From Tritonibacter mobilis (GTDB taxonomy: Bacteria > Pseudomonadota > Alphaproteobacteria > Rhodobacterales > Rhodobacteraceae): a DNA stretch of 64,000 nucleotides. Positions 1 through 64,000 of the stretch are shown here, piece by piece (position 1 is the first letter of the stretch; the number at the start of each line of letters is the position of its first letter). The stretch is from assembly GCF_001681715.1 (NCBI RefSeq), contig NZ_LNWY01000001.1, positions 186,001 to 250,000 of the forward strand, read 5' to 3'. The position numbers and the translations under genes were made by a program. The notes beneath the pieces are model-generated. The model did not search any database. It was not told the origin of the DNA and was given only the letters and a program-made list of their open reading frames with translations.

Positions 1-1
1 T

Positions 2-310
2 CTCTGCCCGGATCATGGCCTGATTGCAGTGCGCGAGGATGTGGGGCGTCACAATGCGCTCGACAAACTCATCGGCGCGCTGCTGCGACAAGGGATCGAC
101 CCGGCCAGCGGTGCCTTTGTGATGACATCGCGGATCTCGGTGGATCTGGTGCAAAAGGCGGCAGAAGTGGGGTCGGGCATGATTATCGCCGTCTCCGCAC
201 CGACCTCGCATGCGGTGCGGCTGGCAGACCGCGCAGGCATGACCCTTGCGGCGTCAACACGCGGTGGGCGCTTTGCTCTCTATACGCATCCGCACCGGGT
301 ATGCGCATAA
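2..310 (+). CDS. fdhD: Formate dehydrogenase accessory sulfurtransferase FdhD, C-terminal part (cut by window start)
   Basis: The frame is already open at base 2 and ends at 310, so only about the last 102 residues are present. The stretch EDVGRHNALDK followed by TSRISVDLVQKAA and GSGMIIAVSAPTSHAV is the conserved C-terminal half of FdhD. The protein moves sulfur from the IscS desulfurase to the molybdenum cofactor of formate dehydrogenase and binds that cofactor. The formate dehydrogenase genes are presumably upstream, outside the window. A 67-base gap separates it from the end of the convergent nagA gene. Confidence 0.9.
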   Translation, partial: LCPDHGLIAVREDVGRHNALDKLIGALLRQGIDPASGAFVMTSRISVDLVQKAAEVGSGMIIAVSAPTSHAVRLADRAGMTLAASTRGGRFALYTHPHRVCA

Positions 311-377
311 CCGGGTGATTGCAAAGGGGTGGCACAGCCGCACGCCCATGCGCCCGGCCATGCACTTTGGCAAACCT

Positions 378-1520
378 TTAGCCAATCACGGGTGATGCCG
401 CGCTCAGATCGGATTTGATCCGGATCATATCCGTCAACATCTGCCCCGGCAGCTTCAGATCCACCGGCGCATCAATCAGCGCCGCTGGGATCGAGGTTGC
501 CGCCTCCAGCACCTCATCCAGGGACACAGCGCATTGGCTGGTCAGCACCCTGAGCGCCGTGGTCAGATCCAGATCCGCCCCCGCCAAGGTGCCATCAGAC
601 AAGCACAACCGCCCTTCGCTGCGGGTAATCCGGCGTCCTTCCAGACGGAACTCGCTATCCGCCGTGCCCGCAACGGCCATGGCGTCAGACACAAGGAAAA
701 TCCGCCCCGGCCCGCGCCGCTTGGCCAGCCAGGCCGCCCGGAGGCTGGCGGGATGCACATGGATGCCATCCGCAATCAATCCCGCCGACAGCTCTGCGGT
801 GTCCAGCACCGCCCCCACCAGACCCGGCGCGCGATTGCCCAACTGGCTCATGGCGTTGAACAAATGGGTCGCACAACCCGCGCCCGCCTTGGCATAGGCG
901 ACACAGGTGTCAAAGGGCGCATCCGTATGGCCAAGCGAGACCAGAACGCCCGCCTCCACCATCCGCGTCACCTGCTCAGGCGTGACATTCTCCGGTGCAA
1001 TCGTGACCTTGAGCTTGGGCAGCAGGGCCGCCGCCTCGCAGATCGCGCTGAGGTCGCTTTCATCCATCGGACGGATCAGGGCTGCGTCATGCGCCCCCTT
1101 GCGCGCGACCGACAGATGCGGCCCTTCCAGATGCAAACCGCCAAAGCCACGCACCCCGACCTCATGGGCATCAATCCCAGCCTTCAGCGTCGCGCGGGTC
1201 TTCTCGGCGGTATCCGTGATCAGCGTTGGCAGGATCGTGGTCGCCCCCAGACTGCGATGCGCATCGCAAATTGTCGCAATCGTCTCCACGTTCGGCGCAT
1301 CGCCCAACATCACACCACCGCCGCCATTCACCTGCAGGTCGACATAGCCGGGCGACAGGATATCGCCGCCCAGATCGATCATATCGCCGCGCTCGCCTAA
1401 CTCCGTCAGCGGCACCATCTTCGCGAGCTGACCTGCGCGAAACTGTGCTGCATAGCCTTGCCGCAGGCGTTTGCCGTCAAAGATCGGCCCGCCCAGAAAG
1501 GTAATCAGCCGTTGCATCAT
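378..1520 (-). CDS. nagA: N-acetylglucosamine-6-phosphate deacetylase
   Basis: A 380-residue amidohydrolase of normal NagA length. It removes acetate from GlcNAc-6-P in the cytosol to give GlcN-6-P. Visible family motifs are DLQVNGGGG near residue 60 (the Q-x-N form of the first metal motif, as in E. coli NagA), EGPHLS (metal-binding Glu), GHTDA and THLFNAM (His ligands), and SDAMAVAG carrying the catalytic Asp. The start ATG overlaps the stop of the upstream deaminase gene by four bases, so the two are translationally coupled. It is the last gene of the minus-strand amino-sugar operon: kinase, GntR regulator, deaminase, deacetylase. Confidence 0.95.
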   Translation of the reverse strand: MMQRLITFLGGPIFDGKRLRQGYAAQFRAGQLAKMVPLTELGERGDMIDLGGDILSPGYVDLQVNGGGGVMLGDAPNVETIATICDAHRSLGATTILPTLITDTAEKTRATLKAGIDAHEVGVRGFGGLHLEGPHLSVARKGAHDAALIRPMDESDLSAICEAAALLPKLKVTIAPENVTPEQVTRMVEAGVLVSLGHTDAPFDTCVAYAKAGAGCATHLFNAMSQLGNRAPGLVGAVLDTAELSAGLIADGIHVHPASLRAAWLAKRRGPGRIFLVSDAMAVAGTADSEFRLEGRRITRSEGRLCLSDGTLAGADLDLTTALRVLTSQCAVSLDEVLEAATSIPAALIDAPVDLKLPGQMLTDMIRIKSDLSAASPVIG

Positions 1521-2545
1521 ACGGTTTCCGTAACCTTGTTGAGGTGGCGCGGTGTATCCGGGTTCAGCCCACGCCGCGCCGCGACGGCATCAACCATGCC
1601 GTAAAAAGACACAATCGAGGAAATCGGATCGGTGATCCAGTGATCGGTGCGCACATGCGGCAGAACTTCTGCACCTTTGGCCTTATCCGTAGTGGCAAAG
1701 ACATGCGCGCCCTTATCCGCGAGCGCCTGCACCATGTCGCCAACGCTTTCCTCGGCCGCATCAGCCGCGGCAAAGGCAATCACCGGGAAATTTTCACCCA
1801 CGATCGACACCGGACCATGCAGCACCTCCGCCGCAGAATAGCTCTCGGCGTGGATCTGGCAGGTTTCCTTGAACTTCAGCGCCGCCTCGTTGGAGATCGC
1901 CCAGCTTGGCCCACGCCCCAGCGTGTAAAGCGACTGACCGTCGATGGCCTCAACCGCCGCGCTCCAATCGCAATCCTTTGCCTTGGCCAAATGTCCGGGC
2001 AGTTTGCGGATCGCATCCAACAGCTCAGCATCCTGTTTGATTTCAGCCAGCAGCCAAAGACCCGCCACCAACGAGGTGACAAATGTCTTGGTGGCCGCAA
2101 CACTCAGCTCGGGGCCCGCGTGGATGGGTAGCACCGCCGCAGAGGCCTCCGCCAGTGGCGAGGTCGCGTCATTGGTGATCGCAACCGTATAGGCCCCCTT
2201 GTCGCGGAAGGCGGAGGTCAGTTGCACGATGTCCGGGCTTTTGCCCGACTGCGACACAGAAATACTCAGCGCGCCCGCGCAATTCAGATCAACCCCGTAG
2301 ATGGATTTCACCGACGGCCCCACCGACGCCATCGGCAGGCCCAAGAGCAATTCGCTGGCGTATTTCAGATAGGTCGAGGCGTGATCCGAGGAGCCCCGCG
2401 CCACCGACAACAGATAGCTCGGGGCGAGGTCACGGATTTCAGCGGCGGTGGCCGTCACCGCGCCCGCGCCTTCGCTCAGAAGGCGCTCGACCGCGTCGGG
2501 GATTTCGTTGATTTCACGGCGCATCTGCGTTTGAGGAGCGTTCAT
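1517..2545 (-). CDS. nagB-II: SIS-domain glucosamine-6-phosphate deaminase, NagB-II type
   Basis: 342 residues with two sugar isomerase (SIS) domains and no glutaminase domain. ARGSSDHAS near residue 50 and SQSGKSPDI near 100 mark the first SIS domain; GRGPSWAISNEAALKFKE and AEVLHGPVSIV mark the second. This is the layout of NagB-II, which replaces the hexameric NagB in many Proteobacteria and converts GlcN-6-P to fructose-6-P and ammonia. The coupling to nagA supports this reading. An AgaS-type galactosamine role is possible but less likely beside NagA and MurQ. No hexameric NagB is present in the window. Confidence 0.85.
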   Translation of the reverse strand: MNAPQTQMRREINEIPDAVERLLSEGAGAVTATAAEIRDLAPSYLLSVARGSSDHASTYLKYASELLLGLPMASVGPSVKSIYGVDLNCAGALSISVSQSGKSPDIVQLTSAFRDKGAYTVAITNDATSPLAEASAAVLPIHAGPELSVAATKTFVTSLVAGLWLLAEIKQDAELLDAIRKLPGHLAKAKDCDWSAAVEAIDGQSLYTLGRGPSWAISNEAALKFKETCQIHAESYSAAEVLHGPVSIVGENFPVIAFAAADAAEESVGDMVQALADKGAHVFATTDKAKGAEVLPHVRTDHWITDPISSIVSFYGMVDAVAARRGLNPDTPRHLNKVTETV

Positions 2546-2618
2546 GGTTCAAAACCTTTCACTGGGCAGATCAGTCATTAAGGAAGGGAGGAGTAAGGCA
2601 GGTCGCAACGGCTGAGGC

Positions 2619-3374
2619 TCAGCCCGACAGTTGCAACTCCGCGACGAAGTCATAGGCGTCACCGCGATAAAGCGAGCGCGTCAATTCCGCGACCCGGCCA
2701 TCTTCGAGGAAAGACAGACGTTGAATGCGCAGCCCGGCGGTGCCTTCGGCCACGTTCAACAGGTCTGCCTCCGTCGATTCCAGATTGATGGCTGAAATTT
2801 TCTGGATCGCGCGCACCGGGCGGTGGCCGATCACCCCCAGCGTTGCATAAAGCGAAGTGGTCACCTCCAGCGGGTTCGGCAGAATACTGAGCGGCAAAGC
2901 CGCGCGCTCCAGCGCCATGGGCTGACCGCCCGCTTCCCGCAGACGATAGATCCGGGCCACCGAGTCCTCAGCGCCAAGCCCCAGCACAGAGACCTCTTCT
3001 TCGGTGGGCAGGAAGACGCCACGCTCCAGCCATTTCGAGGTGGTCTCCAACCCGCGTTGCTGCATATCCTCGGTAAAGGACGTCAGATGGCGCAGCGATT
3101 GTTCAACCCGCGCGGTGCTTTCGCGTACAAAAGACCCAGACCCCTGCCGCTGTTCGATCGCCCCCTGCTGCACCAGCTCATGCATGGCCTTGCGCACGGT
3201 GACGCGCGACAGATCGGTGATTTCGGCAATCTCGCGCTCGGGTGGCAAGGAGCTGTTGGGGGGCAGCACACCGGACTGGATGGCCTCTTCGAGGCGGCGG
3301 CGCAGCTGCACATAGCGCGGTCCTGCGCCCTGATCGAACCAGATGTCGGGTTTCAGGAATTCAGTGATGGTCAT
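2619..3374 (-). CDS. GntR/HutC-family transcriptional regulator of the amino-sugar locus
   Basis: 251 residues from the chosen ATG at 3374. The frame stays open further upstream, but that part only runs through the kinase gene. An N-terminal winged helix (PPEREIAEITDLSRVTVRKA, then an RQGSGSFV wing) is followed by a UTRA ligand domain of about 150 residues. Family members such as NagR/YvoA bind a phosphorylated amino sugar and release DNA. The start overlaps the end of the kinase gene by 14 bases, so it sits inside the operon it probably controls. The phased GGTAT repeats between the kinase and murQ are the likely operators (inference). Confidence 0.88.
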   Translation of the reverse strand: MTITEFLKPDIWFDQGAGPRYVQLRRRLEEAIQSGVLPPNSSLPPEREIAEITDLSRVTVRKAMHELVQQGAIEQRQGSGSFVRESTARVEQSLRHLTSFTEDMQQRGLETTSKWLERGVFLPTEEEVSVLGLGAEDSVARIYRLREAGGQPMALERAALPLSILPNPLEVTTSLYATLGVIGHRPVRAIQKISAINLESTEADLLNVAEGTAGLRIQRLSFLEDGRVAELTRSLYRGDAYDFVAELQLSG

Positions 3375-4248
3375 CCCGCACCTCCCGTGCGAACTCATGC
3401 GCCAGCGTAATCGCCCCGTCGAGCGGCGTGCCCCGCGGCGCGATGCAGGCTTCCTGCATGGCCGGTGGCAGATAGGGCAGGAACTGCGGTGCAATCCCGC
3501 CGGTCAGGCACAGCGGCAATCCGGCTTTCCACCCCATCTTATGTAGCGTCGTGGCGATCTCATGCGCGGCATCCGTCAGGATCTCTACCGCCAGCGGATC
3601 GCCCTTGGCAGCAAAGGCGGTGACATCCGGCGCCACCCGGCCAAAATCCGCTGGCCGCGCCTTGACCGCAAAGGCGACAATCTCTGCCGAGCCGCCAAAC
3701 CGCTCCAGAAGCTGCGCCCCCAGTTCCGAGGACTCGCGCAGGCGATCCACTTCCTCAAGCGTGCAGGCCAGCGCGCGTCGTCCCACCCATTGCGCCGACG
3801 CCGGATCGCCAAGCACCGATCCCCAGCCGCCTGCGAATCGGCTTTGCCCTTCGATCTGCGCGGCAAAGAACGACCCGGTGCCACAATGGGCAATGAGTCC
3901 ATCACTGCCGCCCAATGCGCCACTGAGTGCGGTGGGGCGATCATCGGTCACGCGCACCAGCTGAAAAGGCAGCGCATCCGAGAACCGCTCGGCGATCTGC
4001 GCGCCCGTCACCCCGGCAATTCCAATATAAACCGGGCACATGGCCAGCGCCGCAGCGCTATGGCCTGTCGTTTCAGCCAGTTGGTCAAGACCGTCGCGCA
4101 CCTGCGCCACAGCCCCCGCCATATCGGTAGAAATATTCGCCGAGCCGGTCTCTACCGTGATCACCGAATCCCCATCGGATAGCGCCAGCCGACACCGTGT
4201 GCCGCCACCATCGAGAGCCAGAACAGAGGTTTTCAATGTGTCCGTCAT
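3361..4248 (-). CDS. BadF/BadG/BcrA/BcrD-type ATPase, probable N-acetylglucosamine kinase
   Basis: 295 residues. The ATG at 4248 is chosen because ALDGGGTRCRLAL, the phosphate-binding loop of the ASKHA fold, follows within 20 residues; the upstream extension would read through the divergent promoter. HCGTGSFF and LTGGIAP are the second phosphate and adenosine motifs. The family includes the mammalian-type GlcNAc kinase, so the likely reaction is ATP-dependent phosphorylation of GlcNAc or MurNAc in the cytosol, feeding NagA or MurQ. It is the first gene of the minus-strand operon and diverges from murQ. The exact substrate cannot be read from sequence. Confidence 0.85.
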   Translation of the reverse strand: MTDTLKTSVLALDGGGTRCRLALSDGDSVITVETGSANISTDMAGAVAQVRDGLDQLAETTGHSAAALAMCPVYIGIAGVTGAQIAERFSDALPFQLVRVTDDRPTALSGALGGSDGLIAHCGTGSFFAAQIEGQSRFAGGWGSVLGDPASAQWVGRRALACTLEEVDRLRESSELGAQLLERFGGSAEIVAFAVKARPADFGRVAPDVTAFAAKGDPLAVEILTDAAHEIATTLHKMGWKAGLPLCLTGGIAPQFLPYLPPAMQEACIAPRGTPLDGAITLAHEFAREVRDDHH

Positions 4249-4252
4249 GAGA

Positions 4253-4268
4253 ATACCATTACGATACC
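4253..4268 (-). promoter_or_regulatory. Candidate operator: two GGTAT repeats at 11-bp spacing in front of the kinase operon
   Basis: Read on the minus strand this is GGTAT-N6-GGTAT, with repeat starts 11 bases apart, just upstream of the kinase ATG at 4248. The 10-mer CGTAATGGTA within it (minus strand, 4254-4263) recurs on the plus strand at 4369-4378 in front of murQ. Seen directly; the link to the GntR regulator is inference. Confidence 0.5.
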
Positions 4269-4374
4269 AAATCGAATTTTGGAAGACAGAAACAGAACCA
4301 ACACCGGGAGAAAAACCGGAAATATCGGAGAAACCGGAATTTTTGCGGACCAAATTACGGTTTCAGCACGTAAT

Positions 4375-4401
4375 GGTAGACAAAAGGTATCAAATGGGTA
4401 T
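4375..4401 (+). promoter_or_regulatory. Candidate operator: three GGTA(T/G) repeats at 11-bp period in front of murQ
   Basis: GGTAG at 4375, GGTAT at 4386 and GGTAT at 4397 lie exactly 11 bases apart on the plus strand, ending about 27 bases before the murQ start. The period of about one helical turn puts all three on one face of the DNA. The pattern mirrors the pair at 4253-4268. Confidence 0.5.
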
Positions 4402-4428
4402 CGTTGGTTCAAATCTGGAGGGAATCAC

Positions 4429-5319
4429 GTGTCGACCGCTGCCACGGAACAATTGCACGAAAACGCCAAAGATCTGGACGCCCGCCCATTGGCTGAGGTG
4501 GCAGAGATTTTGGCCCATGCGCAACACGATGCGTCTCAATCCCCTCTTGCCGCGACAGAAGCCATTTGCGCCGGCGCTTTGGCCATGGCGCGGGCCATCC
4601 GCGCGGGCGGCACACTGCATTACGCCGCTGCCGGATCTTCGGGCCTGATGGCCGCGGCCGACGCCCTTGAACTGGGCGGCACGTTTTCGATCCCCGCAGC
4701 GCAACTGCGCATCCATATGGCCGGCGGCATGCCCACCGGGGTCGAGATGCCCGGCGGCACCGAGGACGAAACCGCAGATCTGGAACGCGCCCTCGCAGAG
4801 ATCGGCCCGGATGATGTGCTGATTGGCGTCTCTGCCAGCGGCACCACCCCTTATACGGTTGCAGGCGCTAAGCTCGCAAAAGCGCGCGGCGCCTGCGTCA
4901 TCGGCATCGCCAACAACGCCGGGTCTGCGCTGCTGGACATCGCCGATCACGCGGTCCTGCTGCAAACCCCGCCAGAGGTGATCTCCGGCTCCACCCGCAT
5001 GGGGGCCGGCACCGCCCAGAAGATCGCACTCAATATGCTGTCGACCCTGATGGCGGTCGATCTTGGTCATGTCCACGACGGCATGATGATCAACCTGCGC
5101 GCAGACAATATCAAACTGCGCATCCGCGCCCGCCAGATCGTGACCCGCATCACCGGTACCACCGACGACACCGCCAATGCCGCCATCGAGGCCGCAGGCG
5201 GCAATGTGAAATGCGCCATCCTGATTGCAGCTGGTGCAACAGACCTCGCGGACGCCAACGCGCGTCTGGAGACGACAGGCGGCAAGCTGCGCCCAGCGCT
5301 CTCGTCGCTCAATACATAA
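4429..5319 (+). CDS. murQ: N-acetylmuramic acid 6-phosphate etherase
   Basis: 296 residues from a GTG at 4429, chosen because a strong Shine-Dalgarno (GGAGGGA, 4417-4423) lies just upstream and the length then matches MurQ. The frame is open to 4279, but that part is promoter DNA. The single SIS domain shows AAGSSGLMAAADALELGGTF, GGTEDE (catalytic Glu region), GVSASGTTPYT and the family signature GSTRMGAGTAQKIALNMLS. It cleaves the lactyl ether of MurNAc-6-P to GlcNAc-6-P and D-lactate, which NagA and the deaminase then process. It is the first gene of the plus-strand transporter operon. Confidence 0.95.
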   Translation: MSTAATEQLHENAKDLDARPLAEVAEILAHAQHDASQSPLAATEAICAGALAMARAIRAGGTLHYAAAGSSGLMAAADALELGGTFSIPAAQLRIHMAGGMPTGVEMPGGTEDETADLERALAEIGPDDVLIGVSASGTTPYTVAGAKLAKARGACVIGIANNAGSALLDIADHAVLLQTPPEVISGSTRMGAGTAQKIALNMLSTLMAVDLGHVHDGMMINLRADNIKLRIRARQIVTRITGTTDDTANAAIEAAGGNVKCAILIAAGATDLADANARLETTGGKLRPALSSLNT

Positions 5320-5359
5320 GAAAAACAACAATAAATCCATTCCAATAGGAGGAAGACCC

Positions 5360-6613
5360 ATGAAAAGTAAGTTTATGTTGGCCGCGCTTGCGGGCACCGC
5401 TCTGGTTGCCACATCCGCTTTGGCCGAGGATGTCACCCTCACCGTCGAGAGCTGGCGCAACGACGACCTGACCCTGTGGCAGGACAAGATCATCCCCGCG
5501 TTTGAAGCGGCCCACCCCGGCATCAAGGTGAAATTCACGCCCAGCGCGCCGACCGAATATAACGCGGTTCTGAACTCCAAGCTGGACGCAGGCTCCGCCG
5601 GTGATCTGATCACCTGCCGCCCGTTTGACGCCTCCCTTGCGCTCTATGAGGCGGGCCACCTTGCCGCGCTTGATGATATGGACGCGATGAGCAACTTCTC
5701 CGATGTTGCGAAATCCGCATGGCAGACCGACGATGGCTCAGCGAGCTTCTGCGTGCCGATGGCCTCCGTGATCCACGGCTTCATCTACAACAAAGAAGCC
5801 TTTGAAGAACTCGGCCTTGAGGTTCCCGCAACCGAAGACGAATTCTTTGCCGCGCTTGAGAAAATCAAGGAAGACGGCACCTATATCCCGATGGCGATGG
5901 GCACCAACGACCAGTGGGAAGCCGCCACCATGGGCTATAACAACATCGGCCCGAACTACTGGAAAGGCGAAGAAGGCCGCAAAGCCCTGCTCGCAGGCGA
6001 ACAGAAGCTCACCGACGAACAATGGGTTGCGCCTTTTGAAACGCTCGCCAAATGGGCGGACTATCTGGGCGACGGCTACGAGGCACAGACCTATCCTGAC
6101 AGCCAGAACCTGTTCACACTGGGCCGCGCGGCGATCTATCCGGCAGGCAGCTGGGAAATCTCCGGCTTCAACACGCAGGCAGATTTCGAGATGGGTGCCT
6201 TTAAGGCTCCGGTCAAATCCGCAGGCGACACCTGCTACATCTCCGATCACACCGACATCGGGATCGGCATGAACGCCTCGACCGAGCACCCCGAAGCGGC
6301 CAAAGCGTTCCTGACATGGGTGGCCTCGCCCGAGTTTGCCGACATCTTCGGCAACGCGCTGCCGGGCTTCTTCCCGCTGTCCAATGCTCCGGTTGAACTG
6401 GACGACCCGCTTGCGAAGGAATTCGTCAGCTGGCGTGGCGAGTGCGAAAGCACCATCCGCTCCACCTACCAGATCCTGTCGCGTGGCACGCCGAACCTCG
6501 AAAATGAGACCTGGGGCGCATCCGCCGCAGCGATCAAAGGCACCGAGACCCCCGAAGCTCTGGGCGCAAAGCTCCAGTCCGGTCTTGAGACCTGGTACGA
6601 ACCGCAACAGTAA
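5360..6613 (+). CDS. Sugar ABC transporter substrate-binding protein (family 1)
   Basis: 417 residues from the ATG at 5360, which follows the Shine-Dalgarno AGGAGGA. A signal peptide (basic MKSK, hydrophobic core, cleavage after TSALA) exports it to the periplasm. The mature part, beginning EDVTLTVESWRNDD, is of the MalE/UgpB type and captures a mono- or oligosaccharide for the permeases that follow. It starts 40 bases after murQ, in the same operon, so an amino sugar, MurNAc-type or chitobiose-type ligand is the best guess (inference). A strong stem-loop separates it from the permease genes. Confidence 0.92.
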   Translation: MKSKFMLAALAGTALVATSALAEDVTLTVESWRNDDLTLWQDKIIPAFEAAHPGIKVKFTPSAPTEYNAVLNSKLDAGSAGDLITCRPFDASLALYEAGHLAALDDMDAMSNFSDVAKSAWQTDDGSASFCVPMASVIHGFIYNKEAFEELGLEVPATEDEFFAALEKIKEDGTYIPMAMGTNDQWEAATMGYNNIGPNYWKGEEGRKALLAGEQKLTDEQWVAPFETLAKWADYLGDGYEAQTYPDSQNLFTLGRAAIYPAGSWEISGFNTQADFEMGAFKAPVKSAGDTCYISDHTDIGIGMNASTEHPEAAKAFLTWVASPEFADIFGNALPGFFPLSNAPVELDDPLAKEFVSWRGECESTIRSTYQILSRGTPNLENETWGASAAAIKGTETPEALGAKLQSGLETWYEPQQ

Positions 6614-6649
6614 GTCCCCGAAACGACACTAAAACCACTGTTGTAACAC

Positions 6650-6679
6650 TCCCGGACGCGCCAATCCGCGCGTCCGGGA
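6650..6679 (+). other. Stem-loop between substrate-binding protein and permease genes
   Basis: Perfect 12-bp inverted repeat TCCCGGACGCGC / GCGCGTCCGGGA with a 6-base loop. There is no T-run, so it looks like an mRNA 3'-end protector or partial attenuator, which would leave more transcript for the binding protein than for the permeases. Confidence 0.6.
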
Positions 6680-6697
6680 CCTGGACCGGAGGTTCCC

Positions 6698-7612
6698 ATG
6701 CAAAAGCCCCGCATCCGCTGGCATATCGCCCTCTTTTTGGCCCCTGCCGTGCTGATCTACACCTCGGTTATGATCTTCCCCCTCTTCAATACGCTGCGCC
6801 TCGCCCTCTTTCAGGAGGTCGATCAGGAGCGCGTGTATGTGGGGCTGGAGAATTTCCGCACGCTCTTCTTTGATCCGATCTGGTCGGAGCAATTCTGGAA
6901 CGCTCTGGGAAATAACTTCTGGTTCTTCCTCGTTCACATGCTGGTGCAGAACCCCATCGGGATCGCACTCGCAGCCCTGCTGAGCCACCCACGCCTGCGC
7001 TTTGCGGCACTCTATCGCTCCGCGATCTTCATCCCGACGATCCTGAGCTTTGTGATCGTGGGCTTTGCGTGGAAGCTTATCCTGTCGCCCATCTGGGGCA
7101 TCGCGCCTTCGATGCTGGATGCGGTCGGTCTGAAATCGCTCTTTGCGCCGTGGCTCGGCAAGGAAGAATACGCCCTTACCACACTGGCGCTGATCTCCGT
7201 GTGGCAATTCGTCGGCATTCCGATGATGCTGATCTATGCCGCGCTGCTGTCGATCCCCGAAGAAATGCTCGAGGCGGGCGAGATTGACGGCGTCACCGGC
7301 ATGGCCGCCTTCTGGAAGATCAAATTGCCGCTGATCCTGCCCTCGATCGGGATCATCTCGATCCTGACATTTGTGGGCAATTTCAATGCCTTCGACCTGA
7401 TATACGCATCCCAAGGTGCGCTGGCGGGGCCTGATTTCTCTACCGATATCCTCGGCACCTTCATGTACCGGACGTTCTTTGGCTTTCAGCTGCAACTGGG
7501 GGATCCGCACATGGGGTCGGCCATTGCGGGGGCGATGTTCGCGATCATCCTTGTGGGCGTCTGTCTTTATCTCTTCGGCATCCAGACCCGGATGCGCCGC
7601 TACCAGCTCTGA
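6698..7612 (+). CDS. Sugar ABC transporter permease (MalF type)
   Basis: 304 residues of inner-membrane permease. The start at 6698 has GGAGGTT upstream. A first membrane segment near residues 10-30 (FLAPAVLIYTSVMIF) is followed by the BPD permease domain. The cytoplasmic EAA loop reads EAGEIDGVTGMAAFWKIKLP near residue 195 and docks to the ATPase. It is spaced 12 bases from the next permease gene. It forms the heterodimeric channel with that protein and is energised by the UgpC-type ATPase at the end of the operon. Confidence 0.93.
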   Translation: MQKPRIRWHIALFLAPAVLIYTSVMIFPLFNTLRLALFQEVDQERVYVGLENFRTLFFDPIWSEQFWNALGNNFWFFLVHMLVQNPIGIALAALLSHPRLRFAALYRSAIFIPTILSFVIVGFAWKLILSPIWGIAPSMLDAVGLKSLFAPWLGKEEYALTTLALISVWQFVGIPMMLIYAALLSIPEEMLEAGEIDGVTGMAAFWKIKLPLILPSIGIISILTFVGNFNAFDLIYASQGALAGPDFSTDILGTFMYRTFFGFQLQLGDPHMGSAIAGAMFAIILVGVCLYLFGIQTRMRRYQL

Positions 7613-7624
7613 CGGGAGGCACTC

Positions 7625-8464
7625 ATGAGTTCTGCACGCTCCAACCCGATCAACACGGCTGCAATGCATGGCGCGCTGATCATCTACACCTTGATTGCAC
7701 TGTTTCCGGTCTTTGTGATCCTGATCAACAGCTTCAAGACTCGCAAAAAGATCTTCCGCGAACCGCTGGCCCTGCCGGATGCGGACAGCTTTTCCCTCGT
7801 GGGCTATCAGACGGTGATGAAACAGGGGGATTTCTTCCTCTACTTTCAGAACTCCTTCATCGTCACCGTCGGCTCGCTCACGCTGATCCTGCTGTTTGGC
7901 GCGATGGCGGCCTTTGCGCTCAGCGAATATCGCTTTCGCGGCAATATGCTGATGGGGCTCTATCTGGCGCTCGGGATCATGATCCCGATCCGCATCGGCA
8001 CCGTGGCGATCCTTGAAATGATGGTCTCCACCGGGCTGGTGAACACGCTCTGGGCGCTGATCCTCGTCTACACGGCGCAAGGTCTGCCGCTCGCCGTCTT
8101 CATCCTGAGTGAATTTATGCGACAGGTGAGCGACGATCTGAAAAACGCCGGGCGCATCGACGGGCTCAGTGAATTCACCATCTTCTTTAAGCTGGTTCTG
8201 CCCCTGGTGCGGCCTGCGCTGGCCACCGTGGCGGTGTTCAACATGATCCCGATCTGGAACGATCTGTGGTTCCCACTGATCCTCGCCCCTGCCGAGGAAA
8301 CCAAGACGCTGACGCTTGGCAGTCAGGTGTTCATCGGCCAGTTCGTGACCGACTGGAACGCGGTTCTGTCGGCGCTGTCCATGGCGATCCTGCCGGTGCT
8401 GATCCTCTATGTGATCTTCTCCCGCCAACTCATTCGCGGCATCACGTCGGGGGCGGTGAAATGA
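7625..8464 (+). CDS. Sugar ABC transporter permease (MalG type)
   Basis: 279 residues. Its membrane segments begin near residue 15 (ALIIYTLIALFPVFVILINS). The EAA loop is DLKNAGRIDGLSEFTIFFKL near residue 180, and the C-terminal RQLIRGITSGAVK tail is typical of MalG-like subunits. GGGAGG stands ahead of the start. It is the second membrane half of the amino-sugar importer. Confidence 0.93.
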   Translation: MSSARSNPINTAAMHGALIIYTLIALFPVFVILINSFKTRKKIFREPLALPDADSFSLVGYQTVMKQGDFFLYFQNSFIVTVGSLTLILLFGAMAAFALSEYRFRGNMLMGLYLALGIMIPIRIGTVAILEMMVSTGLVNTLWALILVYTAQGLPLAVFILSEFMRQVSDDLKNAGRIDGLSEFTIFFKLVLPLVRPALATVAVFNMIPIWNDLWFPLILAPAEETKTLTLGSQVFIGQFVTDWNAVLSALSMAILPVLILYVIFSRQLIRGITSGAVK

Positions 8465-8543
8465 TTGGTATTGTTCGCAAAAACACAGGGCAGCGCCCGG
8501 TCGCAGAGGGGCGTGAAGGCTCAAACCGCAAAGGAGTCACATC

Positions 8544-9578
8544 ATGACCCGTGTTCTGATCGCTGGCCTTGGTAACATGGGACTCTCCCACGCGCTCGCG
8601 CATCACAAAGAAGACGGCGCCGAGATTGTCGGCCTCGTCAATCGCTCGGGCCAGGTCGACCACCCCGATCTTCAGGGCTATCCGGTCTTCACCGACTTTC
8701 ACGCGGCCCTCGAGGACACAAAACCGGATCTGGTGGTCGTCGCCACCTACTCTGACAGCCACGCCGACTATGCCGTGGCCGCGATGGAGGCAGGCGCGCA
8801 TGTGTTTGTCGAGAAACCCCTCGCCACCACGGTGAAGGACGCCCGCCGCGTGGTCGCCACCGCCAAGGCAACAGGACGCAAGCTGGTCGTGGGCTACATC
8901 CTGCGCCACCACCCCTCTTGGGTGCGGCTCATTGAAGAATCCCGCGCACTTGGCGGACCTTACGTGTTCCGCATGAACCTCAACCAGCAAAGCAAGGGCG
9001 CTGAGTGGGAGACCCACAAGGCGCTGATGCAGACCACCGCGCCCATCGTCGATTGCGGCGTGCATTACGTGGATGTCTGGTGCCAGATCACCGATGCCAA
9101 ACCCGTTCAGGTCAACGCCATGGGCCTGCGCCTCTCGGACGAGATCGCGCCCGAGATGTATAACTACGGCCAGTTTCAGGTCACATTCGATGATGGCTCT
9201 GTCGGGTGGTACGAGGCGGGCTGGGGGCCGATGATGTCGGAGACCGCATTCTTCGTCAAAGATGTGATCTCTCCCAAAGGCTCCGTGTCAATCACCGAAG
9301 CCGACAAATCCGGCTCGTCGGATGTGGACGGCCATACCCGCGTTGGCGGGCTGTTGGTGCACCGCCCCGAAGGCGACCAGTTGATCGACCTGCCCGACGA
9401 ACCCGGCCATCAGGACCTTTGCGACGCGGAGCAGGCCTATATGCTGCGCGCCATCCGTGAGGATCTCGACCTCTCCCGCCACGCACGAGACGCCGTCCAG
9501 TCGCTGGCAATCTGCCTTGCGGCGGATGAAAGCGTCCGCACCGGGACCCCTGTCAAACTGAAAGAGGTAACGCCATGA
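8544..9578 (+). CDS. Gfo/Idh/MocA-family NAD(P)-dependent sugar oxidoreductase
   Basis: 344 residues. The Rossmann start LIAGLGNMGLSHALAHH, the VEKPLATT motif near residue 95 and the C-terminal substrate fold are typical of this family, which oxidises or epimerises sugars, inositols and sugar acids. AAAGGAG precedes the ATG. The gene lies between the permeases and the ATPase and overlaps the ATPase gene by four bases, so it acts on the imported compound or a derivative. Which one is unknown: MurQ, NagA and NagB-II already give a complete route, and the oxidoreductase hints at a modified or anhydro sugar (inference). Confidence 0.88.
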   Translation: MTRVLIAGLGNMGLSHALAHHKEDGAEIVGLVNRSGQVDHPDLQGYPVFTDFHAALEDTKPDLVVVATYSDSHADYAVAAMEAGAHVFVEKPLATTVKDARRVVATAKATGRKLVVGYILRHHPSWVRLIEESRALGGPYVFRMNLNQQSKGAEWETHKALMQTTAPIVDCGVHYVDVWCQITDAKPVQVNAMGLRLSDEIAPEMYNYGQFQVTFDDGSVGWYEAGWGPMMSETAFFVKDVISPKGSVSITEADKSGSSDVDGHTRVGGLLVHRPEGDQLIDLPDEPGHQDLCDAEQAYMLRAIREDLDLSRHARDAVQSLAICLAADESVRTGTPVKLKEVTP

Positions 9579-10570
9579 CCGCGCTGACCCTGACCAATGT
9601 GAACAAATCCTTCGGCAATGTGCATGTCCTCAAGGACATCAACATCGAGGTGAACGAGGGCGAGTTCGTCGTCTTTGTCGGCCCGTCGGGCTGCGGTAAA
9701 TCCACTCTCTTGCGCACCATCGCAGGACTTGAGGATGTGACCTCCGGCGAGGTCTGCATCGCAGGCAATGTGGTCAACCAGACGCCACCCTCCAAACGCG
9801 GCATCGCCATGGTGTTTCAATCCTACGCGCTCTATCCGCACCTCAATGTGCGGGGCAATATGTCCTTGGCGCTGAAACAGGCCAAAGAAAGCAAGGAAAC
9901 CATCGAGGAACGCGTGGCCGAAGCCAGCCGCATGCTAAGCCTTGGCGATTATCTGGACCGCTTCCCGTCGGAACTCTCGGGCGGGCAGCGCCAGCGCGTC
10001 GCCATTGGCCGCGCCATTGTGCGCCACCCCAAACTGTTCTTGTTCGATGAGCCGCTTTCGAACCTCGATGCGGCGCTGCGGATGAACACCCGGCTGGAGA
10101 TTGCAAACCTGCACGAACAGCTGGGCGCGACGATGGTCTACGTCACCCACGACCAGACCGAGGCGATGACGCTTGCGGATAAAATCGTGGTGCTGCGCGA
10201 TGGCCGTGTCGAACAGATCGGCTCTCCGATGGAGCTGTATAACAACCCGGCCAACCAGTTTGTGGCAGGCTTCCTTGGCTCTCCGGCGATGAACTTCCTC
10301 CCCGCTGCCCTGCTGGAGGACGGCAACCCCAACACGCTGGGGGTGCGTCCCGAGGACCTCATGCTGGATGACGCAGGCCCGCTCCAGATCACCAGCAAAC
10401 ATGTGGAGCATCTGGGCGGCGACACCAACGTCATTGCCGATTGCAACGGCCATCAGATCACCGTGCGCCTGTTCGGCCAGCATGCGATCCGTTCCGGCCA
10501 AAGCCTGCAGCTCCGCATCGCGGAGGGCAAATCCTATCTCTTTGATCCCGACGGCGCTCGCCTCAGCTGA
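9575..10570 (+). CDS. Sugar ABC transporter ATP-binding protein (UgpC/MsmK type)
   Basis: 331 residues. All ATPase motifs are present: Walker A GPSGCGKST near residue 37, signature LSGGQRQR, Walker B LFLFDEPLSNLD, and switch His in VTHDQTEAMT. A C-terminal TOBE/regulatory domain of about 90 residues follows, shorter than in MalK. It hydrolyses ATP on the cytoplasmic face to drive the two permeases upstream. The ATG overlaps the oxidoreductase stop by four bases. It is the last gene of the operon and is followed by GC-rich hairpins. Confidence 0.93.
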   Translation: MTALTLTNVNKSFGNVHVLKDINIEVNEGEFVVFVGPSGCGKSTLLRTIAGLEDVTSGEVCIAGNVVNQTPPSKRGIAMVFQSYALYPHLNVRGNMSLALKQAKESKETIEERVAEASRMLSLGDYLDRFPSELSGGQRQRVAIGRAIVRHPKLFLFDEPLSNLDAALRMNTRLEIANLHEQLGATMVYVTHDQTEAMTLADKIVVLRDGRVEQIGSPMELYNNPANQFVAGFLGSPAMNFLPAALLEDGNPNTLGVRPEDLMLDDAGPLQITSKHVEHLGGDTNVIADCNGHQITVRLFGQHAIRSGQSLQLRIAEGKSYLFDPDGARLS

Positions 10571-10627
10571 CCCAAGGATCAACAAGGACTAAAAAGCGCG
10601 GCGTCTCCCTCCTGCGACGTCACGCCG

Positions 10628-10708
10628 CCCACCCCTCCCCCGCGCGCTCCCTTGCGGGGCGGGGTGGGCCCACGCATTACATCGCGCGACGGCGGGATTG
10701 ACCCGCCG
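10628..10708 (+). terminator. GC-rich hairpins after the amino-sugar transporter operon
   Basis: Two inverted repeats: CCCACCCC (10628-10635) with GGGGTGGG (10661-10668), and CGGCGGG (10690-10696) with CCCGCCG (10702-10708). No T-tract follows, so termination here is only probable. The rest of the gap between 10571 and 10755 shows nothing else clear. Confidence 0.4.
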
Positions 10709-10755
10709 CCGCGCGCTTGTCATTGGCAGGCCACGACCAGACGCAGGAGACAGCG

Positions 10756-11331
10756 ATGCCCAAACTTGGAATGGAGCCAAAGCGCCGCGCCGCGCTGGTG
10801 TCCGCGGTGATCGATGAAATCGGTGAAACCCGCTCGCTTGATGTGACCGTGGCCCAGATCGCCCGCCGTGCCGGCATGAGCAGCGGCCTTGCGCATCACT
10901 ATTTTGGCAGCAAAGAACAGATGCTGATCGCCGCAATGCGGTTCATTCTCGCCGAATTCTCCGCCCATGTCCGCACGGAGCTGGCCAGCGCCCAAGACCC
11001 CCGCGCGCGCCTTGATGCGATCATCCGCGCCAATTTTGCCGCCCATGTGTTTGACCCGCGCAAAACCTCCGCATGGCTCAGCTTTTACGCTCTGGCACAA
11101 TCCAACCCACATGCCGCGCATCTGATGCAGCTTTATCAAAAACGATTGCGCAGCAACCTCTTGTTTGATTTGCGCCAACTCACCGCACGCCCCGTCCCAA
11201 TCGCCGAAAGCCTTGCCGCCTTGATCGACGGCGTCTATCTGCGCGCAGCCCTGAATGAGACGGGAAACCGCGAAACCGCCGCCGCACAGGTCTCTGACGC
11301 GCTCGATATGTTCCTGCGCGCGCAGCGCTGA
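10756..11331 (+). CDS. betI: TetR-family regulator resembling BetI
   Basis: 191 residues from the ATG at 10756, which has CAGGAGAC upstream. The N-terminus MPKLGMEPKRRAALVSAVID and helix-turn-helix VAQIARRAGMSSGLAHHYFG match BetI, the choline-responsive repressor of the glycine betaine synthesis genes, and the length is right. No betA, betB or choline transporter gene lies nearby, which is unusual because betI normally sits in that operon. It may control a distant bet operon or a different promoter. The family call is secure; choline as ligand is inference. Confidence 0.78.
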   Translation: MPKLGMEPKRRAALVSAVIDEIGETRSLDVTVAQIARRAGMSSGLAHHYFGSKEQMLIAAMRFILAEFSAHVRTELASAQDPRARLDAIIRANFAAHVFDPRKTSAWLSFYALAQSNPHAAHLMQLYQKRLRSNLLFDLRQLTARPVPIAESLAALIDGVYLRAALNETGNRETAAAQVSDALDMFLRAQR

Positions 11332-11442
11332 TCGCCCTGTTTCCCCCGCCCAAAGACACCGGCAGAGCGGGGATTTATCAACACACCCAAATAAGCCGCC
11401 AAAAAATTATTGTCGTTTTGTCGCTAAACCTGTGCCACAATT

Positions 11443-11462
11443 TTCAGAATTATAAATCTGAA
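11443..11462. promoter_or_regulatory. Inverted repeat in AT-rich leader of the Hint-protein gene
   Basis: TTCAGA (11443-11448) and TCTGAA (11457-11462) form a perfect 6-bp inverted repeat with an 8-base AT-only spacer. It lies about 60 bases before the Hint gene in a visibly AT-rich gap and could be an operator or part of the promoter. Confidence 0.3.
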
Positions 11463-11522
11463 GTTAAGAAATCCGGCGACTAGAGGCAAGAGAATCAGTC
11501 GCCCGACACGGGGTAAGAGGCA

Positions 11523-12491
11523 GTGGCGCAGTATAACGTTACAGCGTTTAGATGGTCAGGTACCGGGTATAATGCCCAGTATAATACCTCTTACTCTGCG
11601 GTTATTGACGATGATGACCCCTATCTGAACGGACCCGGCGACAACAATGAAACCGTCAGCATCAATGGCGGTCCCTCTTATGTGACCGGCGGCTCGCCCT
11701 ATGATATTGATGTCTCCTTCACTGACACCAGCGGCAATTCACATGTAGAGACCTTCTACTTTTTCTATGTAAACAACAGCTGGTATTTCATCCCGGGACC
11801 GGGCTCTGCCTTTTCCGTCGGTGCCACGCTTGGCAGTTATCAAAGCCACACCAGCACGCCGACGCTCTACAGCACCATTGTCTGCTTCGTGCGCGGGACC
11901 ATGATCGAGACTGACACGGGCCTGACAGCGGTCGAGGATCTGCGCGCAGGCACTCTGGTGCGGACCAGTGATGGGGGTTTCAAGCCCCTGCGCCTCTCTC
12001 TGAGCCGCAAAATCAGCGCAACCGCGCTGCGCACAAACCCAAAGCTCGCCCCGGTGCGGATCATGGCAGGCGCTCTGGGCAACAGCTTGCCGCAACGCGA
12101 CCTTCTGGTCTCGCGTCAGCACCGCATGCTGGTCTCCTCCAAGATCTGCGAGCGGATGTTTGGGCAAACCGACGTCTTGCTGGCGGCCCACCAACTGACA
12201 GAGCTGCCGGGCATTTTCGCAGAGCCGGGGTATGGCGAAGTGGAGTATTTTCACCTCGTCTTTGATCGTCATGAGGTCATCTATGCCGAAGGGGCCCCGA
12301 CCGAGAGTTTCTTTCCCGGTCCCGAGGCGATCAAATCGATGCCCCGCGCGGCCCGTGCGGAACTCTTTGCCATTTTCCCGCAACTGAAAAACTGGAAAGA
12401 CGCGCCGCAACCGGCGTTTCAGATCCCACCGGGCAAATTGCAACGCAAGCTCGTGGCGCGCCACCTCAAACACAACCGACCGCTGCTCTGA
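11523..12491 (+). CDS. Hint-domain (Hedgehog/intein-like) protein
   Basis: 322 residues from a GTG at 11523. The first 115 residues are rich in Tyr, Ser, Asp and Gly and predicted beta-rich, with no recognisable domain. From about residue 120 the Hint_2-type domain begins: VCFVRGTMIETDTG, then LRAGTLVRTSDGG, and the downstream block LLVSRQHRMLV. Such proteins are common in Rhodobacteraceae and are thought to be secreted or to self-process at the Cys of CFxxGT. No classical signal peptide is seen. The gene stands alone in an AT-rich surrounding. Function is unknown. Confidence 0.8.
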   Translation: MAQYNVTAFRWSGTGYNAQYNTSYSAVIDDDDPYLNGPGDNNETVSINGGPSYVTGGSPYDIDVSFTDTSGNSHVETFYFFYVNNSWYFIPGPGSAFSVGATLGSYQSHTSTPTLYSTIVCFVRGTMIETDTGLTAVEDLRAGTLVRTSDGGFKPLRLSLSRKISATALRTNPKLAPVRIMAGALGNSLPQRDLLVSRQHRMLVSSKICERMFGQTDVLLAAHQLTELPGIFAEPGYGEVEYFHLVFDRHEVIYAEGAPTESFFPGPEAIKSMPRAARAELFAIFPQLKNWKDAPQPAFQIPPGKLQRKLVARHLKHNRPLL

Positions 12492-12569
12492 ATATGACGT
12501 TCAAATGGTCCGTCTGGGCCATTGCGGGGTAAGACGGCGGCGAAGCAGCCGCCGGAGCCGCAAAATCCG

Positions 12570-12983
12570 CTAGCCGAAATCTTCAACGAGCAAAAACCGT
12601 TCCCAGAGGATCTGCATATCCGGTGAGAACCCGCCATTGCGCTCAAAATAGGCGCGATGGCCGCGACGCCAGCCGTCTAGGCTGTCGTCCTCCCCCTCCG
12701 CCAAAGCCATCGCCTCGGTGACCTCGTCAAACCGGCACTGAATCAATTCGACCGTTTCGATCACAAGGGCTGGCGTGTCATCCCAATGGAGCGCGATATC
12801 CCGTCGCCCAATTTGCGGCATCGGTTCGCCATTTTCAAAATCCCGCACCGCGCCGCAGGTCGCGACCTTCTTACCGCTGCGCACCAGCGCCAACAGCGCC
12901 GCGCTCAATTCAGCACTATCGCCAAACTTAAATGTCTGCGCAGTTGGGTAGCGGTGTTTCAGCAGCTTGAGCGTCTCAGACAT
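12570..12983 (-). CDS. ASCH-domain protein
   Basis: 137 residues. KLLKHRYPTAQTFKFGDSAELSA, KVATCGAVRDFENGEPMP, ALVIETVELIQCRFDEVTEAMALAEGEDD and the YFERNG region match ASCH domains, a PUA-like beta-barrel that binds RNA or modified nucleotides. Some members are amidohydrolases of modified cytidines, but the active residues cannot be judged here. It lies downstream of accA on the same strand, after a hairpin terminator, so it probably has its own promoter. Confidence 0.82.
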   Translation of the reverse strand: MSETLKLLKHRYPTAQTFKFGDSAELSAALLALVRSGKKVATCGAVRDFENGEPMPQIGRRDIALHWDDTPALVIETVELIQCRFDEVTEAMALAEGEDDSLDGWRRGHRAYFERNGGFSPDMQILWERFLLVEDFG

Positions 12984-13012
12984 CCCTGCGCCCCTCCCGG
13001 ACTTATGAAAAT

Positions 13013-13040
13013 AGCCCCCGCCAATAATTTGGCGAGGGCT
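13013..13040 (-). terminator. Probable intrinsic terminator of accA
   Basis: A 12-bp stem (13013-13024 with 13029-13040) with one G-U pair and loop TAAT lies about 30 bases past the accA stop. On the minus strand the stem is followed by TATTTTC. Confidence 0.6.
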
Positions 13041-13069
13041 CTCAAATCTCCATCAGCGCTGCGCCATAA

Positions 13070-14032
13070 TCAGGCTGCCAGCCCCTTTGAGCCGATATCG
13101 AGGAACTTCTTGCGCCGGTCGGTGATCAGCGCCTTGGCGTCCATGTCCTTCATTTCCGCCAGCATTTCCGTGATCGCAGCCCCCACAGCGCGGTAGCTGG
13201 CTTCGGGGTCGCGATGGGCGCCGCCCAGCGGCTCGGGGATCACACGGTCCACCACCTCGAGCGTTTTTAGATCCTGCGCGGTCAGGCGCAGCGCCTCGGC
13301 GGCCTCGCGCATTTTTTCGGCGTCTTTCCACAGGATCGACGCACAGCCCTCGGGCGAAATCACCGAATAAACAGAATGCTCCAGCATTGCGACACGGTTG
13401 GCGGTGGCAAATGCGACTGCGCCGCCAGACCCACCTTCGCCAATAATCACAGAGATCACTGGCACGCCGATCTTCAGGCTCATCTCGGTAGAGCGTGCGA
13501 TCGCCTCGGATTGGCCACGCTCTTCGGCACCCTTGCCGGGATAGGCCCCGGTGGTGTCCACCAGCGTGATCACCGGCAGGCCGAACCGCCCCGCCATCTC
13601 CATCAGGCGCACCGCCTTGCGGTAGCCTTCGGGGCGCGCCATGCCAAAGTTATGGGTGATGCGCGATTTGGTGTCAGAGCCCTTCTCGTGCCCAATCACC
13701 ACCACCGGCTGGTCGTTAAAGCGCGCAAGCCCCCCCATCACCGCAAGGTCATCGGCAAAGTTGCGATCCCCCGCCAGCGGCGTGTACTCGCTAAAGAGCT
13801 TTTCGATATAGTCCTTGCAGTGCGGACGCTCCGGGTGGCGTGCCACCTGACATTTGCGCCATGCGGTCAGATCCGCATAGAGATCTTTCAGAAGCTGCGC
13901 GGCTTTCTTGTCCAGCGCGGAGGCTTCGTCATCCACATCCATTTCTTCGTTGGTGCGCGCCATCGCCCGCAGCTCTTCCGCCTTGCCTTCGATTTCGGCG
14001 AGGGGTTTTTCGAATTCAAGATACTGGGTCAT
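13070..14032 (-). CDS. accA: Acetyl-CoA carboxylase carboxyltransferase subunit alpha
   Basis: 320 residues, the usual length. The N-terminal helix [17 protein letters not shown] is followed by [12 protein letters not shown], the crotonase-type carboxyltransferase core with [20 protein letters not shown] and [13 protein letters not shown], and a C-terminal [12 protein letters not shown]. It transfers CO2 from carboxybiotin to acetyl-CoA, with AccD as partner, to make malonyl-CoA for fatty acids. It stands as a single gene, as in many bacteria; accD, accB and accC are not in the window. Confidence 0.96.
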
Positions 14033-14244
14033 GCTGTCTCTACTGTCACGGTTTGCCCGTTATATGGACTTCTGCCGCGCCCGATGCAACTCTCCGTGTC
14101 GGATAAGGCCCATCACAGCGTTTGAGCAGCGAGGCTCTGCCTCCGATCTGAAGGTCCCAGCTGGACGCTTGCGCAAACTCAGCAAGATTTGTCACGCGCG
14201 GTTCTGGCATCACACGGGTGGCACGATGACAAAAGGACAGGCGG

Positions 14245-15078
14245 ATGGCCCAGAGTTACGAAGATCGCATCCTGCGGGTGCTGGATTATATCCACGACAA
14301 TCCGGCAGGGGATCTCAGCCTTGATCGACTGGCGGATGTGGCCGCGATGTCGCGGTTTCACTGGCATCGGGTGTTTCGCGCCCTCACCGGCGAAACCTGC
14401 GGTCAGTCGGTGCGCCGCATCCGGCTGCATCGCGCGGCTGTGGCACTGGCAAATTCGGATGCCTCAATCGAGGATATCGCCGCCACCGTGGGCTATCCCA
14501 ACCGCTATTCCTTTTCGCGTGCCTTCACCACCGCCTACGGCCACGCGCCGGGGGCCTTTCGCGCTAAGGGGCAGCATCTGCCGCCCATGGCGCTTCGCGA
14601 TCCAAAGGAGCTTTCCATGTATGATGTCACCCTGCGCACCGAACCGGCGCGCCGCCTTGTAACGGTCCCCCATATCGGCCCCTACGCCGAAATCGGGCGG
14701 GCGTTCGAACATTTCTCAGCGCTGGTCAACAGCCGTAATCTCTGGCCAAATCTGGGGCCGGTGATGGGGGTCTATATGGATGCCCCGGGCGAGGTCCCCG
14801 AAGCCGAGCTGCGCAGCTTTGCCGGTGCGGAGTACCGTGGCACCGATACCCCCGAAGGGCTGGAGCCGTTTGAAATCCCCGGTGGCAAATCGGCCATTCT
14901 GACCTTCAAAGGCCCATATGCCGGGCTCTCTGCCGCCTATGACAGCCTGTTCGGCGGCTGGCTGCCGCAATCAGGTGAAACCCCGGCGGATGAACCCTGC
15001 TATGAGATTTACCTGAACGATCCCCGCAGCACCGCCCCGGAGGAGCTGCTCACCGAAATCGTACTGCCGTTGAAATAG
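14245..15078 (+). CDS. AraC-family regulator with GyrI-like effector domain
   Basis: 277 residues. Two helix-turn-helices occupy residues 5-105 (LDRLADVAAMSRFHWHRVFR and IEDIAATVGYPNRYSFSRAF), here at the N-terminus. A GyrI-like small-molecule domain (residues 130-277) begins VTLRTEPARRLVTVPHIGPY, as in Rob/SoxS-related and BmrR-type sensors. A multidrug or amphiphile ligand is typical of the fold. The convergent neighbour is a LysE-type exporter, a possible but unproven target. Two strong hairpins follow the stop. Confidence 0.88.
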   Translation: MAQSYEDRILRVLDYIHDNPAGDLSLDRLADVAAMSRFHWHRVFRALTGETCGQSVRRIRLHRAAVALANSDASIEDIAATVGYPNRYSFSRAFTTAYGHAPGAFRAKGQHLPPMALRDPKELSMYDVTLRTEPARRLVTVPHIGPYAEIGRAFEHFSALVNSRNLWPNLGPVMGVYMDAPGEVPEAELRSFAGAEYRGTDTPEGLEPFEIPGGKSAILTFKGPYAGLSAAYDSLFGGWLPQSGETPADEPCYEIYLNDPRSTAPEELLTEIVLPLK

Positions 15079-15083
15079 GCCAT

Positions 15084-15144
15084 CCTTTTTCGACACCGTC
15101 GAAAAAGGGCGCGTAAAGCCCCCTCGATGGGGGCTTTGCGCGCC
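15084..15144. terminator. Double hairpin between convergent AraC and LysE genes
   Basis: An 11-bp perfect stem (15084-15094 with 15098-15108) is followed at once by a 16-bp stem with one wobble pair (15108-15123 with 15129-15144). The T5 and A5 tracts inside the first stem let it act as a terminator on both strands. Confidence 0.6.
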
Positions 15145-15178
15145 ACAACCCGATGTGCGCATCTCGGTCCGCAGGGGA

Positions 15179-15784
15179 TCAATGCGGCCAGATCACCGGA
15201 TAAAGCGAGGCCACCAGCAGTATCGCCATGCTCCAATTGAACAGGGTCAGACGTCTGGGGCTGGTCAAAAACCGCGCCATCTGCTGGCCAAGTACGGTCC
15301 ATGACCCCACCGAAGGCAGGTTGATCGCACCAAATACCACCCCCACCACAAGGATCGCCCAAAGCGTATGATCCGGCGTGTAGGCGCTGATCGCCGTCAG
15401 CGCCATTGCCCAGGCCTTTGGATTGACCCACTGAAACGCCGCCGCCTGCAAAAACGTCATAGGCGTGCCTGCATCACTGCCCGCGCCCGTCTTGGCCGCG
15501 CCTGCATTGGCGATCTTCCACGCGAGATAAAGCAGATAGACAACGGAGCCGACCTTCAACACCGTGTAGCTTACCGGATAGGCGTCAAAGACCTGCACCA
15601 GCCCCGCGCCCACCAAGAGCACCATGAACACAAACCCCAGCGCCACTCCCAGCATATGCGGGATGGTACGGCGAAAGCCGAAATTCGCACCCGATGCCAT
15701 CAGCATCAGGTTGTTCGGCCCCGGCGTGATCGAGGAGACAAAGGCAAAGAGCGCAAGTGCGGCAAGAAGGTCATAGGTCATCAT
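15179..15784 (-). CDS. LysE/RhtB-family amino-acid exporter
   Basis: 201 residues from the ATG at 15784; a second ATG at 15781 follows directly and either may be used. SSITPGPNNLMLMASGANFG near residue 20 is the conserved TPGPN motif of LysE/RhtB translocators, and about six membrane segments follow. The family exports amino acids or homoserine lactones from the cytoplasm. The divergent Lrp/AsnC regulator 74 bases away is a common pairing and probably controls it in response to an amino acid. Confidence 0.88.
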   Translation of the reverse strand: MMTYDLLAALALFAFVSSITPGPNNLMLMASGANFGFRRTIPHMLGVALGFVFMVLLVGAGLVQVFDAYPVSYTVLKVGSVVYLLYLAWKIANAGAAKTGAGSDAGTPMTFLQAAAFQWVNPKAWAMALTAISAYTPDHTLWAILVVGVVFGAINLPSVGSWTVLGQQMARFLTSPRRLTLFNWSMAILLVASLYPVIWPH

Positions 15785-15857
15785 GCGCAATAATGTGCGT
15801 CGATGCGGGGGAAATGAAATTGCGATCTCGCGCGTAAACCCGCTATAATCGCAACAA

Positions 15858-16310
15858 ATGGCGAAAACAGATCAAATAAATCAACATATATTGCAAGAAT
15901 TGAGCCGCGACGGGCGGATCTCAAACCTTGAACTGGCAGAGCGCGTCGGCCTGTCCCCCTCAGCCTGCCTGCGCCGGGTGCAGGAGCTTGAGCGCGCAGG
16001 TGTCATCACGGGCTACCGCGCCGTTCTGGACCCTCAGGCCATGGGTGTGGGGTTTGTGACCTATATCGGCGTGGGTCTTGGTGAGCATACCAAGGACGCG
16101 CAAGAAGCCTTTGAACACGCCATGCGCAGCGCGCCGGAGGTGGTGGAGTGCCACAATATCACCGGCACGATCGAGTATCTCCTGCGCGTCGAATGCGCTG
16201 ATCTCAAGAGCTACAAACAGTTCCACACCGAAATCCTCGGCACCTCGCCCTTTGTCACCGCGATCACGACATATGTGGTGATGGGATCACCCAAGGACCA
16301 GCGCGCGTGA
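15858..16310 (+). CDS. Lrp/AsnC-family transcriptional regulator
   Basis: 150 residues. The N-terminal helix-turn-helix (ILQELSRDGRISNLELAERV, then GLSPSACLRRVQELERAGVI) is followed by the RAM/AsnC ligand domain with GVGLGEHTKDAQEAFEHAM and VVECHNITGTIEYLLRVE. Such proteins assemble as octamers and sense amino acids. It is divergent from the LysE-type exporter, the likely target. The start ATG at 15858 lies in an AT-rich patch that should hold both promoters. Confidence 0.92.
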   Translation: MAKTDQINQHILQELSRDGRISNLELAERVGLSPSACLRRVQELERAGVITGYRAVLDPQAMGVGFVTYIGVGLGEHTKDAQEAFEHAMRSAPEVVECHNITGTIEYLLRVECADLKSYKQFHTEILGTSPFVTAITTYVVMGSPKDQRA

Positions 16311-16423
16311 TCCGGGTGCAGGGACTGCGAGAGGTGTTGCGCATGGCGCGCACGCTCTGGCAGGGGAATATTTTTGATCTGTCGCTAGTGTTTCAGATGA
16401 TCGCGATCACCGGCCGGGCCTGA

Positions 16424-16928
16424 CACCCCGGTCACACCAGGAACCGGCTTTCCCGCGAGGGAAGCGTGCAGAGACAACGTTTAGCGCGCGGGTGGATACA
16501 CCCGTCCATCTCCGATCTGGCGGCGCCGCCTCCTTATCGTCAACATTATTATCGTCCTAATCATCCAGATCCCCACCCAATCCGAGGATCGCCCAGACAA
16601 GAAGACCGACACGGCGCCCCATCCCGGGAAGCGCCGGCCATTGTGCTGCTGATGAACCTTGGATCTGAGGGTTTGCGCCGCGCTGCGCGCGACGCCGCAG
16701 GGCCGGGGCCGCGCCTTCGGCGCGGCCCCGGCTTGGCCCAACGCTTTTGGATCAGGCTTGCCCTGATCCGCAAAGGGGCGGGAGCGCCCCCCCTCCTGCC
16801 CGTCACCTTCACCGCAGACACACAGATCGCACAACCTGTCGTTCGCGCTTAAACTGCGCGCTTGACCTCAACCCCGCTTGAGATCCGAGGCTCCTTTTCG
16901 TGACCGCCATTTTCAGGGGACAGTCAGT
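16424..16928. other. 505-base intergenic stretch with hairpin array, no convincing gene
   Basis: Between the Lrp and VOC genes. It holds the tandem hairpins at 16702-16790 (separate entry). Open frames on both strands here have no family motif, run through the palindromes and lack good ribosome-binding sites. An AATATTTTT core like that in other gaps of the window occurs just before it at 16367-16375. Confidence 0.5.
16702..16790. repeat. Array of three perfect hairpins
   Basis: Stem 1: 14 bp, 16702-16715 with 16719-16732, loop TTC. Stem 2: 8 bp, GGATCAGG 16749-16756 with 16762-16769. Stem 3: 6 bp, GGGGCG 16775-16780 with 16785-16790. The compact palindromic layout resembles a REP/BIME-type dispersed element, but copy number cannot be known from one window. 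Confidence 0.6.
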
Positions 16929-17297
16929 ATGAAAATTACCACAGCGGGTCTTATATTATTCACGTCGCACTATCAGGCGTGCGTCGCCTTTTATCGGGAC
17001 TGTTTGAGATTGAGGCTGCTCCATAGCATCAATCGTCCCGGAGAGACCCTAAGTACCTTTGATATGGGTGGCGCTTATTTGATGATCGAACCGGCGGAAG
17101 ATCTCGCAGCACCTCCGGCCAGACTGCCACTGAAGTTGCGATTTAATGTGCCTGACATCAAAGCAAGCTGTGAAGATCTGCGGCAACGGGGTGTTGAGGT
17201 GCGTTTGCTTCACCACGGATGGGGCAGCACGGCGGAGTTTTGCGACCCCGCAGGCACGCGCTGCGCCTTGCGGTCTGATGCAGGGTTCGGGGTTTGA
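16929..17297 (+). CDS. VOC-superfamily (glyoxalase-like) protein
   Basis: 122 residues from the ATG at 16929. The beta-alpha-beta-beta-beta pattern of one vicinal-oxygen-chelate domain is visible: ITTAGLILFTSHYQACVAFYRDCL, then a second module LKLRFNVPDIKASCEDLRQR with FCDPAGTRCALR at the end. Members bind a metal and act as dioxygenases, lyases or resistance proteins; the substrate cannot be read. It stands alone. An upstream extension to 16878 is possible but lacks conservation. Confidence 0.75.
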   Translation: MKITTAGLILFTSHYQACVAFYRDCLRLRLLHSINRPGETLSTFDMGGAYLMIEPAEDLAAPPARLPLKLRFNVPDIKASCEDLRQRGVEVRLLHHGWGSTAEFCDPAGTRCALRSDAGFGV

Positions 17298-17363
17298 ACC
17301 CGACCCCGTATTGACCCCATCTGCATCGAGGAGGAACGCGAGGGAGCGAGGCTCTGCCTCGCG

Positions 17364-17390
17364 CTCCGGGATATTTTAGTTAGAAGAGGA
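17364..17390 (+). repeat. Intergenic GGGATATTTT...AGAAGAG element, copy A
   Basis: CTCCGGGATATTTTAGTTAG followed by AAGAGGAG lies after the VOC gene and before the malyl-CoA lyase stop. A near copy is at 19722-19759. It follows a GAGGCTCTGCCTCG-type palindrome. Confidence 0.4.
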
Positions 17391-17409
17391 GGGGTGTAGG
17401 GACCGCGTT

Positions 17410-18372
17410 TTAGCTGTTCTGGGCGATGAGTTCTGACTGCGCCACGATGACTTCGGCCTGTTTGATCGAGGCGATGTCGACCAGACGGCCTTTGTAGACG
17501 GTTGCGCCCGCGCCGCTGGCTTTGGCCTCTTCCATCGCGGCGAGGATGTCGCGCGCCTCAGAAACGGCCTCGTCCGAGGGGGTGAAAACCTGATTGGCCA
17601 AGGCGATCTGTTTGGGGTGGATCGCCCATTTGCCGACCATGCCCAGCGTCGCAGAGCGTTTGGCCTGCGCGATATAGCCCTCGTCATCGGAGAAATCGCC
17701 GAAAGGACCATCCACCGGCAACACGCCATGGGTGCGACAGGCGGCGACAATGGCGGCTTGCGCCCAGTGCCACGGATCGGACCAGTGTTTGGTGCCGTCA
17801 CGCAGCATATAGTAGTCTTCTTGCGTGCCACCGATGCCAGTGGTCTGCATCCCCATGGAGGCGGCGAAATCCGCCGCGCCAAGGCTCATGGCCTGTAGGC
17901 GCGGGCTGCTGGCGGCGATGGCCTCGACATGGGCGATACCTGCGGCAGATTCGATAATGACTTCAAAGCTGATCGGCTTTTGACGGCCTTTGGCGCGTTC
18001 GATCGCGGTGACCAGCGCGTCCACTGCATAAACATCCTCGGCGCAGCCCACCTTGGGGATCATGATCTGATCAAGCCGCGCGCCCGCCTGTTCCATCAGA
18101 TCCACCACATCTCGGTACCAATAGGGTGTATCCAGCCCGTTGATGCGCACGCTCAGGGTCTTAGTGCCCCAATCAACCGTATTGATCGCCTCGATCACAT
18201 TGGCGCGGGCCTGATCCTTGTCTGAGGGGGCCACGGAATCTTCGAGATCGAGGTTGATCACATCCGCCGCAGAGGCGGCCATTTTGGCAAAGAGTTTCGT
18301 GTTGGAGCCGGGGCCGAACAGCTGGCAGCGGTTGGGGCGGGCCGGGGGCGTGGGCTGAAGGCGAAAGCTCAT
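17410..18372 (-). CDS. mcl1: L-malyl-CoA / beta-methylmalyl-CoA lyase
   Basis: 320 residues from the ATG at 18372, chosen because GGAGAG lies just upstream and the protein then begins MSFRLQPTPPARPNRCQLF as in Rhodobacter Mcl1; the frame stays open to 18435. The HpcH/HpaI TIM barrel shows NLDLEDSVAPSDK, IMIPKVG, FEVIIESAAGI (metal-binding Glu) and LGAADFAASMG (metal-binding Asp). It splits malyl-CoA into glyoxylate and acetyl-CoA, and beta-methylmalyl-CoA into glyoxylate and propionyl-CoA, in the ethylmalonyl-CoA pathway. It is divergent from dgcN. Confidence 0.93.
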   Translation of the reverse strand: MSFRLQPTPPARPNRCQLFGPGSNTKLFAKMAASAADVINLDLEDSVAPSDKDQARANVIEAINTVDWGTKTLSVRINGLDTPYWYRDVVDLMEQAGARLDQIMIPKVGCAEDVYAVDALVTAIERAKGRQKPISFEVIIESAAGIAHVEAIAASSPRLQAMSLGAADFAASMGMQTTGIGGTQEDYYMLRDGTKHWSDPWHWAQAAIVAACRTHGVLPVDGPFGDFSDDEGYIAQAKRSATLGMVGKWAIHPKQIALANQVFTPSDEAVSEARDILAAMEEAKASGAGATVYKGRLVDIASIKQAEVIVAQSELIAQNS

Positions 18373-18544
18373 CTCTGGTCTCTCCGGGTTCATAAATTCC
18401 AAAATAGGTTCGTGTTTTGGTATTTCGTTGCTCATGCAATGGCAAGTCTTATTTGCAGTTGCAGCATTTTAGCGATGCCGCATCTGCATAGTCTTTCTGC
18501 GCGATCCGCGCCATCTCGGGCGTATTTTGTCATCAAGTGGGAGA

Positions 18545-18576
18545 TTCTTCGATAAATACACCAAATGATCGAAGAA
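18545..18576. promoter_or_regulatory. 9-bp inverted repeat in the mcl1/dgcN divergent region
   Basis: TTCTTCGAT (18545-18553) and ATCGAAGAA (18568-18576) are perfect inverted repeats with a 14-base AT-rich spacer, about 100 bases before dgcN. Suits a dimeric regulator of the D-amino-acid operon or an mRNA leader hairpin. The rest of the 308-base gap (18373-18680) shows no gene. Confidence 0.45.
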
Positions 18577-18680
18577 ATCCCCTCGAAGATCCGCTGCATC
18601 GGCGAATTAGACAGGAAGTTGCAGCGCGATTGCCGCAAGCTACCTTGAACTCTGACGAATTCCAAAAAAGGACGCTGGAT

Positions 18681-19682
18681 ATGATCGAGACCCCTTATCT
18701 CCTGTTCCTCGGCGATGCGCCCGACATGCTGGCCGCCAAGGTTGCCATTGGCATCCGCGACTGGCGCCCTGACCATGCGGTGGGCCAGATCAGCCTGCCC
18801 GGCTGCGGTGCAAACCTCGGCCTCACCGAGATGACCCTGGCAGAGGCCAAAGCCGCTGGTGCCAAAACGCTGGTGATCGGTGTCGCCAACCGCGGCGGCA
18901 AAATCAGTCAGGAATGGAAAAAAGTGCTGGTGCAGGCGCTGGAAGAGGGCTTTGACCTTGCCTCCGGGCTGCACAACCTTCTGCGCGACGAGCCGGATCT
19001 GGCCGCCGTTGCCGAAGCGACGGGGCGCAAGTTGCATGACGTGCGGGTGCCGTCGGTGCAGTATCCGATTGCCGATGGTGTGAAGCGTCGCGGTAAGCGC
19101 TGCCTTGCGGTGGGCACCGATTGTTCGGTGGGCAAAATGTACACCGCACTGGCGATGGACGCCGAGATGCAGGCGCGCGGTATGAAATCGACCTTCCGCG
19201 CGACGGGTCAGACCGGCATCCTGATCACCGGTGACGGTGTGCCGCTGGATGCGGTGATCGCCGATTTTATGGCGGGCTCCATCGAGTATCTGACCCCCGA
19301 CAATGATGACGATCACTGGGATCTCATTGAGGGTCAGGGCTCGCTGTTCCACGTGTCTTATTCCGGTGTGACCATGGCACTGGTGCATGGCGGCCAGCCG
19401 GATGCGCTGATCCTGTGTCACGAGCCGACCCGCACCCATATGCGCGGTCTACCCGATTATGATGTGCCCTCGCTGGAGGAGCTGCGTGATGTGGCCCTGC
19501 CGCTGGCGCAACGGGCCAATAAGGACTGCAAGATCGTCGGGATTTCCGTCAACACCCAGCATTTGGGTGAGGAGGAAGCCGTGGCGTACCTGAAAGAAGT
19601 TGAGGGCCGCATGGGCCTGCCTGCGGTGGATCCCTATCGCCACGGCGCCGGTCGTCTGGTGGACGCGCTGGCTGCGGTCTGA
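18681..19682 (+). CDS. dgcN: D-glutamate N-acetyltransferase DgcN (DUF1611 family)
   Basis: 333 residues from the ATG at 18681, preceded by AAGGAC; the frame opens earlier without similarity. A small N-terminal domain (GDAPDMLAAKVAIGIRDW) is followed by a P-loop-like GTDCSVGK at residues 145-152 and RATGQTGILITGDGVPLDAV, the hallmark of the DUF1611 family. DgcN acetylates D-Glu; the adjacent DgcA then racemises N-acetyl-D-Glu to N-acetyl-L-Glu. The pairing with dgcA and a D-amino-acid transaminase makes the assignment strong. Confidence 0.9.
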   Translation: MIETPYLLFLGDAPDMLAAKVAIGIRDWRPDHAVGQISLPGCGANLGLTEMTLAEAKAAGAKTLVIGVANRGGKISQEWKKVLVQALEEGFDLASGLHNLLRDEPDLAAVAEATGRKLHDVRVPSVQYPIADGVKRRGKRCLAVGTDCSVGKMYTALAMDAEMQARGMKSTFRATGQTGILITGDGVPLDAVIADFMAGSIEYLTPDNDDDHWDLIEGQGSLFHVSYSGVTMALVHGGQPDALILCHEPTRTHMRGLPDYDVPSLEELRDVALPLAQRANKDCKIVGISVNTQHLGEEEAVAYLKEVEGRMGLPAVDPYRHGAGRLVDALAAV

Positions 19683-19721
19683 TTGAACATCTTTGCCGGG
19701 GGCGTCTGTGGATCGCGCAGG

Positions 19722-19759
19722 AGCCTCCGGCGGGGATATTTTTAAGAAGATGAAGAAGG
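19722..19759 (+). repeat. Intergenic GGGATATTTTT...AGAAGATGAAG element, copy B
   Basis: Between dgcN and dgcA. It shares CTCCGG, GGATATTTT and AGAAGA with copy A at 17364-17390, in the same order. It breaks up an otherwise tight operon. Confidence 0.4.
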
Positions 19760-19787
19760 GGTGGCGGCGCTGCCCGAAGGGAGAGCC

Positions 19788-20753
19788 ATGAAAATCACTG
19801 TCACCCCCGATGTGTTCAAACTGGCGCAGGTTTTTACCATCTCGCGCGGATCGCGCACCGAGGCCAAGGTGCTGACGGTTCGGGTCGAAGATGACGATCA
19901 TGTGGGCTGGGGCGAATGTGTGCCCTATGCGCGCTATGATGAGACGCTGGAGTCGGTCACGGCTCAGGTCGAAGCGCTGCCTGACGTGTTTACACGGGCG
20001 GAATTGCAGAGGCTGCTGCCTGCTGGGGCCGCGCGCAATGCGGTGGATTGTGCCCTGTGGGATCTGGAGGCCAAAAAGGCCGGCAAGCCGGTCTGGGAAT
20101 TGGCTGGGCTGGAGGCGCCGGGGCCGGAGATCACCGCCTATACGCTGTCGCTGGCCTCTCCCGAAGAGATGCAGAAACAGGCCGCAGAGAATGCCCATCG
20201 TCCGCTATTGAAGATCAAGCTCGGCACGCCCGAGGATATGCCCCGTCTTGAGGCGGTGCGCGCGGGCGCGCCCGAGGCCCGGATCATCATTGACGCCAAT
20301 GAGGGCTGGTCGGCCGAGGTTTACGCCGAACTTGCACCGCATCTGCTGCGCCTTGGGGTGGAACTGGTGGAGCAACCCCTGCCCGCCGGTGAAGATGAGG
20401 CGCTGATCGGGATGGAACGTCCGGTGCCGGTCTGCGCCGATGAGAGCGCGCATGACTGCGCCAGCCTGCCGAAACTCAAGGGCAAATATGATGTTGTGAA
20501 CATCAAACTGGACAAGACCGGCGGTCTGACGGAAGCCTTGAAACTGCGCGATGCGGCGCTGGCTGAGGGCTATCAGGTGATGGTCGGCTGCATGGTGGGA
20601 TCGTCGCTGGCGATGGCGCCCGCGACACTGGTGGCACAGGGTGCGTTGGTGACGGATCTTGACGGGCCGCTGCTTCTGGCCGAAGACCGTCCCGAACCGC
20701 TGACTTTTGACGCCGAGGGGGTGCATCCCCCGCGGCCTGCGCTCTGGGGCTAA
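19788..20753 (+). CDS. dgcA: N-acetyl-D-glutamate racemase DgcA (enolase superfamily)
   Basis: 321 residues from the ATG at 19788, preceded by AAGGGAGAG. The muconate-lactonizing-like fold shows the N-terminal capping domain, LLKIKLG near residue 145 (catalytic Lys of the KxK type, here K-I-K), IIDANEGWS and VEQPLP (metal ligands Asp and Glu), CADESAHD (third ligand) and VNIKLDKTGGL (second catalytic Lys). This is the dipeptide-epimerase-like subgroup to which DgcA belongs. It interconverts N-acetyl-D-Glu and N-acetyl-L-Glu. It lies 10 bases before the transaminase gene. Confidence 0.9.
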   Translation: MKITVTPDVFKLAQVFTISRGSRTEAKVLTVRVEDDDHVGWGECVPYARYDETLESVTAQVEALPDVFTRAELQRLLPAGAARNAVDCALWDLEAKKAGKPVWELAGLEAPGPEITAYTLSLASPEEMQKQAAENAHRPLLKIKLGTPEDMPRLEAVRAGAPEARIIIDANEGWSAEVYAELAPHLLRLGVELVEQPLPAGEDEALIGMERPVPVCADESAHDCASLPKLKGKYDVVNIKLDKTGGLTEALKLRDAALAEGYQVMVGCMVGSSLAMAPATLVAQGALVTDLDGPLLLAEDRPEPLTFDAEGVHPPRPALWG

Positions 20754-20763
20754 GGAGACGACC

Positions 20764-21624
20764 ATGACCCGTACCGTATATGTAAACGGCGACTACCTGC
20801 CGGAAACCGAGGCCAAGGTCTCTATCTTTGATCGCGGCTTTCTGATGGCGGATGCGGTCTATGAGGTGACTTCTGTGCTGGGCGGCAAGCTCATCGATTT
20901 TGAGGGCCACGCGGTGCGCCTGAAGCGATCGCTGGATGAGCTCGATATGGCCGAGCCCTGCACCAAGGACGAGCTCTTGGAGATCCACCGCAAGCTGGTG
21001 GAGCTGAATGACATCGACGAGGGGCTGGTCTATTTGCAGGTCACGCGCGGCTCGGACGGCGACCGGGATTTTGTGTTCCCATCGGAGGATACCAAGCCGA
21101 CCATCGTGTTGTTTACGCAGAACAAACCGGGCCTTGCGGACAGTGCTGCGGCCAAGGTGGGGGCCAAGATCATTTCGATCGAGGACATCCGCTGGGGCCG
21201 TCGCGACATCAAGACCGTGCAGCTGTTGTACCCCTCCATGGGCAAGATGATGGCGAAGAAAGCCGGTGCCGATGACGCTTGGATGATCGAGGATGGCCAC
21301 GTGACCGAGGGCACCTCCAACAACGCCTATTTCGTCAAGGATGGCGTGATCGTCACCCGCCCGCTGTCCAATGACATCCTGCACGGGATCACCCGCAAGG
21401 CAGTGCTGCGCATGGCCGAAGAGGCGCAGCTGAAGGTCGAAGAGCGCCTCTTTACCATCGACGAGGCAAAAGCGGCGGATGAGGCGTTTACCACCTCCGC
21501 CTCGGCTTTTGTGATGCCGGTTGTGGAGATCGACGGCGTGGCCCTGGGCGACGGCACACCCGGTCCGATCGCCAAGCGTCTGCGCGAGATCTACCTTGAG
21601 GAAAGCATCAAGGCGGCTGTGTAA
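20764..21624 (+). CDS. dat: D-amino-acid transaminase (class IV, PLP)
   Basis: 286 residues from the ATG at 20764, 10 bases after dgcA. The fold-type IV pattern is clear: FDRGFLMADAVYEV, FEGHAVRLKRSL, VTRGSDGDRDF, the PLP Lys at residue 150 in RRDIKTVQLL, then EGTSNNAYFV and LHGITRKAVL. It transfers the amino group of D-amino acids to 2-oxoglutarate, producing D-Glu for DgcN and DgcA. Branched-chain aminotransferases are related, but the context favours D-amino acids. A strong terminator follows. Confidence 0.88.
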   Translation: MTRTVYVNGDYLPETEAKVSIFDRGFLMADAVYEVTSVLGGKLIDFEGHAVRLKRSLDELDMAEPCTKDELLEIHRKLVELNDIDEGLVYLQVTRGSDGDRDFVFPSEDTKPTIVLFTQNKPGLADSAAAKVGAKIISIEDIRWGRRDIKTVQLLYPSMGKMMAKKAGADDAWMIEDGHVTEGTSNNAYFVKDGVIVTRPLSNDILHGITRKAVLRMAEEAQLKVEERLFTIDEAKAADEAFTTSASAFVMPVVEIDGVALGDGTPGPIAKRLREIYLEESIKAAV

Positions 21625-21652
21625 TACCGCACAAGACTTGACGGAATTCTTC

Positions 21653-21684
21653 AAAAGGCCACCCCCAAAAGGGTGGCCTTTTTT
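21653..21684 (+). terminator. Intrinsic terminator of the dgcN-dgcA-dat operon
   Basis: A 12-bp perfect stem AAAAGGCCACCC / GGGTGGCCTTTT with loop CCAAAA (21665-21670) and a run of six T. It can also serve the convergent dioxygenase gene because the A4 on the left becomes T4 on the minus strand. Confidence 0.9.
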
Positions 21685-21688
21685 CATG

Positions 21689-22483
21689 TCAGCCGAACCG
21701 GAAGCCCGAGGCGGTCACACCGCCGAATATCTCGGTCTGGTGATAGATCCGGGTCATCCTGTCCTGCTCTGCTGCACCAAGGGCCGCAAATATCGGGGCG
21801 AGGTGGTCTTCTTGGGCGTGGCAGTCGCGCGCATGTGGGGCCTGTTCCCAGTTCATCAACGCCTCGGTCCGCGCCTCTGGCGGGAGCATCAGCGTCTCAT
21901 TCAGCCAGGCATCAAACGCCTCGGACGGCACGCGCGCAGCCGGGCCAAAGGCGCGCAGGTTGTGATAGCTGAGCCCGGAGCCGATGATGACCACGCCTTC
22001 GTCGCGCAAGGGAGCCAGCGCACGGCCCATGGCAAAATGCGCCGCCGGGTCATAGCCCTGCTGCAACGACACCTGATAGAGCGGCACATCCGCCTCCGGG
22101 TATATCACCGCCATCGGGGCGAAGGTGCCGTGATCATAGCCCATCTCCGCATCAAGCCGCGTCGGCAGGCCCGCCGCCGCAAGCAGCGCATGGGTGCGCG
22201 CAGCCAGATCCGGCGCGCCGGGGGCGGGATAGGTGATCTGATAGGTTTCGGGCGGAAAACCGGTGTAGTCATAGACCATCGGCGGCTGTGGGTTGGACAT
22301 CACCGCAAAACCCTCGGTCTCCCAATGGCCGGAGATCATCAGCACCGCTTTGGGGCGCTCCGGCAGCTGATCCGGCATCGCCTTGAGAGAGGCCTCCAAT
22401 GGGGCAAACTGCGCCCGCCAGTCCGGCAGCCACGGCCATGGGCCACCACCATGAGAGATAAAGAATGTGGGCATGCGAGTCAT
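21689..22483 (-). CDS. LigB-family extradiol dioxygenase (DODA/YgiD type)
   Basis: 264 residues. The class III extradiol dioxygenase fold has its metal His in FISHGGGP near residue 10, SGHWE near 52, YDHGTFAP near 120 and GSGLSYHNLRAF near 170, with EAFDAWLNETL afterwards. Bacterial members act on catechols such as DOPA; the true substrate is seldom known. The gene stands alone between the dat terminator and a DUF1244 gene. The start may be the Met three residues later. Confidence 0.87.
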   Translation of the reverse strand: MTRMPTFFISHGGGPWPWLPDWRAQFAPLEASLKAMPDQLPERPKAVLMISGHWETEGFAVMSNPQPPMVYDYTGFPPETYQITYPAPGAPDLAARTHALLAAAGLPTRLDAEMGYDHGTFAPMAVIYPEADVPLYQVSLQQGYDPAAHFAMGRALAPLRDEGVVIIGSGLSYHNLRAFGPAARVPSEAFDAWLNETLMLPPEARTEALMNWEQAPHARDCHAQEDHLAPIFAALGAAEQDRMTRIYHQTEIFGGVTASGFRFG

Positions 22484-22671
22484 GAGGGATCTCCCGGAGT
22501 GCAGGATTGTGGAACTCTCATCAAGCTAGGCCTGTGTGTCCGGGCTGCCTAGGCGCAGGTCCGCACAGAGCCTGTGCAAACGGTGTGCAGGTTCTGCCCT
22601 GCGATAGATGAAACAACGCCCGGCTGATAGGCGGGCGCTGTCCGTTTCTAATGAAAACAGAGGGGCGGCAG

Positions 22672-23004
22672 TCAGCCCTTGTCGGTGCCGACATTCTCGG
22701 CAAAGGACTTCTTGAAGGCCTCCTGTTTGTCGGCGCCTGCGTCGGTCTGATAGTTGGCTTTCCACTCGTCCATGGTCATGCCGTAGAAGATTTCGCGCGC
22801 CTGCGCCTTGTCCATTTCGATGCCCTTGTCATTGGCGGCCTCCTGATACCAGCGGCTCAGGCAATTGCGGCAAAAGCCTGCGAGGTTCATCATGTCGATG
22901 TTCTGCACATCGGTGCGGTCCTGCATCAGATGTTGGCGCAGGCGGCGAAAGGCGGCGGCTTCCAGTTCGATCTGAGTCTGGGCGTCGATCACGGGCTTGG
23001 TCAT
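22672..23004 (-). CDS. DUF1244-family protein
   Basis: 110 residues from the ATG at 23004. IELEAAAFRRLRQHLMQDR, QNIDMMNLAGFCRNCLSRWY with a CxxC pair, and EAREIFYGMTMDEWKANYQ-like text mark this small conserved alphaproteobacterial and gammaproteobacterial family of unknown function. It is probably cytoplasmic; the CxxC may bind metal. Upstream extension to 23160 has no conservation. Confidence 0.85.
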   Translation of the reverse strand: MTKPVIDAQTQIELEAAAFRRLRQHLMQDRTDVQNIDMMNLAGFCRNCLSRWYQEAANDKGIEMDKAQAREIFYGMTMDEWKANYQTDAGADKQEAFKKSFAENVGTDKG

Positions 23005-23190
23005 GGCTGGCTCCTGTCCTTGGGTTGATCCAGAGGTAGCAACGCCAGCGCAATGCGGCAAGGCATGCGGTTTCAATGCCCTGATCACAGGGTGAAAAAT
23101 CGCAGCGACGCCCTCTTGAAAGCGCACCCGCTGCGGGCCAATTGAAGCGGATTGAAACATGCCGCGCGAGACGCGGTCGGAGTGATAATC

Positions 23191-24171
23191 ATGTGGGAAA
23201 CCGGGCTGTTGCTCGTGATGGGCCTTGTGCTGTTGATGGCAGGCGGGGAGCTCTTGGTGCGCGGGGCAGTTCAGGCCGCCACAAGGTTGGGTGTCTCGCC
23301 GCTGGTGATCGGCCTTACATTGGTGGGCTTTGGCACATCGATGCCGGAACTGGTCACATCTGTGCAGGCGGGCCTGAGTGGCGCGCCGGGGATCGCCTAT
23401 GGCAATATAGTTGGCTCAAACATTGCCAATATCCTGCTGATCGCGGGTGTTTCGGCGCTCTTGTGCCCGATCCTAGTCGCACGCTCTGCGCTGCGGCGTG
23501 ATGCGGCGGTGATGCTGGGGGTTGCGGCGGCCTTTGCCGCGGTCGCTGCGGTGGTTCCGATGGGACGGCTGGTGGGGTTTGCGATGGTGGCCGCACTGCT
23601 GGGCTACATCGGTTTTGTAATCCGGCAGGAACGCCACAGCACCGCGCATGGCGCGTTTCATGACAAGGGACAGGCCCTCTCGGAGGCGGACCCAAACCTT
23701 GCCCCTTCGGCCGCACCTGTGGGCCGGTCACTCGTTGTGTCGCTGCTGATTGCGCTGCTCGGATTGGTTCTGGTGGTGGTGGGCGGCGCCACATTGGTCA
23801 ATGGCGCTGTGGCCCTTGCGCGCGGCTTTGACGTCTCGGAAACCGTGATCGGGCTGACCATTGTGGCCGTCGGAACCTCCATGCCGGAACTGGTCACATC
23901 CGTGATTGCGGCGCTCAAACGTCAGGGGGATGTGGCCTTTGGCAATGTGGTGGGTTCCAACATCTACAACATCCTCGGGATCGGCGGCACCACCGCGCTG
24001 ATTGCGCCCTCGGATCTGCCGCCCGAGATCTTAGGCTTTGACGCGCCGCTGATGGTCGCGGTCTCTGCACTGTTTGTGTTCTTTGCCGCAACAGGGTTGC
24101 GCATCGGACGCCGCGAGGGCGCGCTCTTGCTGGCAGGCTACGGTGCTTATGCGTGGTCGCTCTGGCCCTGA
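23191..24171 (+). CDS. Calcium/sodium antiporter (CaxA/YrbG family)
   Basis: 326 residues from the ATG at 23191. The two alpha repeats of the Ca2+:cation antiporter superfamily are plain: GFGTSMPELVTSVQAG with GNIVGSNIANIL in the first half, AVGTSMPELVTSVIAA with GNVVGSNIYNIL in the second, each with the ion-binding Glu. About ten membrane segments are split by a short hydrophilic loop near residues 150-185. It expels Ca2+ in exchange for Na+ or H+. It is convergent with the subtilase gene. Confidence 0.94.
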   Translation: MWETGLLLVMGLVLLMAGGELLVRGAVQAATRLGVSPLVIGLTLVGFGTSMPELVTSVQAGLSGAPGIAYGNIVGSNIANILLIAGVSALLCPILVARSALRRDAAVMLGVAAAFAAVAAVVPMGRLVGFAMVAALLGYIGFVIRQERHSTAHGAFHDKGQALSEADPNLAPSAAPVGRSLVVSLLIALLGLVLVVVGGATLVNGAVALARGFDVSETVIGLTIVAVGTSMPELVTSVIAALKRQGDVAFGNVVGSNIYNILGIGGTTALIAPSDLPPEILGFDAPLMVAVSALFVFFAATGLRIGRREGALLLAGYGAYAWSLWP

Positions 24172-24189
24172 AGTCTCAGCGCCTGCGCC

Positions 24190-25623
24190 CTAGCCCGCCC
24201 CGCCCGGCTGCACCTGACACAGCGGGTTGATCACCGGGCTGAGGCCGGAGCCAAAGACGCTGTCCTCGCCCACCTCCCCCAGATCGGTGGCCTTCGCCTT
24301 GAGCCGCGCGGCAATCTCGGGCGGGGTCATCTCGGGCGCGTCCCGGCGCAAGAGCGCTGCCGCCGCGCTCACAAAGGGCACCGCAAAAGAGGTTCCGGTC
24401 TTCCACTTCGCGCCGCGCACCGAGGCCGCCGTCCAGACCGCAACGCCGGGTGCCGCGAGGTCGATGTGCGGTCCCTGCACGGCGCGTCTGTAGACATTGC
24501 GGTCCCGGTCCACCGCCGTCACCGCGATCACCTCCGGGATGGCAGAAGGGTACAGGGGATCAGACTGCGGACCGGCGTTGCCAGCGGCGGCGACCACCAC
24601 CAGATTGCGGCTGTCGATCAAGTCGCCCAGCAATGCCGCAAGTGCGGCGTTGGGTGGTCCGGCAAGGCTCAGGTTCATCACATCGATGTCTTCCTGCGCA
24701 ATGCGGTCGATGGCATCCATCAAAGAGAACACATCGGCGCGCTCATCACCGCCCGCACGGTGAAACGGGTCAATCGCCACCACTTCCGCCTGCGGCAGCA
24801 GGCCGGGCGAGCGGGTGCCGGGGTTGCCCACCAAAAGCGCCGCCACCGCAGTGCCATGAAGCGCGCGTGAGGCCGTGTCCCCCAAAGGTTTGAAATCGAG
24901 CACCCGAAGGGCGGCCCCCTCAAAGGTCTCGTGATCGGGGTTGAGGCCGGTATCCACCAGCCCGATGCGCACGCCTTCACCACAGGACATGGCGCGCGCA
25001 TCCGGAATAGGCCAGCCGAAGGAGGCACGGATCGGACATTCCAAGCCGTTGCAATCCGGATCAAATCCCTGCTCGCTGCGGTAATAGTGGTTAAGGTCTG
25101 CGCCCGCAGCGCTGGGGCGCGCGCGCACCAGATCCCGCGCCGCGTTGAGCGAGGTCGCCTCTGGAATGCGCAGCCGATGCGCGGTGGTCTGAAGCGTGTT
25201 GAGCGTGCGCGTCTCGATCAGCGCAAAGCCCTGCGCCTCTAGTGCGGCAAGATCCTCTCCCGCGAGCGACAGCACGACGATTTCATCCGGCACCGCAACC
25301 GGGGGTGGCGGGGCTGCGCGACGGCGAGGGGCGGCTGCCTCGCGCCGTGGGAACAGACGGCGCAGAAAGCCTCCGCCCTGCTCGCCCGTGCGGGGCCGCG
25401 CATCACGTTCGCTGCGCCGGGGGCTGTCACGATCATCATCGTCATCATCATCGCCGTCGTCGTCCCCATCATCACCACCGTCGTCACCCCCGTCATCTCC
25501 GCCGTCATCCCCGCCATCATCATCGTCCGCGCGTGCAATGCCGACCTCAGGATCGAAAAGCGGCACCAGTGCCGGGCCGACCAATATCAAAGCTGCAAAT
25601 ATCAAAATCCAAATATGACGCAT
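24190..25623 (-). CDS. Secreted subtilisin-like (S8) serine peptidase with Asp-rich segment
   Basis: 477 residues from the ATG at 25623. A signal peptide or membrane anchor covers residues 1-32. A segment made almost only of Asp and Gly follows (33-66), then an Arg/Pro-rich linker and a probable propeptide-like region. The catalytic domain has Asp224 (VDTG), His256 (LHGTAV), the oxyanion Asn349 (AAAGN) and Ser412 (GTSFA). The Asp run may bind Ca2+. It is divergent from an ECF sigma gene whose product, with its anti-sigma factor, may control it (inference). Confidence 0.9.
   Translation of the reverse strand: MRHIWILIFAALILVGPALVPLFDPEVGIARADDDDGGDDGGDDGGDDGGDDGDDDGDDDDDDDRDSPRRSERDARPRTGEQGGGFLRRLFPRREAAAPRRRAAPPPPVAVPDEIVVLSLAGEDLAALEAQGFALIETRTLNTLQTTAHRLRIPEATSLNAARDLVRARPSAAGADLNHYYRSEQGFDPDCNGLECPIRASFGWPIPDARAMSCGEGVRIGLVDTGLNPDHETFEGAALRVLDFKPLGDTASRALHGTAVAALLVGNPGTRSPGLLPQAEVVAIDPFHRAGGDERADVFSLMDAIDRIAQEDIDVMNLSLAGPPNAALAALLGDLIDSRNLVVVAAAGNAGPQSDPLYPSAIPEVIAVTAVDRDRNVYRRAVQGPHIDLAAPGVAVWTAASVRGAKWKTGTSFAVPFVSAAAALLRRDAPEMTPPEIAARLKAKATDLGEVGEDSVFGSGLSPVINPLCQVQPGGAG
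25426..25527 (-). repeat. Low-complexity GAC/GAT-GGC repeat encoding a poly-Asp/Gly run
   Basis: 34 codons almost all Asp or Gly, built from imperfect 12-base units coding Asp-Asp-Gly-Gly. Such runs change length by slippage, so the segment may vary among strains. Confidence 0.7.
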
Positions 25624-26220
25624 CCTGATTTGTCCTTTCTTGCCGACGCTCTGAATACGCATGGCGACCACAGTTATTCCGTGTCATATAAGAAGAAATT
25701 TTCCGCAAGCCCAGCAGAGCCCCCGTTGTCCGAACCCGAATTTGAGTCCGCACTGATCGCGCTTTTGCCAAATCTCTACCGTTTTGCATTGCGCCTGTCG
25801 CGCAAGGGCGATCTGGCCGAGGATCTGGTGCAGATCGCAGTGGAGCGGGCACTTGCGACGCGCGAAACCTATGATCCGACCCTGCGGTTGGAGCCGTGGC
25901 TGATCCGTATCCTGCGCAATGCATGGATCGACATGACACGCCGCAGCAAAACCCGCGGGGTGGAGCTGGATGTCTACGACACCCCCGATGCCGCCGTGGT
26001 GGATGGCGCGCGCGTGACCGAACAGGCCTTGATGCTGGATGCCACCGAACGGGCCATGGCCACATTGCCGGAGGATCAGCGCGAAATCCTGCTGCTGGTC
26101 TGCTATCAGGAACTCTCATACGCCGAGACCGCCGAGATCCTCGATATCCCCAAAGGCACCGTCATGAGCCGCCTGTCCCGCGCCCGCAAAGCGCTTTCGG
26201 AAAAACTGGGAATAAACTGA
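25615..26220 (+). CDS. ECF-type RNA polymerase sigma factor
   Basis: Up to 201 residues from the ATG at 25615, but this start overlaps the divergent subtilase start and has no ribosome site. GTG 25681 or TTG 25726 fits the family better, since region 2 (ALIALLPNLYRFALRLSRKG) begins soon after. Region 2 contains DLVQIAVERAL and WLIRILRNAWIDMTRR; region 4 has LPEDQREILLLVCYQELSYA and IPKGTVMSRLSRARKAL. It directs polymerase to a small regulon. The anti-sigma gene follows after 38 bases in the same direction. Confidence 0.88.
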   Translation: MTHPDLSFLADALNTHGDHSYSVSYKKKFSASPAEPPLSEPEFESALIALLPNLYRFALRLSRKGDLAEDLVQIAVERALATRETYDPTLRLEPWLIRILRNAWIDMTRRSKTRGVELDVYDTPDAAVVDGARVTEQALMLDATERAMATLPEDQREILLLVCYQELSYAETAEILDIPKGTVMSRLSRARKALSEKLGIN

Positions 26221-26258
26221 CGTCAGGGCCGTATGCGTCATGACCTTAGGAGAACGAC

Positions 26259-27011
26259 ATGAATCAGGACCACATCCCAGACGAGGTATTGATGGCATAT
26301 GCCGATGGCGAACTGCCCGCTGACGAGGCGGCAGCGCTTGAGGCACGGTTGTCTGAGGATGCAGATCTGGCGGCGCGCGTGCAGGTGTTTTCTGCCAGTG
26401 CCGCCGCCCTGCAGGGCCTGAAACACGCAGACACGTCAGCAGCCATGCCCGCCGGGCTCGAACAGGCGCTGCGGGCGCGTGTCAGCTCTGCTGCGGCGGA
26501 TGCGCCTGCGATGGTTGCGGCGGATCCAGTGCCTGCGGGCAATGTGGTGGCCTTTCCTCAGCGGCGCGTGCCGCTCTGGACCGGGGCGCTGGCAGCAACT
26601 GTTGCGTTGGCCGTCGGCCTTGGCGCGGGGTTGTTGGCGGGCAAGGGCACAGGCCCCAGTGGCAGCGTGGACCCGGTCTTTGCCGCACTCGACAGCCTGC
26701 CCTCGGGCGAGGTGACAACGCTTGCGGATGGCACAGAGCTGCGCATGGTGGCGAGCTTCAACAGCTCTGACGGGGCGCTGTGTCGCGAATATGAACAAAT
26801 CGGCCAGAATGCGACGGGTCAGCTGACGGTCGCCTGTCGCGATCAAGGCGCATGGGTGCCGCAGCTGGTGGTGGCGCTTGGTGGGGCCGAGGGCTACGCG
26901 CCTGCCTCTGCACCAGAGCTGCTGGACCTTTATTACATGCAGTCAGAGGCGGGGTCGGTCCTGTCCCCTGAAGAAGAGCGTGCAGCCCTTGCGGCGCTGA
27001 CGCGCAACTAA
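26259..27011 (+). CDS. Membrane-bound anti-sigma factor
   Basis: 250 residues. An N-terminal anti-sigma domain (DEVLMAYADGELPADEAAALEARL, as in ChrR/FecR-like regulators but without the Zn-binding His/Cys set) is followed by an Ala-rich linker, one membrane segment near residues 106-128, and a periplasmic domain with two Cys (LCREYEQ and VACRDQG), which may form a disulfide. AGGAGAACG precedes the ATG. It should hold the upstream sigma factor until an envelope signal arrives; the divergent subtilase could be target or signal protease (inference). Confidence 0.83.
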   Translation: MNQDHIPDEVLMAYADGELPADEAAALEARLSEDADLAARVQVFSASAAALQGLKHADTSAAMPAGLEQALRARVSSAAADAPAMVAADPVPAGNVVAFPQRRVPLWTGALAATVALAVGLGAGLLAGKGTGPSGSVDPVFAALDSLPSGEVTTLADGTELRMVASFNSSDGALCREYEQIGQNATGQLTVACRDQGAWVPQLVVALGGAEGYAPASAPELLDLYYMQSEAGSVLSPEEERAALAALTRN

Positions 27012-27020
27012 GGCAGGGGA

Positions 27021-28604
27021 TTACCCCCCTGCCCTCACTTCACTCATATCGTTGGTTTTGCGCTCAAACGGCAGAGCTGTGGCAGAGATCACGGTGGCCT
27101 CACGCTTTTGCACATACCGCATGAGGCGCGCGCGGGTCTGATCGTCCAGCATACGCACCTCTGGCCCGATCAGCAGCAGGCCCGGTTTGCGCAGCCTGAC
27201 CCGCGCCCATGAGATCAGCACCCGTTCGCTCAATGACAGCATACGTCCGCCCTCGCTGATGCGCCCATCCAGACCGCCCAGACGATCCAGCAACGGGCTG
27301 AGGTGACAGCGTTCGACCAGCCGCAGCAGGCGTGCATCGCTGGGGCGTTCTTCCAGCCCCAATGTCAGCACCCGGCGCAGAGAGCCTTGCAAGATCACAG
27401 CAGCCCCGTCGATACGCCCAATGCGGCGGCGCAGGCTCCCGGCGGAGAGGTCTTGCAAGGGGCGCTCCCCCAGCATCACCTCGCCAGAAGGCGCCTCGTC
27501 CAGCCGTTGGATCACATCGCAAAGTGACGCAAAATCAATCGGTTCTAGGTCCAGCACCCGCCGCGTCGCTGCCTCCAGCCTGCAGGTGATCTGCTGCCCG
27601 CTGGGCAGGGCTACCTGATGAAGCGCGACCGTGAGCGCGCCTTTGGGAAGGGCGCGGCGGGCGGCGGGCGTGGGGCGTTGCGCGCGGCTGAGCGCGGCGC
27701 TGAGTTTTTGTTGCGCAGCGCGGTGGGCGGCGCGCAGGTTCCACAGGCTGCCAAGGTCGCGCATCGGCTGCAACAAAAGGCCCAGCGCGGCCAGCGCCCC
27801 CGCGATGGTGCCGGGGCTGATGCCGCTGCGAAAGCCTGCAACGATCACCACCGCGGCCGCAGCACCTGCCATCAGATCAGGCACGGCCTTCAGCGCTTCG
27901 GCCCATGTGATGCGGCGCAGGGCGACCTCGATCATCGCCGAGAGCTGCCGGTTCATTTGCCGTGCCTCGCGCCGTCGTCGCCCCAACATATCGAGATGCG
28001 GGGCCAGTGGCATTCGTTCGGCCATATCGGCGGCGATGCTGGCGCGGCGCTGGCGCAGGTCCTGATGCAGCGGCAGGAGTTTCCAGCCCGCCAGCAGGAT
28101 CACCGCGATCCCAAAACTCAGGATCGGCAGCACCACCAGCGCCAGCAGCGGGGCCATCAGCGCCAGCGCAATCAGGGCACAGGGCACCATCACAAGGGCT
28201 GCGATCAGGCGCGGCAGGCCCAGCGCCAGCCAATTGCGAAAGGCGGTCATATCCCCCACAAAGCGCAGCGACATATAGCCGGTGCGCCGGGTGGCCACCG
28301 CGCGGGCTGGCATGCGGGCGGCGTGGTCAAACAAGGCCCGGCGCAGGCTGCGGGCATAGTCCTGACCGAGCCGCTCGCCCGCGCGCCGCGCCAGCACCCG
28401 CACAGTCGCGGTGGCCACACCAGAGAGCACCAGCGCCGCAAGCATCAGCGCAGGCAGCGCCGTTTCCTGATGCATCGCGTCAAACAATGCGCGGGTGGCA
28501 AAAGCAGCCAGCCCCATGGCCCCGCCTTGCAACAGCACCAGAAAGCTGACCAGCGCCAGCCCGCGTTTGCGGGCCGGGGTCAGGAGGGGCGGCACCGGGG
28601 TCAT
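27021..28604 (-). CDS. ABC exporter-like protein with degenerate nucleotide-binding domain
   Basis: 527 residues. Residues 1-300 look like a normal type-I ABC exporter membrane domain, with six hydrophobic segments. The C-terminal 200 residues keep the fold pattern, but every catalytic motif is gone: the Walker A position (about 351-360) reads LDLEPIDFAS, the signature is LSLSE (456-460), and Walker B reads LLLIGPE with Asp and Glu lost. It therefore should not hydrolyse ATP itself. The ATG overlaps the stop of the upstream P-loop gene by four bases. Without frameshifts, it is not a simple pseudogene. Confidence 0.8.
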   Translation of the reverse strand: MTPVPPLLTPARKRGLALVSFLVLLQGGAMGLAAFATRALFDAMHQETALPALMLAALVLSGVATATVRVLARRAGERLGQDYARSLRRALFDHAARMPARAVATRRTGYMSLRFVGDMTAFRNWLALGLPRLIAALVMVPCALIALALMAPLLALVVLPILSFGIAVILLAGWKLLPLHQDLRQRRASIAADMAERMPLAPHLDMLGRRRREARQMNRQLSAMIEVALRRITWAEALKAVPDLMAGAAAAVVIVAGFRSGISPGTIAGALAALGLLLQPMRDLGSLWNLRAAHRAAQQKLSAALSRAQRPTPAARRALPKGALTVALHQVALPSGQQITCRLEAATRRVLDLEPIDFASLCDVIQRLDEAPSGEVMLGERPLQDLSAGSLRRRIGRIDGAAVILQGSLRRVLTLGLEERPSDARLLRLVERCHLSPLLDRLGGLDGRISEGGRMLSLSERVLISWARVRLRKPGLLLIGPEVRMLDDQTRARLMRYVQKREATVISATALPFERKTNDMSEVRAGG

Positions 28605-29653
28605 GCGCTGTGGCGCAGATCGGGCAAGGCGCGCAGGGCAAAGGTGTTGGCCTCTGCGGGATCGGCCAGATCCTCTTTGCGCAGGACGGTGACACCGGTT
28701 GCGGCCTCAGCCTCGGCCACCGCCATGGGCGAGCAGCTGACAATCCCGGTGAGCGCATCGGGGCGCAGCCCGTGACGTGCAAGCTCTGCCACGCCACCCG
28801 CAGCCGCCACCGCATCGCCGCAAGCAAAAAGCAGCCCGGAGATACGCGCCTGAAACGCCGGGTCCGCGATGATCTGTGCGGTCTCGCGCTGGAAAAGCCC
28901 GTCCGCGATCTCCATCACCGCGATGTCGCAGCGGTTTTCGGCGGCATGGTGCAACAGGCGATCCATCCCCTGTTTCACACGGGCAAGCGGTTCGTGAAAG
29001 GTGGTGACCATACCCGCATCGGTGAAATCGGCCACCAGATGCGCGCCGGTATCGGCATATTCATTATAGTCGCCAAAAGCACCGGTGCCGGTCCCTTTGA
29101 GCGCCGCGACACGGTAGCCCGCCCGCCGCAGACCCAGCGCCAATTGCGCGGTGGCCAGTGTTTTGCCGGAGTTCATGGCGGTGCCAAGGACGGCGATCAC
29201 CGGGATGTCCTGCGCGCGCGTGGTGTTTTGCAGGGCGAACCGCTCAAGGTTCACGGGTTGGCCAGCGTCATCCAGCAGCCGCGCCGCCGGGATCAGCCGT
29301 GTTGCGGCCCGCACCCGGCTGTTGCGCGCCACCATACGCCCGATACAGCCGCCACCGGCAAGCAGATCCGCGCCGTTGGCGTCGATCTCGGCGATGCCTT
29401 CGAACTGATCGGGCGCGTAGCGCGCGCCACAGGCCAGCACCACCGCATCCCCGGGATAGATGAACGAGGGCCGCCCGGAGGTCAGTTGCACGCGCTTGTG
29501 TTGGCCAAGCTCCGCCACATGGGCGAGGATCAGATCGCCGGGGCGAGCCTGATCAAAGGCGGTATCGCCAGCGGCCACCACCGCGCGGTCGACGCGGCGG
29601 GTCGAAAAGGTCCATTTGGCATCGGTCAGTTGCGAAAGGTCAAAACGGGTCAT
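28601..29653 (-). CDS. DgcN/DUF1611-like P-loop NTPase
   Basis: 350 residues. An N-terminal domain of about 140 residues has no match I recognise. A clear P-loop, GTAMNSGKT (157-165), is followed by ALKGTGTGAFGD, TGAHLVADFTDAGM and VMEIADGLFQRET. The order P-loop, TGxTG-like loop and Asp-rich strand is like DgcN at 18.7 kb and the BioD/MobB class. It is coupled to the degenerate ABC gene (4-base overlap) and lies 35 bases after the alpha/beta hydrolase. Reaction unknown; acyl transfer or ligation to a carboxylate or amine would fit the fold (inference). Confidence 0.7.
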   Translation of the reverse strand: MTRFDLSQLTDAKWTFSTRRVDRAVVAAGDTAFDQARPGDLILAHVAELGQHKRVQLTSGRPSFIYPGDAVVLACGARYAPDQFEGIAEIDANGADLLAGGGCIGRMVARNSRVRAATRLIPAARLLDDAGQPVNLERFALQNTTRAQDIPVIAVLGTAMNSGKTLATAQLALGLRRAGYRVAALKGTGTGAFGDYNEYADTGAHLVADFTDAGMVTTFHEPLARVKQGMDRLLHHAAENRCDIAVMEIADGLFQRETAQIIADPAFQARISGLLFACGDAVAAAGGVAELARHGLRPDALTGIVSCSPMAVAEAEAATGVTVLRKEDLADPAEANTFALRALPDLRHSA

Positions 29654-29688
29654 GTGAGGTCTCCGAGGAAATCAGATTGTGGGAAAGG

Positions 29689-30540
29689 TCAGACGGCTTG
29701 GGAAAAGGGGAACAGATCCGGCCCCGCCACATGCCGGGCAAGCCCTGCGACGCGGATCGCCTGCGCCACATCATGCTGCACGCCGGGAAGCGCTGTCAGG
29801 GTGACATCGGCGCTGACGCCAGCTTGGGATGCAGCGGTGCGCAGTGCCTCGGCATAGGTGGCGGCGCGGGCCACACGGGTTGTGCCCTGCACCACATCAA
29901 GGTCGGAGGTCTGGCGCAGGCTTTCATCGCGGTCGGTGTCACTGTCGCCGACGAGGATCTCGGTCGGGATCGACAGGAACCGCGCAAGCCCCGCCCGGTG
30001 ACGGCGCACCCAGAGCGCCAGTTGGCGATCATTTTTATCATCCAGACCATAGGGATAGGCCATGCGGTCATCGGGCAGACAGTACCACCCCGCCGCAACA
30101 AGGCTGAGCCGCGCGACGCGGTTGGGGTAGAGCATGGCAAAACGATGCGCGAGTTGAGCACCGCCGGAGTGGCCAAAGATCTGTGCCGGACGCGCAAAGG
30201 CTGCATCCTGAGTGGCGAGGAAGTCCATCAGCCCCGCCAAGGCCACATCCGGGCGGGCGGCGCGGCAGGGGCGCTGGAAATGCGGCCAGCGGTTTGGCGT
30301 GAAATGCGGCACCACAATCCTGCGGCCTGTACGCGCGGCCTCGGGGGCAAAGAGCCGGGCCAGTTCCTTGGCGTTGCGGGAAATACCATGCAGCACCACC
30401 AGCGGCGCGCGGCCCGCATCATGGGTGGGGTGCAGCACAAAGGCGCGCAGACGTCCGGCTGGTGTGGGCGCGACCACCCGGTCGATGGAGGCGCTGATGC
30501 GGGTGCAATCCTTTAGTACGGTCGTGGAGAGATGTTTCAT
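29689..30540 (-). CDS. Alpha/beta hydrolase
   Basis: 283 residues. The oxyanion segment VVLHGISRN near residue 50 and nucleophile elbow GHSGG (Ser125) are clear; Asp of GDSDTD near 205 and His of LPGVQHDV near 255 complete the likely triad. No signal peptide is evident, so it acts in the cytoplasm. It is the first gene of a three-gene set with the P-loop protein and the degenerate ABC protein. The substrate is unknown; esters or lactones are typical. Confidence 0.82.
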   Translation of the reverse strand: MKHLSTTVLKDCTRISASIDRVVAPTPAGRLRAFVLHPTHDAGRAPLVVLHGISRNAKELARLFAPEAARTGRRIVVPHFTPNRWPHFQRPCRAARPDVALAGLMDFLATQDAAFARPAQIFGHSGGAQLAHRFAMLYPNRVARLSLVAAGWYCLPDDRMAYPYGLDDKNDRQLALWVRRHRAGLARFLSIPTEILVGDSDTDRDESLRQTSDLDVVQGTTRVARAATYAEALRTAASQAGVSADVTLTALPGVQHDVAQAIRVAGLARHVAGPDLFPFSQAV

Positions 30541-30648
30541 TGTCCAGGTCCTCGATGCTGTTGCTGTATCGAAGACGCATGGCGCTTGGGTTTATTCCCG
30601 AGGACGCGATTTTTTAGCGCATTTCTCTGCGTGGATGGCGGAGTTGCT

Positions 30649-30670
30649 TGATATTGTTACTTAATATCAG
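30649..30670. promoter_or_regulatory. Palindrome upstream of the alpha/beta hydrolase set
   Basis: GATATT (30650-30655) and AATATC (30663-30668) form a perfect inverted repeat with a 7-base spacer, extended by near-matching flanks. It lies in the AT-rich 169-base gap behind the CRTAC1 gene, about 110 bases before the hydrolase start. Confidence 0.4.
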
Positions 30671-30709
30671 ATAACTAACAGAGCGTCGCGCAGCGAAATA
30701 TTTTTCGCC

Positions 30710-32257
30710 TCAGGGCGATGGATGTTGTCCGGGAGTGAGCGTGAGGCGCTGATCGGGCGTGATCCCGGACCAGTCATCGACCTGCCCGCCGGGCCAGATC
30801 ACCCGCAGATCGACCGTCTCAGCGGTGCCGAGACCAAAGTGCAGATCGCCAAGGTCGCCGCCTGCGTGACCTCCGCCAATTGTGACTTCGCGGACCTGCG
30901 TGCGATCCCCTGCGGTCACTTCGACAAAAGCGCCGATTGCATCCCTGTTTGCCCCCTCTCCCCGCAGTCGCAGCAACAGCCAGTTGCCACCGGTCATGCC
31001 TGCGTTCTGCCAGACCTCTAGCGGCGCGCGGCGGTTGACCACCGCCATATCGAGGAATCCGTCGCGATTGAGATCAACCAAGGCGCCACCGCGCCCGCGC
31101 GCGAGGCTGGCGATCCCGGCTTCTGCGCCGACCTCCACAAAGCGGCCATCGCCTTGTTGCAGCATCAGGTTATTGGGGTCTTTTTGCGCGGCATCGGGCA
31201 TCTGCTCCACATTGCCCTTGGTCACAAAGATATCGTCGCGCCCGTCGTTGTTCACATCTCCAAAGGCGGCATGCCATCCGGTCGAGGGCCGCCCATCACC
31301 GCCCGCATAGGGCCGATGCGCGGTGGTGCCGTAACTATAAGTGACGTCCTCCCAGACCGGGCCGGGGACCGCCGGATTGCGGAGTTGGAATTTCTGATCC
31401 CCCATCGAGGTCAGGTAGACATCCGCCAGCCCGTCGCCGTTGATATCACGCGAGGCGATGCCCATGCCCCAGAGCGCATAGGGTTTCCAGCCTTCGGCCT
31501 CGGTATAAAGGCGCGGGGTGTCCTCCATCGCCCACATCTGTTCCTGCCCGCCGCGCACATAATAGTGACGGTCGTTCGACAGCCGCAGATCGGCGCGGCC
31601 CCTGCGGTTCCAGTCGCTGAACAGCACCGAAAGCGCGCAATAACCGGGCGAGAGCGCCGCGGGCGCACCGTAGCGCGCATCCGTGGGCCGATACAGCAGC
31701 GTGTCGTCACAGGTGCCAAACGGCCCCTGAGGGTCGGCACGGTCCACATAGGTGCCAAAGGCCAGCGTCGGTAAGGTATTGCCAGCTTCCCAAGTGGCGG
31801 AAAAGCCGGTGCTCCAGTGATCGCCGCTTTGAAAGCCGAGATCTGTGAAGGGTGCAAATTGACACGCCCCCTCCCCTTGCAACAGCAAATCTGGCCCCGC
31901 GCGCATCACCGCCAGATCGAGGGTACCGTCGCCGTCGATATCAAGCGGATAGGCCCCCGTAACGGCGGTCACTGCCAACACCTCGGGCGTGTCCGGCACA
32001 AAGGACAGGGTGCCATCTGCGCCGGTGGTGTTCAGGAACAATTGCGCCGGGTTTTCGCCACCTGCAGCAAAGAGTTCCGGCAGCGCGTCACCGTTGCAGT
32101 CAAAGACCGCAAGCCCGCCGCCCACGTAATGCTCCCAGCCACCGCCGTAGATATGTTCTGCCATCGGCACCGGGGTAAACTGCGGCACCACCGGGTCGGC
32201 CTGCGCGGCGGTTGCGACCAAGATCAGCGCGAGCGCATCAGGCCGCCGCATTGGCAA
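30710..32257 (-). CDS. Secreted CRTAC1-type FG-GAP/ASPIC-UnbV protein
   Basis: 515 residues. A signal peptide (MRRPDALALILVATAAQA) exports it. The body is an FG-GAP/VCBS beta-propeller with Ca-binding loops such as DIDGDGTLD, DINGDGLAD, DVNNDGRDD and DLNRDGFLD. The C-terminus is an ASPIC/UnbV domain (GNWLLLRLRGEGANRDAIGA to IWPGGQVDDW). Such proteins are extracellular or periplasmic and bind ligands through the propeller. The start overlaps the ROK gene end by up to 20 bases, so it may be transcribed with the repressor. Start could be either of the two Met codons (32257 or 32251). Confidence 0.85.
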   Translation of the reverse strand: MPMRRPDALALILVATAAQADPVVPQFTPVPMAEHIYGGGWEHYVGGGLAVFDCNGDALPELFAAGGENPAQLFLNTTGADGTLSFVPDTPEVLAVTAVTGAYPLDIDGDGTLDLAVMRAGPDLLLQGEGACQFAPFTDLGFQSGDHWSTGFSATWEAGNTLPTLAFGTYVDRADPQGPFGTCDDTLLYRPTDARYGAPAALSPGYCALSVLFSDWNRRGRADLRLSNDRHYYVRGGQEQMWAMEDTPRLYTEAEGWKPYALWGMGIASRDINGDGLADVYLTSMGDQKFQLRNPAVPGPVWEDVTYSYGTTAHRPYAGGDGRPSTGWHAAFGDVNNDGRDDIFVTKGNVEQMPDAAQKDPNNLMLQQGDGRFVEVGAEAGIASLARGRGGALVDLNRDGFLDMAVVNRRAPLEVWQNAGMTGGNWLLLRLRGEGANRDAIGAFVEVTAGDRTQVREVTIGGGHAGGDLGDLHFGLGTAETVDLRVIWPGGQVDDWSGITPDQRLTLTPGQHPSP

Positions 32258-33452
32258 GCTCCCGAACGGTGCGGGCCGTGACCTCTTCGAGCGCGTAGGC
32301 CGCCGCGCCCTTGGCCCACATCAGATCGCCCCAATCATGCACGATCACCTCGGGGAGTGGCGCATCCACCTGCACCACCCATTGGCGCATCTCCTCAATC
32401 AGCTTGTCGGAATAGAGATAGTCAAACGACAGCCGTGCACCTGCGAGGATGATCTTGCTGGGGTCAAAGATGTTCACCACATTGGCCAGCCCCATGGCAA
32501 ACATGCGCCGGGCCCGGTCGAGGATGGACTTCGCCATCGCATCGCCATTCTCTGCCGATTGAAACAGTGAGGCGATGGTCCTGTGGCGGTCGCTGCCGCT
32601 GGAGATATTGGCCTCGCGCAGCAGCGCATAGTCACCCACGTAAGCCTCCAGACAGCCGCGCTGCCCGCATTGGCACAGCGCCCCTTCGAGGTGGACCTTG
32701 GTATGGCCAAATTCCGCGCCGCACCCACGGGTGCCGCGATAGATCTGACGGTCGATCACGATGCCCATCCCGACGCCGTGTTCGATGGTGATGACAATGA
32801 AATTGTCACAGGTGCGCCCCTCGCCAAACAGATGCTCGGCCTTGGCCACGAGGTTGGCATCATTGTCGAGGAACACCGGACAGGGCAACTCGGCGGTGAT
32901 GGCGGCAGAGAACGCCACGTTGCGCTCTTCGAGCGAAGACGACCAATAGATAAAGCCGCGCTCGGCGTCGATCATCCCGGCCATGCCGATGCCAACCCCG
33001 GAGAGATCCTCAATGCTGAAGCCGCCCTGTGTGCAGGTGAGTTCCAGCGCGCGGCGGATCTGGGCACATAATTCGGGCACCGGCATTGTGCCCTGCACCA
33101 GAGGCATCTCGTGGCTGGCCAGTTCCTGACCGACAAAATCGGTGATCACGGTCGAAATGACGTGGTGCGAGACCTTGAGACCGGCAATCCGATGTGCGCC
33201 GCCCCGGATGCGCAGCGCCACGCGCGGGCGGCCGCGGCGGGCACCGGGGGCCACCTCGGGGGCGATTTCCTCGATCAGGCCAGCGGCCAGCAACTCGGCA
33301 GTGATCGCCGTCACCGTGGCGGGGCTGACGCCCGTGGCCTTGGCGATGTCGATGCGGGCGATGCTTTCGGCCGCACGGATCACATCCAATATCTGCTGAC
33401 GTCCGCTCTCGCGCTGATCGCCGCCCGGCGACAGCCTTCCTGATCGTGCCAA
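32238..33452 (-). CDS. xylR: ROK-family repressor, XylR type
   Basis: 404 residues. The N-terminal winged helix (IDIAKATGVSPATVTAITAE) and ROK domain are complete. The zinc motif GALCQCGQRGCLEAYVGD is near residue 258, and the ROK signature ending GAEFGHTKV just before it. In this family the domain binds a sugar or sugar phosphate and releases DNA. It is divergent from xylFHG and almost certainly represses it in the absence of xylose. The 3' end overlaps the CRTAC1 gene. Confidence 0.88.
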   Translation of the reverse strand: MARSGRLSPGGDQRESGRQQILDVIRAAESIARIDIAKATGVSPATVTAITAELLAAGLIEEIAPEVAPGARRGRPRVALRIRGGAHRIAGLKVSHHVISTVITDFVGQELASHEMPLVQGTMPVPELCAQIRRALELTCTQGGFSIEDLSGVGIGMAGMIDAERGFIYWSSSLEERNVAFSAAITAELPCPVFLDNDANLVAKAEHLFGEGRTCDNFIVITIEHGVGMGIVIDRQIYRGTRGCGAEFGHTKVHLEGALCQCGQRGCLEAYVGDYALLREANISSGSDRHRTIASLFQSAENGDAMAKSILDRARRMFAMGLANVVNIFDPSKIILAGARLSFDYLYSDKLIEEMRQWVVQVDAPLPEVIVHDWGDLMWAKGAAAYALEEVTARTVRELANAAA

Positions 33453-33554
33453 ATCAATGCTCCTCCACTACCATCCCCGGCCAAAGGCGCTCCGTTATGA
33501 CACCATGGGCAGGTCCCGGCAATCTCTCCCTGTGACGCAGGATACATGATTTAA

Positions 33555-33567
33555 TTTGAAACTCAAA
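33555..33567. promoter_or_regulatory. Candidate ROK/XylR operator
   Basis: TTTGA-AAC-TCAAA is a perfect palindrome within the AT-rich part of the xylR/xylF gap, about 75 bases before xylF. It sits where an operator overlapping the promoter would be expected. Confidence 0.45.
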
Positions 33568-33639
33568 AAAAATATTGCTACAGATGATTCACAGTGCAGG
33601 CCAGCATCCGAACCGGTCCGCACACCAAGGGAGGAAAAC

Positions 33640-34668
33640 ATGAAATTCTTGAACGGACTTTCCGTTATCGCACTGAGTGCCTTTGCTGCATCCTCGGCCT
33701 TTGCCGCGGATCTGACTGTGGGCGTGAGCTGGTCGAACTTCCAAGAAGAGCGCTGGAAAACCGACGAAGCGGCCATCGTGGGCGCATTGGAAGAAGCGGG
33801 TGCGGAGTATATCTCTGCGGATGCGCAGTCATCCTCTGCCAAGCAGCTTTCCGACATTGAGAGCCTGATCGCACAGGGTGTCGACGCGCTGATCATCCTT
33901 GCGCAGGACGCCCAAGCCATTGGCCCCGCTGTGCAAGCCGCAGCCGATGAAGGCATTCCGGTGGTCGCCTATGACCGTCTGATCGAGGACAGCCGCGCCT
34001 TTTACCTGACCTTCGACAACGTCGAAGTGGGCCGTATGCAGGCGCGCGCCGTCTTTGAGGCGATGCCCAAGGGCAACTATGTGATGATCAAAGGCTCGCC
34101 CACCGATCCAAACGCAGACTTCCTGCGTGGCGGTCAGCAGGAGATCATTCAGGCGGCAGTCGATTCCGGTGACATCAAAATCGTCGGCGAGGCTTATACC
34201 GATGGCTGGCTGCCCGCCAACGCCCAGCGCAACATGGAGCAGATCCTGACCGCCAACGACAACGCAGTCGACGCGGTTGTGGCCTCTAACGATGGCACCG
34301 CAGGTGGCGTTGTGGCGGCTCTCACGGCGCAAGGCATGGACGGTATCCCGGTTTCCGGTCAGGACGGCGACCACGCCGCGCTGAACCGTGTGGCCAAGGG
34401 CACGCAGACCGTTTCGGTGTGGAAAGACGCTCGTGACCTCGGCGCGGCAGCCGGTGAAATCGCCGTTGCACTGGCCGGTGGCAGCGCCATGGAAGAGATT
34501 GATGGCGCGACCTCCTGGACCTCTCCGGCAGGCACCACCATGACGGCCAAGTTCCTCGCACCGATGCCGGTGACACAGGACAACCTCGAAGCGGTTGTCG
34601 ACGCAGGCTGGATCACCCAAGAGGCGCTGTGCCAAGGCGTGGAAAACGGCCCGGCCCCGTGCAACTGA
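33640..34668 (+). CDS. xylF: D-xylose ABC transporter substrate-binding protein
   Basis: 342 residues from the ATG at 33640, preceded by GGGAGG. A signal peptide ends at ASSAFA. The periplasmic-binding type 1 fold matches XylF: VGVSWSNFQEERWKTDEAAI, VVAYDRLIEDS, LTFDNVEVGRMQA and GQDGDHAALNRVAKGTQT. It carries xylose, or a related pentose, to the XylH permease. A stem-loop follows the stop. The divergent ROK repressor supports xylose as ligand. Confidence 0.92.
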   Translation: MKFLNGLSVIALSAFAASSAFAADLTVGVSWSNFQEERWKTDEAAIVGALEEAGAEYISADAQSSSAKQLSDIESLIAQGVDALIILAQDAQAIGPAVQAAADEGIPVVAYDRLIEDSRAFYLTFDNVEVGRMQARAVFEAMPKGNYVMIKGSPTDPNADFLRGGQQEIIQAAVDSGDIKIVGEAYTDGWLPANAQRNMEQILTANDNAVDAVVASNDGTAGGVVAALTAQGMDGIPVSGQDGDHAALNRVAKGTQTVSVWKDARDLGAAAGEIAVALAGGSAMEEIDGATSWTSPAGTTMTAKFLAPMPVTQDNLEAVVDAGWITQEALCQGVENGPAPCN

Positions 34669-34680
34669 TCTGACAGATCT

Positions 34681-34708
34681 GGATGGTCCGGAGGTTTTCG
34701 GACCATCC
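34681..34708 (+). other. Stem-loop between xylF and xylH
   Basis: Perfect 10-bp inverted repeat GGATGGTCCG / CGGACCATCC with an 8-base loop. Its position after a binding-protein gene suggests mRNA stabilisation or partial termination. Confidence 0.6.
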
Positions 34709-34751
34709 ATCCCTTATCTCTGATATACTTCGCTGAATACTGGAGCCGGAT

Positions 34752-36050
34752 ATGACCGACACCACGTCTCAGCCAATCACCCCCCAAAACAGGCGCAACC
34801 TCTTCCAGCAGCTTGAGCTGGACGTGCGGCTATTGGGCATGATTGGTGCCTTTATCATCCTCTGTATCGGGTTCAATCTGGTGACCGATGGGCGCTTTTT
34901 GACCCCGCGCAACATCTTTAACCTGACGATCCAGACGGTTTCCGTGGCGATCATGGCCTCTGGCATGGTATTTGTGATCGTCACCCGCCACATCGACCTG
35001 AGCGTGGGCGCATTGCTCGCGACCTGCTCGGCGGTGATGGCGATGACCCAGACCGAATTTGTGCCCAATATTCTGGGCCTTGGCCTGAACCATCCGATCA
35101 CATGGATCGTTGCGATTGTGGTCGGGCTGGTCACGGGGACGCTGATCGGCGCGTTTCATGGCTGGATGGTCGGCTATCTGACGATCCCCGCCTTTATCGT
35201 GACGCTTGGCGGTTTTCTCGTGTGGCGCAATGTGGCGTGGTATCTGACCGATGGGCAGACCATTGGGCCACTGGATTCCACCTTTATGATGTTTGGCGGC
35301 ACCAATGGCACGCTCGGCACCTCGCTCAGTTGGATTTTGGGGCTGGTGGCCACGGCGCTGGCCTTGCTGACCCTGTGGAACAGCCGTCGCGCCAAGCTTG
35401 CGCATGAATTCCCGGTAAAACCACTCTGGGCCGAAGGGGCGCTGGCGGTGATTATCTCCGGCGCGATCCTCGGGTTTGTCGCAATCCTCAACGCCTATGA
35501 GATCCCCTCGCGTCGTCTGGCGCGCATGTTCGAGGCGCGCGGCGAAGTGATGCCCGAAGGGTTCACCCAAGGCTATGGATTGCCCATTTCGGTGCTGATC
35601 CTGATCGCGGTGGCCGTGGTGATGACGATTGTGGCCCGCCGCACCCGTCTGGGGCGCTACATCTTCGCCACCGGCGGCAACCCGGATGCAGCAGAGCTGT
35701 CGGGCATCAACACCCGTTTGCTGACGGTAAAGATCTTTGCCATCATGGGCTTTCTCTGTGCGCTGTCGGCGGTGGTGGCCTCGGCCCGTCTGGCGAACCA
35801 CTCCAACGACATCGGCACATTGGACGAGCTGCGGGTGATCGCGGCAGCCGTGATAGGTGGCACCGCGCTCTCTGGCGGATTTGGCACCATTTACGGTGCG
35901 ATCCTCGGCGCGCTGATCATGCAGAGCCTTCAGTCCGGCATGGCCATGGTGGGCGTGGATGCGCCGTTCCAGAACATCGTTGTCGGCTCCGTGCTCGTCG
36001 CCGCCGTCTTTATCGACATCGTCTATCGCAAGCGTGTGGGGGCCAAATAA
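34752..36050 (+). CDS. xylH: D-xylose ABC transporter permease
   Basis: 432 residues with the membrane pattern of the ribose/xylose permease family (BPD type 2). [26 protein letters not shown] and [31 protein letters not shown]-like segments are family hallmarks; the latter is split in this note for length but is continuous. The length suits XylH rather than shorter RbsC. The stop TAA overlaps the xylG ATG by one base. Confidence 0.92.
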
Positions 36051-36832
36051 TGACCACTCCCAAGGAACTGCGCGCCTCTGGCGCAACTCCGATGGTGGAG
36101 ATGAACAATATCTCCATCTCTTTTGGCGGCATCAAGGCGGTGGACGACGTCTCGGTCGATCTGCACCCCGGCGAGGTCGTGGGCCTGCTGGGCCATAATG
36201 GCGCCGGGAAATCGACGCTCATCAAGGTGCTGTCAGGTGCCTATAAGATGGACTCGGGCGAGATCCGCATCAACGGCAACAAGGTGGAGATCACCAACCC
36301 CCGCGATGCGCGCAGCCACAATATCGAGACGATCTATCAGACGCTGGCGCTGGCGGATAATCTCGATGCGGCCTCGAACCTGTTTCTGGGGCGCGAGATC
36401 GTCACCGCGACGGGGCTGGTAAACGACGCCGCGATGGAGGCCGAGTGCCGTAAGATCATGGGGCGCCTGAATCCGAATTTTCGCAAGTTCAACGAGCCGG
36501 TCTCGGCGCTCTCGGGCGGACAACGGCAATCGGTGGCGATCGCGCGGGCGGTCTATTTCAACGCCAAGATCCTGATCATGGACGAACCCACCGCGGCGCT
36601 GGGTCCGCATGAAACGCAGATGGTGGCGGAACTGATCCAGCAGCTGAAGGCGCAGGGCATCGGGATCTTCCTGATTGACCATGATGTGCATGCGGTGATG
36701 GAGCTTTGCGACCGGGCCTCTGTCATGAAGAACGGCCAGCTTGTCGGCACCGTCGACATCGACGATGTGACCGATGACGATCTTCTGTCGATGATTATCC
36801 TCGGCAAGAAACCCGGCGAGGCGGCGGCCTGA
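36050..36832 (+). CDS. xylG: Sugar ABC transporter ATP-binding protein, single-domain XylG type
   Basis: 260 residues, so only one ATPase domain, against two fused domains (about 510) in E. coli XylG. Walker [10 protein letters not shown], signature [15 protein letters not shown], Walker [13 protein letters not shown] and the switch His in LIDHDVH are intact, so it can hydrolyse ATP as a homodimer. Single-domain versions are common in alphaproteobacterial CUT2 importers. It is the last gene of xylFHG and is followed by a terminator hairpin. Confidence 0.9.
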
Positions 36833-36852
36833 CGGCGCGCGCCATATGATCA

Positions 36853-36883
36853 CCCCTGCGCCCGTGACTGCCGGGCGCAGGGG
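36853..36883. terminator. Hairpin between convergent xylG and thiolase genes
   Basis: 12-bp perfect stem CCCCTGCGCCCG / CGGGCGCAGGGG with a 7-base loop. Placed between two converging genes, it can serve both, though no T-run is present. Confidence 0.6.
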
Positions 36884-36890
36884 CGCAGGC

Positions 36891-38090
36891 TCAGATCCCT
36901 TCGAGCGCGATTGCGATGCCCTGCCCGACGCCAACGCACATGGTGGCCAAGGCACGTTTGCCGCCGGTGAGGCTCAATTGCAGCGCGGCCGTGCCGGTGA
37001 TCCGCGCACCGGACATGCCCAGCGGATGCCCCAGCGCGATTGCACCGCCATTGGGGTTTACGCGCGGATCGTCATCCGCAATGCCAAGACCGCGCAACGT
37101 GGCAAGCCCTTGGCTGGCAAAGGCTTCGTTCAGTTCGATCACATCAAAATCCGCCTGCGAGAGCCCAAGCTGAGACATCAGTTTCTGAGAGGCAGGCACC
37201 GGGCCAATCCCCATGATGCGCGGGGCCACGCCTGCGGTGGCACCGCCCAGAACACGGGCGATGGGCGTCAACCCATGGGCCTTGACCGCCGCCTCTGAGG
37301 CCACGATCAGCGCCGCCGCCCCGTCATTCACCCCCGAGGCATTTCCTGCGGTTACGGTGCCGCCCTCGCGAAACGGGGTTGGCAATTTGGCGAGTTTTTC
37401 GAGTGTGGTCTGGCGCGGGTGTTCATCGTGCTCCACCACCACAGGGTCACCTTTTCGCTGAGGAATGGTGACGGGGGTGATCTCTTGTGCGAGGCGACCG
37501 CTGCTTTGCGCCGCTGCGGCCTTTTGTTGCGAGCGCAGGGCGAATGCGTCCTGATCCGCGCGGCTGATGCCAAACTCTGCCGCCACGTTTTCGCCGGTCT
37601 CGGGCATCGACTCGATGCCGAATTCAGCCTTCATCAGCGGGTTGACGAAGCGCCAGCCGATGGTGGTGTCATAGACCGCATTGGCGCGGGAAAAGGCGCT
37701 TTCGGCCTTGGGCATCACAAAAGGCGCGCGCGACATGCTTTCGACCCCGCCTGCGATGGCGAGATCAATTTCACCCGCCTTGATCGCGCGGGCGGCATTG
37801 ATCACCGCATCCATGCCCGATCCACACAGACGGTTGAGCGTGGTGCCCGGCACCTCCTCTGGCAGACCCGCCAGAAGTGCAGACATGCGCGCCACATTTC
37901 GGTTATCCTCGCCCGCTTGGTTGGCGCAGCCGTAGTAGACCTCCTCGACCGCTGACCAGTCAATGTCATGCGCCGCCATCAGGGCCTTGATCGGCAGGGC
38001 GCCCAGATCATCGGCGCGCACAGAGGACAATGCGCCACCAAAACGACCGATGGGGGTGCGGCTGTAGCCGCAGATATATGCATCCGGCAT
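36891..38090 (-). CDS. pcaF: Thiolase, probable 3-oxoadipyl-CoA thiolase
   Basis: 399 residues. The three thiolase active sites are present: Cys of [11 protein letters not shown] near residue 90, His of [16 protein letters not shown] near 350 and Cys of TMCVGVGQG near 385. Overall text ([31 protein letters not shown]) is of the PcaF/PaaJ subgroup, which splits 3-oxoadipyl-CoA to succinyl-CoA and acetyl-CoA. It is the last gene of the operon that includes the TAXI-TRAP transporter, so it likely handles a CoA ester made from the imported acid. Confidence 0.85.
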
Positions 38091-38132
38091 GAGAGATCTC
38101 CTATTGGGGCCTGCACGGGCGGCAGGTCGGTA

Positions 38133-40064
38133 TCAGTTGTTGGCAAGCCCCGCGCGATGGCGCGCGCGCATCCGCAGGGTGGCAACGCAGCATGTCGCAA
38201 GCAGCAGCGCAAGACCGGCCAGTTCCGCCATGCGATCCGGCACCATAAGCGCCAGCGCCGCCGCCGCGCAAAAGAGCCGCTCCCACAGGTCGATGCGTCC
38301 AACCCCATAGAGATAGCCCTCCATCGCGCAGGACAAAACCGTCAGCGCCAGTGCCGCACTGCCCACCGACAGGACAATCGTCAGCACATCCCCCTGCAGC
38401 AGCAAGGCAGGCTCGTACACAAATACAAAAGGCAGGATAAACAGCGCCGCCCCCAGCCGCATGGAGGTAAACCCTGCCGCCAGCCCCTTTGCACCGGAGA
38501 TTTGCGCCGCCGCAATCGAGGCCAGTGCCACCGGTGGCGTGATATAGGACAGCATCCCCCAATAGAGCACAAAGAGATGCGCGCCGATGGGGTTGAGCCC
38601 CAGTTCCACCAAGGCCGGAGCAAGAACGGTCGCCAAAAAGATATAGCAGGCGGAGACCGTCATCCCCATGCCCAGCACAAAACTGGTAAGCGCGCCGAGG
38701 ATCAGCAGCAAAAACACGCTCTGGCCGCCATATTGCACGAGTTCACGGGAAAACGCGCTGCCCACCCCGGTAATCGCCAAAGACCCGACCACCAGACCGA
38801 TGCCGCAGAGGGTTGCGATCAGATAGCTGATGTTGCGGGTGACATCCTCCAGCAGTTCCAGCGCGTTGCCGAAATTGGGCAGGCGACGGTGACGCAACAG
38901 CCCCGCAACCAACATCAAGGCGGTTGCATAATAGGCGGAGCGCGACGGGCTGAACACAAAGAGCATCGACACCAGCGCCGCCAGCGACAGGATGTGATGC
39001 CAGCCGCTTGCGATCACCTGTAGCAATCTGGGCTGCGCATGGTCTGCGTCCTGCGCGTCGATCAGCCCGTTGCGCGCGGCGTAAAGATCAACCTGCAACA
39101 CCAGCGCCATATAATAAAGCACCGAAGGCACGACTGCCGCGACCATGATCGTGGTGTAAGGCGTGTCGAGAAAGGACGCCATAATAAAGGCCACAGCCCC
39201 CATCACCGGGGGCATCAATGTGCCACCCGTAGAGGCGCAGGCCTCTACTGCGGCGGCATATTTGGCAGGGTATCCGGCCCGCTGCATCGCAGGGATCGTC
39301 AGCCGCCCGGTGGTCAGAACATTGGAGATCACCGATCCCGACAATGAGCCGAACAACCCGCTGGAGACGACCGCGACCTTGGCGGGGCCACCGCGGCTTT
39401 TGCCCATCAAGGCCATCGACAGATCCATAAAGAACTGCCCTCCGCCCATCACATTGAGCACCGCACCAAAGATGATAAAGCCCACCAGCGTATCTGCGAC
39501 CACACGCAGCGGAATGCCGATGATGCTCTCCATACCCATGGCGTGCGCTGCAACGGTTTCCGCAACCGAAAGCGACGGCCCCCAGAGAAAGCCGGGCAGC
39601 CATTCGGCAAAAAGCGGATAGGTCGCAAAGAACGCGCAGATCACCAACAAGATTGTACCGCCCGTGCGCCGGACGGCCTCTAGCGACAACAGCACCAACA
39701 GGCCAGACACGGTGGCCGCAAGAGGGGGCGCCACCACATCCCAACCGCTGGTCAGGATAACTTCGGCATAAAACGCCAGAAACGCGCCCGCCGCCAGAGC
39801 CAGCGCTGAGAGCACCCAATCGAGCAGTGGAACACGGGTGTCGTGATGTGAGGGACGTGCGGGCAGGATGATAAAGGCTGCGGACAAAAACAGTGCGATC
39901 AGCACGTAATAGTACCGGCTGGAGAGCAGCGGAAACACACCTGCAATCGACAGGTTGAAGGTCTGGATCACAATGGCGGCCAGTCCCGCGAAGCCCAAGA
40001 CGCCAGCGGCGATACGGGCCGCGCCGCTCAGGCGGGGTTGGATGGGTTTAGGCTGGGCTGACAT
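38133..40064 (-). CDS. TRAP transporter permease, fused 4TM/12TM (TAXI type)
   Basis: 643 residues, the fused DctQ-DctM form. The N-terminal quarter holds the small-subunit segments; the rest is the DctM domain, with GSLSGSVISNVLTTGRLTIP and ACASTGGTLMPPVMGAVAFI as family motifs. It couples acid uptake to the Na+ gradient. The TAXI-type binding protein gene lies immediately upstream across a stem-loop. The C-terminal tail past residue 540 is extra hydrophobic, as in other TAXI fusions. Confidence 0.92.
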   Translation of the reverse strand: MSAQPKPIQPRLSGAARIAAGVLGFAGLAAIVIQTFNLSIAGVFPLLSSRYYYVLIALFLSAAFIILPARPSHHDTRVPLLDWVLSALALAAGAFLAFYAEVILTSGWDVVAPPLAATVSGLLVLLSLEAVRRTGGTILLVICAFFATYPLFAEWLPGFLWGPSLSVAETVAAHAMGMESIIGIPLRVVADTLVGFIIFGAVLNVMGGGQFFMDLSMALMGKSRGGPAKVAVVSSGLFGSLSGSVISNVLTTGRLTIPAMQRAGYPAKYAAAVEACASTGGTLMPPVMGAVAFIMASFLDTPYTTIMVAAVVPSVLYYMALVLQVDLYAARNGLIDAQDADHAQPRLLQVIASGWHHILSLAALVSMLFVFSPSRSAYYATALMLVAGLLRHRRLPNFGNALELLEDVTRNISYLIATLCGIGLVVGSLAITGVGSAFSRELVQYGGQSVFLLLILGALTSFVLGMGMTVSACYIFLATVLAPALVELGLNPIGAHLFVLYWGMLSYITPPVALASIAAAQISGAKGLAAGFTSMRLGAALFILPFVFVYEPALLLQGDVLTIVLSVGSAALALTVLSCAMEGYLYGVGRIDLWERLFCAAAALALMVPDRMAELAGLALLLATCCVATLRMRARHRAGLANN

Positions 40065-40089
40065 GGCGTCACCTCACGACAAAACAGAG

Positions 40090-40131
40090 GCGCCGCCCAT
40101 CACATAAAGAGGAGGAATGTGCGGGCGGCGC
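40090..40131 (-). other. Stem-loop between TAXI binding protein and TRAP permease
   Basis: GCGCCGCCC (40090-40098) pairs with GGGCGGCGC (40123-40131). The loop contains the permease ribosome-site-like complement, and the layout repeats that seen after the two other binding-protein genes. Confidence 0.5.
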
Positions 40132-40143
40132 AAGGAAGGGCTA

Positions 40144-41277
40144 TCAGTTGAGAGCTGTAGACCGATAGTCCTCCCAGAACGCGGGCCAGTCCTTGGCCGC
40201 GACGTTCTGATCCAATGCGGCCTCAGAGGCGGCTTCCCATGTGGACATGACCTTTTGCAGGCGCGCCAGACGCTTGTCGTTCCACGCTTGATCCTCGTCT
40301 ATCCAGACGCCGATTTCCCTCAGGTAGCGGATTGCGCCGGGATGGAAGGGCGCATCGGCGGGGCTGCGACCGGCCTCTGCAAGAGACCACGCAGGCGTCG
40401 CTGCGGTGGCCCCTTTGTAGATCTCGAAAGTCTCATCCAGCGCCTTGATGAAATTATAGACCTCATCCTCGTCAGAGTCGGCATAGACCGTGATCATCGG
40501 GTAGCGCACGGCAAAGATATTGGCCGGGTTATCCTCGCTGATGCCTGCGCCCTTGGTCGCGGTGGCGGGGGCAAAGAAATCCGCAACACTTGTGAGCGCA
40601 TCCCAGCCTTCGGCGTTTTCCTTGGGCAGTGGGGCCCAGAGGATGCCGCGCGGGGAGCTTTCCAGCTCGTAAAGTGTGGCAGCGGTCGGGGTGCTGCCTG
40701 CAACATCTGCCTGCCCATCCACAACGGCCTTGAGCGCGGCCCCATAAGAGGGCACCTCGACCACTTCGACATCGTCCCAGGTGAGGCCAGCAAAGGCCAG
40801 CATTGCCTCAACCTTGATGTTGATCGACGGGTTTGCCTTGATGCGGGGAACGCGTTTGCCACGGATGTCGGCAATCGACGCAATGCCGCTGTCGGCGGCC
40901 ACTGCCATGCCGAATGTCGACGGGCGCCCGGCCACGATGCGCAGATCCTGCGGGCCCCACTCTGGCGCGGCAAAATCATAGAGCGCCTCGGTGGCGAAAT
41001 AGAGCTCATTGGCGAGCCAGCCATATTGCACGCGTCCGGTTTTCAACGGCAGCAGACGGCCAATCGAGGTGCCAGATGGCATGATCCGTACGCGGGTGCC
41101 GTATTCCTTGGCGAAGGCGTCGGCGATGGCAGAGGCTTCGACGTAACCGCTTGATCCGACGTCATATGTTGCCCAAAGCAACGAGCGGGGCAGTTCCGCA
41201 TCGCCCGCCCGTGCGGGCAGTGCGGTTACAAGTGACAGTACGGCCGCAGTCAGTGCGGTGGTCAATTTCAGGTGCAT
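40144..41277 (-). CDS. TAXI-family TRAP transporter solute-binding protein
   Basis: 377 residues. A signal peptide (MHLKLTTALTAAVLSLVTALPARA) is followed by DVGSSGYVEASAIADAFAKEYGTRVRIMPSGTS, a TAXI/NMT1-like pattern shown here in parts: DVGSSGYVEASA then RIMPSGTSIGR. It delivers an organic acid to the fused permease. TAXI systems carry dicarboxylates, glutamate and similar acids; the ligand here is unknown. It lies 45 bases after the CoA-transferase gene. Confidence 0.9.
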   Translation of the reverse strand: MHLKLTTALTAAVLSLVTALPARAGDAELPRSLLWATYDVGSSGYVEASAIADAFAKEYGTRVRIMPSGTSIGRLLPLKTGRVQYGWLANELYFATEALYDFAAPEWGPQDLRIVAGRPSTFGMAVAADSGIASIADIRGKRVPRIKANPSINIKVEAMLAFAGLTWDDVEVVEVPSYGAALKAVVDGQADVAGSTPTAATLYELESSPRGILWAPLPKENAEGWDALTSVADFFAPATATKGAGISEDNPANIFAVRYPMITVYADSDEDEVYNFIKALDETFEIYKGATAATPAWSLAEAGRSPADAPFHPGAIRYLREIGVWIDEDQAWNDKRLARLQKVMSTWEAASEAALDQNVAAKDWPAFWEDYRSTALN

Positions 41278-41322
41278 TTTGGTCTCCTCCCATATTGCGT
41301 CCTGCTGTTATTTCCCCGGTCG

Positions 41323-42531
41323 TCAGATTTGACGCGTTTCGGGGCTTATTCCGGTTGAGATCAACTGTTGGATCTCGGTGTCCGAAAACCCGGCCTCGGA
41401 CAGAATTTCACGGGTGTGTTCGGCAAATTGCGGGGGCTTGCTGCGATAGCTGGGTGGTGCGCTTTGAGGTTTGACCGGCGCGCCGAGGCCCCGGTAGCTG
41501 TCAATATCCACGGTCATGCCGCGATGGGCGGCATGGGGATGGGCCAGAGCTTCCTCCACATTGAGCACCGGTCCGGCGGGCACACCTGCAGCGATGAGTT
41601 TTTCCGCAAGCTCTGCCCCGTCGAGTTCGGCCATCGCGGCCTCCAGCTCTTGTCGCAGGGCGGCGCGATTGGTCACCCGGCCACCGTTGCTGGCGAAACG
41701 GTCGTCCTGCGCGATGCCCGGCGCGCCGATCAGATCGCATAGACGCGCAAACTGGCGGTCATTGCCCACGGCGAGGTAAACCGGTCGGGTTTTTGTCGCA
41801 TAGGTCGAATAGGGCGAGATATTGGGGTGATCGTTGCCGGTGCGCTGTGGCAGCTTGCCCGAAAGCGCATAGTTCGCCGCATGTGGATGCAGGAGCGACA
41901 GGGCACTGTCATAAAGGGCGGCCTCGACAAAATCGCCACGGCCCGTGCGCTGGCGGTTTTGCAGCGCCAAGAGGACGCCCACAACCGCATTGATCCCGGT
42001 TACCATATCCACCACCGGCAGGCCGACGCGGGTGGGGCCACTGTCATCGGTGCCGTTGACGCTCATGATGCCGCCCATGGCCTGCAGGATCGCATCATAA
42101 CCGGGCATCCCGCCCATTGGACCATCCGCGCCAAAACCGCTGACACGGCAATGGATCAACCGGGGAAAGCGCTCCGAGAGGGTCTCGAACCCGATGCCCC
42201 ATTTCTCTAGGGTGCCGGTTTTGAAATTCTCCAGCAGCACATCGGCATCCTCCAACAGGCGCATCAGAACCGCCCGGCCTTCGTCCTGACGCAGATCCAG
42301 CGCGATGGCGCGTTTGTTGCGATTGAGGCCCAGAAAATACGAGGCCGTGCCATCCAGAAACGGAGGCCCCCAGTGGCGGGTCTCGTCCCCTGCGGGGGGT
42401 TCGACCTTGATGACCTCTGCGCCGTGGTCGCCCAGAATCTGGCCCGCGAAAGGTCCGCCAAGGACGCGCGACAGATCAATCACGCGCAAGCCAGACAGCG
42501 CGCCGGGGGCGATGTTCATCCCGGCGCTCAT
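41323..42531 (-). CDS. CaiB/BaiF (class III) CoA-transferase
   Basis: 402 residues. Motifs: GLRVIDLSRVLGGPFAGQ, LGDHGAEVIKVEPP, LLENFKTGTLEKWG and the catalytic Asp in PGYDAILQAMGG near residue 145. It moves CoA from a donor ester to a carboxylic acid, activating the imported acid for oxidation. The start overlaps the stop of the acyl-CoA dehydrogenase gene by four bases. Confidence 0.92.
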   Translation of the reverse strand: MSAGMNIAPGALSGLRVIDLSRVLGGPFAGQILGDHGAEVIKVEPPAGDETRHWGPPFLDGTASYFLGLNRNKRAIALDLRQDEGRAVLMRLLEDADVLLENFKTGTLEKWGIGFETLSERFPRLIHCRVSGFGADGPMGGMPGYDAILQAMGGIMSVNGTDDSGPTRVGLPVVDMVTGINAVVGVLLALQNRQRTGRGDFVEAALYDSALSLLHPHAANYALSGKLPQRTGNDHPNISPYSTYATKTRPVYLAVGNDRQFARLCDLIGAPGIAQDDRFASNGGRVTNRAALRQELEAAMAELDGAELAEKLIAAGVPAGPVLNVEEALAHPHAAHRGMTVDIDSYRGLGAPVKPQSAPPSYRSKPPQFAEHTREILSEAGFSDTEIQQLISTGISPETRQI

Positions 42532-44261
42532 TGGGCTGCGACCGGTGTTGCAAGCTCCGCTTCGGCGAGGGCACGATCCAAGAGCGCGGCATCCGCTGCC
42601 TCATGGGTTTCGGTCCCACTCAGCGGGTCTGTGGCGGTCAGTTTATGGGCCACAACAGCCCGCGCCAGCGCCAGCCGGTCGCCCGCATAGCCTGCGCGGT
42701 CCGAAAGCTGCGCGTCTTCCCATGCCAGCACGGTTGCAGAGACCGCGTTGTAAACCGCAGATGCGGCGGCGCGCACTTCGCCTTCGCGTGCTGCATCGTT
42801 GGCAACGGCATTCAGGAAATCAACCGAACGGGTCAGCCGTTCCAAAATATCGCCCACCATCAGACCCTTGGAGGCGGCCTCGGTCAGCAGGGTTGAGCAA
42901 TAGTCGAACAAGGCATCAAGCGCCCCCTCGCGGCGGGTGGCGCGGGCCACATCAAGGGCGACGATATTGCTGGTGCCTTCCCAGATCGACCCAAGGTGAG
43001 CATCGCGCAGCACGCGGGCGTCGGACCATTCCTCGATATAGCCACAGCCGCCACGAACCTCCATCGCGTCACCTGCAACCTTGCGCGCATCGCGACAGGT
43101 GCGGAATTTAATCAGCGGGGTGAGGATGCGCAGAACTTTGGCCATTTTTGCATCACCCGCATCAGAGGCTTGCAGCACTTTGGCGGTGTGAAACACCATT
43201 GAGCGGCCCTGTTCCGCCGTGACCAGCATTTTCATCAATTGGCGGCGCATCAGCGGCAGGTCGATCAGGCGCTTGCCAAAGGCGGTGCGGTTTTTGGAAA
43301 TGAACAATGCCTCGGAGACGGCGCGGCGCATCAGCCCGGCAGATCGCACCCCATTGGCGAGCCGCGACATGTTGATCATGTCCGTCATCTGCTTAAAGCC
43401 CTGACCGGGGTCGCCAACAAGATAGGCGGTCGCCCCTTCCAGCGTGATTTCACCGCTGGCCATGGATTTGGTGCCCATCTTTTCCTTAAGCCGCAGGATA
43501 CGGTAGGCGTTCTTGCTGCCGTCCGGCAGTGTGCGGGGCAGCAGGAACAGCGACAGACCACGGGTGCCAGCATCGCCGCCTTCGGGGCGGGCCAGCACCA
43601 TGCCAAGGGCGGCATCAGGGTTGGAGCAGAACCACTTGTCGCCGTAGAGTTTCCATTCGCCGTCTTCCAGTCGGGCGGTGGTGTCAATTGCCCCCACATC
43701 CGAACCTGCGGCCTGTTCGGTCATGAACATCGCCCCCTGAAAAACCGTGTCCATATCCTGACTGGTCAGCTGATCGAAATAGGTGTTCACCAGCTCCTCA
43801 GAGCCGAATTTGACCAAGGTCCGGGTCAGCGAGTCGGTCATCGACAGCGGGCAGCAAAGACCGAACTCCGCCTGCACAAAGAGGTAAACAAGCGCGTATT
43901 TCACCATTGGCGGCAACTTGTCCGGCGCACCAAACACGCCGCCGCGATGCGACATGGCGGCAAGGCCAAATTCGCCAAAGGCGTAGCGCTCCAGCTCCAC
44001 ATAAGCGGGGTGTTTGTGGATGCGTTCCAGATCCGCACCATTACGGGCGCGGATCTGAAGCGTGGGCGGGTTTTTATCGGCGGTGAGCGCCAGTTCTTCG
44101 AGCTGCTGGGTCAAGCTGCCCATGCGCTGAAGCTCTGGCAGGGCGCGGGTATAATCCGCCTTCTCAAGATAGAGCCATGCGAGGTCCTGCAGCGCGCGAT
44201 CGGCGTCAAAGGCGTTCAATCCGGCACTGTCGGGGATGTTCTTGTGGATTTGTGCGCTCAT
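42528..44261 (-). CDS. AidB-like acyl-CoA dehydrogenase
   Basis: 577 residues, longer than the usual 380-400. The pattern follows AidB: FMTEQAAGSDVGAID (FAD-contact motif) near residue 180, GDKWFCSNPDA, LFLLPRTLPDGSKNAYRI, and EVRGGCGYIEEWSDARVLRD with IWEGTSNIVALDV near 430-450. It uses FAD to make an enoyl-CoA from an acyl-CoA. As first gene of the operon with a CoA-transferase, transporter and thiolase, it is catabolic rather than a DNA-protection protein (inference). Confidence 0.88.
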   Translation of the reverse strand: MSAQIHKNIPDSAGLNAFDADRALQDLAWLYLEKADYTRALPELQRMGSLTQQLEELALTADKNPPTLQIRARNGADLERIHKHPAYVELERYAFGEFGLAAMSHRGGVFGAPDKLPPMVKYALVYLFVQAEFGLCCPLSMTDSLTRTLVKFGSEELVNTYFDQLTSQDMDTVFQGAMFMTEQAAGSDVGAIDTTARLEDGEWKLYGDKWFCSNPDAALGMVLARPEGGDAGTRGLSLFLLPRTLPDGSKNAYRILRLKEKMGTKSMASGEITLEGATAYLVGDPGQGFKQMTDMINMSRLANGVRSAGLMRRAVSEALFISKNRTAFGKRLIDLPLMRRQLMKMLVTAEQGRSMVFHTAKVLQASDAGDAKMAKVLRILTPLIKFRTCRDARKVAGDAMEVRGGCGYIEEWSDARVLRDAHLGSIWEGTSNIVALDVARATRREGALDALFDYCSTLLTEAASKGLMVGDILERLTRSVDFLNAVANDAAREGEVRAAASAVYNAVSATVLAWEDAQLSDRAGYAGDRLALARAVVAHKLTATDPLSGTETHEAADAALLDRALAEAELATPVAAQ

Positions 44262-44336
44262 GGTCCGTTCTCCTCCAGAAGGCGTCTCTGCGTCAGCTTG
44301 GGAGAAAGGGTTGCGGCATTTGTAATTTATTTTCCA

Positions 44337-44351
44337 ATACCGTTTGTGTAT
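44337..44351. promoter_or_regulatory. LysR-type box ATAC-N7-GTAT
   Basis: ATAC (44337-44340) and GTAT (44348-44351) are separated by seven bases, which gives the classic T-N11-A motif of LysR regulators. It lies in the 126-base divergent gap between the acyl-CoA dehydrogenase and LysR genes. An additional AATACC follows at 44357. Confidence 0.65.
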
Positions 44352-44387
44352 TTTGCAATACCAATATGGCTATCAATAGGTAAAGAC

Positions 44388-45293
44388 ATGGCGGTCACGT
44401 TCCGGCAGCTTCAGCATTTTCTTGTGCTCAGTCAGGAGCTTCACTTTGGCCGGGCGGCGCAGCGGTTGAACATCTCGCAACCCCCGCTCAGCGCCAGTCT
44501 CAAGCAACTGGAAGAGACGCTTGGTTTTCAATTGATGGACCGCAGCAACCGCAGCGTGCGCCTGACGGCTGCGGGGGCGGTGTTTTCCGAACATGCGGCG
44601 CGCATCCTCGGGCAGTTGGACGCAGCGCGCGCCTTGGCCGAGCAGCAGGCCAAGGGGGCGGCGGGGACGCTTACGGTCAGTTTTGTGCCGTCGATGCTGT
44701 TTCGAAACCTGCCCCATACGCTGCGAAATTTTGAGGAATCTTATCCGTCAACCGGGCTGGACCTGCATGAGATGAACACCACGCGCCAGATCGAGGCCTT
44801 GCAGCAGGGCGAGGCCGATGTCGGATTTATCCACGCCGTCCCCCTGCCCCCGGAGCTGGTGTCGCACCGGATCGAGACCGAACGCCTGGTGTGCTGCGTG
44901 CCGCGTCGTCACCGGCTGGCCGGACGCAGCCGGATTTCGATTTCGGAAATGGCGGGGGAAAAGGTGCTGGTGTTCGCCCGCGAATTTGCCGCCCATTACC
45001 ACGACCGCATCGTGGCCCTGTTGCGCGCCGCCGATGTGGAGCCCTACACGCCCTATCGCGTGCAGCACTGGTTTACGGTGGTGGCGTTGATCGCGCAGGG
45101 CATGGGCATCTCGCTGGTGCCCTACTCGCTGTCGCGCTCCTCTATGGCGGATGTGACCTATATCGAGATCGAAGAAGCCCACGCCGAACACGAAGTCCAT
45201 ATGATCTGGAACAAGGATCTGAGCAGCGAGCTGACCGGTGTTTTTACCCGTTTTGTGCAATTGCACGGGTTGGAGCGTGTCCCGTCTGCCTGA
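44388..45293 (+). CDS. LysR-family regulator of the acyl-CoA operon
   Basis: 301 residues from the ATG at 44388; the frame is open far upstream only because of antisense bias. The helix-turn-helix is LHFGRAAQRLNISQPPLSAS, and the substrate-binding domain starts near residue 90 (GTLTVSFVPSMLFRNLPHTL). GMGISLVPYSLSRSSM near 245 is typical of the BenM/CatM-like subgroup. It is divergent from the catabolic operon, with a LysR box between, so it very likely activates that operon in response to a pathway intermediate. Confidence 0.92.
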   Translation: MAVTFRQLQHFLVLSQELHFGRAAQRLNISQPPLSASLKQLEETLGFQLMDRSNRSVRLTAAGAVFSEHAARILGQLDAARALAEQQAKGAAGTLTVSFVPSMLFRNLPHTLRNFEESYPSTGLDLHEMNTTRQIEALQQGEADVGFIHAVPLPPELVSHRIETERLVCCVPRRHRLAGRSRISISEMAGEKVLVFAREFAAHYHDRIVALLRAADVEPYTPYRVQHWFTVVALIAQGMGISLVPYSLSRSSMADVTYIEIEEAHAEHEVHMIWNKDLSSELTGVFTRFVQLHGLERVPSA

Positions 45294-45316
45294 CGGCGGC
45301 GCTGAAATGCATCGCG

Positions 45317-46738
45317 TTAGGTCAGCTGCACCACGCGCTTGGGCTGCTTTGGGTTCATATCCTTCAGCAACCGGCCATGTTTGCGGGTTTCCTGCACCAG
45401 CGCGCCGAAGGTCTCAATGCCTTTGCCCTGCAACAGCGGCAGCAGCTTTACCAATGCCTCGGCTGTCGCTTTGGCATCGCCAAGGGCCGTGTGGCGGTGC
45501 TGGGCGGGGATCTCAATCGCGAGACGTTGGCACAGGGCATCCAGAGAGTGCTCTTGTGAAATGCCAAACACCACCGCCGACAACAGCACCGTGTCCAGAA
45601 CCGGATGGTCCCATTTGATCCCCGTTGCCCGCTCTTGCTGGCGCAACAGTCCAATATCAAAGGGCGCGTTATGCGCCACAAGAACCGCGTCTTTGGCAAA
45701 GTGATGAAAGGCCGGGATCACCTGTTCAATGGTGGGCGCATCCGCAACATCCGCGTCGCGCACCCCGTGAATTTTGGTGGAGGCTGGCGGAATTGCCCGG
45801 CCCGGATTGACGTAGGCGTCGAACACCTCGCCCTCGACCAGACGCCCGTTCATCACCCGCTGGGCCGCAACTTGAACAATGGCGTCGGTTTCCACCGAAA
45901 GCCCCGTGGTTTCCGTGTCAAAGACGACGAAACACAGATCAGACAGTTTTGTCTCTTTGGCGTGAGCGGTCATCTCGCGCTCCAGAAGGTCGAAATCAAA
46001 GACCAATGGGCGGGTCTCGCCCTCATTCAGGAGCGAGGTGTCATAGTCGATAAAGATAATATCACCTTCCTCGCCCAGCGCTTTTATGCGGGTATTGAAG
46101 GTGCGGTGGTGGCCAATGTCAGACAGTTGGAAAGCCCCGTTCAAAGATGTGCCACTGGCGCGCAATTGCGACAGCGCGGTCAGGTCGAAATAATCCGCAA
46201 GCGGTGCCCCAAGACGCGGGGGCGCGATGGTGGCCAAAATGGCGGCGGCCTGCGCATCATAAAGCACGATCTCTCTGGCAGCGTTTACGAGGATGGTGCC
46301 AATCGGGATTTCGCTCAGCAGGGCGGTCAGGCGCTCTCGTTCCTTGATCAGGCGGCGGGTGTGCTCTGTGCTCTCGGCCGGTGGCTGGCTGGCCTTGGAC
46401 AGGGCCTGGGCGGCGGGTGCCAGATCACCGAGATATTGCGCCGCCTGCATGCTGAGACCCGCATCAACACCGGAATGCGCGCGCAGGCGCAGATTGGTGG
46501 AAAGCGTCTCAATCGGGCGGGCGACATGTTCGTCGAACAAGAGCCAGATCCCGAGGATCAACCCTGTGTTCAGAAAGGAAAAAATGACGCAGGCGGTGAT
46601 CAGTTGGGAGAGGCTGACCCCCTGATCCGCACGCGCCCAGACAAAGGCCATTGCCGCCACCGCCAACACCACCGCGCCCACTGCCAAGAGACAGAAGAAC
46701 AAGAAGATGCGCAGGCGTAGGGACAGACGCTTTGCCAT
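45317..46738 (-). CDS. Membrane-anchored DEDDh 3'-5' exonuclease (DNA polymerase III epsilon-like)
   Basis: 473 residues from the ATG at 46738, 5 bases after the preceding stop. Two membrane segments lie at about 10-35 and 45-70, followed by a HAMP/PAS-like linker (ERLTALLSEIPIGTILVNAAR). From about residue 265 the exonuclease domain has FDTETTG (Exo I), HNAPFDIGLL (Exo II) and HTALGDA (Exo III). Such proteins degrade DNA or RNA from the 3' end; the membrane anchor suggests a sensing or signalling role. It is the last gene of the symporter operon. Confidence 0.85.
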   Translation of the reverse strand: MAKRLSLRLRIFLFFCLLAVGAVVLAVAAMAFVWARADQGVSLSQLITACVIFSFLNTGLILGIWLLFDEHVARPIETLSTNLRLRAHSGVDAGLSMQAAQYLGDLAPAAQALSKASQPPAESTEHTRRLIKERERLTALLSEIPIGTILVNAAREIVLYDAQAAAILATIAPPRLGAPLADYFDLTALSQLRASGTSLNGAFQLSDIGHHRTFNTRIKALGEEGDIIFIDYDTSLLNEGETRPLVFDFDLLEREMTAHAKETKLSDLCFVVFDTETTGLSVETDAIVQVAAQRVMNGRLVEGEVFDAYVNPGRAIPPASTKIHGVRDADVADAPTIEQVIPAFHHFAKDAVLVAHNAPFDIGLLRQQERATGIKWDHPVLDTVLLSAVVFGISQEHSLDALCQRLAIEIPAQHRHTALGDAKATAEALVKLLPLLQGKGIETFGALVQETRKHGRLLKDMNPKQPKRVVQLT

Positions 46739-46743
46739 CGTTC

Positions 46744-47262
46744 TTACCCCTTGCAAGCCAGTGCTAGGATCGGATCGTCGGCCCCCATCGCCTGCCAATC
46801 CGCGTTCGACACGGTGCCATCAGCGGCAAAATCCGCGCCATCGATCAAAAGCGCCGCGCGCCCGCCTGCACAGTCAAAGAGCATCGGTGCCTGATTGACC
46901 GGGGACCAGCGCCCAAAGAAATAAAGATCCGCCAGCTTTTGGTCGGGCAAATCCTGATGCGCGCGCGCGGTGGCAACGTCCAGCGCCACAAACCGCTTGG
47001 TATAGGGCCAAAGCTGTGTCCACGGGCGCAGCCAGCCCTGTTCGTCGACGGTCATCGCGACCTCAAGCCCCTCTGGCAGGCGCTCGGCGGTGCGCGCATA
47101 CCATGTGTACTCGTTGGAAATCGTCATGCCGATCATGCCCAGACCTGCAGCCACGGGCATCATCCATTTTGGCAGGCGGCGGCCAGTCGAGATGTTCAAC
47201 AGCATCACGAGGCCGGCGCAGGCAATGCCCGCCACGATGGTTGCGATCAATTCTACGAACAT
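46744..47262 (-). CDS. Small membrane protein of unknown function
   Basis: 172 residues. Two membrane segments at the N-terminus (about 1-24 and 32-50) are followed by a soluble part with EYTWYARTAERLPEGLEVAM and YFFGRWSPVNQAP. I do not recognise a family. It is spaced 4 bases from the DUF294 gene and 5 from the exonuclease gene, so it is part of that operon and probably anchors or partners one of them. Confidence 0.7.
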   Translation of the reverse strand: MFVELIATIVAGIACAGLVMLLNISTGRRLPKWMMPVAAGLGMIGMTISNEYTWYARTAERLPEGLEVAMTVDEQGWLRPWTQLWPYTKRFVALDVATARAHQDLPDQKLADLYFFGRWSPVNQAPMLFDCAGGRAALLIDGADFAADGTVSNADWQAMGADDPILALACKG

Positions 47263-47266
47263 GGTG

Positions 47267-49087
47267 TCATCCTAAAGTTCCTGTGCCCGATCCCACCGCC
47301 GATTGCATGGTTTTCACCACCACGAAGGCATTGCGCAGGTGGCTGCGTTCGAAATCGGACAGGTTGGACGGGTCGAGATAGTTTTCCGGCGCGTGTCCGG
47401 CCTTGATCTGATTGGTCTGTAACTCCAATCGCGTCGAGGCGATGAGGTCATAGGCGTCCAACAGATCAGCGCCGCCAGAGGCCGACAAAAGCCCGGTTTT
47501 TATCGCCGCCTCAAGACGGGCGCGGGTGTTCACCGGGCGCAGGCGCCCTTGCAGCGTATAAATGCGCCCCAGATCGACAACGGGCACAACGCCATTGTGT
47601 TTGAGGTCCAGCTGATTGCGGTGATCGCCGGAGCGGATCGTCGCAAGCCCGCGCAAAAGCCCGAGTGGCGGCTGGTGTTTCAGCGAATTTGAAATCATAT
47701 GCGCCGTAAAGATCGAGTTCTTGGAGGCGGCCTGCAATGTATCGCTCTGCAGGGTTTCAAACAGGCTGCTGTCACCGCCGATGGGGCGCAAATCAAACAT
47801 CACCGAAGCCAGCATCTGGGCCTCAGGGTCGGGTTTGGCAATCCATGTCTGGAAATATTCACGCCAGACCCGCAGCGGCTGACACCAGCGCGGATTGGTC
47901 GCCATCATGTCGCCCGGACAATAACAATACCCACAGGCATTCAGCCCGTCGCAAACAAACTGCGCAAGCTTTGCAAAATAAGGCATCTGCGCCTCTGTGA
48001 CCGCGTCAGACAGGATCAGGCAGTTGTCCTGATCTGAGACGCCCGTCTGCTCCTGTCGCCCCTGAGAGCCGCAGGCGAGCCACAGATAGGGCACGGGGGG
48101 CGGGCCGAACCGGGCCTCTGCCAGCGCCAGCAAACGCCGGGTCGCCGTGTCGGCAATGTCGGTGATCAGGCGGGTGATGACCTCGTGCCGGTTTCCGGCC
48201 TCGACAAGTTGCAACAACACCTGCGGGATCTGGGAGGTGGCGCGGGCCATCTCTTCGGCGTCGGCAGCCTGTGCGACGCGACCAACCAGATCGGCAGAGG
48301 ACATCGCCTGCGCGCGGGTCAGATCGGTCTGGGTGACGATCCCCAACAGCCCTGCCCCATCCACAATCGGGACATGGTGGATGTTGCGCTCCACCATCAG
48401 GTGCAACACATCCGTGACCAGCGCCTCTGGTGCCAAGGTCAGCACATCCTGCGTCATGATGGTGGCAATGAGCGCGAGGGGATCGGCGCCGCCAACGACC
48501 ACCTTGCTGTTCATATCGCGCAAGGTGACGATGCCGTGAAACCCGTTTTGGTCACAGACGCAAATCGACGAGATATGATGGTGATACATCTGCTCAGCGG
48601 CGGTGCGAATGGAAGTCTCCGGCGCGCACGTGACCGGATCGCGGCTCATGAGCTGCGCGACCGTTATTGTGGCAAGGCCGGACCCGTTGGGCGGTGGCGG
48701 GCGGCGGCGGTCAAAGAAACGGGCGACCGATGCCTGTTGATTGATCAGCTCAAAAAAGGCGGCAGAAGGTAGCGCGATGATCTGGCTTGGGGCGTTTACA
48801 GTTGCCGTGCGGCTGGCGGTCTCGCCGCGCAACAGCGCGCGTTCCCCGAAGGAATTGCGCGGCCCAAGGATCGAGAGCTGAACCCCGGTCTCATCGGTGA
48901 TTTCAACCTCGCCGGTGACGATGATGTAAAGATATGCGACCTCCTCCCCGAGCGAAAAGATCGTTGCACCTGCGTCGACAGTCTGAAGCGCGCACCGCTG
49001 CGCGAGCGTCGTTAGCACCGTATCCGGCAGGCTGTCATAGGGGTGCACAGAGGCAAGGAATTGGGTCAGGGCCACCGGGAGGGGCAT
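47267..49087 (-). CDS. cNMP-binding, CBS-pair, DUF294 nucleotidyltransferase-like protein
   Basis: 606 residues in four parts: a cyclic-nucleotide-binding domain (1-130, FGERALLRGETASRTATV), two CBS domains (about 150-275, VTCAPETSIRTAAEQM and GIVTQTDLTRAQ), a nucleotidyltransferase-like domain (CGSQGRQEQTGVSDQDNCLI near 345) and a DUF294 C-terminal helical domain. It resembles GlnD-like uridylyltransferases and is often found with sodium:solute symporters, where it may regulate uptake. It is the first gene after the symporter pair, 95 bases apart. Confidence 0.9.
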   Translation of the reverse strand: MPLPVALTQFLASVHPYDSLPDTVLTTLAQRCALQTVDAGATIFSLGEEVAYLYIIVTGEVEITDETGVQLSILGPRNSFGERALLRGETASRTATVNAPSQIIALPSAAFFELINQQASVARFFDRRRPPPPNGSGLATITVAQLMSRDPVTCAPETSIRTAAEQMYHHHISSICVCDQNGFHGIVTLRDMNSKVVVGGADPLALIATIMTQDVLTLAPEALVTDVLHLMVERNIHHVPIVDGAGLLGIVTQTDLTRAQAMSSADLVGRVAQAADAEEMARATSQIPQVLLQLVEAGNRHEVITRLITDIADTATRRLLALAEARFGPPPVPYLWLACGSQGRQEQTGVSDQDNCLILSDAVTEAQMPYFAKLAQFVCDGLNACGYCYCPGDMMATNPRWCQPLRVWREYFQTWIAKPDPEAQMLASVMFDLRPIGGDSSLFETLQSDTLQAASKNSIFTAHMISNSLKHQPPLGLLRGLATIRSGDHRNQLDLKHNGVVPVVDLGRIYTLQGRLRPVNTRARLEAAIKTGLLSASGGADLLDAYDLIASTRLELQTNQIKAGHAPENYLDPSNLSDFERSHLRNAFVVVKTMQSAVGSGTGTLG

Positions 49088-49181
49088 GTCTCAAGCCTTT
49101 GAAAGATGCCCTGCCCACGATGGCGTGGACAGGACATTGTGTAAACATAAGACAACGCCGCGGGGGCGTTGCCTATGGGTC

Positions 49182-50966
49182 TTAGTGACCGTCGACCGCC
49201 TGACCTGCACCGCGCGGCACACGCACGCTCTCAACAAGGTCCTTGATGTGCTGCGGGGTCTCTTTGGTCATATTGGTGACCACATAAGCCACGGCAAAGT
49301 TGACCAGAGCGCCAATCGCACCGAAGGAGGTGGACTTGACCGGGCCGAGCAGCGGGTCGGCATCCGTGAACGAATTGGTGTCCGGGATGAAGAACCAGCC
49401 CTTATGCAGGAAGATATAGAGCAAGGTCACAACCAGACCTGCCAGCATGCCCGCAACCGCACCGCTGTTGTTGATGCGCGTCGAGAAGATGCCCATCATC
49501 AGCGCCGGGAAGATCGAGGCCGCCGCCAGACCAAAGGCCAGCGCCACCGTCTGCGCCGCAAAACCCGGCGGGTTGAGGCCCAGAAGCACCGCCACCACAA
49601 TTGCTGCTGCCATGGAGATCCGCGCTGCCAGAAGCTCGGATTTTTCCGACATGTTCGGGGTCAGCTGACCTTTGAGGAGGTCGTGGCTCACGGCTGACGA
49701 AATCGCCAGCAAGAGACCCGCTGCGGTCGAGAGCGCGGCTGCGAGACCACCTGCCGCAACCAGACCGATGACCCAACCCGGAAGCGATGCAATCTCGGGG
49801 TTTGCAAGCACAAGGATGTCGCGGTTGAAGTTGGTCAGCTCGTTGCCTTTCCAACCGTTGGCTTCGGCTTTGGCTTGCAGATCGGCATTGGCGTCATTAT
49901 AATATTGAATGCGCCCGTCGCCGTTCTTGTCTTCCCAACCCAAAAGGCCGGTTTTCTGCCAAGTGGCCATCCACGCGTATTCCGGATCGGTTTCGATCTG
50001 TTCAACGCTGACCGCCTCGGCATTTGTGCCGTTGGGCCACATCAGGTCAGAGATATTGAGACGCGCCATCGCCCCCACAGCCGGAGCTGTCAGATACAAA
50101 AGCGCAATGAACACAAGGGTCCAACCCGCCGACCAGCGCGCATCAGACACACGCGGCACCGTAAAGAAGCGCATGATGACGTGCGGCAGACCTGCGGTAC
50201 CGATCATCAGAGACAAGGTGAAGAGCACCATGTTGATGGTGGAGCCATGCGCAGCGGTATATTCCGCAAAGCCAAGGTCGGTGACGATCTGGTTGAGCTT
50301 TGCCAGCAGCGGCTCGCCACTCTCGGTGGAGCCAAACAGACCCAAAGCCGGGATCGGGTTTCCTGTGAGTTGCAGCGAAATAAACACCGCCGGGATCGTG
50401 TAGGCGGTAATCAACACGCAGTATTGCGCAACCTGCGTGTAGGTCACGCCCTTCATGCCGCCAAACACCGCATAGGCAAAGACCACACAGGCACCGATCA
50501 ACAGACCCCAGAAGGCGTCGATTTCAAGGAAACGCCCAAAGGCGATGCCCACACCCTGCATCTGTCCGATCACATAGGTGATTGAGGCCACCAGCAGACA
50601 GATCACAGCCACCAGACGCGCGGTCGGGCTGTAGAAACGGTCGCCGATGAATTCAGAGACGGTGAATTTGCCGAACTTGCGCAGGTAAGGCGCAAGCAGC
50701 AGCGCCAGCAGCACGTAACCCCCGGTCCAGCCCATCAGGAAGGAAGAGTTGTCATAGCCGGTAAAGGCAATCAGACCCGCCATGGAGATAAAGGAGGCCG
50801 CCGACATCCAGTCCGCTGCGGTCGCCATACCGTTGGTGACCGGGTGGACGCCGCGCCCAGCGGCATAGAATTCCGAGGTTGATCCGGCCCGTGCCCAGAT
50901 CGCGATCCCGATGTAGAGCGCAAAGGACGCGCCCACAAAGAGAAGGTTGAGGGTAAACTGATCCAT
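49182..50966 (-). CDS. Sodium:solute symporter, acetate-type (VC_2705 subfamily)
   Basis: 594 residues with the 13-segment SSS fold. FYAAGRGVHPVTNGMATAAD near residue 35 and the GGMKGVTYTQVAQY motif near 170 are typical of ActP-like carriers. A hydrophilic insert near residues 325-390 holds an EF-hand-like loop (DKNGDGRIQYYN). It lies 5 bases after a DUF4212 gene; the pair forms a two-component symporter for acetate or another short acid, using Na+. Confidence 0.92.
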   Translation of the reverse strand: MDQFTLNLLFVGASFALYIGIAIWARAGSTSEFYAAGRGVHPVTNGMATAADWMSAASFISMAGLIAFTGYDNSSFLMGWTGGYVLLALLLAPYLRKFGKFTVSEFIGDRFYSPTARLVAVICLLVASITYVIGQMQGVGIAFGRFLEIDAFWGLLIGACVVFAYAVFGGMKGVTYTQVAQYCVLITAYTIPAVFISLQLTGNPIPALGLFGSTESGEPLLAKLNQIVTDLGFAEYTAAHGSTINMVLFTLSLMIGTAGLPHVIMRFFTVPRVSDARWSAGWTLVFIALLYLTAPAVGAMARLNISDLMWPNGTNAEAVSVEQIETDPEYAWMATWQKTGLLGWEDKNGDGRIQYYNDANADLQAKAEANGWKGNELTNFNRDILVLANPEIASLPGWVIGLVAAGGLAAALSTAAGLLLAISSAVSHDLLKGQLTPNMSEKSELLAARISMAAAIVVAVLLGLNPPGFAAQTVALAFGLAAASIFPALMMGIFSTRINNSGAVAGMLAGLVVTLLYIFLHKGWFFIPDTNSFTDADPLLGPVKSTSFGAIGALVNFAVAYVVTNMTKETPQHIKDLVESVRVPRGAGQAVDGH

Positions 50967-50971
50967 GCTGA

Positions 50972-51232
50972 TTACTCCTCGTCCACGCCGTGTTCTTTAT
51001 CGAGTTGGTTCATGCGCCAGGCGTAAAAGAAGATCAGCGCCAGAAAAACGAGGATCGAGCCTTGTTGGGCGAACCAGAACCCAAGATCGGTGCCGCCGAC
51101 AGAAATGCCGGAGAGCAAGGGGCGCAGGATGATCCCGAACCCAAATGAGACCAGTGCCCAGATAACCAGACTGATCAGAATGAGCCGCACATTGGCGGAC
51201 CAATATGCGTTACTATCTTCGTTTGCACTCAT
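50972..51232 (-). CDS. DUF4212 small subunit of the sodium:solute symporter
   Basis: 86 residues from the ATG at 51232. Two membrane segments (about 15-35 and 50-70) and the motif YWSANVRLILISLVIWALVS identify DUF4212, the small partner of VC_2705-type symporters. It is co-transcribed with the large subunit (5-base spacing). GGAAG lies ahead of the start. Longer open frame upstream is leader DNA. Confidence 0.9.
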   Translation of the reverse strand: MSANEDSNAYWSANVRLILISLVIWALVSFGFGIILRPLLSGISVGGTDLGFWFAQQGSILVFLALIFFYAWRMNQLDKEHGVDEE

Positions 51233-51886
51233 GGTGCTTCCTCCACTTTTATCTTGTTCAGCAGGTGGTTGGCGGCGGGATGAATGTCTGCGCGCGAGCT
51301 TTCGCGCGCTGTGATCCGCCGCGAAACCGACCCAACACCTGCATGCGCCCGCAGACGCTCGCCTCCCTGTGTTGATCCGGTTCCAACCCCATCTCGTTGG
51401 CCAGAAAGAGAAACAGCAGTGGCATTGCGGCCTGTGGGCTGAACCACCCACGGCGCAGACACATGTGTTAGCCCTGCGTTTGCCACCTCAACTCCTCCCA
51501 GCGTTGCGTGATTCCCTCCGCGTTGCACGCCAGAAGGAATTTTGCTCACACTGTAAACGCGGCGGTCGGTCATTGCGCGCTTTAGGCACGTATCAGCAAA
51601 AATTCTGTAAATTACCCATCATGTTTGCGGAACCGTGGAGTAAATTAGTTTTCTCCTCGCGTTTTTCAATCAGATCTCTTGCACCTGCCTAGGCGGATCT
51701 GGCCAGTCAGAGCGGTTTCCTGCGCAACCATAAGAAGTGCCCGCAGGAAATGCGGCGCATAACATTTTGCGAAGGTGATGTGTTCAGGGCACCGGGCGGA
51801 AGGCGTCAGAAGTTGCGTCCCACCCTCGACCTTGGGGGGGCTATTTTGGTCTTCCGTTTTTTAAATGGCGAAAAGCTCGGCGGTCT
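51233..51886. other. 654-base gap without a supported gene
   Basis: Leader of the symporter operon and downstream region of the sugar module. Short open frames on both strands show no family motif or ribosome site. A perfect GCGCGCGA / TCGCGCGC stem with loop GCTT lies near 51287-51308. G+C falls from about 51590 on, where the next module begins. Confidence 0.5.
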
Positions 51887-52495
51887 CTACAAAACCGGCA
51901 GTGCGCGCCCTCTTGTTTCCAGTAGCTCTGCTTCCTGTTGCAGCAAGGCCTTGCTACGTGTTTTCAACCTGCGTGCAGGTGCACCGCAATAAACTCCCCA
52001 AGATTCCAAGGGCTTGTTGACCAAAGACAGCGCGCCAACGGATGCGCCGTCGCCGATCGATGCACCGGGCAGCACGACGCTTCCTGAGCCGATGATAACA
52101 TGTTTGCCGATGTCGACAGCTGCTGTTGTGACATTCAGGAATGCACGTGGAACCGTTGGGTTGGTGAGGCAGTCTCCGGAGTAGTCGTCACTCACAGAAT
52201 AGATGCGCACGCCCTGAGACAACCCGCTGAAGTCGCCCAACCTGATCCCGCCGGAGCACGTAAGGTGGCAGTATCCTCCGATGTGGATGTAACTGCCGAT
52301 GATGAGATCGCCGGTTGCGCAAGCCAGAGTGCTCCCCCCATCTATGCGCACGTTGTCGCCAATAGAGATGTTTTCCAAACCAAGGATCGTGCAGTTCTTG
52401 GCGATCTGCACATCCTGACCAACATATTTGAACCCCATCCCTTGGAGTTCACTGGAAGAGTAGTATCCGGGGTTAAATGGGTTGGTCTTTGTCAC
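51887..52495 (-). CDS. Hexapeptide-repeat (left-handed beta-helix) acyltransferase
   Basis: 202 residues. Repeats such as VGQDVQIAKNCTILGLENIS, IGDNVRIDGG, IGSYIHIGGY, VDIGKHVIIGSGSVVLPG and IGDGASVGALSL build a beta-helix. The start YSSSELQGMGFKYVGQDV resembles sugar O- or N-acetyltransferases. It would acetylate the amino sugar made by the DegT protein next door, using acetyl-CoA. It is the last gene of the lower-GC module. Confidence 0.87.
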   Translation of the reverse strand: MTKTNPFNPGYYSSSELQGMGFKYVGQDVQIAKNCTILGLENISIGDNVRIDGGSTLACATGDLIIGSYIHIGGYCHLTCSGGIRLGDFSGLSQGVRIYSVSDDYSGDCLTNPTVPRAFLNVTTAAVDIGKHVIIGSGSVVLPGASIGDGASVGALSLVNKPLESWGVYCGAPARRLKTRSKALLQQEAELLETRGRALPVL

Positions 52496-52615
52496 AGCAC
52501 TTCATCCTGCCAATCTAAACCAGCGCGGCATTTTTAAGGTGTATCGCCACGGTTTTATTATCGAGTGCGGTGCGCTTGGGCCACCCAACCATTGCTTTGG
52601 TACCACCGGTTGCGG

Positions 52616-53842
52616 TTACGAAACGTTCCGCAATCGCAGCTTATTGTCGCTCAAAGCCGTCCCTGCAGCGCGGCGGGACAGCAATTGACAGACATCACCG
52701 ACCACGTTGATCGCTTCTTCTGGCAGGTTGGGGCCTGTCGGCAGTACGACGATCCGTTCCGCCAGTTCCTCTGTGACCGGGAGTTTCCGGCCTGCGTTGG
52801 GCTGCAAGGAGCGGTAAGGTTCCATCCGGTGACATCCGGGCCAGAAGTATTTTCGCGCCAGGATATTCTCAGCCGTCAGTGTCTCCAGAAGCTCATCACG
52901 AGAGTACGGAAAGGCCGCATCCACTTCGAGCACGACATATTGGTGGTTGCGTTCCTCCTCGGCCTTTACCGGCATCAAATGAAGGCCAGGAATACCGTCT
53001 AATGCTGCTGCGTAGGCAGCGTGACGGGCTTTATTCACGTCCATAACGCTGCTGATCGCGTCCAGATTGGCAAGCCCCATCGCGGCATTGATTTCAGTCA
53101 TTTTGCCGTTGGTGCCGGGGTGGCTCACGGTATCTGGCCCCGAGAACCCAAAGTTGCGCATCAGTCGCATCTGCTCTGCCAAGGCATCATCATTTGTCGT
53201 GACAGCACCACCTTCAATGCTATTGAAGAACTTGGTGGCGTGGAAGCTGAAGACTTCGGCATCGCCAAAGCCCCCGACGCGTTGCCCATTGTGTGAACAT
53301 CCAAAGGCATGGGCCGCATCAAACACCAGTTTGAGGTTATTCTCCCTTGCGATGTCCCGCAACGCCTCTACGTCGCATGTCCCGCCCCACAGATGCGTGC
53401 CAACAATCCCTGTCGTGCGGGGGGTGATGGCCCGGCGCACGGCTTCGGGATCAATACAGTGATCTTGGGCGCTGACATCGACAAAAACGGGACGCAATCC
53501 TTGCCATGACACCGCATGCGCGGTCGCGATGAACGTATAAGATGGCACGATCACCTCGCCCGACATACCAACGGCGCGAATGGCGATTTCCAGCGCGATG
53601 GTGCCATTACACATAGCAACGCAGTGTTTTACGCCAAGATAATCCGCGATCCGACGCTCCAACTCGCAGACCATCGGCCCGTTATTGGTCAGCCAGTTGC
53701 GGTCGAGAATATCGTCAACAAGCCACATGAATTTGTCGCGATCCGCTACATTCGGGCGCCCGACGTGCACGGGGAAATCCAGTGCTGGGGGCGCACCGTT
53801 TATGGCAAGGTCAGCATCGGTGCGGATCGGTTTCTGGGTCAT
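52616..53842 (-). CDS. DegT/DnrJ/EryC1-family sugar aminotransferase (VioA-like)
   Basis: 408 residues. PLP-dependent fold I with the internal-aldimine Lys in FSFHATKFFNSIEGGAV near residue 200, VIVPSYTFIATAHAV near 100 and VFDAAHAFGC near 170. The HATK/EGG pattern is seen in VioA-type enzymes that aminate dTDP-4-keto-6-deoxyglucose. The product, a dTDP-4-amino-4,6-dideoxyhexose, could be acetylated and then transferred by the neighbours. The nucleotide sugar itself is inferred. Confidence 0.85.
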   Translation of the reverse strand: MTQKPIRTDADLAINGAPPALDFPVHVGRPNVADRDKFMWLVDDILDRNWLTNNGPMVCELERRIADYLGVKHCVAMCNGTIALEIAIRAVGMSGEVIVPSYTFIATAHAVSWQGLRPVFVDVSAQDHCIDPEAVRRAITPRTTGIVGTHLWGGTCDVEALRDIARENNLKLVFDAAHAFGCSHNGQRVGGFGDAEVFSFHATKFFNSIEGGAVTTNDDALAEQMRLMRNFGFSGPDTVSHPGTNGKMTEINAAMGLANLDAISSVMDVNKARHAAYAAALDGIPGLHLMPVKAEEERNHQYVVLEVDAAFPYSRDELLETLTAENILARKYFWPGCHRMEPYRSLQPNAGRKLPVTEELAERIVVLPTGPNLPEEAINVVGDVCQLLSRRAAGTALSDNKLRLRNVS

Positions 53843-53947
53843 CTCGGGGTTCTCACATTCTAGAGGAACTCGGCACGTGCGCAGGTTTTGGCGCGATGGT
53901 GCTGTTCCAACTGTGAAGAAGCTTAGTTAAAAATGGCTGAAGGCAGC

Positions 53948-54988
53948 TCAGGATTGCGCCGCGCGACCGTAGCAAATGTGTTTCACGCGCTGAAACACCG
54001 CCGCGCGGTTCTCTGTCGACTGCATGTGCACATCCGTCACTTGGTTTTGCACAAAGGGGCTCAGCTCGACCGCTTGACGGAAGTCTTCGTTCTCCAGGCT
54101 GCAGATGTCTTCCACGTCCGGGTAGCCAAAGTTCATCATCTGCAAATAGCCAGGATTGGCCATCGTCTGACCGCTTGGGGTCGTGATCACCCGCCGCATA
54201 AAGACACGGGTGTTGTTCAGATAAGCACTGGCCAGAGACCCCAGCGCCTGTTGGCGGTTGTGCGCTGCAAAATATAGCTCTGCACGGGCGATGATGCTGT
54301 TGTACTCTTCCAGCGGCAGCATACCTTCTTGTAGCGTCGTCTTTTCCCACACACCTAGGTCACGGGCTTTGTCAATCAGGCGGGCCCGATAGTCCGGTGT
54401 CCCATTGTAAGCGAATGGGATGTGGTAGCGGTGGTCTTTGAAGCGGCTTGCAAGCTCAAGCATATAAAGGTGGTCGTTGGACGGATCGCCGGAATTTCCG
54501 AGAATGATCAGCTTTTCCTTGTCGAGATCACTGGATTGGGTTGACGCATCCACCTTGTGACAGGAGCCGGGGATCTCTGGCAGGGTAATCTGCGGATAGC
54601 GCACCAGTTCACCGCAAAACGAAATTGCACAGGAAAAACCATTCAGGAAGTCAAAGCCCGCTGGCGCCTGAGCGACCATATGAAGATCGCCGCCCCACAT
54701 GCACCAGACAACATGGGCGCGACGCTGGATCAGCTGCTTTGAAATCTCGAAGGAATGCTGCAGGAACAGGCTGTGAACGATCACGATGTCTTCTGGCGCA
54801 AAGGCCAGATTTCCCGTGAAGGTCGCCGTCGAAGGCCAAATGTCCTGCGCCTTCACCACAAAGGATTTCTGATGAGAGTTGGATGGCAGCACTACGATTT
54901 CATGAGCGTCATCGCTTTTGATATCGGCTAGGTTTTTTGCCAAGCTGACCAGATGGTTGCTGTCCGGTATCAGGTGGATGAACTTCAT
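53948..54988 (-). CDS. WecF-like 4-amino-4-deoxyfucosyl transferase (glycosyltransferase family 56 type)
   Basis: 346 residues from the ATG at 54988; an ATG at 55009 lacks a ribosome site. CMWGGDLHM near residue 100 and LIILGNSGDPSNDHLYMLE near 165 match the IWGADLY and GNSGDRSNEH motifs of WecF, which moves 4-acetamido-fucose onto lipid-linked oligosaccharide. HNRQQALGSLASAYLNNTRV lines up with the WecF RQQGIGTL region. It works at the cytoplasmic membrane. A wecA-wecG set is not in the window, so the lipid acceptor is unknown. Confidence 0.8.
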   Translation of the reverse strand: MKFIHLIPDSNHLVSLAKNLADIKSDDAHEIVVLPSNSHQKSFVVKAQDIWPSTATFTGNLAFAPEDIVIVHSLFLQHSFEISKQLIQRRAHVVWCMWGGDLHMVAQAPAGFDFLNGFSCAISFCGELVRYPQITLPEIPGSCHKVDASTQSSDLDKEKLIILGNSGDPSNDHLYMLELASRFKDHRYHIPFAYNGTPDYRARLIDKARDLGVWEKTTLQEGMLPLEEYNSIIARAELYFAAHNRQQALGSLASAYLNNTRVFMRRVITTPSGQTMANPGYLQMMNFGYPDVEDICSLENEDFRQAVELSPFVQNQVTDVHMQSTENRAAVFQRVKHICYGRAAQS

Positions 54989-55131
54989 TTCCGTATTGCC
55001 CTTTCTCATTCAACCGCCTGCTAAGCCGGTGCGGTGACATCACGGAATCTCTAGTCTGCATTCTTTAAAAACACGTTTAGAATTTTCATAAACACCGCGC
55101 TTACCTCCCAAGGAGCACAGCTATAGAGGGC

Positions 55132-56706
55132 CTACCTCTCACGCCCGAGGAACATCAGCGCGGCCAGTGCCAGCAGCAGCAGGATCACCGAGGTCGGGCT
55201 GGAAAACAAAAACCAAGGGTCCGCCCCGGATGCGGCAAAGGCCTCTCGGGCGCTGCGCTCAATGGGACCGGCGAGGATAAAGGCAATGACAAACGGTAAA
55301 ACCGGCACTGCGAGCTTACGCATGGCCCAGCCCAGCACGCCAAAGGCCAATGTGGACCAGATGGCAAACATCGAGGTCTCTTGCACATAAATCGCGGTCA
55401 GTGAGACCAGCAGAACAACGGGCAATAGCCGCGTCGCAGGGATCTTTGCCAGCCCGCCCATCGCCCGCATTACTCCACCCCCCACGGTCCAGTTCAGGAC
55501 GTTGCCCAACGACATCAGGGTAAAGATGCCAAACACCGTGACGAGTTGCGGGTTCAGTGCCCCGTCTGGCATGCTGAAAACACCCGGCCCCGGATTAAAG
55601 CCACCAATGCTGTCAGCGGCGAGGATCAAGAAAACCGCGGCCGCATTGCCCGGAATGCCAAGCGACAGAACCGGAATGAGATTGGCACCGGAAACAGCGG
55701 AATTCGCAGCTTCGGTCGCGGCGATCCCCTCGGGTGCGCCGGTTCCCAAAGGTTGCGCCTGCGGGTGACGTTTGATGCGCCGCGCCGCCATCGTATAAGA
55801 GAGTGTCGCCGCCAAAGTGGAGCCGACCCCCGGTAAAGCGCCAATCAGCGCACCGATGACAGCCCCCCGCCCCACATAGGGTGAAATTCGGCGAATATCC
55901 CCCGGCTGCAGCCCGTCCTGTGTCGAGCGCTTCTCCACCGGAATCACGTCAAGCGCATGATTATCAAGCCAAAGCCGCTCTAGCGTTGCAAATATCTCTC
56001 CGACGATCAGCACGCCAAGCACGGCCGCGATCAACGGGATACCGCTTTGTAAAACATCAAAGCCCAGCGTCAGGCGCGGCGACAAATCATTGCCCGTGGC
56101 GATGTAGGCCACCAGCAGGCCAAGACTGACCGAGAGCAGCCCTTTGCCCACTGACCGCCCCATAACTGCTGCCACGAAGGAGATCGACAGGATCAGCAGC
56201 GCGGTCTTTTCCGGCAGGTCAAGATAGGCTTCGACCACCACCGCCAGAAACGGCGCACAGATGAAAAGCACAAGATCGGAAAACGTATCTCCCGCCACCG
56301 AGGACAGCTGTGCAATGCGCAGGGCGCGGCGCGGTTGGCCCCGTTGCGCCATCGGAAACCCGTCAAGCGTGGTCATCATCGCATCTGGAGTTCCGGGCAG
56401 ATTGAACAAGATAGCAGGCACCGCACCGCCCAATGTTGCGCCTTTCATAATACCGATCAAAAATCCAAAAACCGGCAGCAAAGCATCGGGCGTAAACCCA
56501 AAGGCCGAGATCAAGAGCGGCAGCGAAATTGCCATGGCCATCGGCCCCGCCAATCCCGGCGTTGCCCCCACGGCAATACCGGTGATCAGCCCTGCCACAA
56601 GCATGACGAGCGCAACCGGCAGGCCGACACCAGCAATTTCCAGTATCGCAGGCCCCTGAAAAACCGACAGGATTCCCAGCCAGACGTAATGCAGCATCTC
56701 AGTCAT
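55132..56706 (-). CDS. tctA: Tripartite tricarboxylate transporter large permease TctA
   Basis: 524 residues with about 12 membrane segments. GATPGLAGPMAMAISLPL near residue 48 and GALPGVGSTLAATLSY near 290 are the two TctA signature stretches. It is the transport channel of a TTT importer, driven by the ion gradient. Its ATG overlaps the tctB stop by four bases. It is the final gene of the tctCBA operon. Confidence 0.94.
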   Translation of the reverse strand: MTEMLHYVWLGILSVFQGPAILEIAGVGLPVALVMLVAGLITGIAVGATPGLAGPMAMAISLPLLISAFGFTPDALLPVFGFLIGIMKGATLGGAVPAILFNLPGTPDAMMTTLDGFPMAQRGQPRRALRIAQLSSVAGDTFSDLVLFICAPFLAVVVEAYLDLPEKTALLILSISFVAAVMGRSVGKGLLSVSLGLLVAYIATGNDLSPRLTLGFDVLQSGIPLIAAVLGVLIVGEIFATLERLWLDNHALDVIPVEKRSTQDGLQPGDIRRISPYVGRGAVIGALIGALPGVGSTLAATLSYTMAARRIKRHPQAQPLGTGAPEGIAATEAANSAVSGANLIPVLSLGIPGNAAAVFLILAADSIGGFNPGPGVFSMPDGALNPQLVTVFGIFTLMSLGNVLNWTVGGGVMRAMGGLAKIPATRLLPVVLLVSLTAIYVQETSMFAIWSTLAFGVLGWAMRKLAVPVLPFVIAFILAGPIERSAREAFAASGADPWFLFSSPTSVILLLLALAALMFLGRER

Positions 56707-57254
56707 TGGTCACCATTTGGCGGCAAGAGGAGATCATCAAAGGCGAGATCAAAGACACCGATCAGCGCGCCAACCCCTGCCACGCCCAACAGCGCGGCCC
56801 GCAGCGTCACACGATGTTCAACCAAAGAGATCAGCGCCGCCACGAGGCCCACACCGCCCAGAATGAAACCGAAATATTTCCACGGGGCGGTATCGCGCAG
56901 GTTGCGATAGCTGTCGTCCACCCCGAACAAGGCCACCGCAAGCGGCCCGGTCCAGATCATCGCCCCAAACGCCATCAGGCAGATCACCAAAATTACGAGA
57001 AGAAACCCGAGACTGCGCCCATTGGGGTGAATATCAGCCTCGCGCTTGCGGGCTTCTAGCAAGATCAGCCCACCAGAGAACGCCATCAGGCCAAGGGACA
57101 AGCCCGGTGCCATGGCATCCCCGATCGAGACCCGGCCCCGTTTTGACACCAGATAGCCCGAGACCGTGTCCTGCGGCACCCAAAACACCAGCGCGAGGAC
57201 CGCCAGCGTGATCACCGCCAGTCCCAAACCATGTGTGAAAGTCAAACGTCGCAC
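56703..57254 (-). CDS. tctB: Tripartite tricarboxylate transporter small permease TctB
   Basis: 183 residues with four membrane segments, beginning LGLAVITLAVLALVFWVPQD. TctB is poorly conserved in sequence, and the call rests mainly on size, topology and its place between tctC and tctA. It starts 22 bases after tctC and overlaps tctA. Confidence 0.88.
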   Translation of the reverse strand: MRRLTFTHGLGLAVITLAVLALVFWVPQDTVSGYLVSKRGRVSIGDAMAPGLSLGLMAFSGGLILLEARKREADIHPNGRSLGFLLVILVICLMAFGAMIWTGPLAVALFGVDDSYRNLRDTAPWKYFGFILGGVGLVAALISLVEHRVTLRAALLGVAGVGALIGVFDLAFDDLLLPPNGDQ

Positions 57255-57276
57255 AGGCGCGCCCCCGGTTGCCGAG

Positions 57277-58230
57277 TTACTCGGACACCGCTTTGATCAG
57301 CGCCGCGGCGGCGGCATTGGCCTCTGCCATATAGGCATCCAGATCCTCACCCGTCCGGATTGAGGGACCGCCAAAGCCCTTTGTCAGCAGCGCATTTGCC
57401 TCGGTTGCGCTGTCTTCGGCGACGGCGCGGATCGCATTGCCCAGCGCCTCACGTGCTACGGGATCAAGACCGCCCGGCGCGATGAACATAAAGTAGCCGT
57501 CGAGATAGAAGTCGCTGCCGAGATCGGTGATAGCGGGTGCATCGGGGGTATCCGCCAACGGGGCCTTGATGCCGCGCGCGATATTGGTCATCTCGCCTTG
57601 CCGCACCGATTTTGACTGCGCACCTGCGACCCAGCCAATGTCCACATCACCGCCGCGCAGCCCGTCCATGACACCCGCACCGCCGCGCACCTCGACGATA
57701 TTAAAATCAATGCCGGTCTTTTGGCCTAGATGCCACGCCATATCGGCCTGCCGGTCGGAGGCAGTGGCAAAGCGGATCGGCGTGCCGGCCTCTGCGGTGG
57801 CTTTGACCTTGTCCCAGCTATCGAACGCACCACCTGCCATGGCGACGAGGCCGGACTGAAACTCTGCGGTGGTTGCGAGCGCTGTAAATTTATCCAGTTG
57901 CAAGGCTGGATCCCCAACGGCCTGCGCCGAGTAGGTCAGCGTCTCGGATACCACCATACCAAAGGCCGTGCCATCTGCGGGCGCCTTGACCAGCTCCGTT
58001 GCCAATGTCAGCCCGGAATTGCCCGGCAATTGCTGAGGAATGATGGTCCAGCCATATTTTTCTTCGATTCCTTGCGCGATCAGCCGTGCCTGCGTGTCAG
58101 CGCCCCCACCGGCGGCAAAGCCGACATACATGGTGATCGGACCGGGTGGTGCCCAGTCTTCGGCCTGTCCGACACTTGTTGATGAGATCAGCACTGAGGC
58201 CGCCAGAAGCGGCTTAAGAAAAATGTTCAT
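57277..58230 (-). CDS. tctC: Tripartite tricarboxylate transporter substrate-binding protein TctC
   Basis: 317 residues from the ATG at 58230, which has a GGAGGATACC-type site upstream. The signal peptide ends at SVGQA. MYVGFAAGGGADTQARLIAQ near residue 35 is the BugD/TctC start, and NSGLTLATELVKAPADGTAF near 80 the second family motif. It captures an organic anion in the periplasm. The divergent MarR and sulfatase genes suggest the ligand may be a sulfated or related compound (inference). Confidence 0.92.
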   Translation of the reverse strand: MNIFLKPLLAASVLISSTSVGQAEDWAPPGPITMYVGFAAGGGADTQARLIAQGIEEKYGWTIIPQQLPGNSGLTLATELVKAPADGTAFGMVVSETLTYSAQAVGDPALQLDKFTALATTAEFQSGLVAMAGGAFDSWDKVKATAEAGTPIRFATASDRQADMAWHLGQKTGIDFNIVEVRGGAGVMDGLRGGDVDIGWVAGAQSKSVRQGEMTNIARGIKAPLADTPDAPAITDLGSDFYLDGYFMFIAPGGLDPVAREALGNAIRAVAEDSATEANALLTKGFGGPSIRTGEDLDAYMAEANAAAAALIKAVSE

Positions 58231-58247
58231 GGTATCCTCCCTCTTGC

Positions 58248-58260
58248 AGTCAGGCTGACT
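58248..58260. promoter_or_regulatory. Candidate MarR operator 1
   Basis: AGTCA-GGC-TGACT is a perfect palindrome 18 bases upstream of the tctC start. It shares the GTCA/TGAC half-site with the palindrome at 58276-58293. Confidence 0.5.
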
Positions 58261-58275
58261 CAAAGTGGTGGACCT

Positions 58276-58293
58276 GTCAACGATTAGGTTGAC
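58276..58293. promoter_or_regulatory. Candidate MarR operator 2
   Basis: GTCAAC-N6-GTTGAC is a perfect inverted repeat in the middle of the tctC/marR divergent gap. Its size fits a MarR-dimer site that would control both directions. Confidence 0.55.
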
Positions 58294-58338
58294 AACTCCA
58301 CCATCATGGGCAAATTTTGAAACAAAGGAGACCATGAG

Positions 58339-58833
58339 ATGCAGGGTGATTTCACCGACAACGAAGATGCGGCCAGCCGGATTGAGACGGCGCTCCCTTT
58401 GAGCTTCATGATCCATCAGTTGAGCCTGAAGCTCGCCGCGCAGGCGCGCGCGGTGATTGCGCGGCATGGTGATCTGACCCTGCCCCATTGGCGCATCATC
58501 CGGGTGATTGGCATGGAGGCTGCGGATGGCTCTACCGCGATCCGCAAGGTGCTGGGCTTTGACAAAAGCCAGTTCTCCAAAACCGTCAACCAGTTGCAGG
58601 CACGCGGTTTGGTCGAGATTTCGGACCACCCCACAGACAAACGCCAGTTCCGCCTGTCTCTGACCCCCGACGGGCAGGTGGCGCTGGATACCCTGCGGCC
58701 GGATCTGGACGCCCGTCAGGCCTTTTTGATGCAAGCGCTCTCTTCTGAGGAGCGGGCGATGATCCGCACTGCACTGACCAAGCTCGGCGCGGCCGCCGAG
58801 ATCACTGACTTTCCGACCGGACACACACCATGA
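58339..58833 (+). CDS. MarR-family transcriptional regulator
   Basis: 164 residues. The winged-helix core reads LTLPHWRIIRVIGMEAADGS, then GFDKSQFSKTVNQLQARGLVEI and DHPTDKRQFRLSLTPDGQ, with the typical DxRxxxLxLT wing. The ligand is unknown. It overlaps the sulfatase gene by four bases and is divergent from tctCBA, so it probably controls both, by the palindromes in between. AAAGGAG precedes the start. Confidence 0.92.
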   Translation: MQGDFTDNEDAASRIETALPLSFMIHQLSLKLAAQARAVIARHGDLTLPHWRIIRVIGMEAADGSTAIRKVLGFDKSQFSKTVNQLQARGLVEISDHPTDKRQFRLSLTPDGQVALDTLRPDLDARQAFLMQALSSEERAMIRTALTKLGAAAEITDFPTGHTP

Positions 58834-60260
58834 CGCGATCAAAAAACCTCCTTGTTATCATGTCGGATGAGCATCAGGCCCGTGCGCTGTCATGCGCCGG
58901 TCATCCGCTGGTCAAGACGCCCAATCTGGACCGTTTGGCCGCGCGCGGCATCCGCTTTAGTAACGCCTACACCCCGTCACCGATTTGCGTCCCCGCCCGT
59001 GCTGCCTTTGCGTCGGGGCGCTACGTGCATGACATTCGTCTTTGGGACAATGCGATGCCCTACACGGGCAAGCCGCGCGGATGGGGACATGCGTTGCAGG
59101 ACAAGGGCATCCGCGTCGAGAGCATTGGCAAGCTGCATTATCGCAGCGAAGAAGATCCAGCCGGGTTTGACGTTGAGCACATCCCGATGCAGGTCGCCAA
59201 CGGCGTGGGGATGGTCTGGGGTTCGATCCGGCGCGAAGACGAACGGGTGCGCAAGGAAGGCCGGATGCTTGGCCCCTATATCGGCCCCGGCGACAGCACT
59301 TACACCCGCTACGATCAGGCGGTGATCGCGCGCACCGAAGCGTGGCTCAAGGAGGCCGCCACAGACGAAAATCCATGGTGTCTTTATGTGGGGTTGGTAG
59401 CCCCGCATTTCCCACTGATCGTCCCGCAGGAATATCTGGACCTCTATCCGCTGGACAGCCTGCCGCCGTTCAAACTGCACACGATGGACGGGTTCAAAAA
59501 TCACCCATGGGTCGCAAAGCAAAACTATGCGCTGCTCGGAGATGATGGTTTCACCGATCATGCTGAACGCAAGCTGGCAGCAGCCTGTTACTTTGCGCTC
59601 TGTAGCTTTCTTGACGACAACATCGGTCGGCTGATGGCCGCGCTGGAGGCCAACGGCCAGCTGGACGAGACCACAATTCTCTATACCTCGGACCACGGCG
59701 ACAATGTGGGGGCGCGCGGTTTGTGGGGCAAATCAAACATGTATGAGGAATCCGTGGCGGTGCCGATGATCCTTGCCGGCCCGGACATCCCCGCATCCAC
59801 CTGCACCACCCCCGTAAGCCTGCTGGATGTGTCGCAAACCATCATCGATCACTTCGGCGCAAGTCTTGAGGGGGAGCGACCGGGGGAGAGCCTTTATGAC
59901 ATTGCCACTCGTGCCGCCGACCCTGAGCGGGTGATTTTCTCCGAATATCATGCGGTCGGTGCCGTTTCCGGCGCTTATATGGTGCGCAAAGGGCGCTGGA
60001 AGCTGATCCACTACCATGATTTTGCGCCGGAACTCTTTGATCTGGACAGCGACCCGGAGGAGACAACCAATCGCGCCGCAGATCCCGAATGCGCCGACGT
60101 GCTTGCGGATCTTTATGAGGCGCTCAATATGATCTGCGACCCGGCAGCGATGAACGATCTGGCCTTTGCCGATCAAGACGCGATGATCGCAGGGTATGGC
60201 GGCCCGGAGCATGCCATGCATATGGGCGCGCCTGCCGCCACGCCGCCGCCGGAAACCTGA
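58830..60260 (+). CDS. Sulfatase (formylglycine type)
   Basis: 476 residues. The sulfatase signature CVPARAAFASGRY starts at Cys53 (C-x-P-x-R), the residue converted to formylglycine. Metal ligands are in IMSDEHQ near residue 13 and TSDHGDNVG near 290. No signal peptide, so it acts in the cytoplasm. It hydrolyses a sulfate ester, or possibly a phosphonate ester, as in related hydrolases; it is shorter than most choline-sulfatases. Coupling to the MarR gene and the divergent TTT importer suggest uptake followed by desulfation of a small organosulfate (inference). Confidence 0.88.
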   Translation: MTRSKNLLVIMSDEHQARALSCAGHPLVKTPNLDRLAARGIRFSNAYTPSPICVPARAAFASGRYVHDIRLWDNAMPYTGKPRGWGHALQDKGIRVESIGKLHYRSEEDPAGFDVEHIPMQVANGVGMVWGSIRREDERVRKEGRMLGPYIGPGDSTYTRYDQAVIARTEAWLKEAATDENPWCLYVGLVAPHFPLIVPQEYLDLYPLDSLPPFKLHTMDGFKNHPWVAKQNYALLGDDGFTDHAERKLAAACYFALCSFLDDNIGRLMAALEANGQLDETTILYTSDHGDNVGARGLWGKSNMYEESVAVPMILAGPDIPASTCTTPVSLLDVSQTIIDHFGASLEGERPGESLYDIATRAADPERVIFSEYHAVGAVSGAYMVRKGRWKLIHYHDFAPELFDLDSDPEETTNRAADPECADVLADLYEALNMICDPAAMNDLAFADQDAMIAGYGGPEHAMHMGAPAATPPPET

Positions 60261-60281
60261 TCCCTCTGCCCGCTAGCGCGT

Positions 60282-61169
60282 TCAGGCCTCCGTTGACGTC
60301 CCGGCACGACCTGCGGTTTCCAAAAACGCACTGACCGTGGGTGTGTCCATCTTTGTGCGCAGGCAAAAGAGATGCTCGGGAAACGTCTCCGGGATATCAA
60401 GGATCGGCACTCTGACAATGCCGCCTTCGCGCAGAGAGGCCGCGTTGAACATAAAACCGATGCCGACGCCCTGCGCTGCGGCCTCGAACACTGCCTCGCG
60501 CGATTCCAGCCAGAACAGCGGCGTCAGGCTGAGACCTCGTGCTTTGAGTGCGGCGTTGAGTTCGCGTTGCGTCTGCGAGCGACCGCTGCGAAACAACAAT
60601 GCCTGCCCAGAGAGATCCGCCAGTCGCAGGCTGGCGCGTTTGGCAAAAGGATGCGCCTGCGGCACCAGCGCCACCAATGACTGATAGAGCAATGGCGTGC
60701 GAAACATTTCCGACCCGGAGGGTGCGGCGGTCAGAATGCCAAGGTCGGCGCGGCGCTCGCGAATGGCGGTCACAACCTCCTGCCAATTGCCAAAGGAGAT
60801 GTCGATCTTGATCCCCGGATAGCGCTGGCGGAACCGGGCGACCTGTTCCATCGCCGGACCCGGCGCGCCTGCGGCAATCGACAGCTCTCCCACCTCTAGC
60901 GCGCGCGCTGTCAACAATATTTCGGCGGCGTCGCGTTCCACCTCGCGCTGTGCGGCGGTGCGCTGAAACAGGCGATGGCCCAGTGTGGTCAGCTCAGAAC
61001 CGCTGGCGGTGCGTTCAAACAACCGGACGGAAAACCCCTCTTCCAGCGCCTTGATCTGTGAGGTGATCGCCGGTTGCGACAGACCCAAAGCCCGCGCCGC
61101 AGCAGAGAAACTGCCAGTCGCGGCCACTTCGTTGAAGGCTCTGATCTGCGAAGAGGTGGGGCGTTTCAT
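60282..61169 (-). CDS. LysR-family regulator
   Basis: 295 residues. The helix-turn-helix is GSFSAAARALGLSQPAITSQ, the effector domain begins LSIAAGAPGPAMEQVARFRQ. The text resembles CysB/PhnF-unrelated LysR types that control ABC importer genes. It is divergent from the sugar-type importer at 61.3 kb, with an inverted repeat between, and convergent with the sulfatase gene. The ligand is unknown. Confidence 0.9.
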   Translation of the reverse strand: MKRPTSSQIRAFNEVAATGSFSAAARALGLSQPAITSQIKALEEGFSVRLFERTASGSELTTLGHRLFQRTAAQREVERDAAEILLTARALEVGELSIAAGAPGPAMEQVARFRQRYPGIKIDISFGNWQEVVTAIRERRADLGILTAAPSGSEMFRTPLLYQSLVALVPQAHPFAKRASLRLADLSGQALLFRSGRSQTQRELNAALKARGLSLTPLFWLESREAVFEAAAQGVGIGFMFNAASLREGGIVRVPILDIPETFPEHLFCLRTKMDTPTVSAFLETAGRAGTSTEA

Positions 61170-61181
61170 AAGGGCCTCATA

Positions 61182-61202
61182 AGGTTTTCGAAGCCATAAC
61201 CT
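61182..61202. promoter_or_regulatory. Candidate LysR site AGGTT-N11-AACCT
   Basis: A perfect 5-bp inverted repeat with an 11-base spacer lies just upstream of the LysR start, in the divergent gap to the ABC operon. Confidence 0.45.
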
Positions 61203-61298
61203 AGACTAATAATGTGTCACTCAAATCACAAGAATCCCCTCTAGCTCTTGCCTCGACCACAGCCCGATAGACCGGGCATTGGATAAGAGGACAGGACA

Positions 61299-62447
61299 TT
61301 GGCGACAGTGACCCTTCGGGGCATCCGGAAGAATTTCAAAGAAACAGAGGTGTTGCGTGGCATCGATCTGGCAATCGCAGATGGCGAGTTCGTGTCGCTG
61401 GTCGGCCCCTCCGGTTGCGGCAAGTCGACGTTGTTGCGGATCATCGCCGGGTTGGAAAGCGCCAGCGGTGGCTCCATCGAAATCGGCGGAGCGCCGGTAG
61501 ACAGGCTGCGCGCCGCAGATCGCAACCTGTCCATGGTGTTTCAATCCTATGCGCTCTACCCGCATCTGACCGTGGCAGAGAATATCGCGGTGCCGTTGCG
61601 GATGCGCCAGCTCAATACCGCACAGCGCTTGCCGCTGATCGGGCGCGCTGTACCGGGGGCCCGCGAACGGGGGCGTGAAATCGACGCGCGCGTTCTGGAG
61701 GCCGCCAAGACGCTGGAAATCGACCAGCTTCTTGATCGCAAGCCCGGACAATTGTCGGGCGGGCAGCGACAGCGGGTGGCGCTTGGGCGGGCGCTGGTGC
61801 GCGCGCCTGCCGCCTTCTTGCTGGATGAGCCGCTGTCGAACCTTGACGCCAAATTGCGGGTTCACACCCGCACCGAGATTGCCGAGCTGCACCGGCGTCT
61901 GGCTGCAACCTTTATCTACGTTACTCACGATCAGGTCGAGGCAATGACCATGTCGAGCCGCATTGCAGTGATGATGAGCGGCGAAATCCTGCAATGCGAT
62001 GCGCCCACGCGCATCTATGAGGATCCCAACGACCTGCGGGTCGCCGAATTTATTGGCTCGCCCCGGATCAACGTGCTGCCCGCCGAGAGCGACAGCAGCG
62101 GGCGGATTTCGGTGCTGGGCAAGGGCCTGCCTCTGGCCTTGCACGAAGGGCGGCAAACGCTGCAACTTGCCCTGCGCCCAGAAGCGCTGAGCCTGACCCA
62201 TCACACCCCGTTGCTGCAGGGCCGTGTCGTTCACGCAGAAAATCTCGGCCATGAGGTGTTTGTTCAGATCAGCCTCGACGGTGCAGAGCAGCGGGTGGTG
62301 TTGCGGACTGATCCGGCCATGCAGGCGCAGCTTCATTTGGGGGCCAAGGTGGGGCTGACCTTTGATCCCAACCGGGCGCTGATCTTTGATGCGAAAGGTC
62401 AACGCCAGCGCAATCTCCTGCGCGCCTTGCAGGAGATACCGGCATGA
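61299..62447 (+). CDS. ABC transporter ATP-binding protein (UgpC/MalK type)
   Basis: 382 residues from a TTG at 61299. Walker A GPSGCGKST near residue 38, signature LSGGQRQRVALGRA, Walker B FLLDEPLSNLD and YVTHDQVEAMT are intact, with a C-terminal TOBE domain. An insert of about 20 residues (AQRLPLIGRAVPGARERGRE) sits in the helical domain before the signature, which is unusual. It is the first gene of the operon rather than the last. It overlaps the next gene by four bases. Confidence 0.9.
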   Translation: MATVTLRGIRKNFKETEVLRGIDLAIADGEFVSLVGPSGCGKSTLLRIIAGLESASGGSIEIGGAPVDRLRAADRNLSMVFQSYALYPHLTVAENIAVPLRMRQLNTAQRLPLIGRAVPGARERGREIDARVLEAAKTLEIDQLLDRKPGQLSGGQRQRVALGRALVRAPAAFLLDEPLSNLDAKLRVHTRTEIAELHRRLAATFIYVTHDQVEAMTMSSRIAVMMSGEILQCDAPTRIYEDPNDLRVAEFIGSPRINVLPAESDSSGRISVLGKGLPLALHEGRQTLQLALRPEALSLTHHTPLLQGRVVHAENLGHEVFVQISLDGAEQRVVLRTDPAMQAQLHLGAKVGLTFDPNRALIFDAKGQRQRNLLRALQEIPA

Positions 62448-63463
62448 GCGTTGCAGATCTTCCGTCCAGCGCGGCCATGCGGCGTGCCACGGCCGATCCC
62501 GACCGCCGGCAGGCGAGCGCGGGCTGGCTGATGAGTGCGCCAGCGCTGGCGCTGATGCTGACCATTCTGATTGCCCCGGTGCTGCTGGCGCTGATGCTCA
62601 GTTTTACCGATTACTCATTGGGTAATCCCAGTTTCAACTGGGTGGGCTGGGACAATTATGAACGCATCTTCACTCGGTCGACCTATACCAAGATGCTCTC
62701 TGCCACATTCACTTATGTGATTACCGTGGTGCCGCTGTCCGTTGGTCTTGGCCTTGGGGCGGCGCTCTTGATCCAATCCTTGACCCGTGGCGCCGCGATC
62801 TACAAGGCCGTCTATTTTCTGCCCGTGATGGCGACTCTTCTGGCCATGACGATCGTCTGGCAACTGATGCTGCACCCTTCTATCGGGGTGATTAACCGGG
62901 GGCTCGAGGGGCTTTGTGCGATGCCCTTTACCCGTGGTCTTTTGAGCCTGTCGTTCCTTGGCCTCAGCCCGGAGGCGACATGGTTTGGCCGCGTCTGCAC
63001 CGAGGGCGCGCCGCTGTGGCTGGGGGACCGCGACTATGCGATCTGGGTCGTGTGTTTCATCGGCATCTGGCAGGGCTTCGGCTTTAATATGGTGCTCTAT
63101 CTTGCCGGGCTGACGGGGGTATCCCGAGAGCTTTATGCCGCAGCAGAAATGGATGGTGCGCGCTCTTATTGGGAACGCTTCCGGCTGGTGACATGGCCTG
63201 CCCTGGGGCCGACGACAGTGTTTGTTGTCACTATCACCTGCATCCGCGCCTTTCAGGCCTTTGACACGGTAGAGGCGCTGTTTTCGCCCGGCGGCGGTCC
63301 CGGAAAATCCGTCTATGTCATGATGTTTGCCATCTACGAGAAGGGTGTCACGCAGAACCTGATGGGGATCGGCGCGGCCATCACCGTGTTGTTCCTGATC
63401 TTCGTCATGATCCTGACCCTGATCCAGCACTGGATCACCGAACGCAAGGTCCATTACACATGA
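62444..63463 (+). CDS. ABC transporter permease (MalF type)
   Basis: 339 residues. After a 30-residue hydrophilic start the first segment reads LMSAPALALMLTILIAPVLL. The EAA loop AAAEMDGARSYWERFRLVTW near residue 230 docks to the ATPase. A loop near 150-195 (LEGLCAMPFTRGLLSLSFLG, then VCTEGAPLWLGD) is longer than in most relatives. It overlaps the next permease gene by four bases. Confidence 0.92.
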   Translation: MSVADLPSSAAMRRATADPDRRQASAGWLMSAPALALMLTILIAPVLLALMLSFTDYSLGNPSFNWVGWDNYERIFTRSTYTKMLSATFTYVITVVPLSVGLGLGAALLIQSLTRGAAIYKAVYFLPVMATLLAMTIVWQLMLHPSIGVINRGLEGLCAMPFTRGLLSLSFLGLSPEATWFGRVCTEGAPLWLGDRDYAIWVVCFIGIWQGFGFNMVLYLAGLTGVSRELYAAAEMDGARSYWERFRLVTWPALGPTTVFVVTITCIRAFQAFDTVEALFSPGGGPGKSVYVMMFAIYEKGVTQNLMGIGAAITVLFLIFVMILTLIQHWITERKVHYT

Positions 63464-64000
63464 CCCGCTTCTCCCCTTCCCTGATAATCCGTCATTTCAT
63501 CCTGATGATCGGCGCAGCTGTTGTCCTTGCCCCCTTTGTGGTGATGCTGAGTTATTCGCTGAAATCTCCGGCTGAAATCGAACGTGGCACCGGTGGCCTG
63601 TTTGGCGCGCAAGAGATGATGGTGGACCCGAAATGCGCGCTTAGAAACGCGCCGCGTCGCGGGGATATCGAGACTGCGCGCACGCGCTTTCCCGACCGCG
63701 ACGACAGCACCATCCAGACCCTCCTCACCGAAGAGGCGAATGCGGCCTGCGAAGTGCGGCCGGTGGTGTTTAACTACCGCTCAGCGTTTCAGGACGCCCC
63801 GCTGTTGCGCTACCTATTGAACGGCGTCATCGTCACCGCGTCGATCTTCCTTTTGCAAGTCCTCATCGCGCTGCCTGCGGCCTACGCCCTGTCCAAACTG
63901 AAGTTCTGGGGGCGCGAAGCGGTGTTTGGATTGGTCCTGTTCTGTCTGTTGATCCCGGTACATGCCATCGCACTGCCGCTTTATCTGGGGCTTGCGAAGA
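63460..64000 (+). CDS. ABC transporter permease (MalG type), cut by window end
   Basis: 180 residues present from the ATG at 63460, which overlaps the previous stop. The first membrane segment (LIIRHFILMIGAAVVLAPFV) is followed by YSLKSPAEIE. A roughly 45-residue insert rich in Arg, Asp and Thr, with one Cys at each side, then precedes FNYRSAFQ. The main BPD segments start near residue 118. The rest lies outside the window. It would pair with the MalF-type protein upstream. Confidence 0.9.
   Translation, partial: MTRFSPSLIIRHFILMIGAAVVLAPFVVMLSYSLKSPAEIERGTGGLFGAQEMMVDPKCALRNAPRRGDIETARTRFPDRDDSTIQTLLTEEANAACEVRPVVFNYRSAFQDAPLLRYLLNGVIVTASIFLLQVLIALPAAYALSKLKFWGREAVFGLVLFCLLIPVHAIALPLYLGLAK

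What the first reader, a model, noticed from the sequence alone, without database searches (positions are those of the whole stretch)
27021..28604. ABC exporter that has lost every ATPase motif but kept its frame
The membrane half looks normal. In the C-terminal half the Walker A position reads LDLEPIDFAS, the signature reads LSLSE, and Walker B lost both Asp and Glu (LLLIGPE). Yet the whole domain still lines up with a nucleotide-binding domain over 200 residues with no stop or frameshift. A pseudo-ATPase fixed in a tight operon suggests a new role, such as a scaffold, sensor or passive channel, or a partner of the P-loop protein coupled to it.
Basis: partly seen in the sequence, partly recalled or inferred. 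Interest (0 to 1): 0.75.

Follow-up and report, generated by a model that had tools for sequence, protein, structure and literature searches.

The report
ABC transporter with dead ATPase domain
A bacterial membrane protein built like an ATP-driven transporter has lost the parts that bind and burn ATP, yet selection keeps the gene and its altered motor domain in many marine bacteria next to one particular enzyme gene, so it probably works without ATP of its own.

Summary
The 527-aa ORF at 27021-28604(-) has a type IV ABC-exporter fold but no Walker A, Walker B Asp/Glu or H-loop His, a signature reduced to LSLSE, and a shortened C-terminus. It does not look like a decaying gene. Of 49 aligned homologues, 31 lack Walker A, 7 keep it but lack the Walker B Glu, and 11 keep Walker A plus Asp-Glu. 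All 26 homologues at 45% identity or more lack Walker A. The 11 ATPase-like versions lie further out and are not fully canonical: none has the Q-loop Gln. A single loss is rejected on the membrane-domain tree. dN/dS of the dead domain is 0.10-0.30 in 14 pairs. Constraint has moved from the nucleotide site to segments expected to face the membrane domain. In 49 of 49 rows the gene follows a SIMIBI-type P-loop gene, overlapping it by 1 or 4 bases in 42; that partner keeps its own P-loop in 60 of 60 rows. Best reading: an ATP-independent carrier or membrane dock for that enzyme; substrate and mechanism are unknown. New variant of a known kind.

The parts
27021..28604 (-). Pseudo-ATPase type IV ABC half-exporter, 527 aa (P0001)
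   Evidence: Open frame; ABC_membrane 58 bits, ABC_tran 13.2 bits below cut-off; AF2 model and Foldseek
27690..28604 (-). Transmembrane domain, residues 1-305, six long helices
   Evidence: Model secondary structure; dN/dS 0.07-0.21 in 14 pairs
27525..27560 (-). Former Walker A loop, residues 349-360; residue 355 is Asp/Glu in 18 of 23 and residue 357 Asp in 18 of 23 dead-domain rows (window: P355, D357)
   Evidence: Alignment
27426..27446 (-). Family segment S-R-G-S-L-R-R, residues 387-393 (window SAGSLRR), conserved in the dead-domain rows only
27372..27386 (-). Family segment GSLRR, residues 407-411
27222..27278 (-). X-loop and reduced signature, residues 443-461 (E451, G453, L456 kept; signature LSLSE)
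27159..27185 (-). Former Walker B, residues 474-482 (LLLIGPE), no Asp, no Glu at the catalytic position
28601..29653 (-). Translationally coupled SIMIBI-type P-loop protein, 350 aa, distantly DUF1611-like; overlaps the ABC gene by 4 bases
   Evidence: Walker A form GxxxxxGK[ST] in 60 of 60 rows; DUF1611_C 19.5 bits, below cut-off 25; AF2 pLDDT 90; Foldseek SRP GTPase, dethiobiotin synthetase, CTP synthase
29689..30540 (-). Alpha/beta hydrolase, first gene of the set
   Evidence: Abhydrolase_1 30.4 bits, cut-off 25.8; found in 41 of 49 rows; Ser, Asp and His columns kept in the 41 rows read by eye
25615..26220 (+). ECF sigma factor, associated module
   Evidence: Sigma70_r4_2 70.4 bits; ECF found in 17 of 49 loci, many of which are short
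26259..27011 (+). Anti-sigma factor, converging on the ABC gene
   Evidence: NF052375 48.6 bits, below cut-off 100; found in 14 of 49 loci
24190..25671 (-). S8 serine peptidase with an Asp/Gly-rich stretch, associated module
   Evidence: Relatives annotated as S8 family serine peptidase; found in 14 of 49 loci

Best explanation
The gene makes an ABC-exporter-fold membrane protein (most likely a homodimer) that can no longer bind or split ATP in the canonical way. Shown: fold, motif loss, loss shared and recurrent in a family, purifying selection, obligate gene pairing with a P-loop enzyme. Inferred: ancestral forms exported the product of the pathway with their own ATPase; the ATPase became dispensable and was lost step by step (Walker B Glu, then Walker A, then the C-terminus). 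The membrane domain still works as an ATP-independent carrier or gate, and the dead domain is kept because its membrane-facing side (family segments SRGSLRR and GSLRR, X-loop) still holds the coupling helices and probably docks the SIMIBI P-loop enzyme.
For: 31 of 49 rows lack Walker A, 7 keep it without the Walker B Glu, 11 keep both: a graded series within one gene order. One loss rejected: p-AU 1e-8, and 2e-98 with five long-branch rows left out. dN/dS of the dead domain 0.10-0.30 (14 pairs), like the 0.20-0.27 of three pairs that keep Walker A and Asp-Glu; 0.09-0.17 in three Tritonibacter pairs. Constraint swap inside the domain: membrane-facing segments 0.70 against nucleotide-site segments 0.35 mean pairwise identity in 23 dead rows; 0.41 against 0.57 in 11 ATPase-like rows; 1 of 200 circular shifts reaches the difference. 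P-loop gene directly upstream in 49 of 49 rows, overlap 1 or 4 bases in 42; its P-loop kept in 60 of 60; in dead rows it is the most conserved of the three compared parts (mean identity 0.74, TMD 0.64, dead domain 0.46). No second ABC half-transporter beside it as a rule: other ABC ORFs lie in 5 of 49 loci, none adjacent.
Against: No physical contact between the two proteins was tested. The ATPase-like relatives also pair with the P-loop gene, so the pairing is older than the loss and does not show that the partner compensates for it. The dead domain evolves about twice as fast as the membrane domain in most pairs, so part of it is only weakly constrained. Against the four nearest ATPase-like rows the constraint swap is weaker: 7 of 200 shifts reach it, and their membrane-facing segments are as conserved (0.71) as in dead rows. 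9 of 31 P-loop loci have no family ABC beside them. One homologous locus (L045, Paracoccus beibuensis) carries broken ABC and P-loop frames.
Confidence: 0.5

Rival explanations
1. It is a proton- or gradient-driven secondary carrier, like SbmA/BacA (SLiPT), and the dead domain is only a structural remnant with no partner.
For: SLiPTs are thought to descend from full ABC transporters that lost the ATPase domain (passages of PMC13316013). E236, near the cytoplasmic end of helix 210-259, is invariant in 23 of 23 dead rows and Ala/Gly/Thr in 11 of 11 ATPase-like rows.
Against: The coupling-helix regions are among the most conserved parts (identity 0.81 and 0.76), whereas SLiPTs lost them. E236 does not track the loss strictly: Glu in two rows with Walker A (L032, L098), absent from three of four other loss rows.
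Confidence: 0.2
2. It is the degenerate half of a heterodimeric ABC exporter whose working half is encoded elsewhere in the genome.
For: Heterodimers with one degenerate site are common (recalled; abstract of PMC7544095 in the listing). The own genome has six other matches to the protein.
Against: Known degenerate halves usually keep Walker A (recalled). No partner half lies beside it: 5 of 49 loci have another ABC ORF at all, and no third ABC gene recurs in the neighbourhoods. Co-occurrence of a distant partner gene was not tested.
Confidence: 0.13
3. The SIMIBI P-loop protein has taken over as the energy source, making a hybrid pump in the style of ArsA-ArsB.
For: Partner is SIMIBI by fold, keeps its P-loop in 60 of 60 rows, is translationally coupled, and ArsA homologues are proposed to energise several unrelated carriers (abstract of PMC2963123).
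Against: Its nearest known relatives by fold search and annotation include biosynthetic enzymes (dethiobiotin synthetase, CTP synthase). It is present with ATPase-like ABCs too.
Confidence: 0.1
4. A decaying pseudogene that happens to be open.
For: Loss of motifs, shortened C-terminus, and faster change in the dead domain than in the membrane domain; broken frames in L045.
Against: dN/dS 0.10-0.30 in 14 pairs across several genera; open frame in 31 of 31 Walker A-less rows used (rows were picked as long ORFs, fragments L017, L045, L047 set aside); new conserved positions.
Confidence: 0.04
5. The domain still binds a nucleotide by an unusual route.
For: The fold is kept and the reduced signature region still has constraint (identity 0.55).
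Against: The former phosphate loop is acidic in most dead rows (Asp/Glu at 355 in 18 of 23, Asp at 357 in 18 of 23), and the Walker A Lys is absent from 31 of 49 rows.
Confidence: 0.03

Closest known systems
Type IV ABC exporters (MsbA, BmrA, Sav1866, TmrAB, CydDC)
   Same: Six-helix membrane domain plus NBD fold over the full length; best NCBIfam match CydD, 99 bits
   Different: No Walker A, Walker B acids, Q-loop Gln or H-loop; CydD cut-off is 435 bits, so not CydD; operon partner is a P-loop enzyme, not a second half
SbmA/BacA (SLiPT) peptide transporters
   Same: ABC-exporter-type membrane domain that no longer runs on its own ATPase
   Different: SLiPTs have no NBD and no coupling helices; here both are kept, the NBD as a dead domain
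Heterodimeric ABC exporters with a degenerate site (TAP, TM287/288, BmrCD)
   Same: Catalytically impaired NBD in an exporter
   Different: Those keep one working site and a partner half; here all site elements of this protein are lost and no partner half is adjacent
CesCD of the cereulide locus (ABC transporter that tethers a synthetase)
   Same: Precedent for an ABC transporter acting as membrane dock for an enzyme (abstract and passages of PMC7527721)
   Different: CesC needs its Walker A for that role; TMD and NBD are separate genes
DUF1611 / DgcN (for the partner)
   Same: Same P-loop spacing GxxxxxGK; DUF1611_C 19.5 bits
   Different: Below the Pfam cut-off of 25; partner ends in GKT, the window's DgcN-like protein in GKM

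Membership tests
Type IV ABC exporter (fold) | Six-helix membrane domain with coupling helices | tested here: met
   Pfam ABC_membrane 58 bits; helices in the model; Foldseek
Type IV ABC exporter (fold) | C-terminal NBD fold | tested here: met
   Full-length Foldseek alignments; ABC_tran itself below cut-off, 13.2 of 25
ABC ATPase (function) | Walker A GxxxxGK[ST] | tested here: not met
   Absent in all three frames of the coding strand and in 31 of 49 rows
ABC ATPase (function) | Walker B Asp and catalytic Glu | tested here: not met
   Gly480 and Pro481 in the window protein
ABC ATPase (function) | Signature LSGGQ and H-loop His | tested here: not met
   LSLSE; Ala at the H-loop column
CydD/CydC | NCBIfam equivalog cut-off | tested here: not met
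   99.2 of 435 and 63.3 of 329 bits
SLiPT (SbmA/BacA) | No NBD and no coupling helices | tested here: not met
   NBD fold present and coupling regions conserved
SLiPT (SbmA/BacA) | Glutamate ladder and proton coupling | not tested
   Only a lone clade-specific Glu (E236) was noted
Heterodimeric exporter with degenerate site | Partner half with a working NBD | tested here: inconclusive
   None adjacent; a distant partner not searched for
DUF1611 (partner protein) | Pfam PF07755 cut-off | tested here: not met
   19.5 of 25 bits; relatives are annotated DUF1611 or dethiobiotin synthase
SIMIBI P-loop class (partner protein) | SIMIBI fold | tested here: met
   Foldseek best rows SRP54/FtsY, CTP synthase, dethiobiotin synthetase; TM-scores 0.34-0.42 by query length because the N-terminal beta domain is not matched

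The most novel reading that the evidence does not exclude
A carrier with the ABC-exporter fold whose own ATPase has died and which is now driven or gated by a SIMIBI-class P-loop protein docked on its dead NBD: an ArsA-ArsB-like hybrid pump evolved from an ABC transporter, reached in parallel in at least two lineages.
Probability: 0.1. Interest if true: 0.9.

Novelty: new variant of a known kind. Interest (0 to 1): 0.6.

Why it matters
SbmA-type carriers are thought to have come from ABC transporters that lost the ATPase domain, but the way there is not seen. This family shows a graded series within one gene order: ATPase-like, Walker A without catalytic Glu, dead domain with shortened end. 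It lets one ask directly what an NBD is still for once it cannot use ATP, and whether the coupled P-loop enzyme docks on or drives the carrier. It also warns that annotation as 'ABC transporter ATP-binding protein' can be wrong about the ATP.

Tried and rejected
Frameshift or misread ORF: rejected. Lone decaying copy: rejected by homologues and dN/dS. CydDC subunit: below cut-offs. Defence system: no PADLOC match for the three genes at E<=0.1. Adjacent heterodimer partner: none as a rule. E236 as a proton site tied to the loss: does not track it strictly. My first idea that the Q-loop Gln was lost together with the rest was wrong: the 11 ATPase-like rows lack it too. A first recount of the partner's P-loop used too short a spacing and gave 10 of 60; with the spacing GxxxxxGK[ST], the one seen in the alignment, it is 60 of 60. 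Literature: searches gave no paper, 34 gave one unrelated paper (listing only), 53 and 76 gave papers on other ABC transporters; none of the listings described such a family, but the library holds open-licence papers only and searches are by words.

Rows dropped before counts: L008 and L009 (same contigs as L025 and L038), L048 and L049 (other ABC proteins), L017, L045 and L047 (fragments), L082 and L102 (near-copy and fragment); L010-L016 were replaced by the longer loci L095-L101. L019, L026, L040, L044 were left out of the 23-row conservation sets as near-copies. L106-L110 (plasmids) are in no tree. Only the 28 homologues from the search for related loci, not the ATPase-like ones, went into the structure alignments (29 rows for the ABC protein, 26 rows for the partner).

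Full report
What is there. The ORF at 27021-28604(-) is a single open frame of 527 codons. Its N-terminal 305 residues score as ABC_membrane (58 bits, cut-off 28); the C-terminal part reaches only 13.2 bits as ABC_tran (cut-off 25). By sequence it aligns with BmrA over residues 37-496 (E 6e-19), and the AlphaFold2 model (29 sequences, pLDDT 83.1, pTM 0.69) matches full-length type IV exporters in the PDB (869 matches at E<=0.001; TM-score about 0.5-0.67 and rmsd over 11 A in the rows shown, which fits a different angle between the two domains). The nucleotide-site motifs are absent: Walker A, Walker B Asp and Glu, Q-loop Gln, H-loop His; the signature reads LSLSE. No Walker A string is hidden in another frame. 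The protein also ends early: 21 residues from residue 507 on, against 46-62 in homologues that keep Walker A and Asp-Glu.

The family. In the window's own family 11 of 198 genomes searched, the own one included, have a match at E<=1e-30. A genome-contig scan gave 32 loci, 30 of them of this family by score, including Marinobacter and a Porticoccaceae MAG. Searching with the P-loop neighbour reached further: 20 of 385 genomes of the class and 4 of 398 of the phylum (two of the 4 already in the 20). After dropping copies and fragments, 49 ABC rows remain: 31 without Walker A, 7 with Walker A but without the Walker B Glu, 11 with Walker A and Asp-Glu. All 26 homologues at 45% identity or more lack Walker A; the two at 42-43% (Porticoccaceae, Marinobacter) keep it without the Glu. 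The 11 ATPase-like rows are themselves unusual: none has the Q-loop Gln, 9 of 11 keep the H-loop His, and none has a plain LSGGQ, so the family was already altered before Walker A was lost. Nine Walker A-less rows keep the Walker B Asp, and one (L042) keeps Asp-Glu.

How often it was lost. On a tree of the membrane domain alone (51 rows with 2 outgroup ABCs), the Walker A state needs 4 changes, and starred branches force 3. Holding all Walker A-less rows together is rejected (p-AU 1e-8), also with the five longest-branch rows left out (p 2e-98; 3 changes in 46 rows). The window's main clade alone may be one loss: holding its 27 rows together is not rejected (p 0.44). So at least two independent losses are well supported (the main clade and L078/L101); L096 and L093 are probable further ones but sit on long branches.

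Selection. NG86 dN/dS of the dead domain is 0.10-0.30 in 14 pairs of dead rows, with 0.07-0.21 for the membrane domain and 0.06-0.26 for the P-loop protein; 0.30 in the separate loss pair L078/L101 (dS above 2, so rough); and 0.20-0.27 in three pairs that keep Walker A and Asp-Glu. Within Tritonibacter (window against two T. mobilis plasmids, and these against each other) the dead domain gives 0.09-0.17 and the membrane domain 0.08-0.09. The dead domain is thus under purifying selection, but weaker than the membrane domain.

Where the constraint lies. In 23 dead rows the most conserved parts are the regions of the two intracellular loops (mean pairwise identity 0.81 and 0.76), the SRGSLRR segment (0.75), GSLRR (0.72) and the X-loop (0.64); Walker A (0.29), the D-loop region (0.17) and the C-terminus (0.12) are the least. 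In the 11 ATPase-like rows Walker A (0.67), Walker B (0.72) and signature (0.64) lead. Inside the NBD this swap is 0.51 and is reached by 1 of 200 circular shifts; against only the four nearest ATPase-like rows it is 0.32 and reached by 7 of 200, and those four rows conserve the membrane-facing segments as well (0.71). So what is firm is that the membrane-facing side was kept while the nucleotide side was let go. That these segments face the membrane domain follows from known type IV exporter structures (recalled), not from a contact measured here. The former phosphate loop has become acidic in most dead rows.

The operon. In 49 of 49 rows the ABC gene follows the P-loop gene on the same strand, with an overlap of 1 base (22) or 4 bases (20) in 42; part of the rows were found through the P-loop gene, but the rows found through the ABC gene show it too. 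Of 23 loci found through the P-loop gene, 14 have the family ABC gene beside it; 9 do not, mostly the most distant ones. An alpha/beta hydrolase is found in 41 of 49 loci and ECF sigma, anti-sigma and S8 peptidase together in 13 of 49, where many loci are too short to show them. No other gene family recurs around them except these and antisense ORFs. Plasmid copies exist in Tritonibacter mobilis, Paracoccus and Sulfitobacter; the last, on a conjugative plasmid, keeps Walker A and Asp-Glu.

The partner. The P-loop protein is more conserved than the ABC protein (mean identity 0.74 in dead rows), keeps GxxxxxGK[ST] in 60 of 60 rows, and its model (pLDDT 90, pTM 0.89) matches SIMIBI proteins: SRP GTPases, dethiobiotin synthetase, CTP synthase. 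It is distantly like DUF1611. Its N-terminal beta domain is not matched in the rows seen. Its reaction is unknown.

Reading. The most economical account is that an ABC exporter working with a P-loop enzyme lost its own ATPase at least twice, in steps, while its membrane domain and the membrane-facing side of the NBD were kept. The protein then acts without its own ATP, as a carrier or gate, a membrane dock for the enzyme, or both; the last step is inference. Whether the SIMIBI partner supplies energy is open and is my boldest reading. SbmA/SLiPT is the nearest precedent for an ABC membrane domain without ATP (passages of PMC13316013), and CesCD for an ABC transporter as enzyme dock (abstract and passages of PMC7527721).

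Noticed in passing
18537-21624 (+): A DgcN-like DUF1611 protein, a dipeptide-epimerase-like gene and a D-amino-acid-aminotransferase-like gene in a row, resembling the D-glutamate (dgcN/dgcA) pathway; names recalled, dgcN passages seen in PMC12363236. A distant relative of the P-loop partner 9 kb away may be coincidence.
   Followed up: partly
24190-25671 (-): S8 peptidase with a long Asp/Gly run near its start, divergent from an ECF sigma gene; the same trio stands near the module in 13 of 49 loci.
   Followed up: partly
L045 1-2005: Paracoccus beibuensis locus: the ABC and P-loop frames appear broken; decay or an assembly fault.
   Followed up: no
   Followed up: no
28601-29653 (-): Partner protein has invariant Cys 75, 103, 278 and 307 in 26 rows; Cys 103 and 278 are absent from the 11 ATPase-like rows.
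   Followed up: partly
L080: A P-loop relative (42% identity) with sigma, anti-sigma and S8 genes but no family ABC gene found beside it.
   Followed up: no
27011-27021: Anti-sigma and ABC genes converge with 9 bases between their stop codons, so their transcripts probably run into each other.
   Followed up: no
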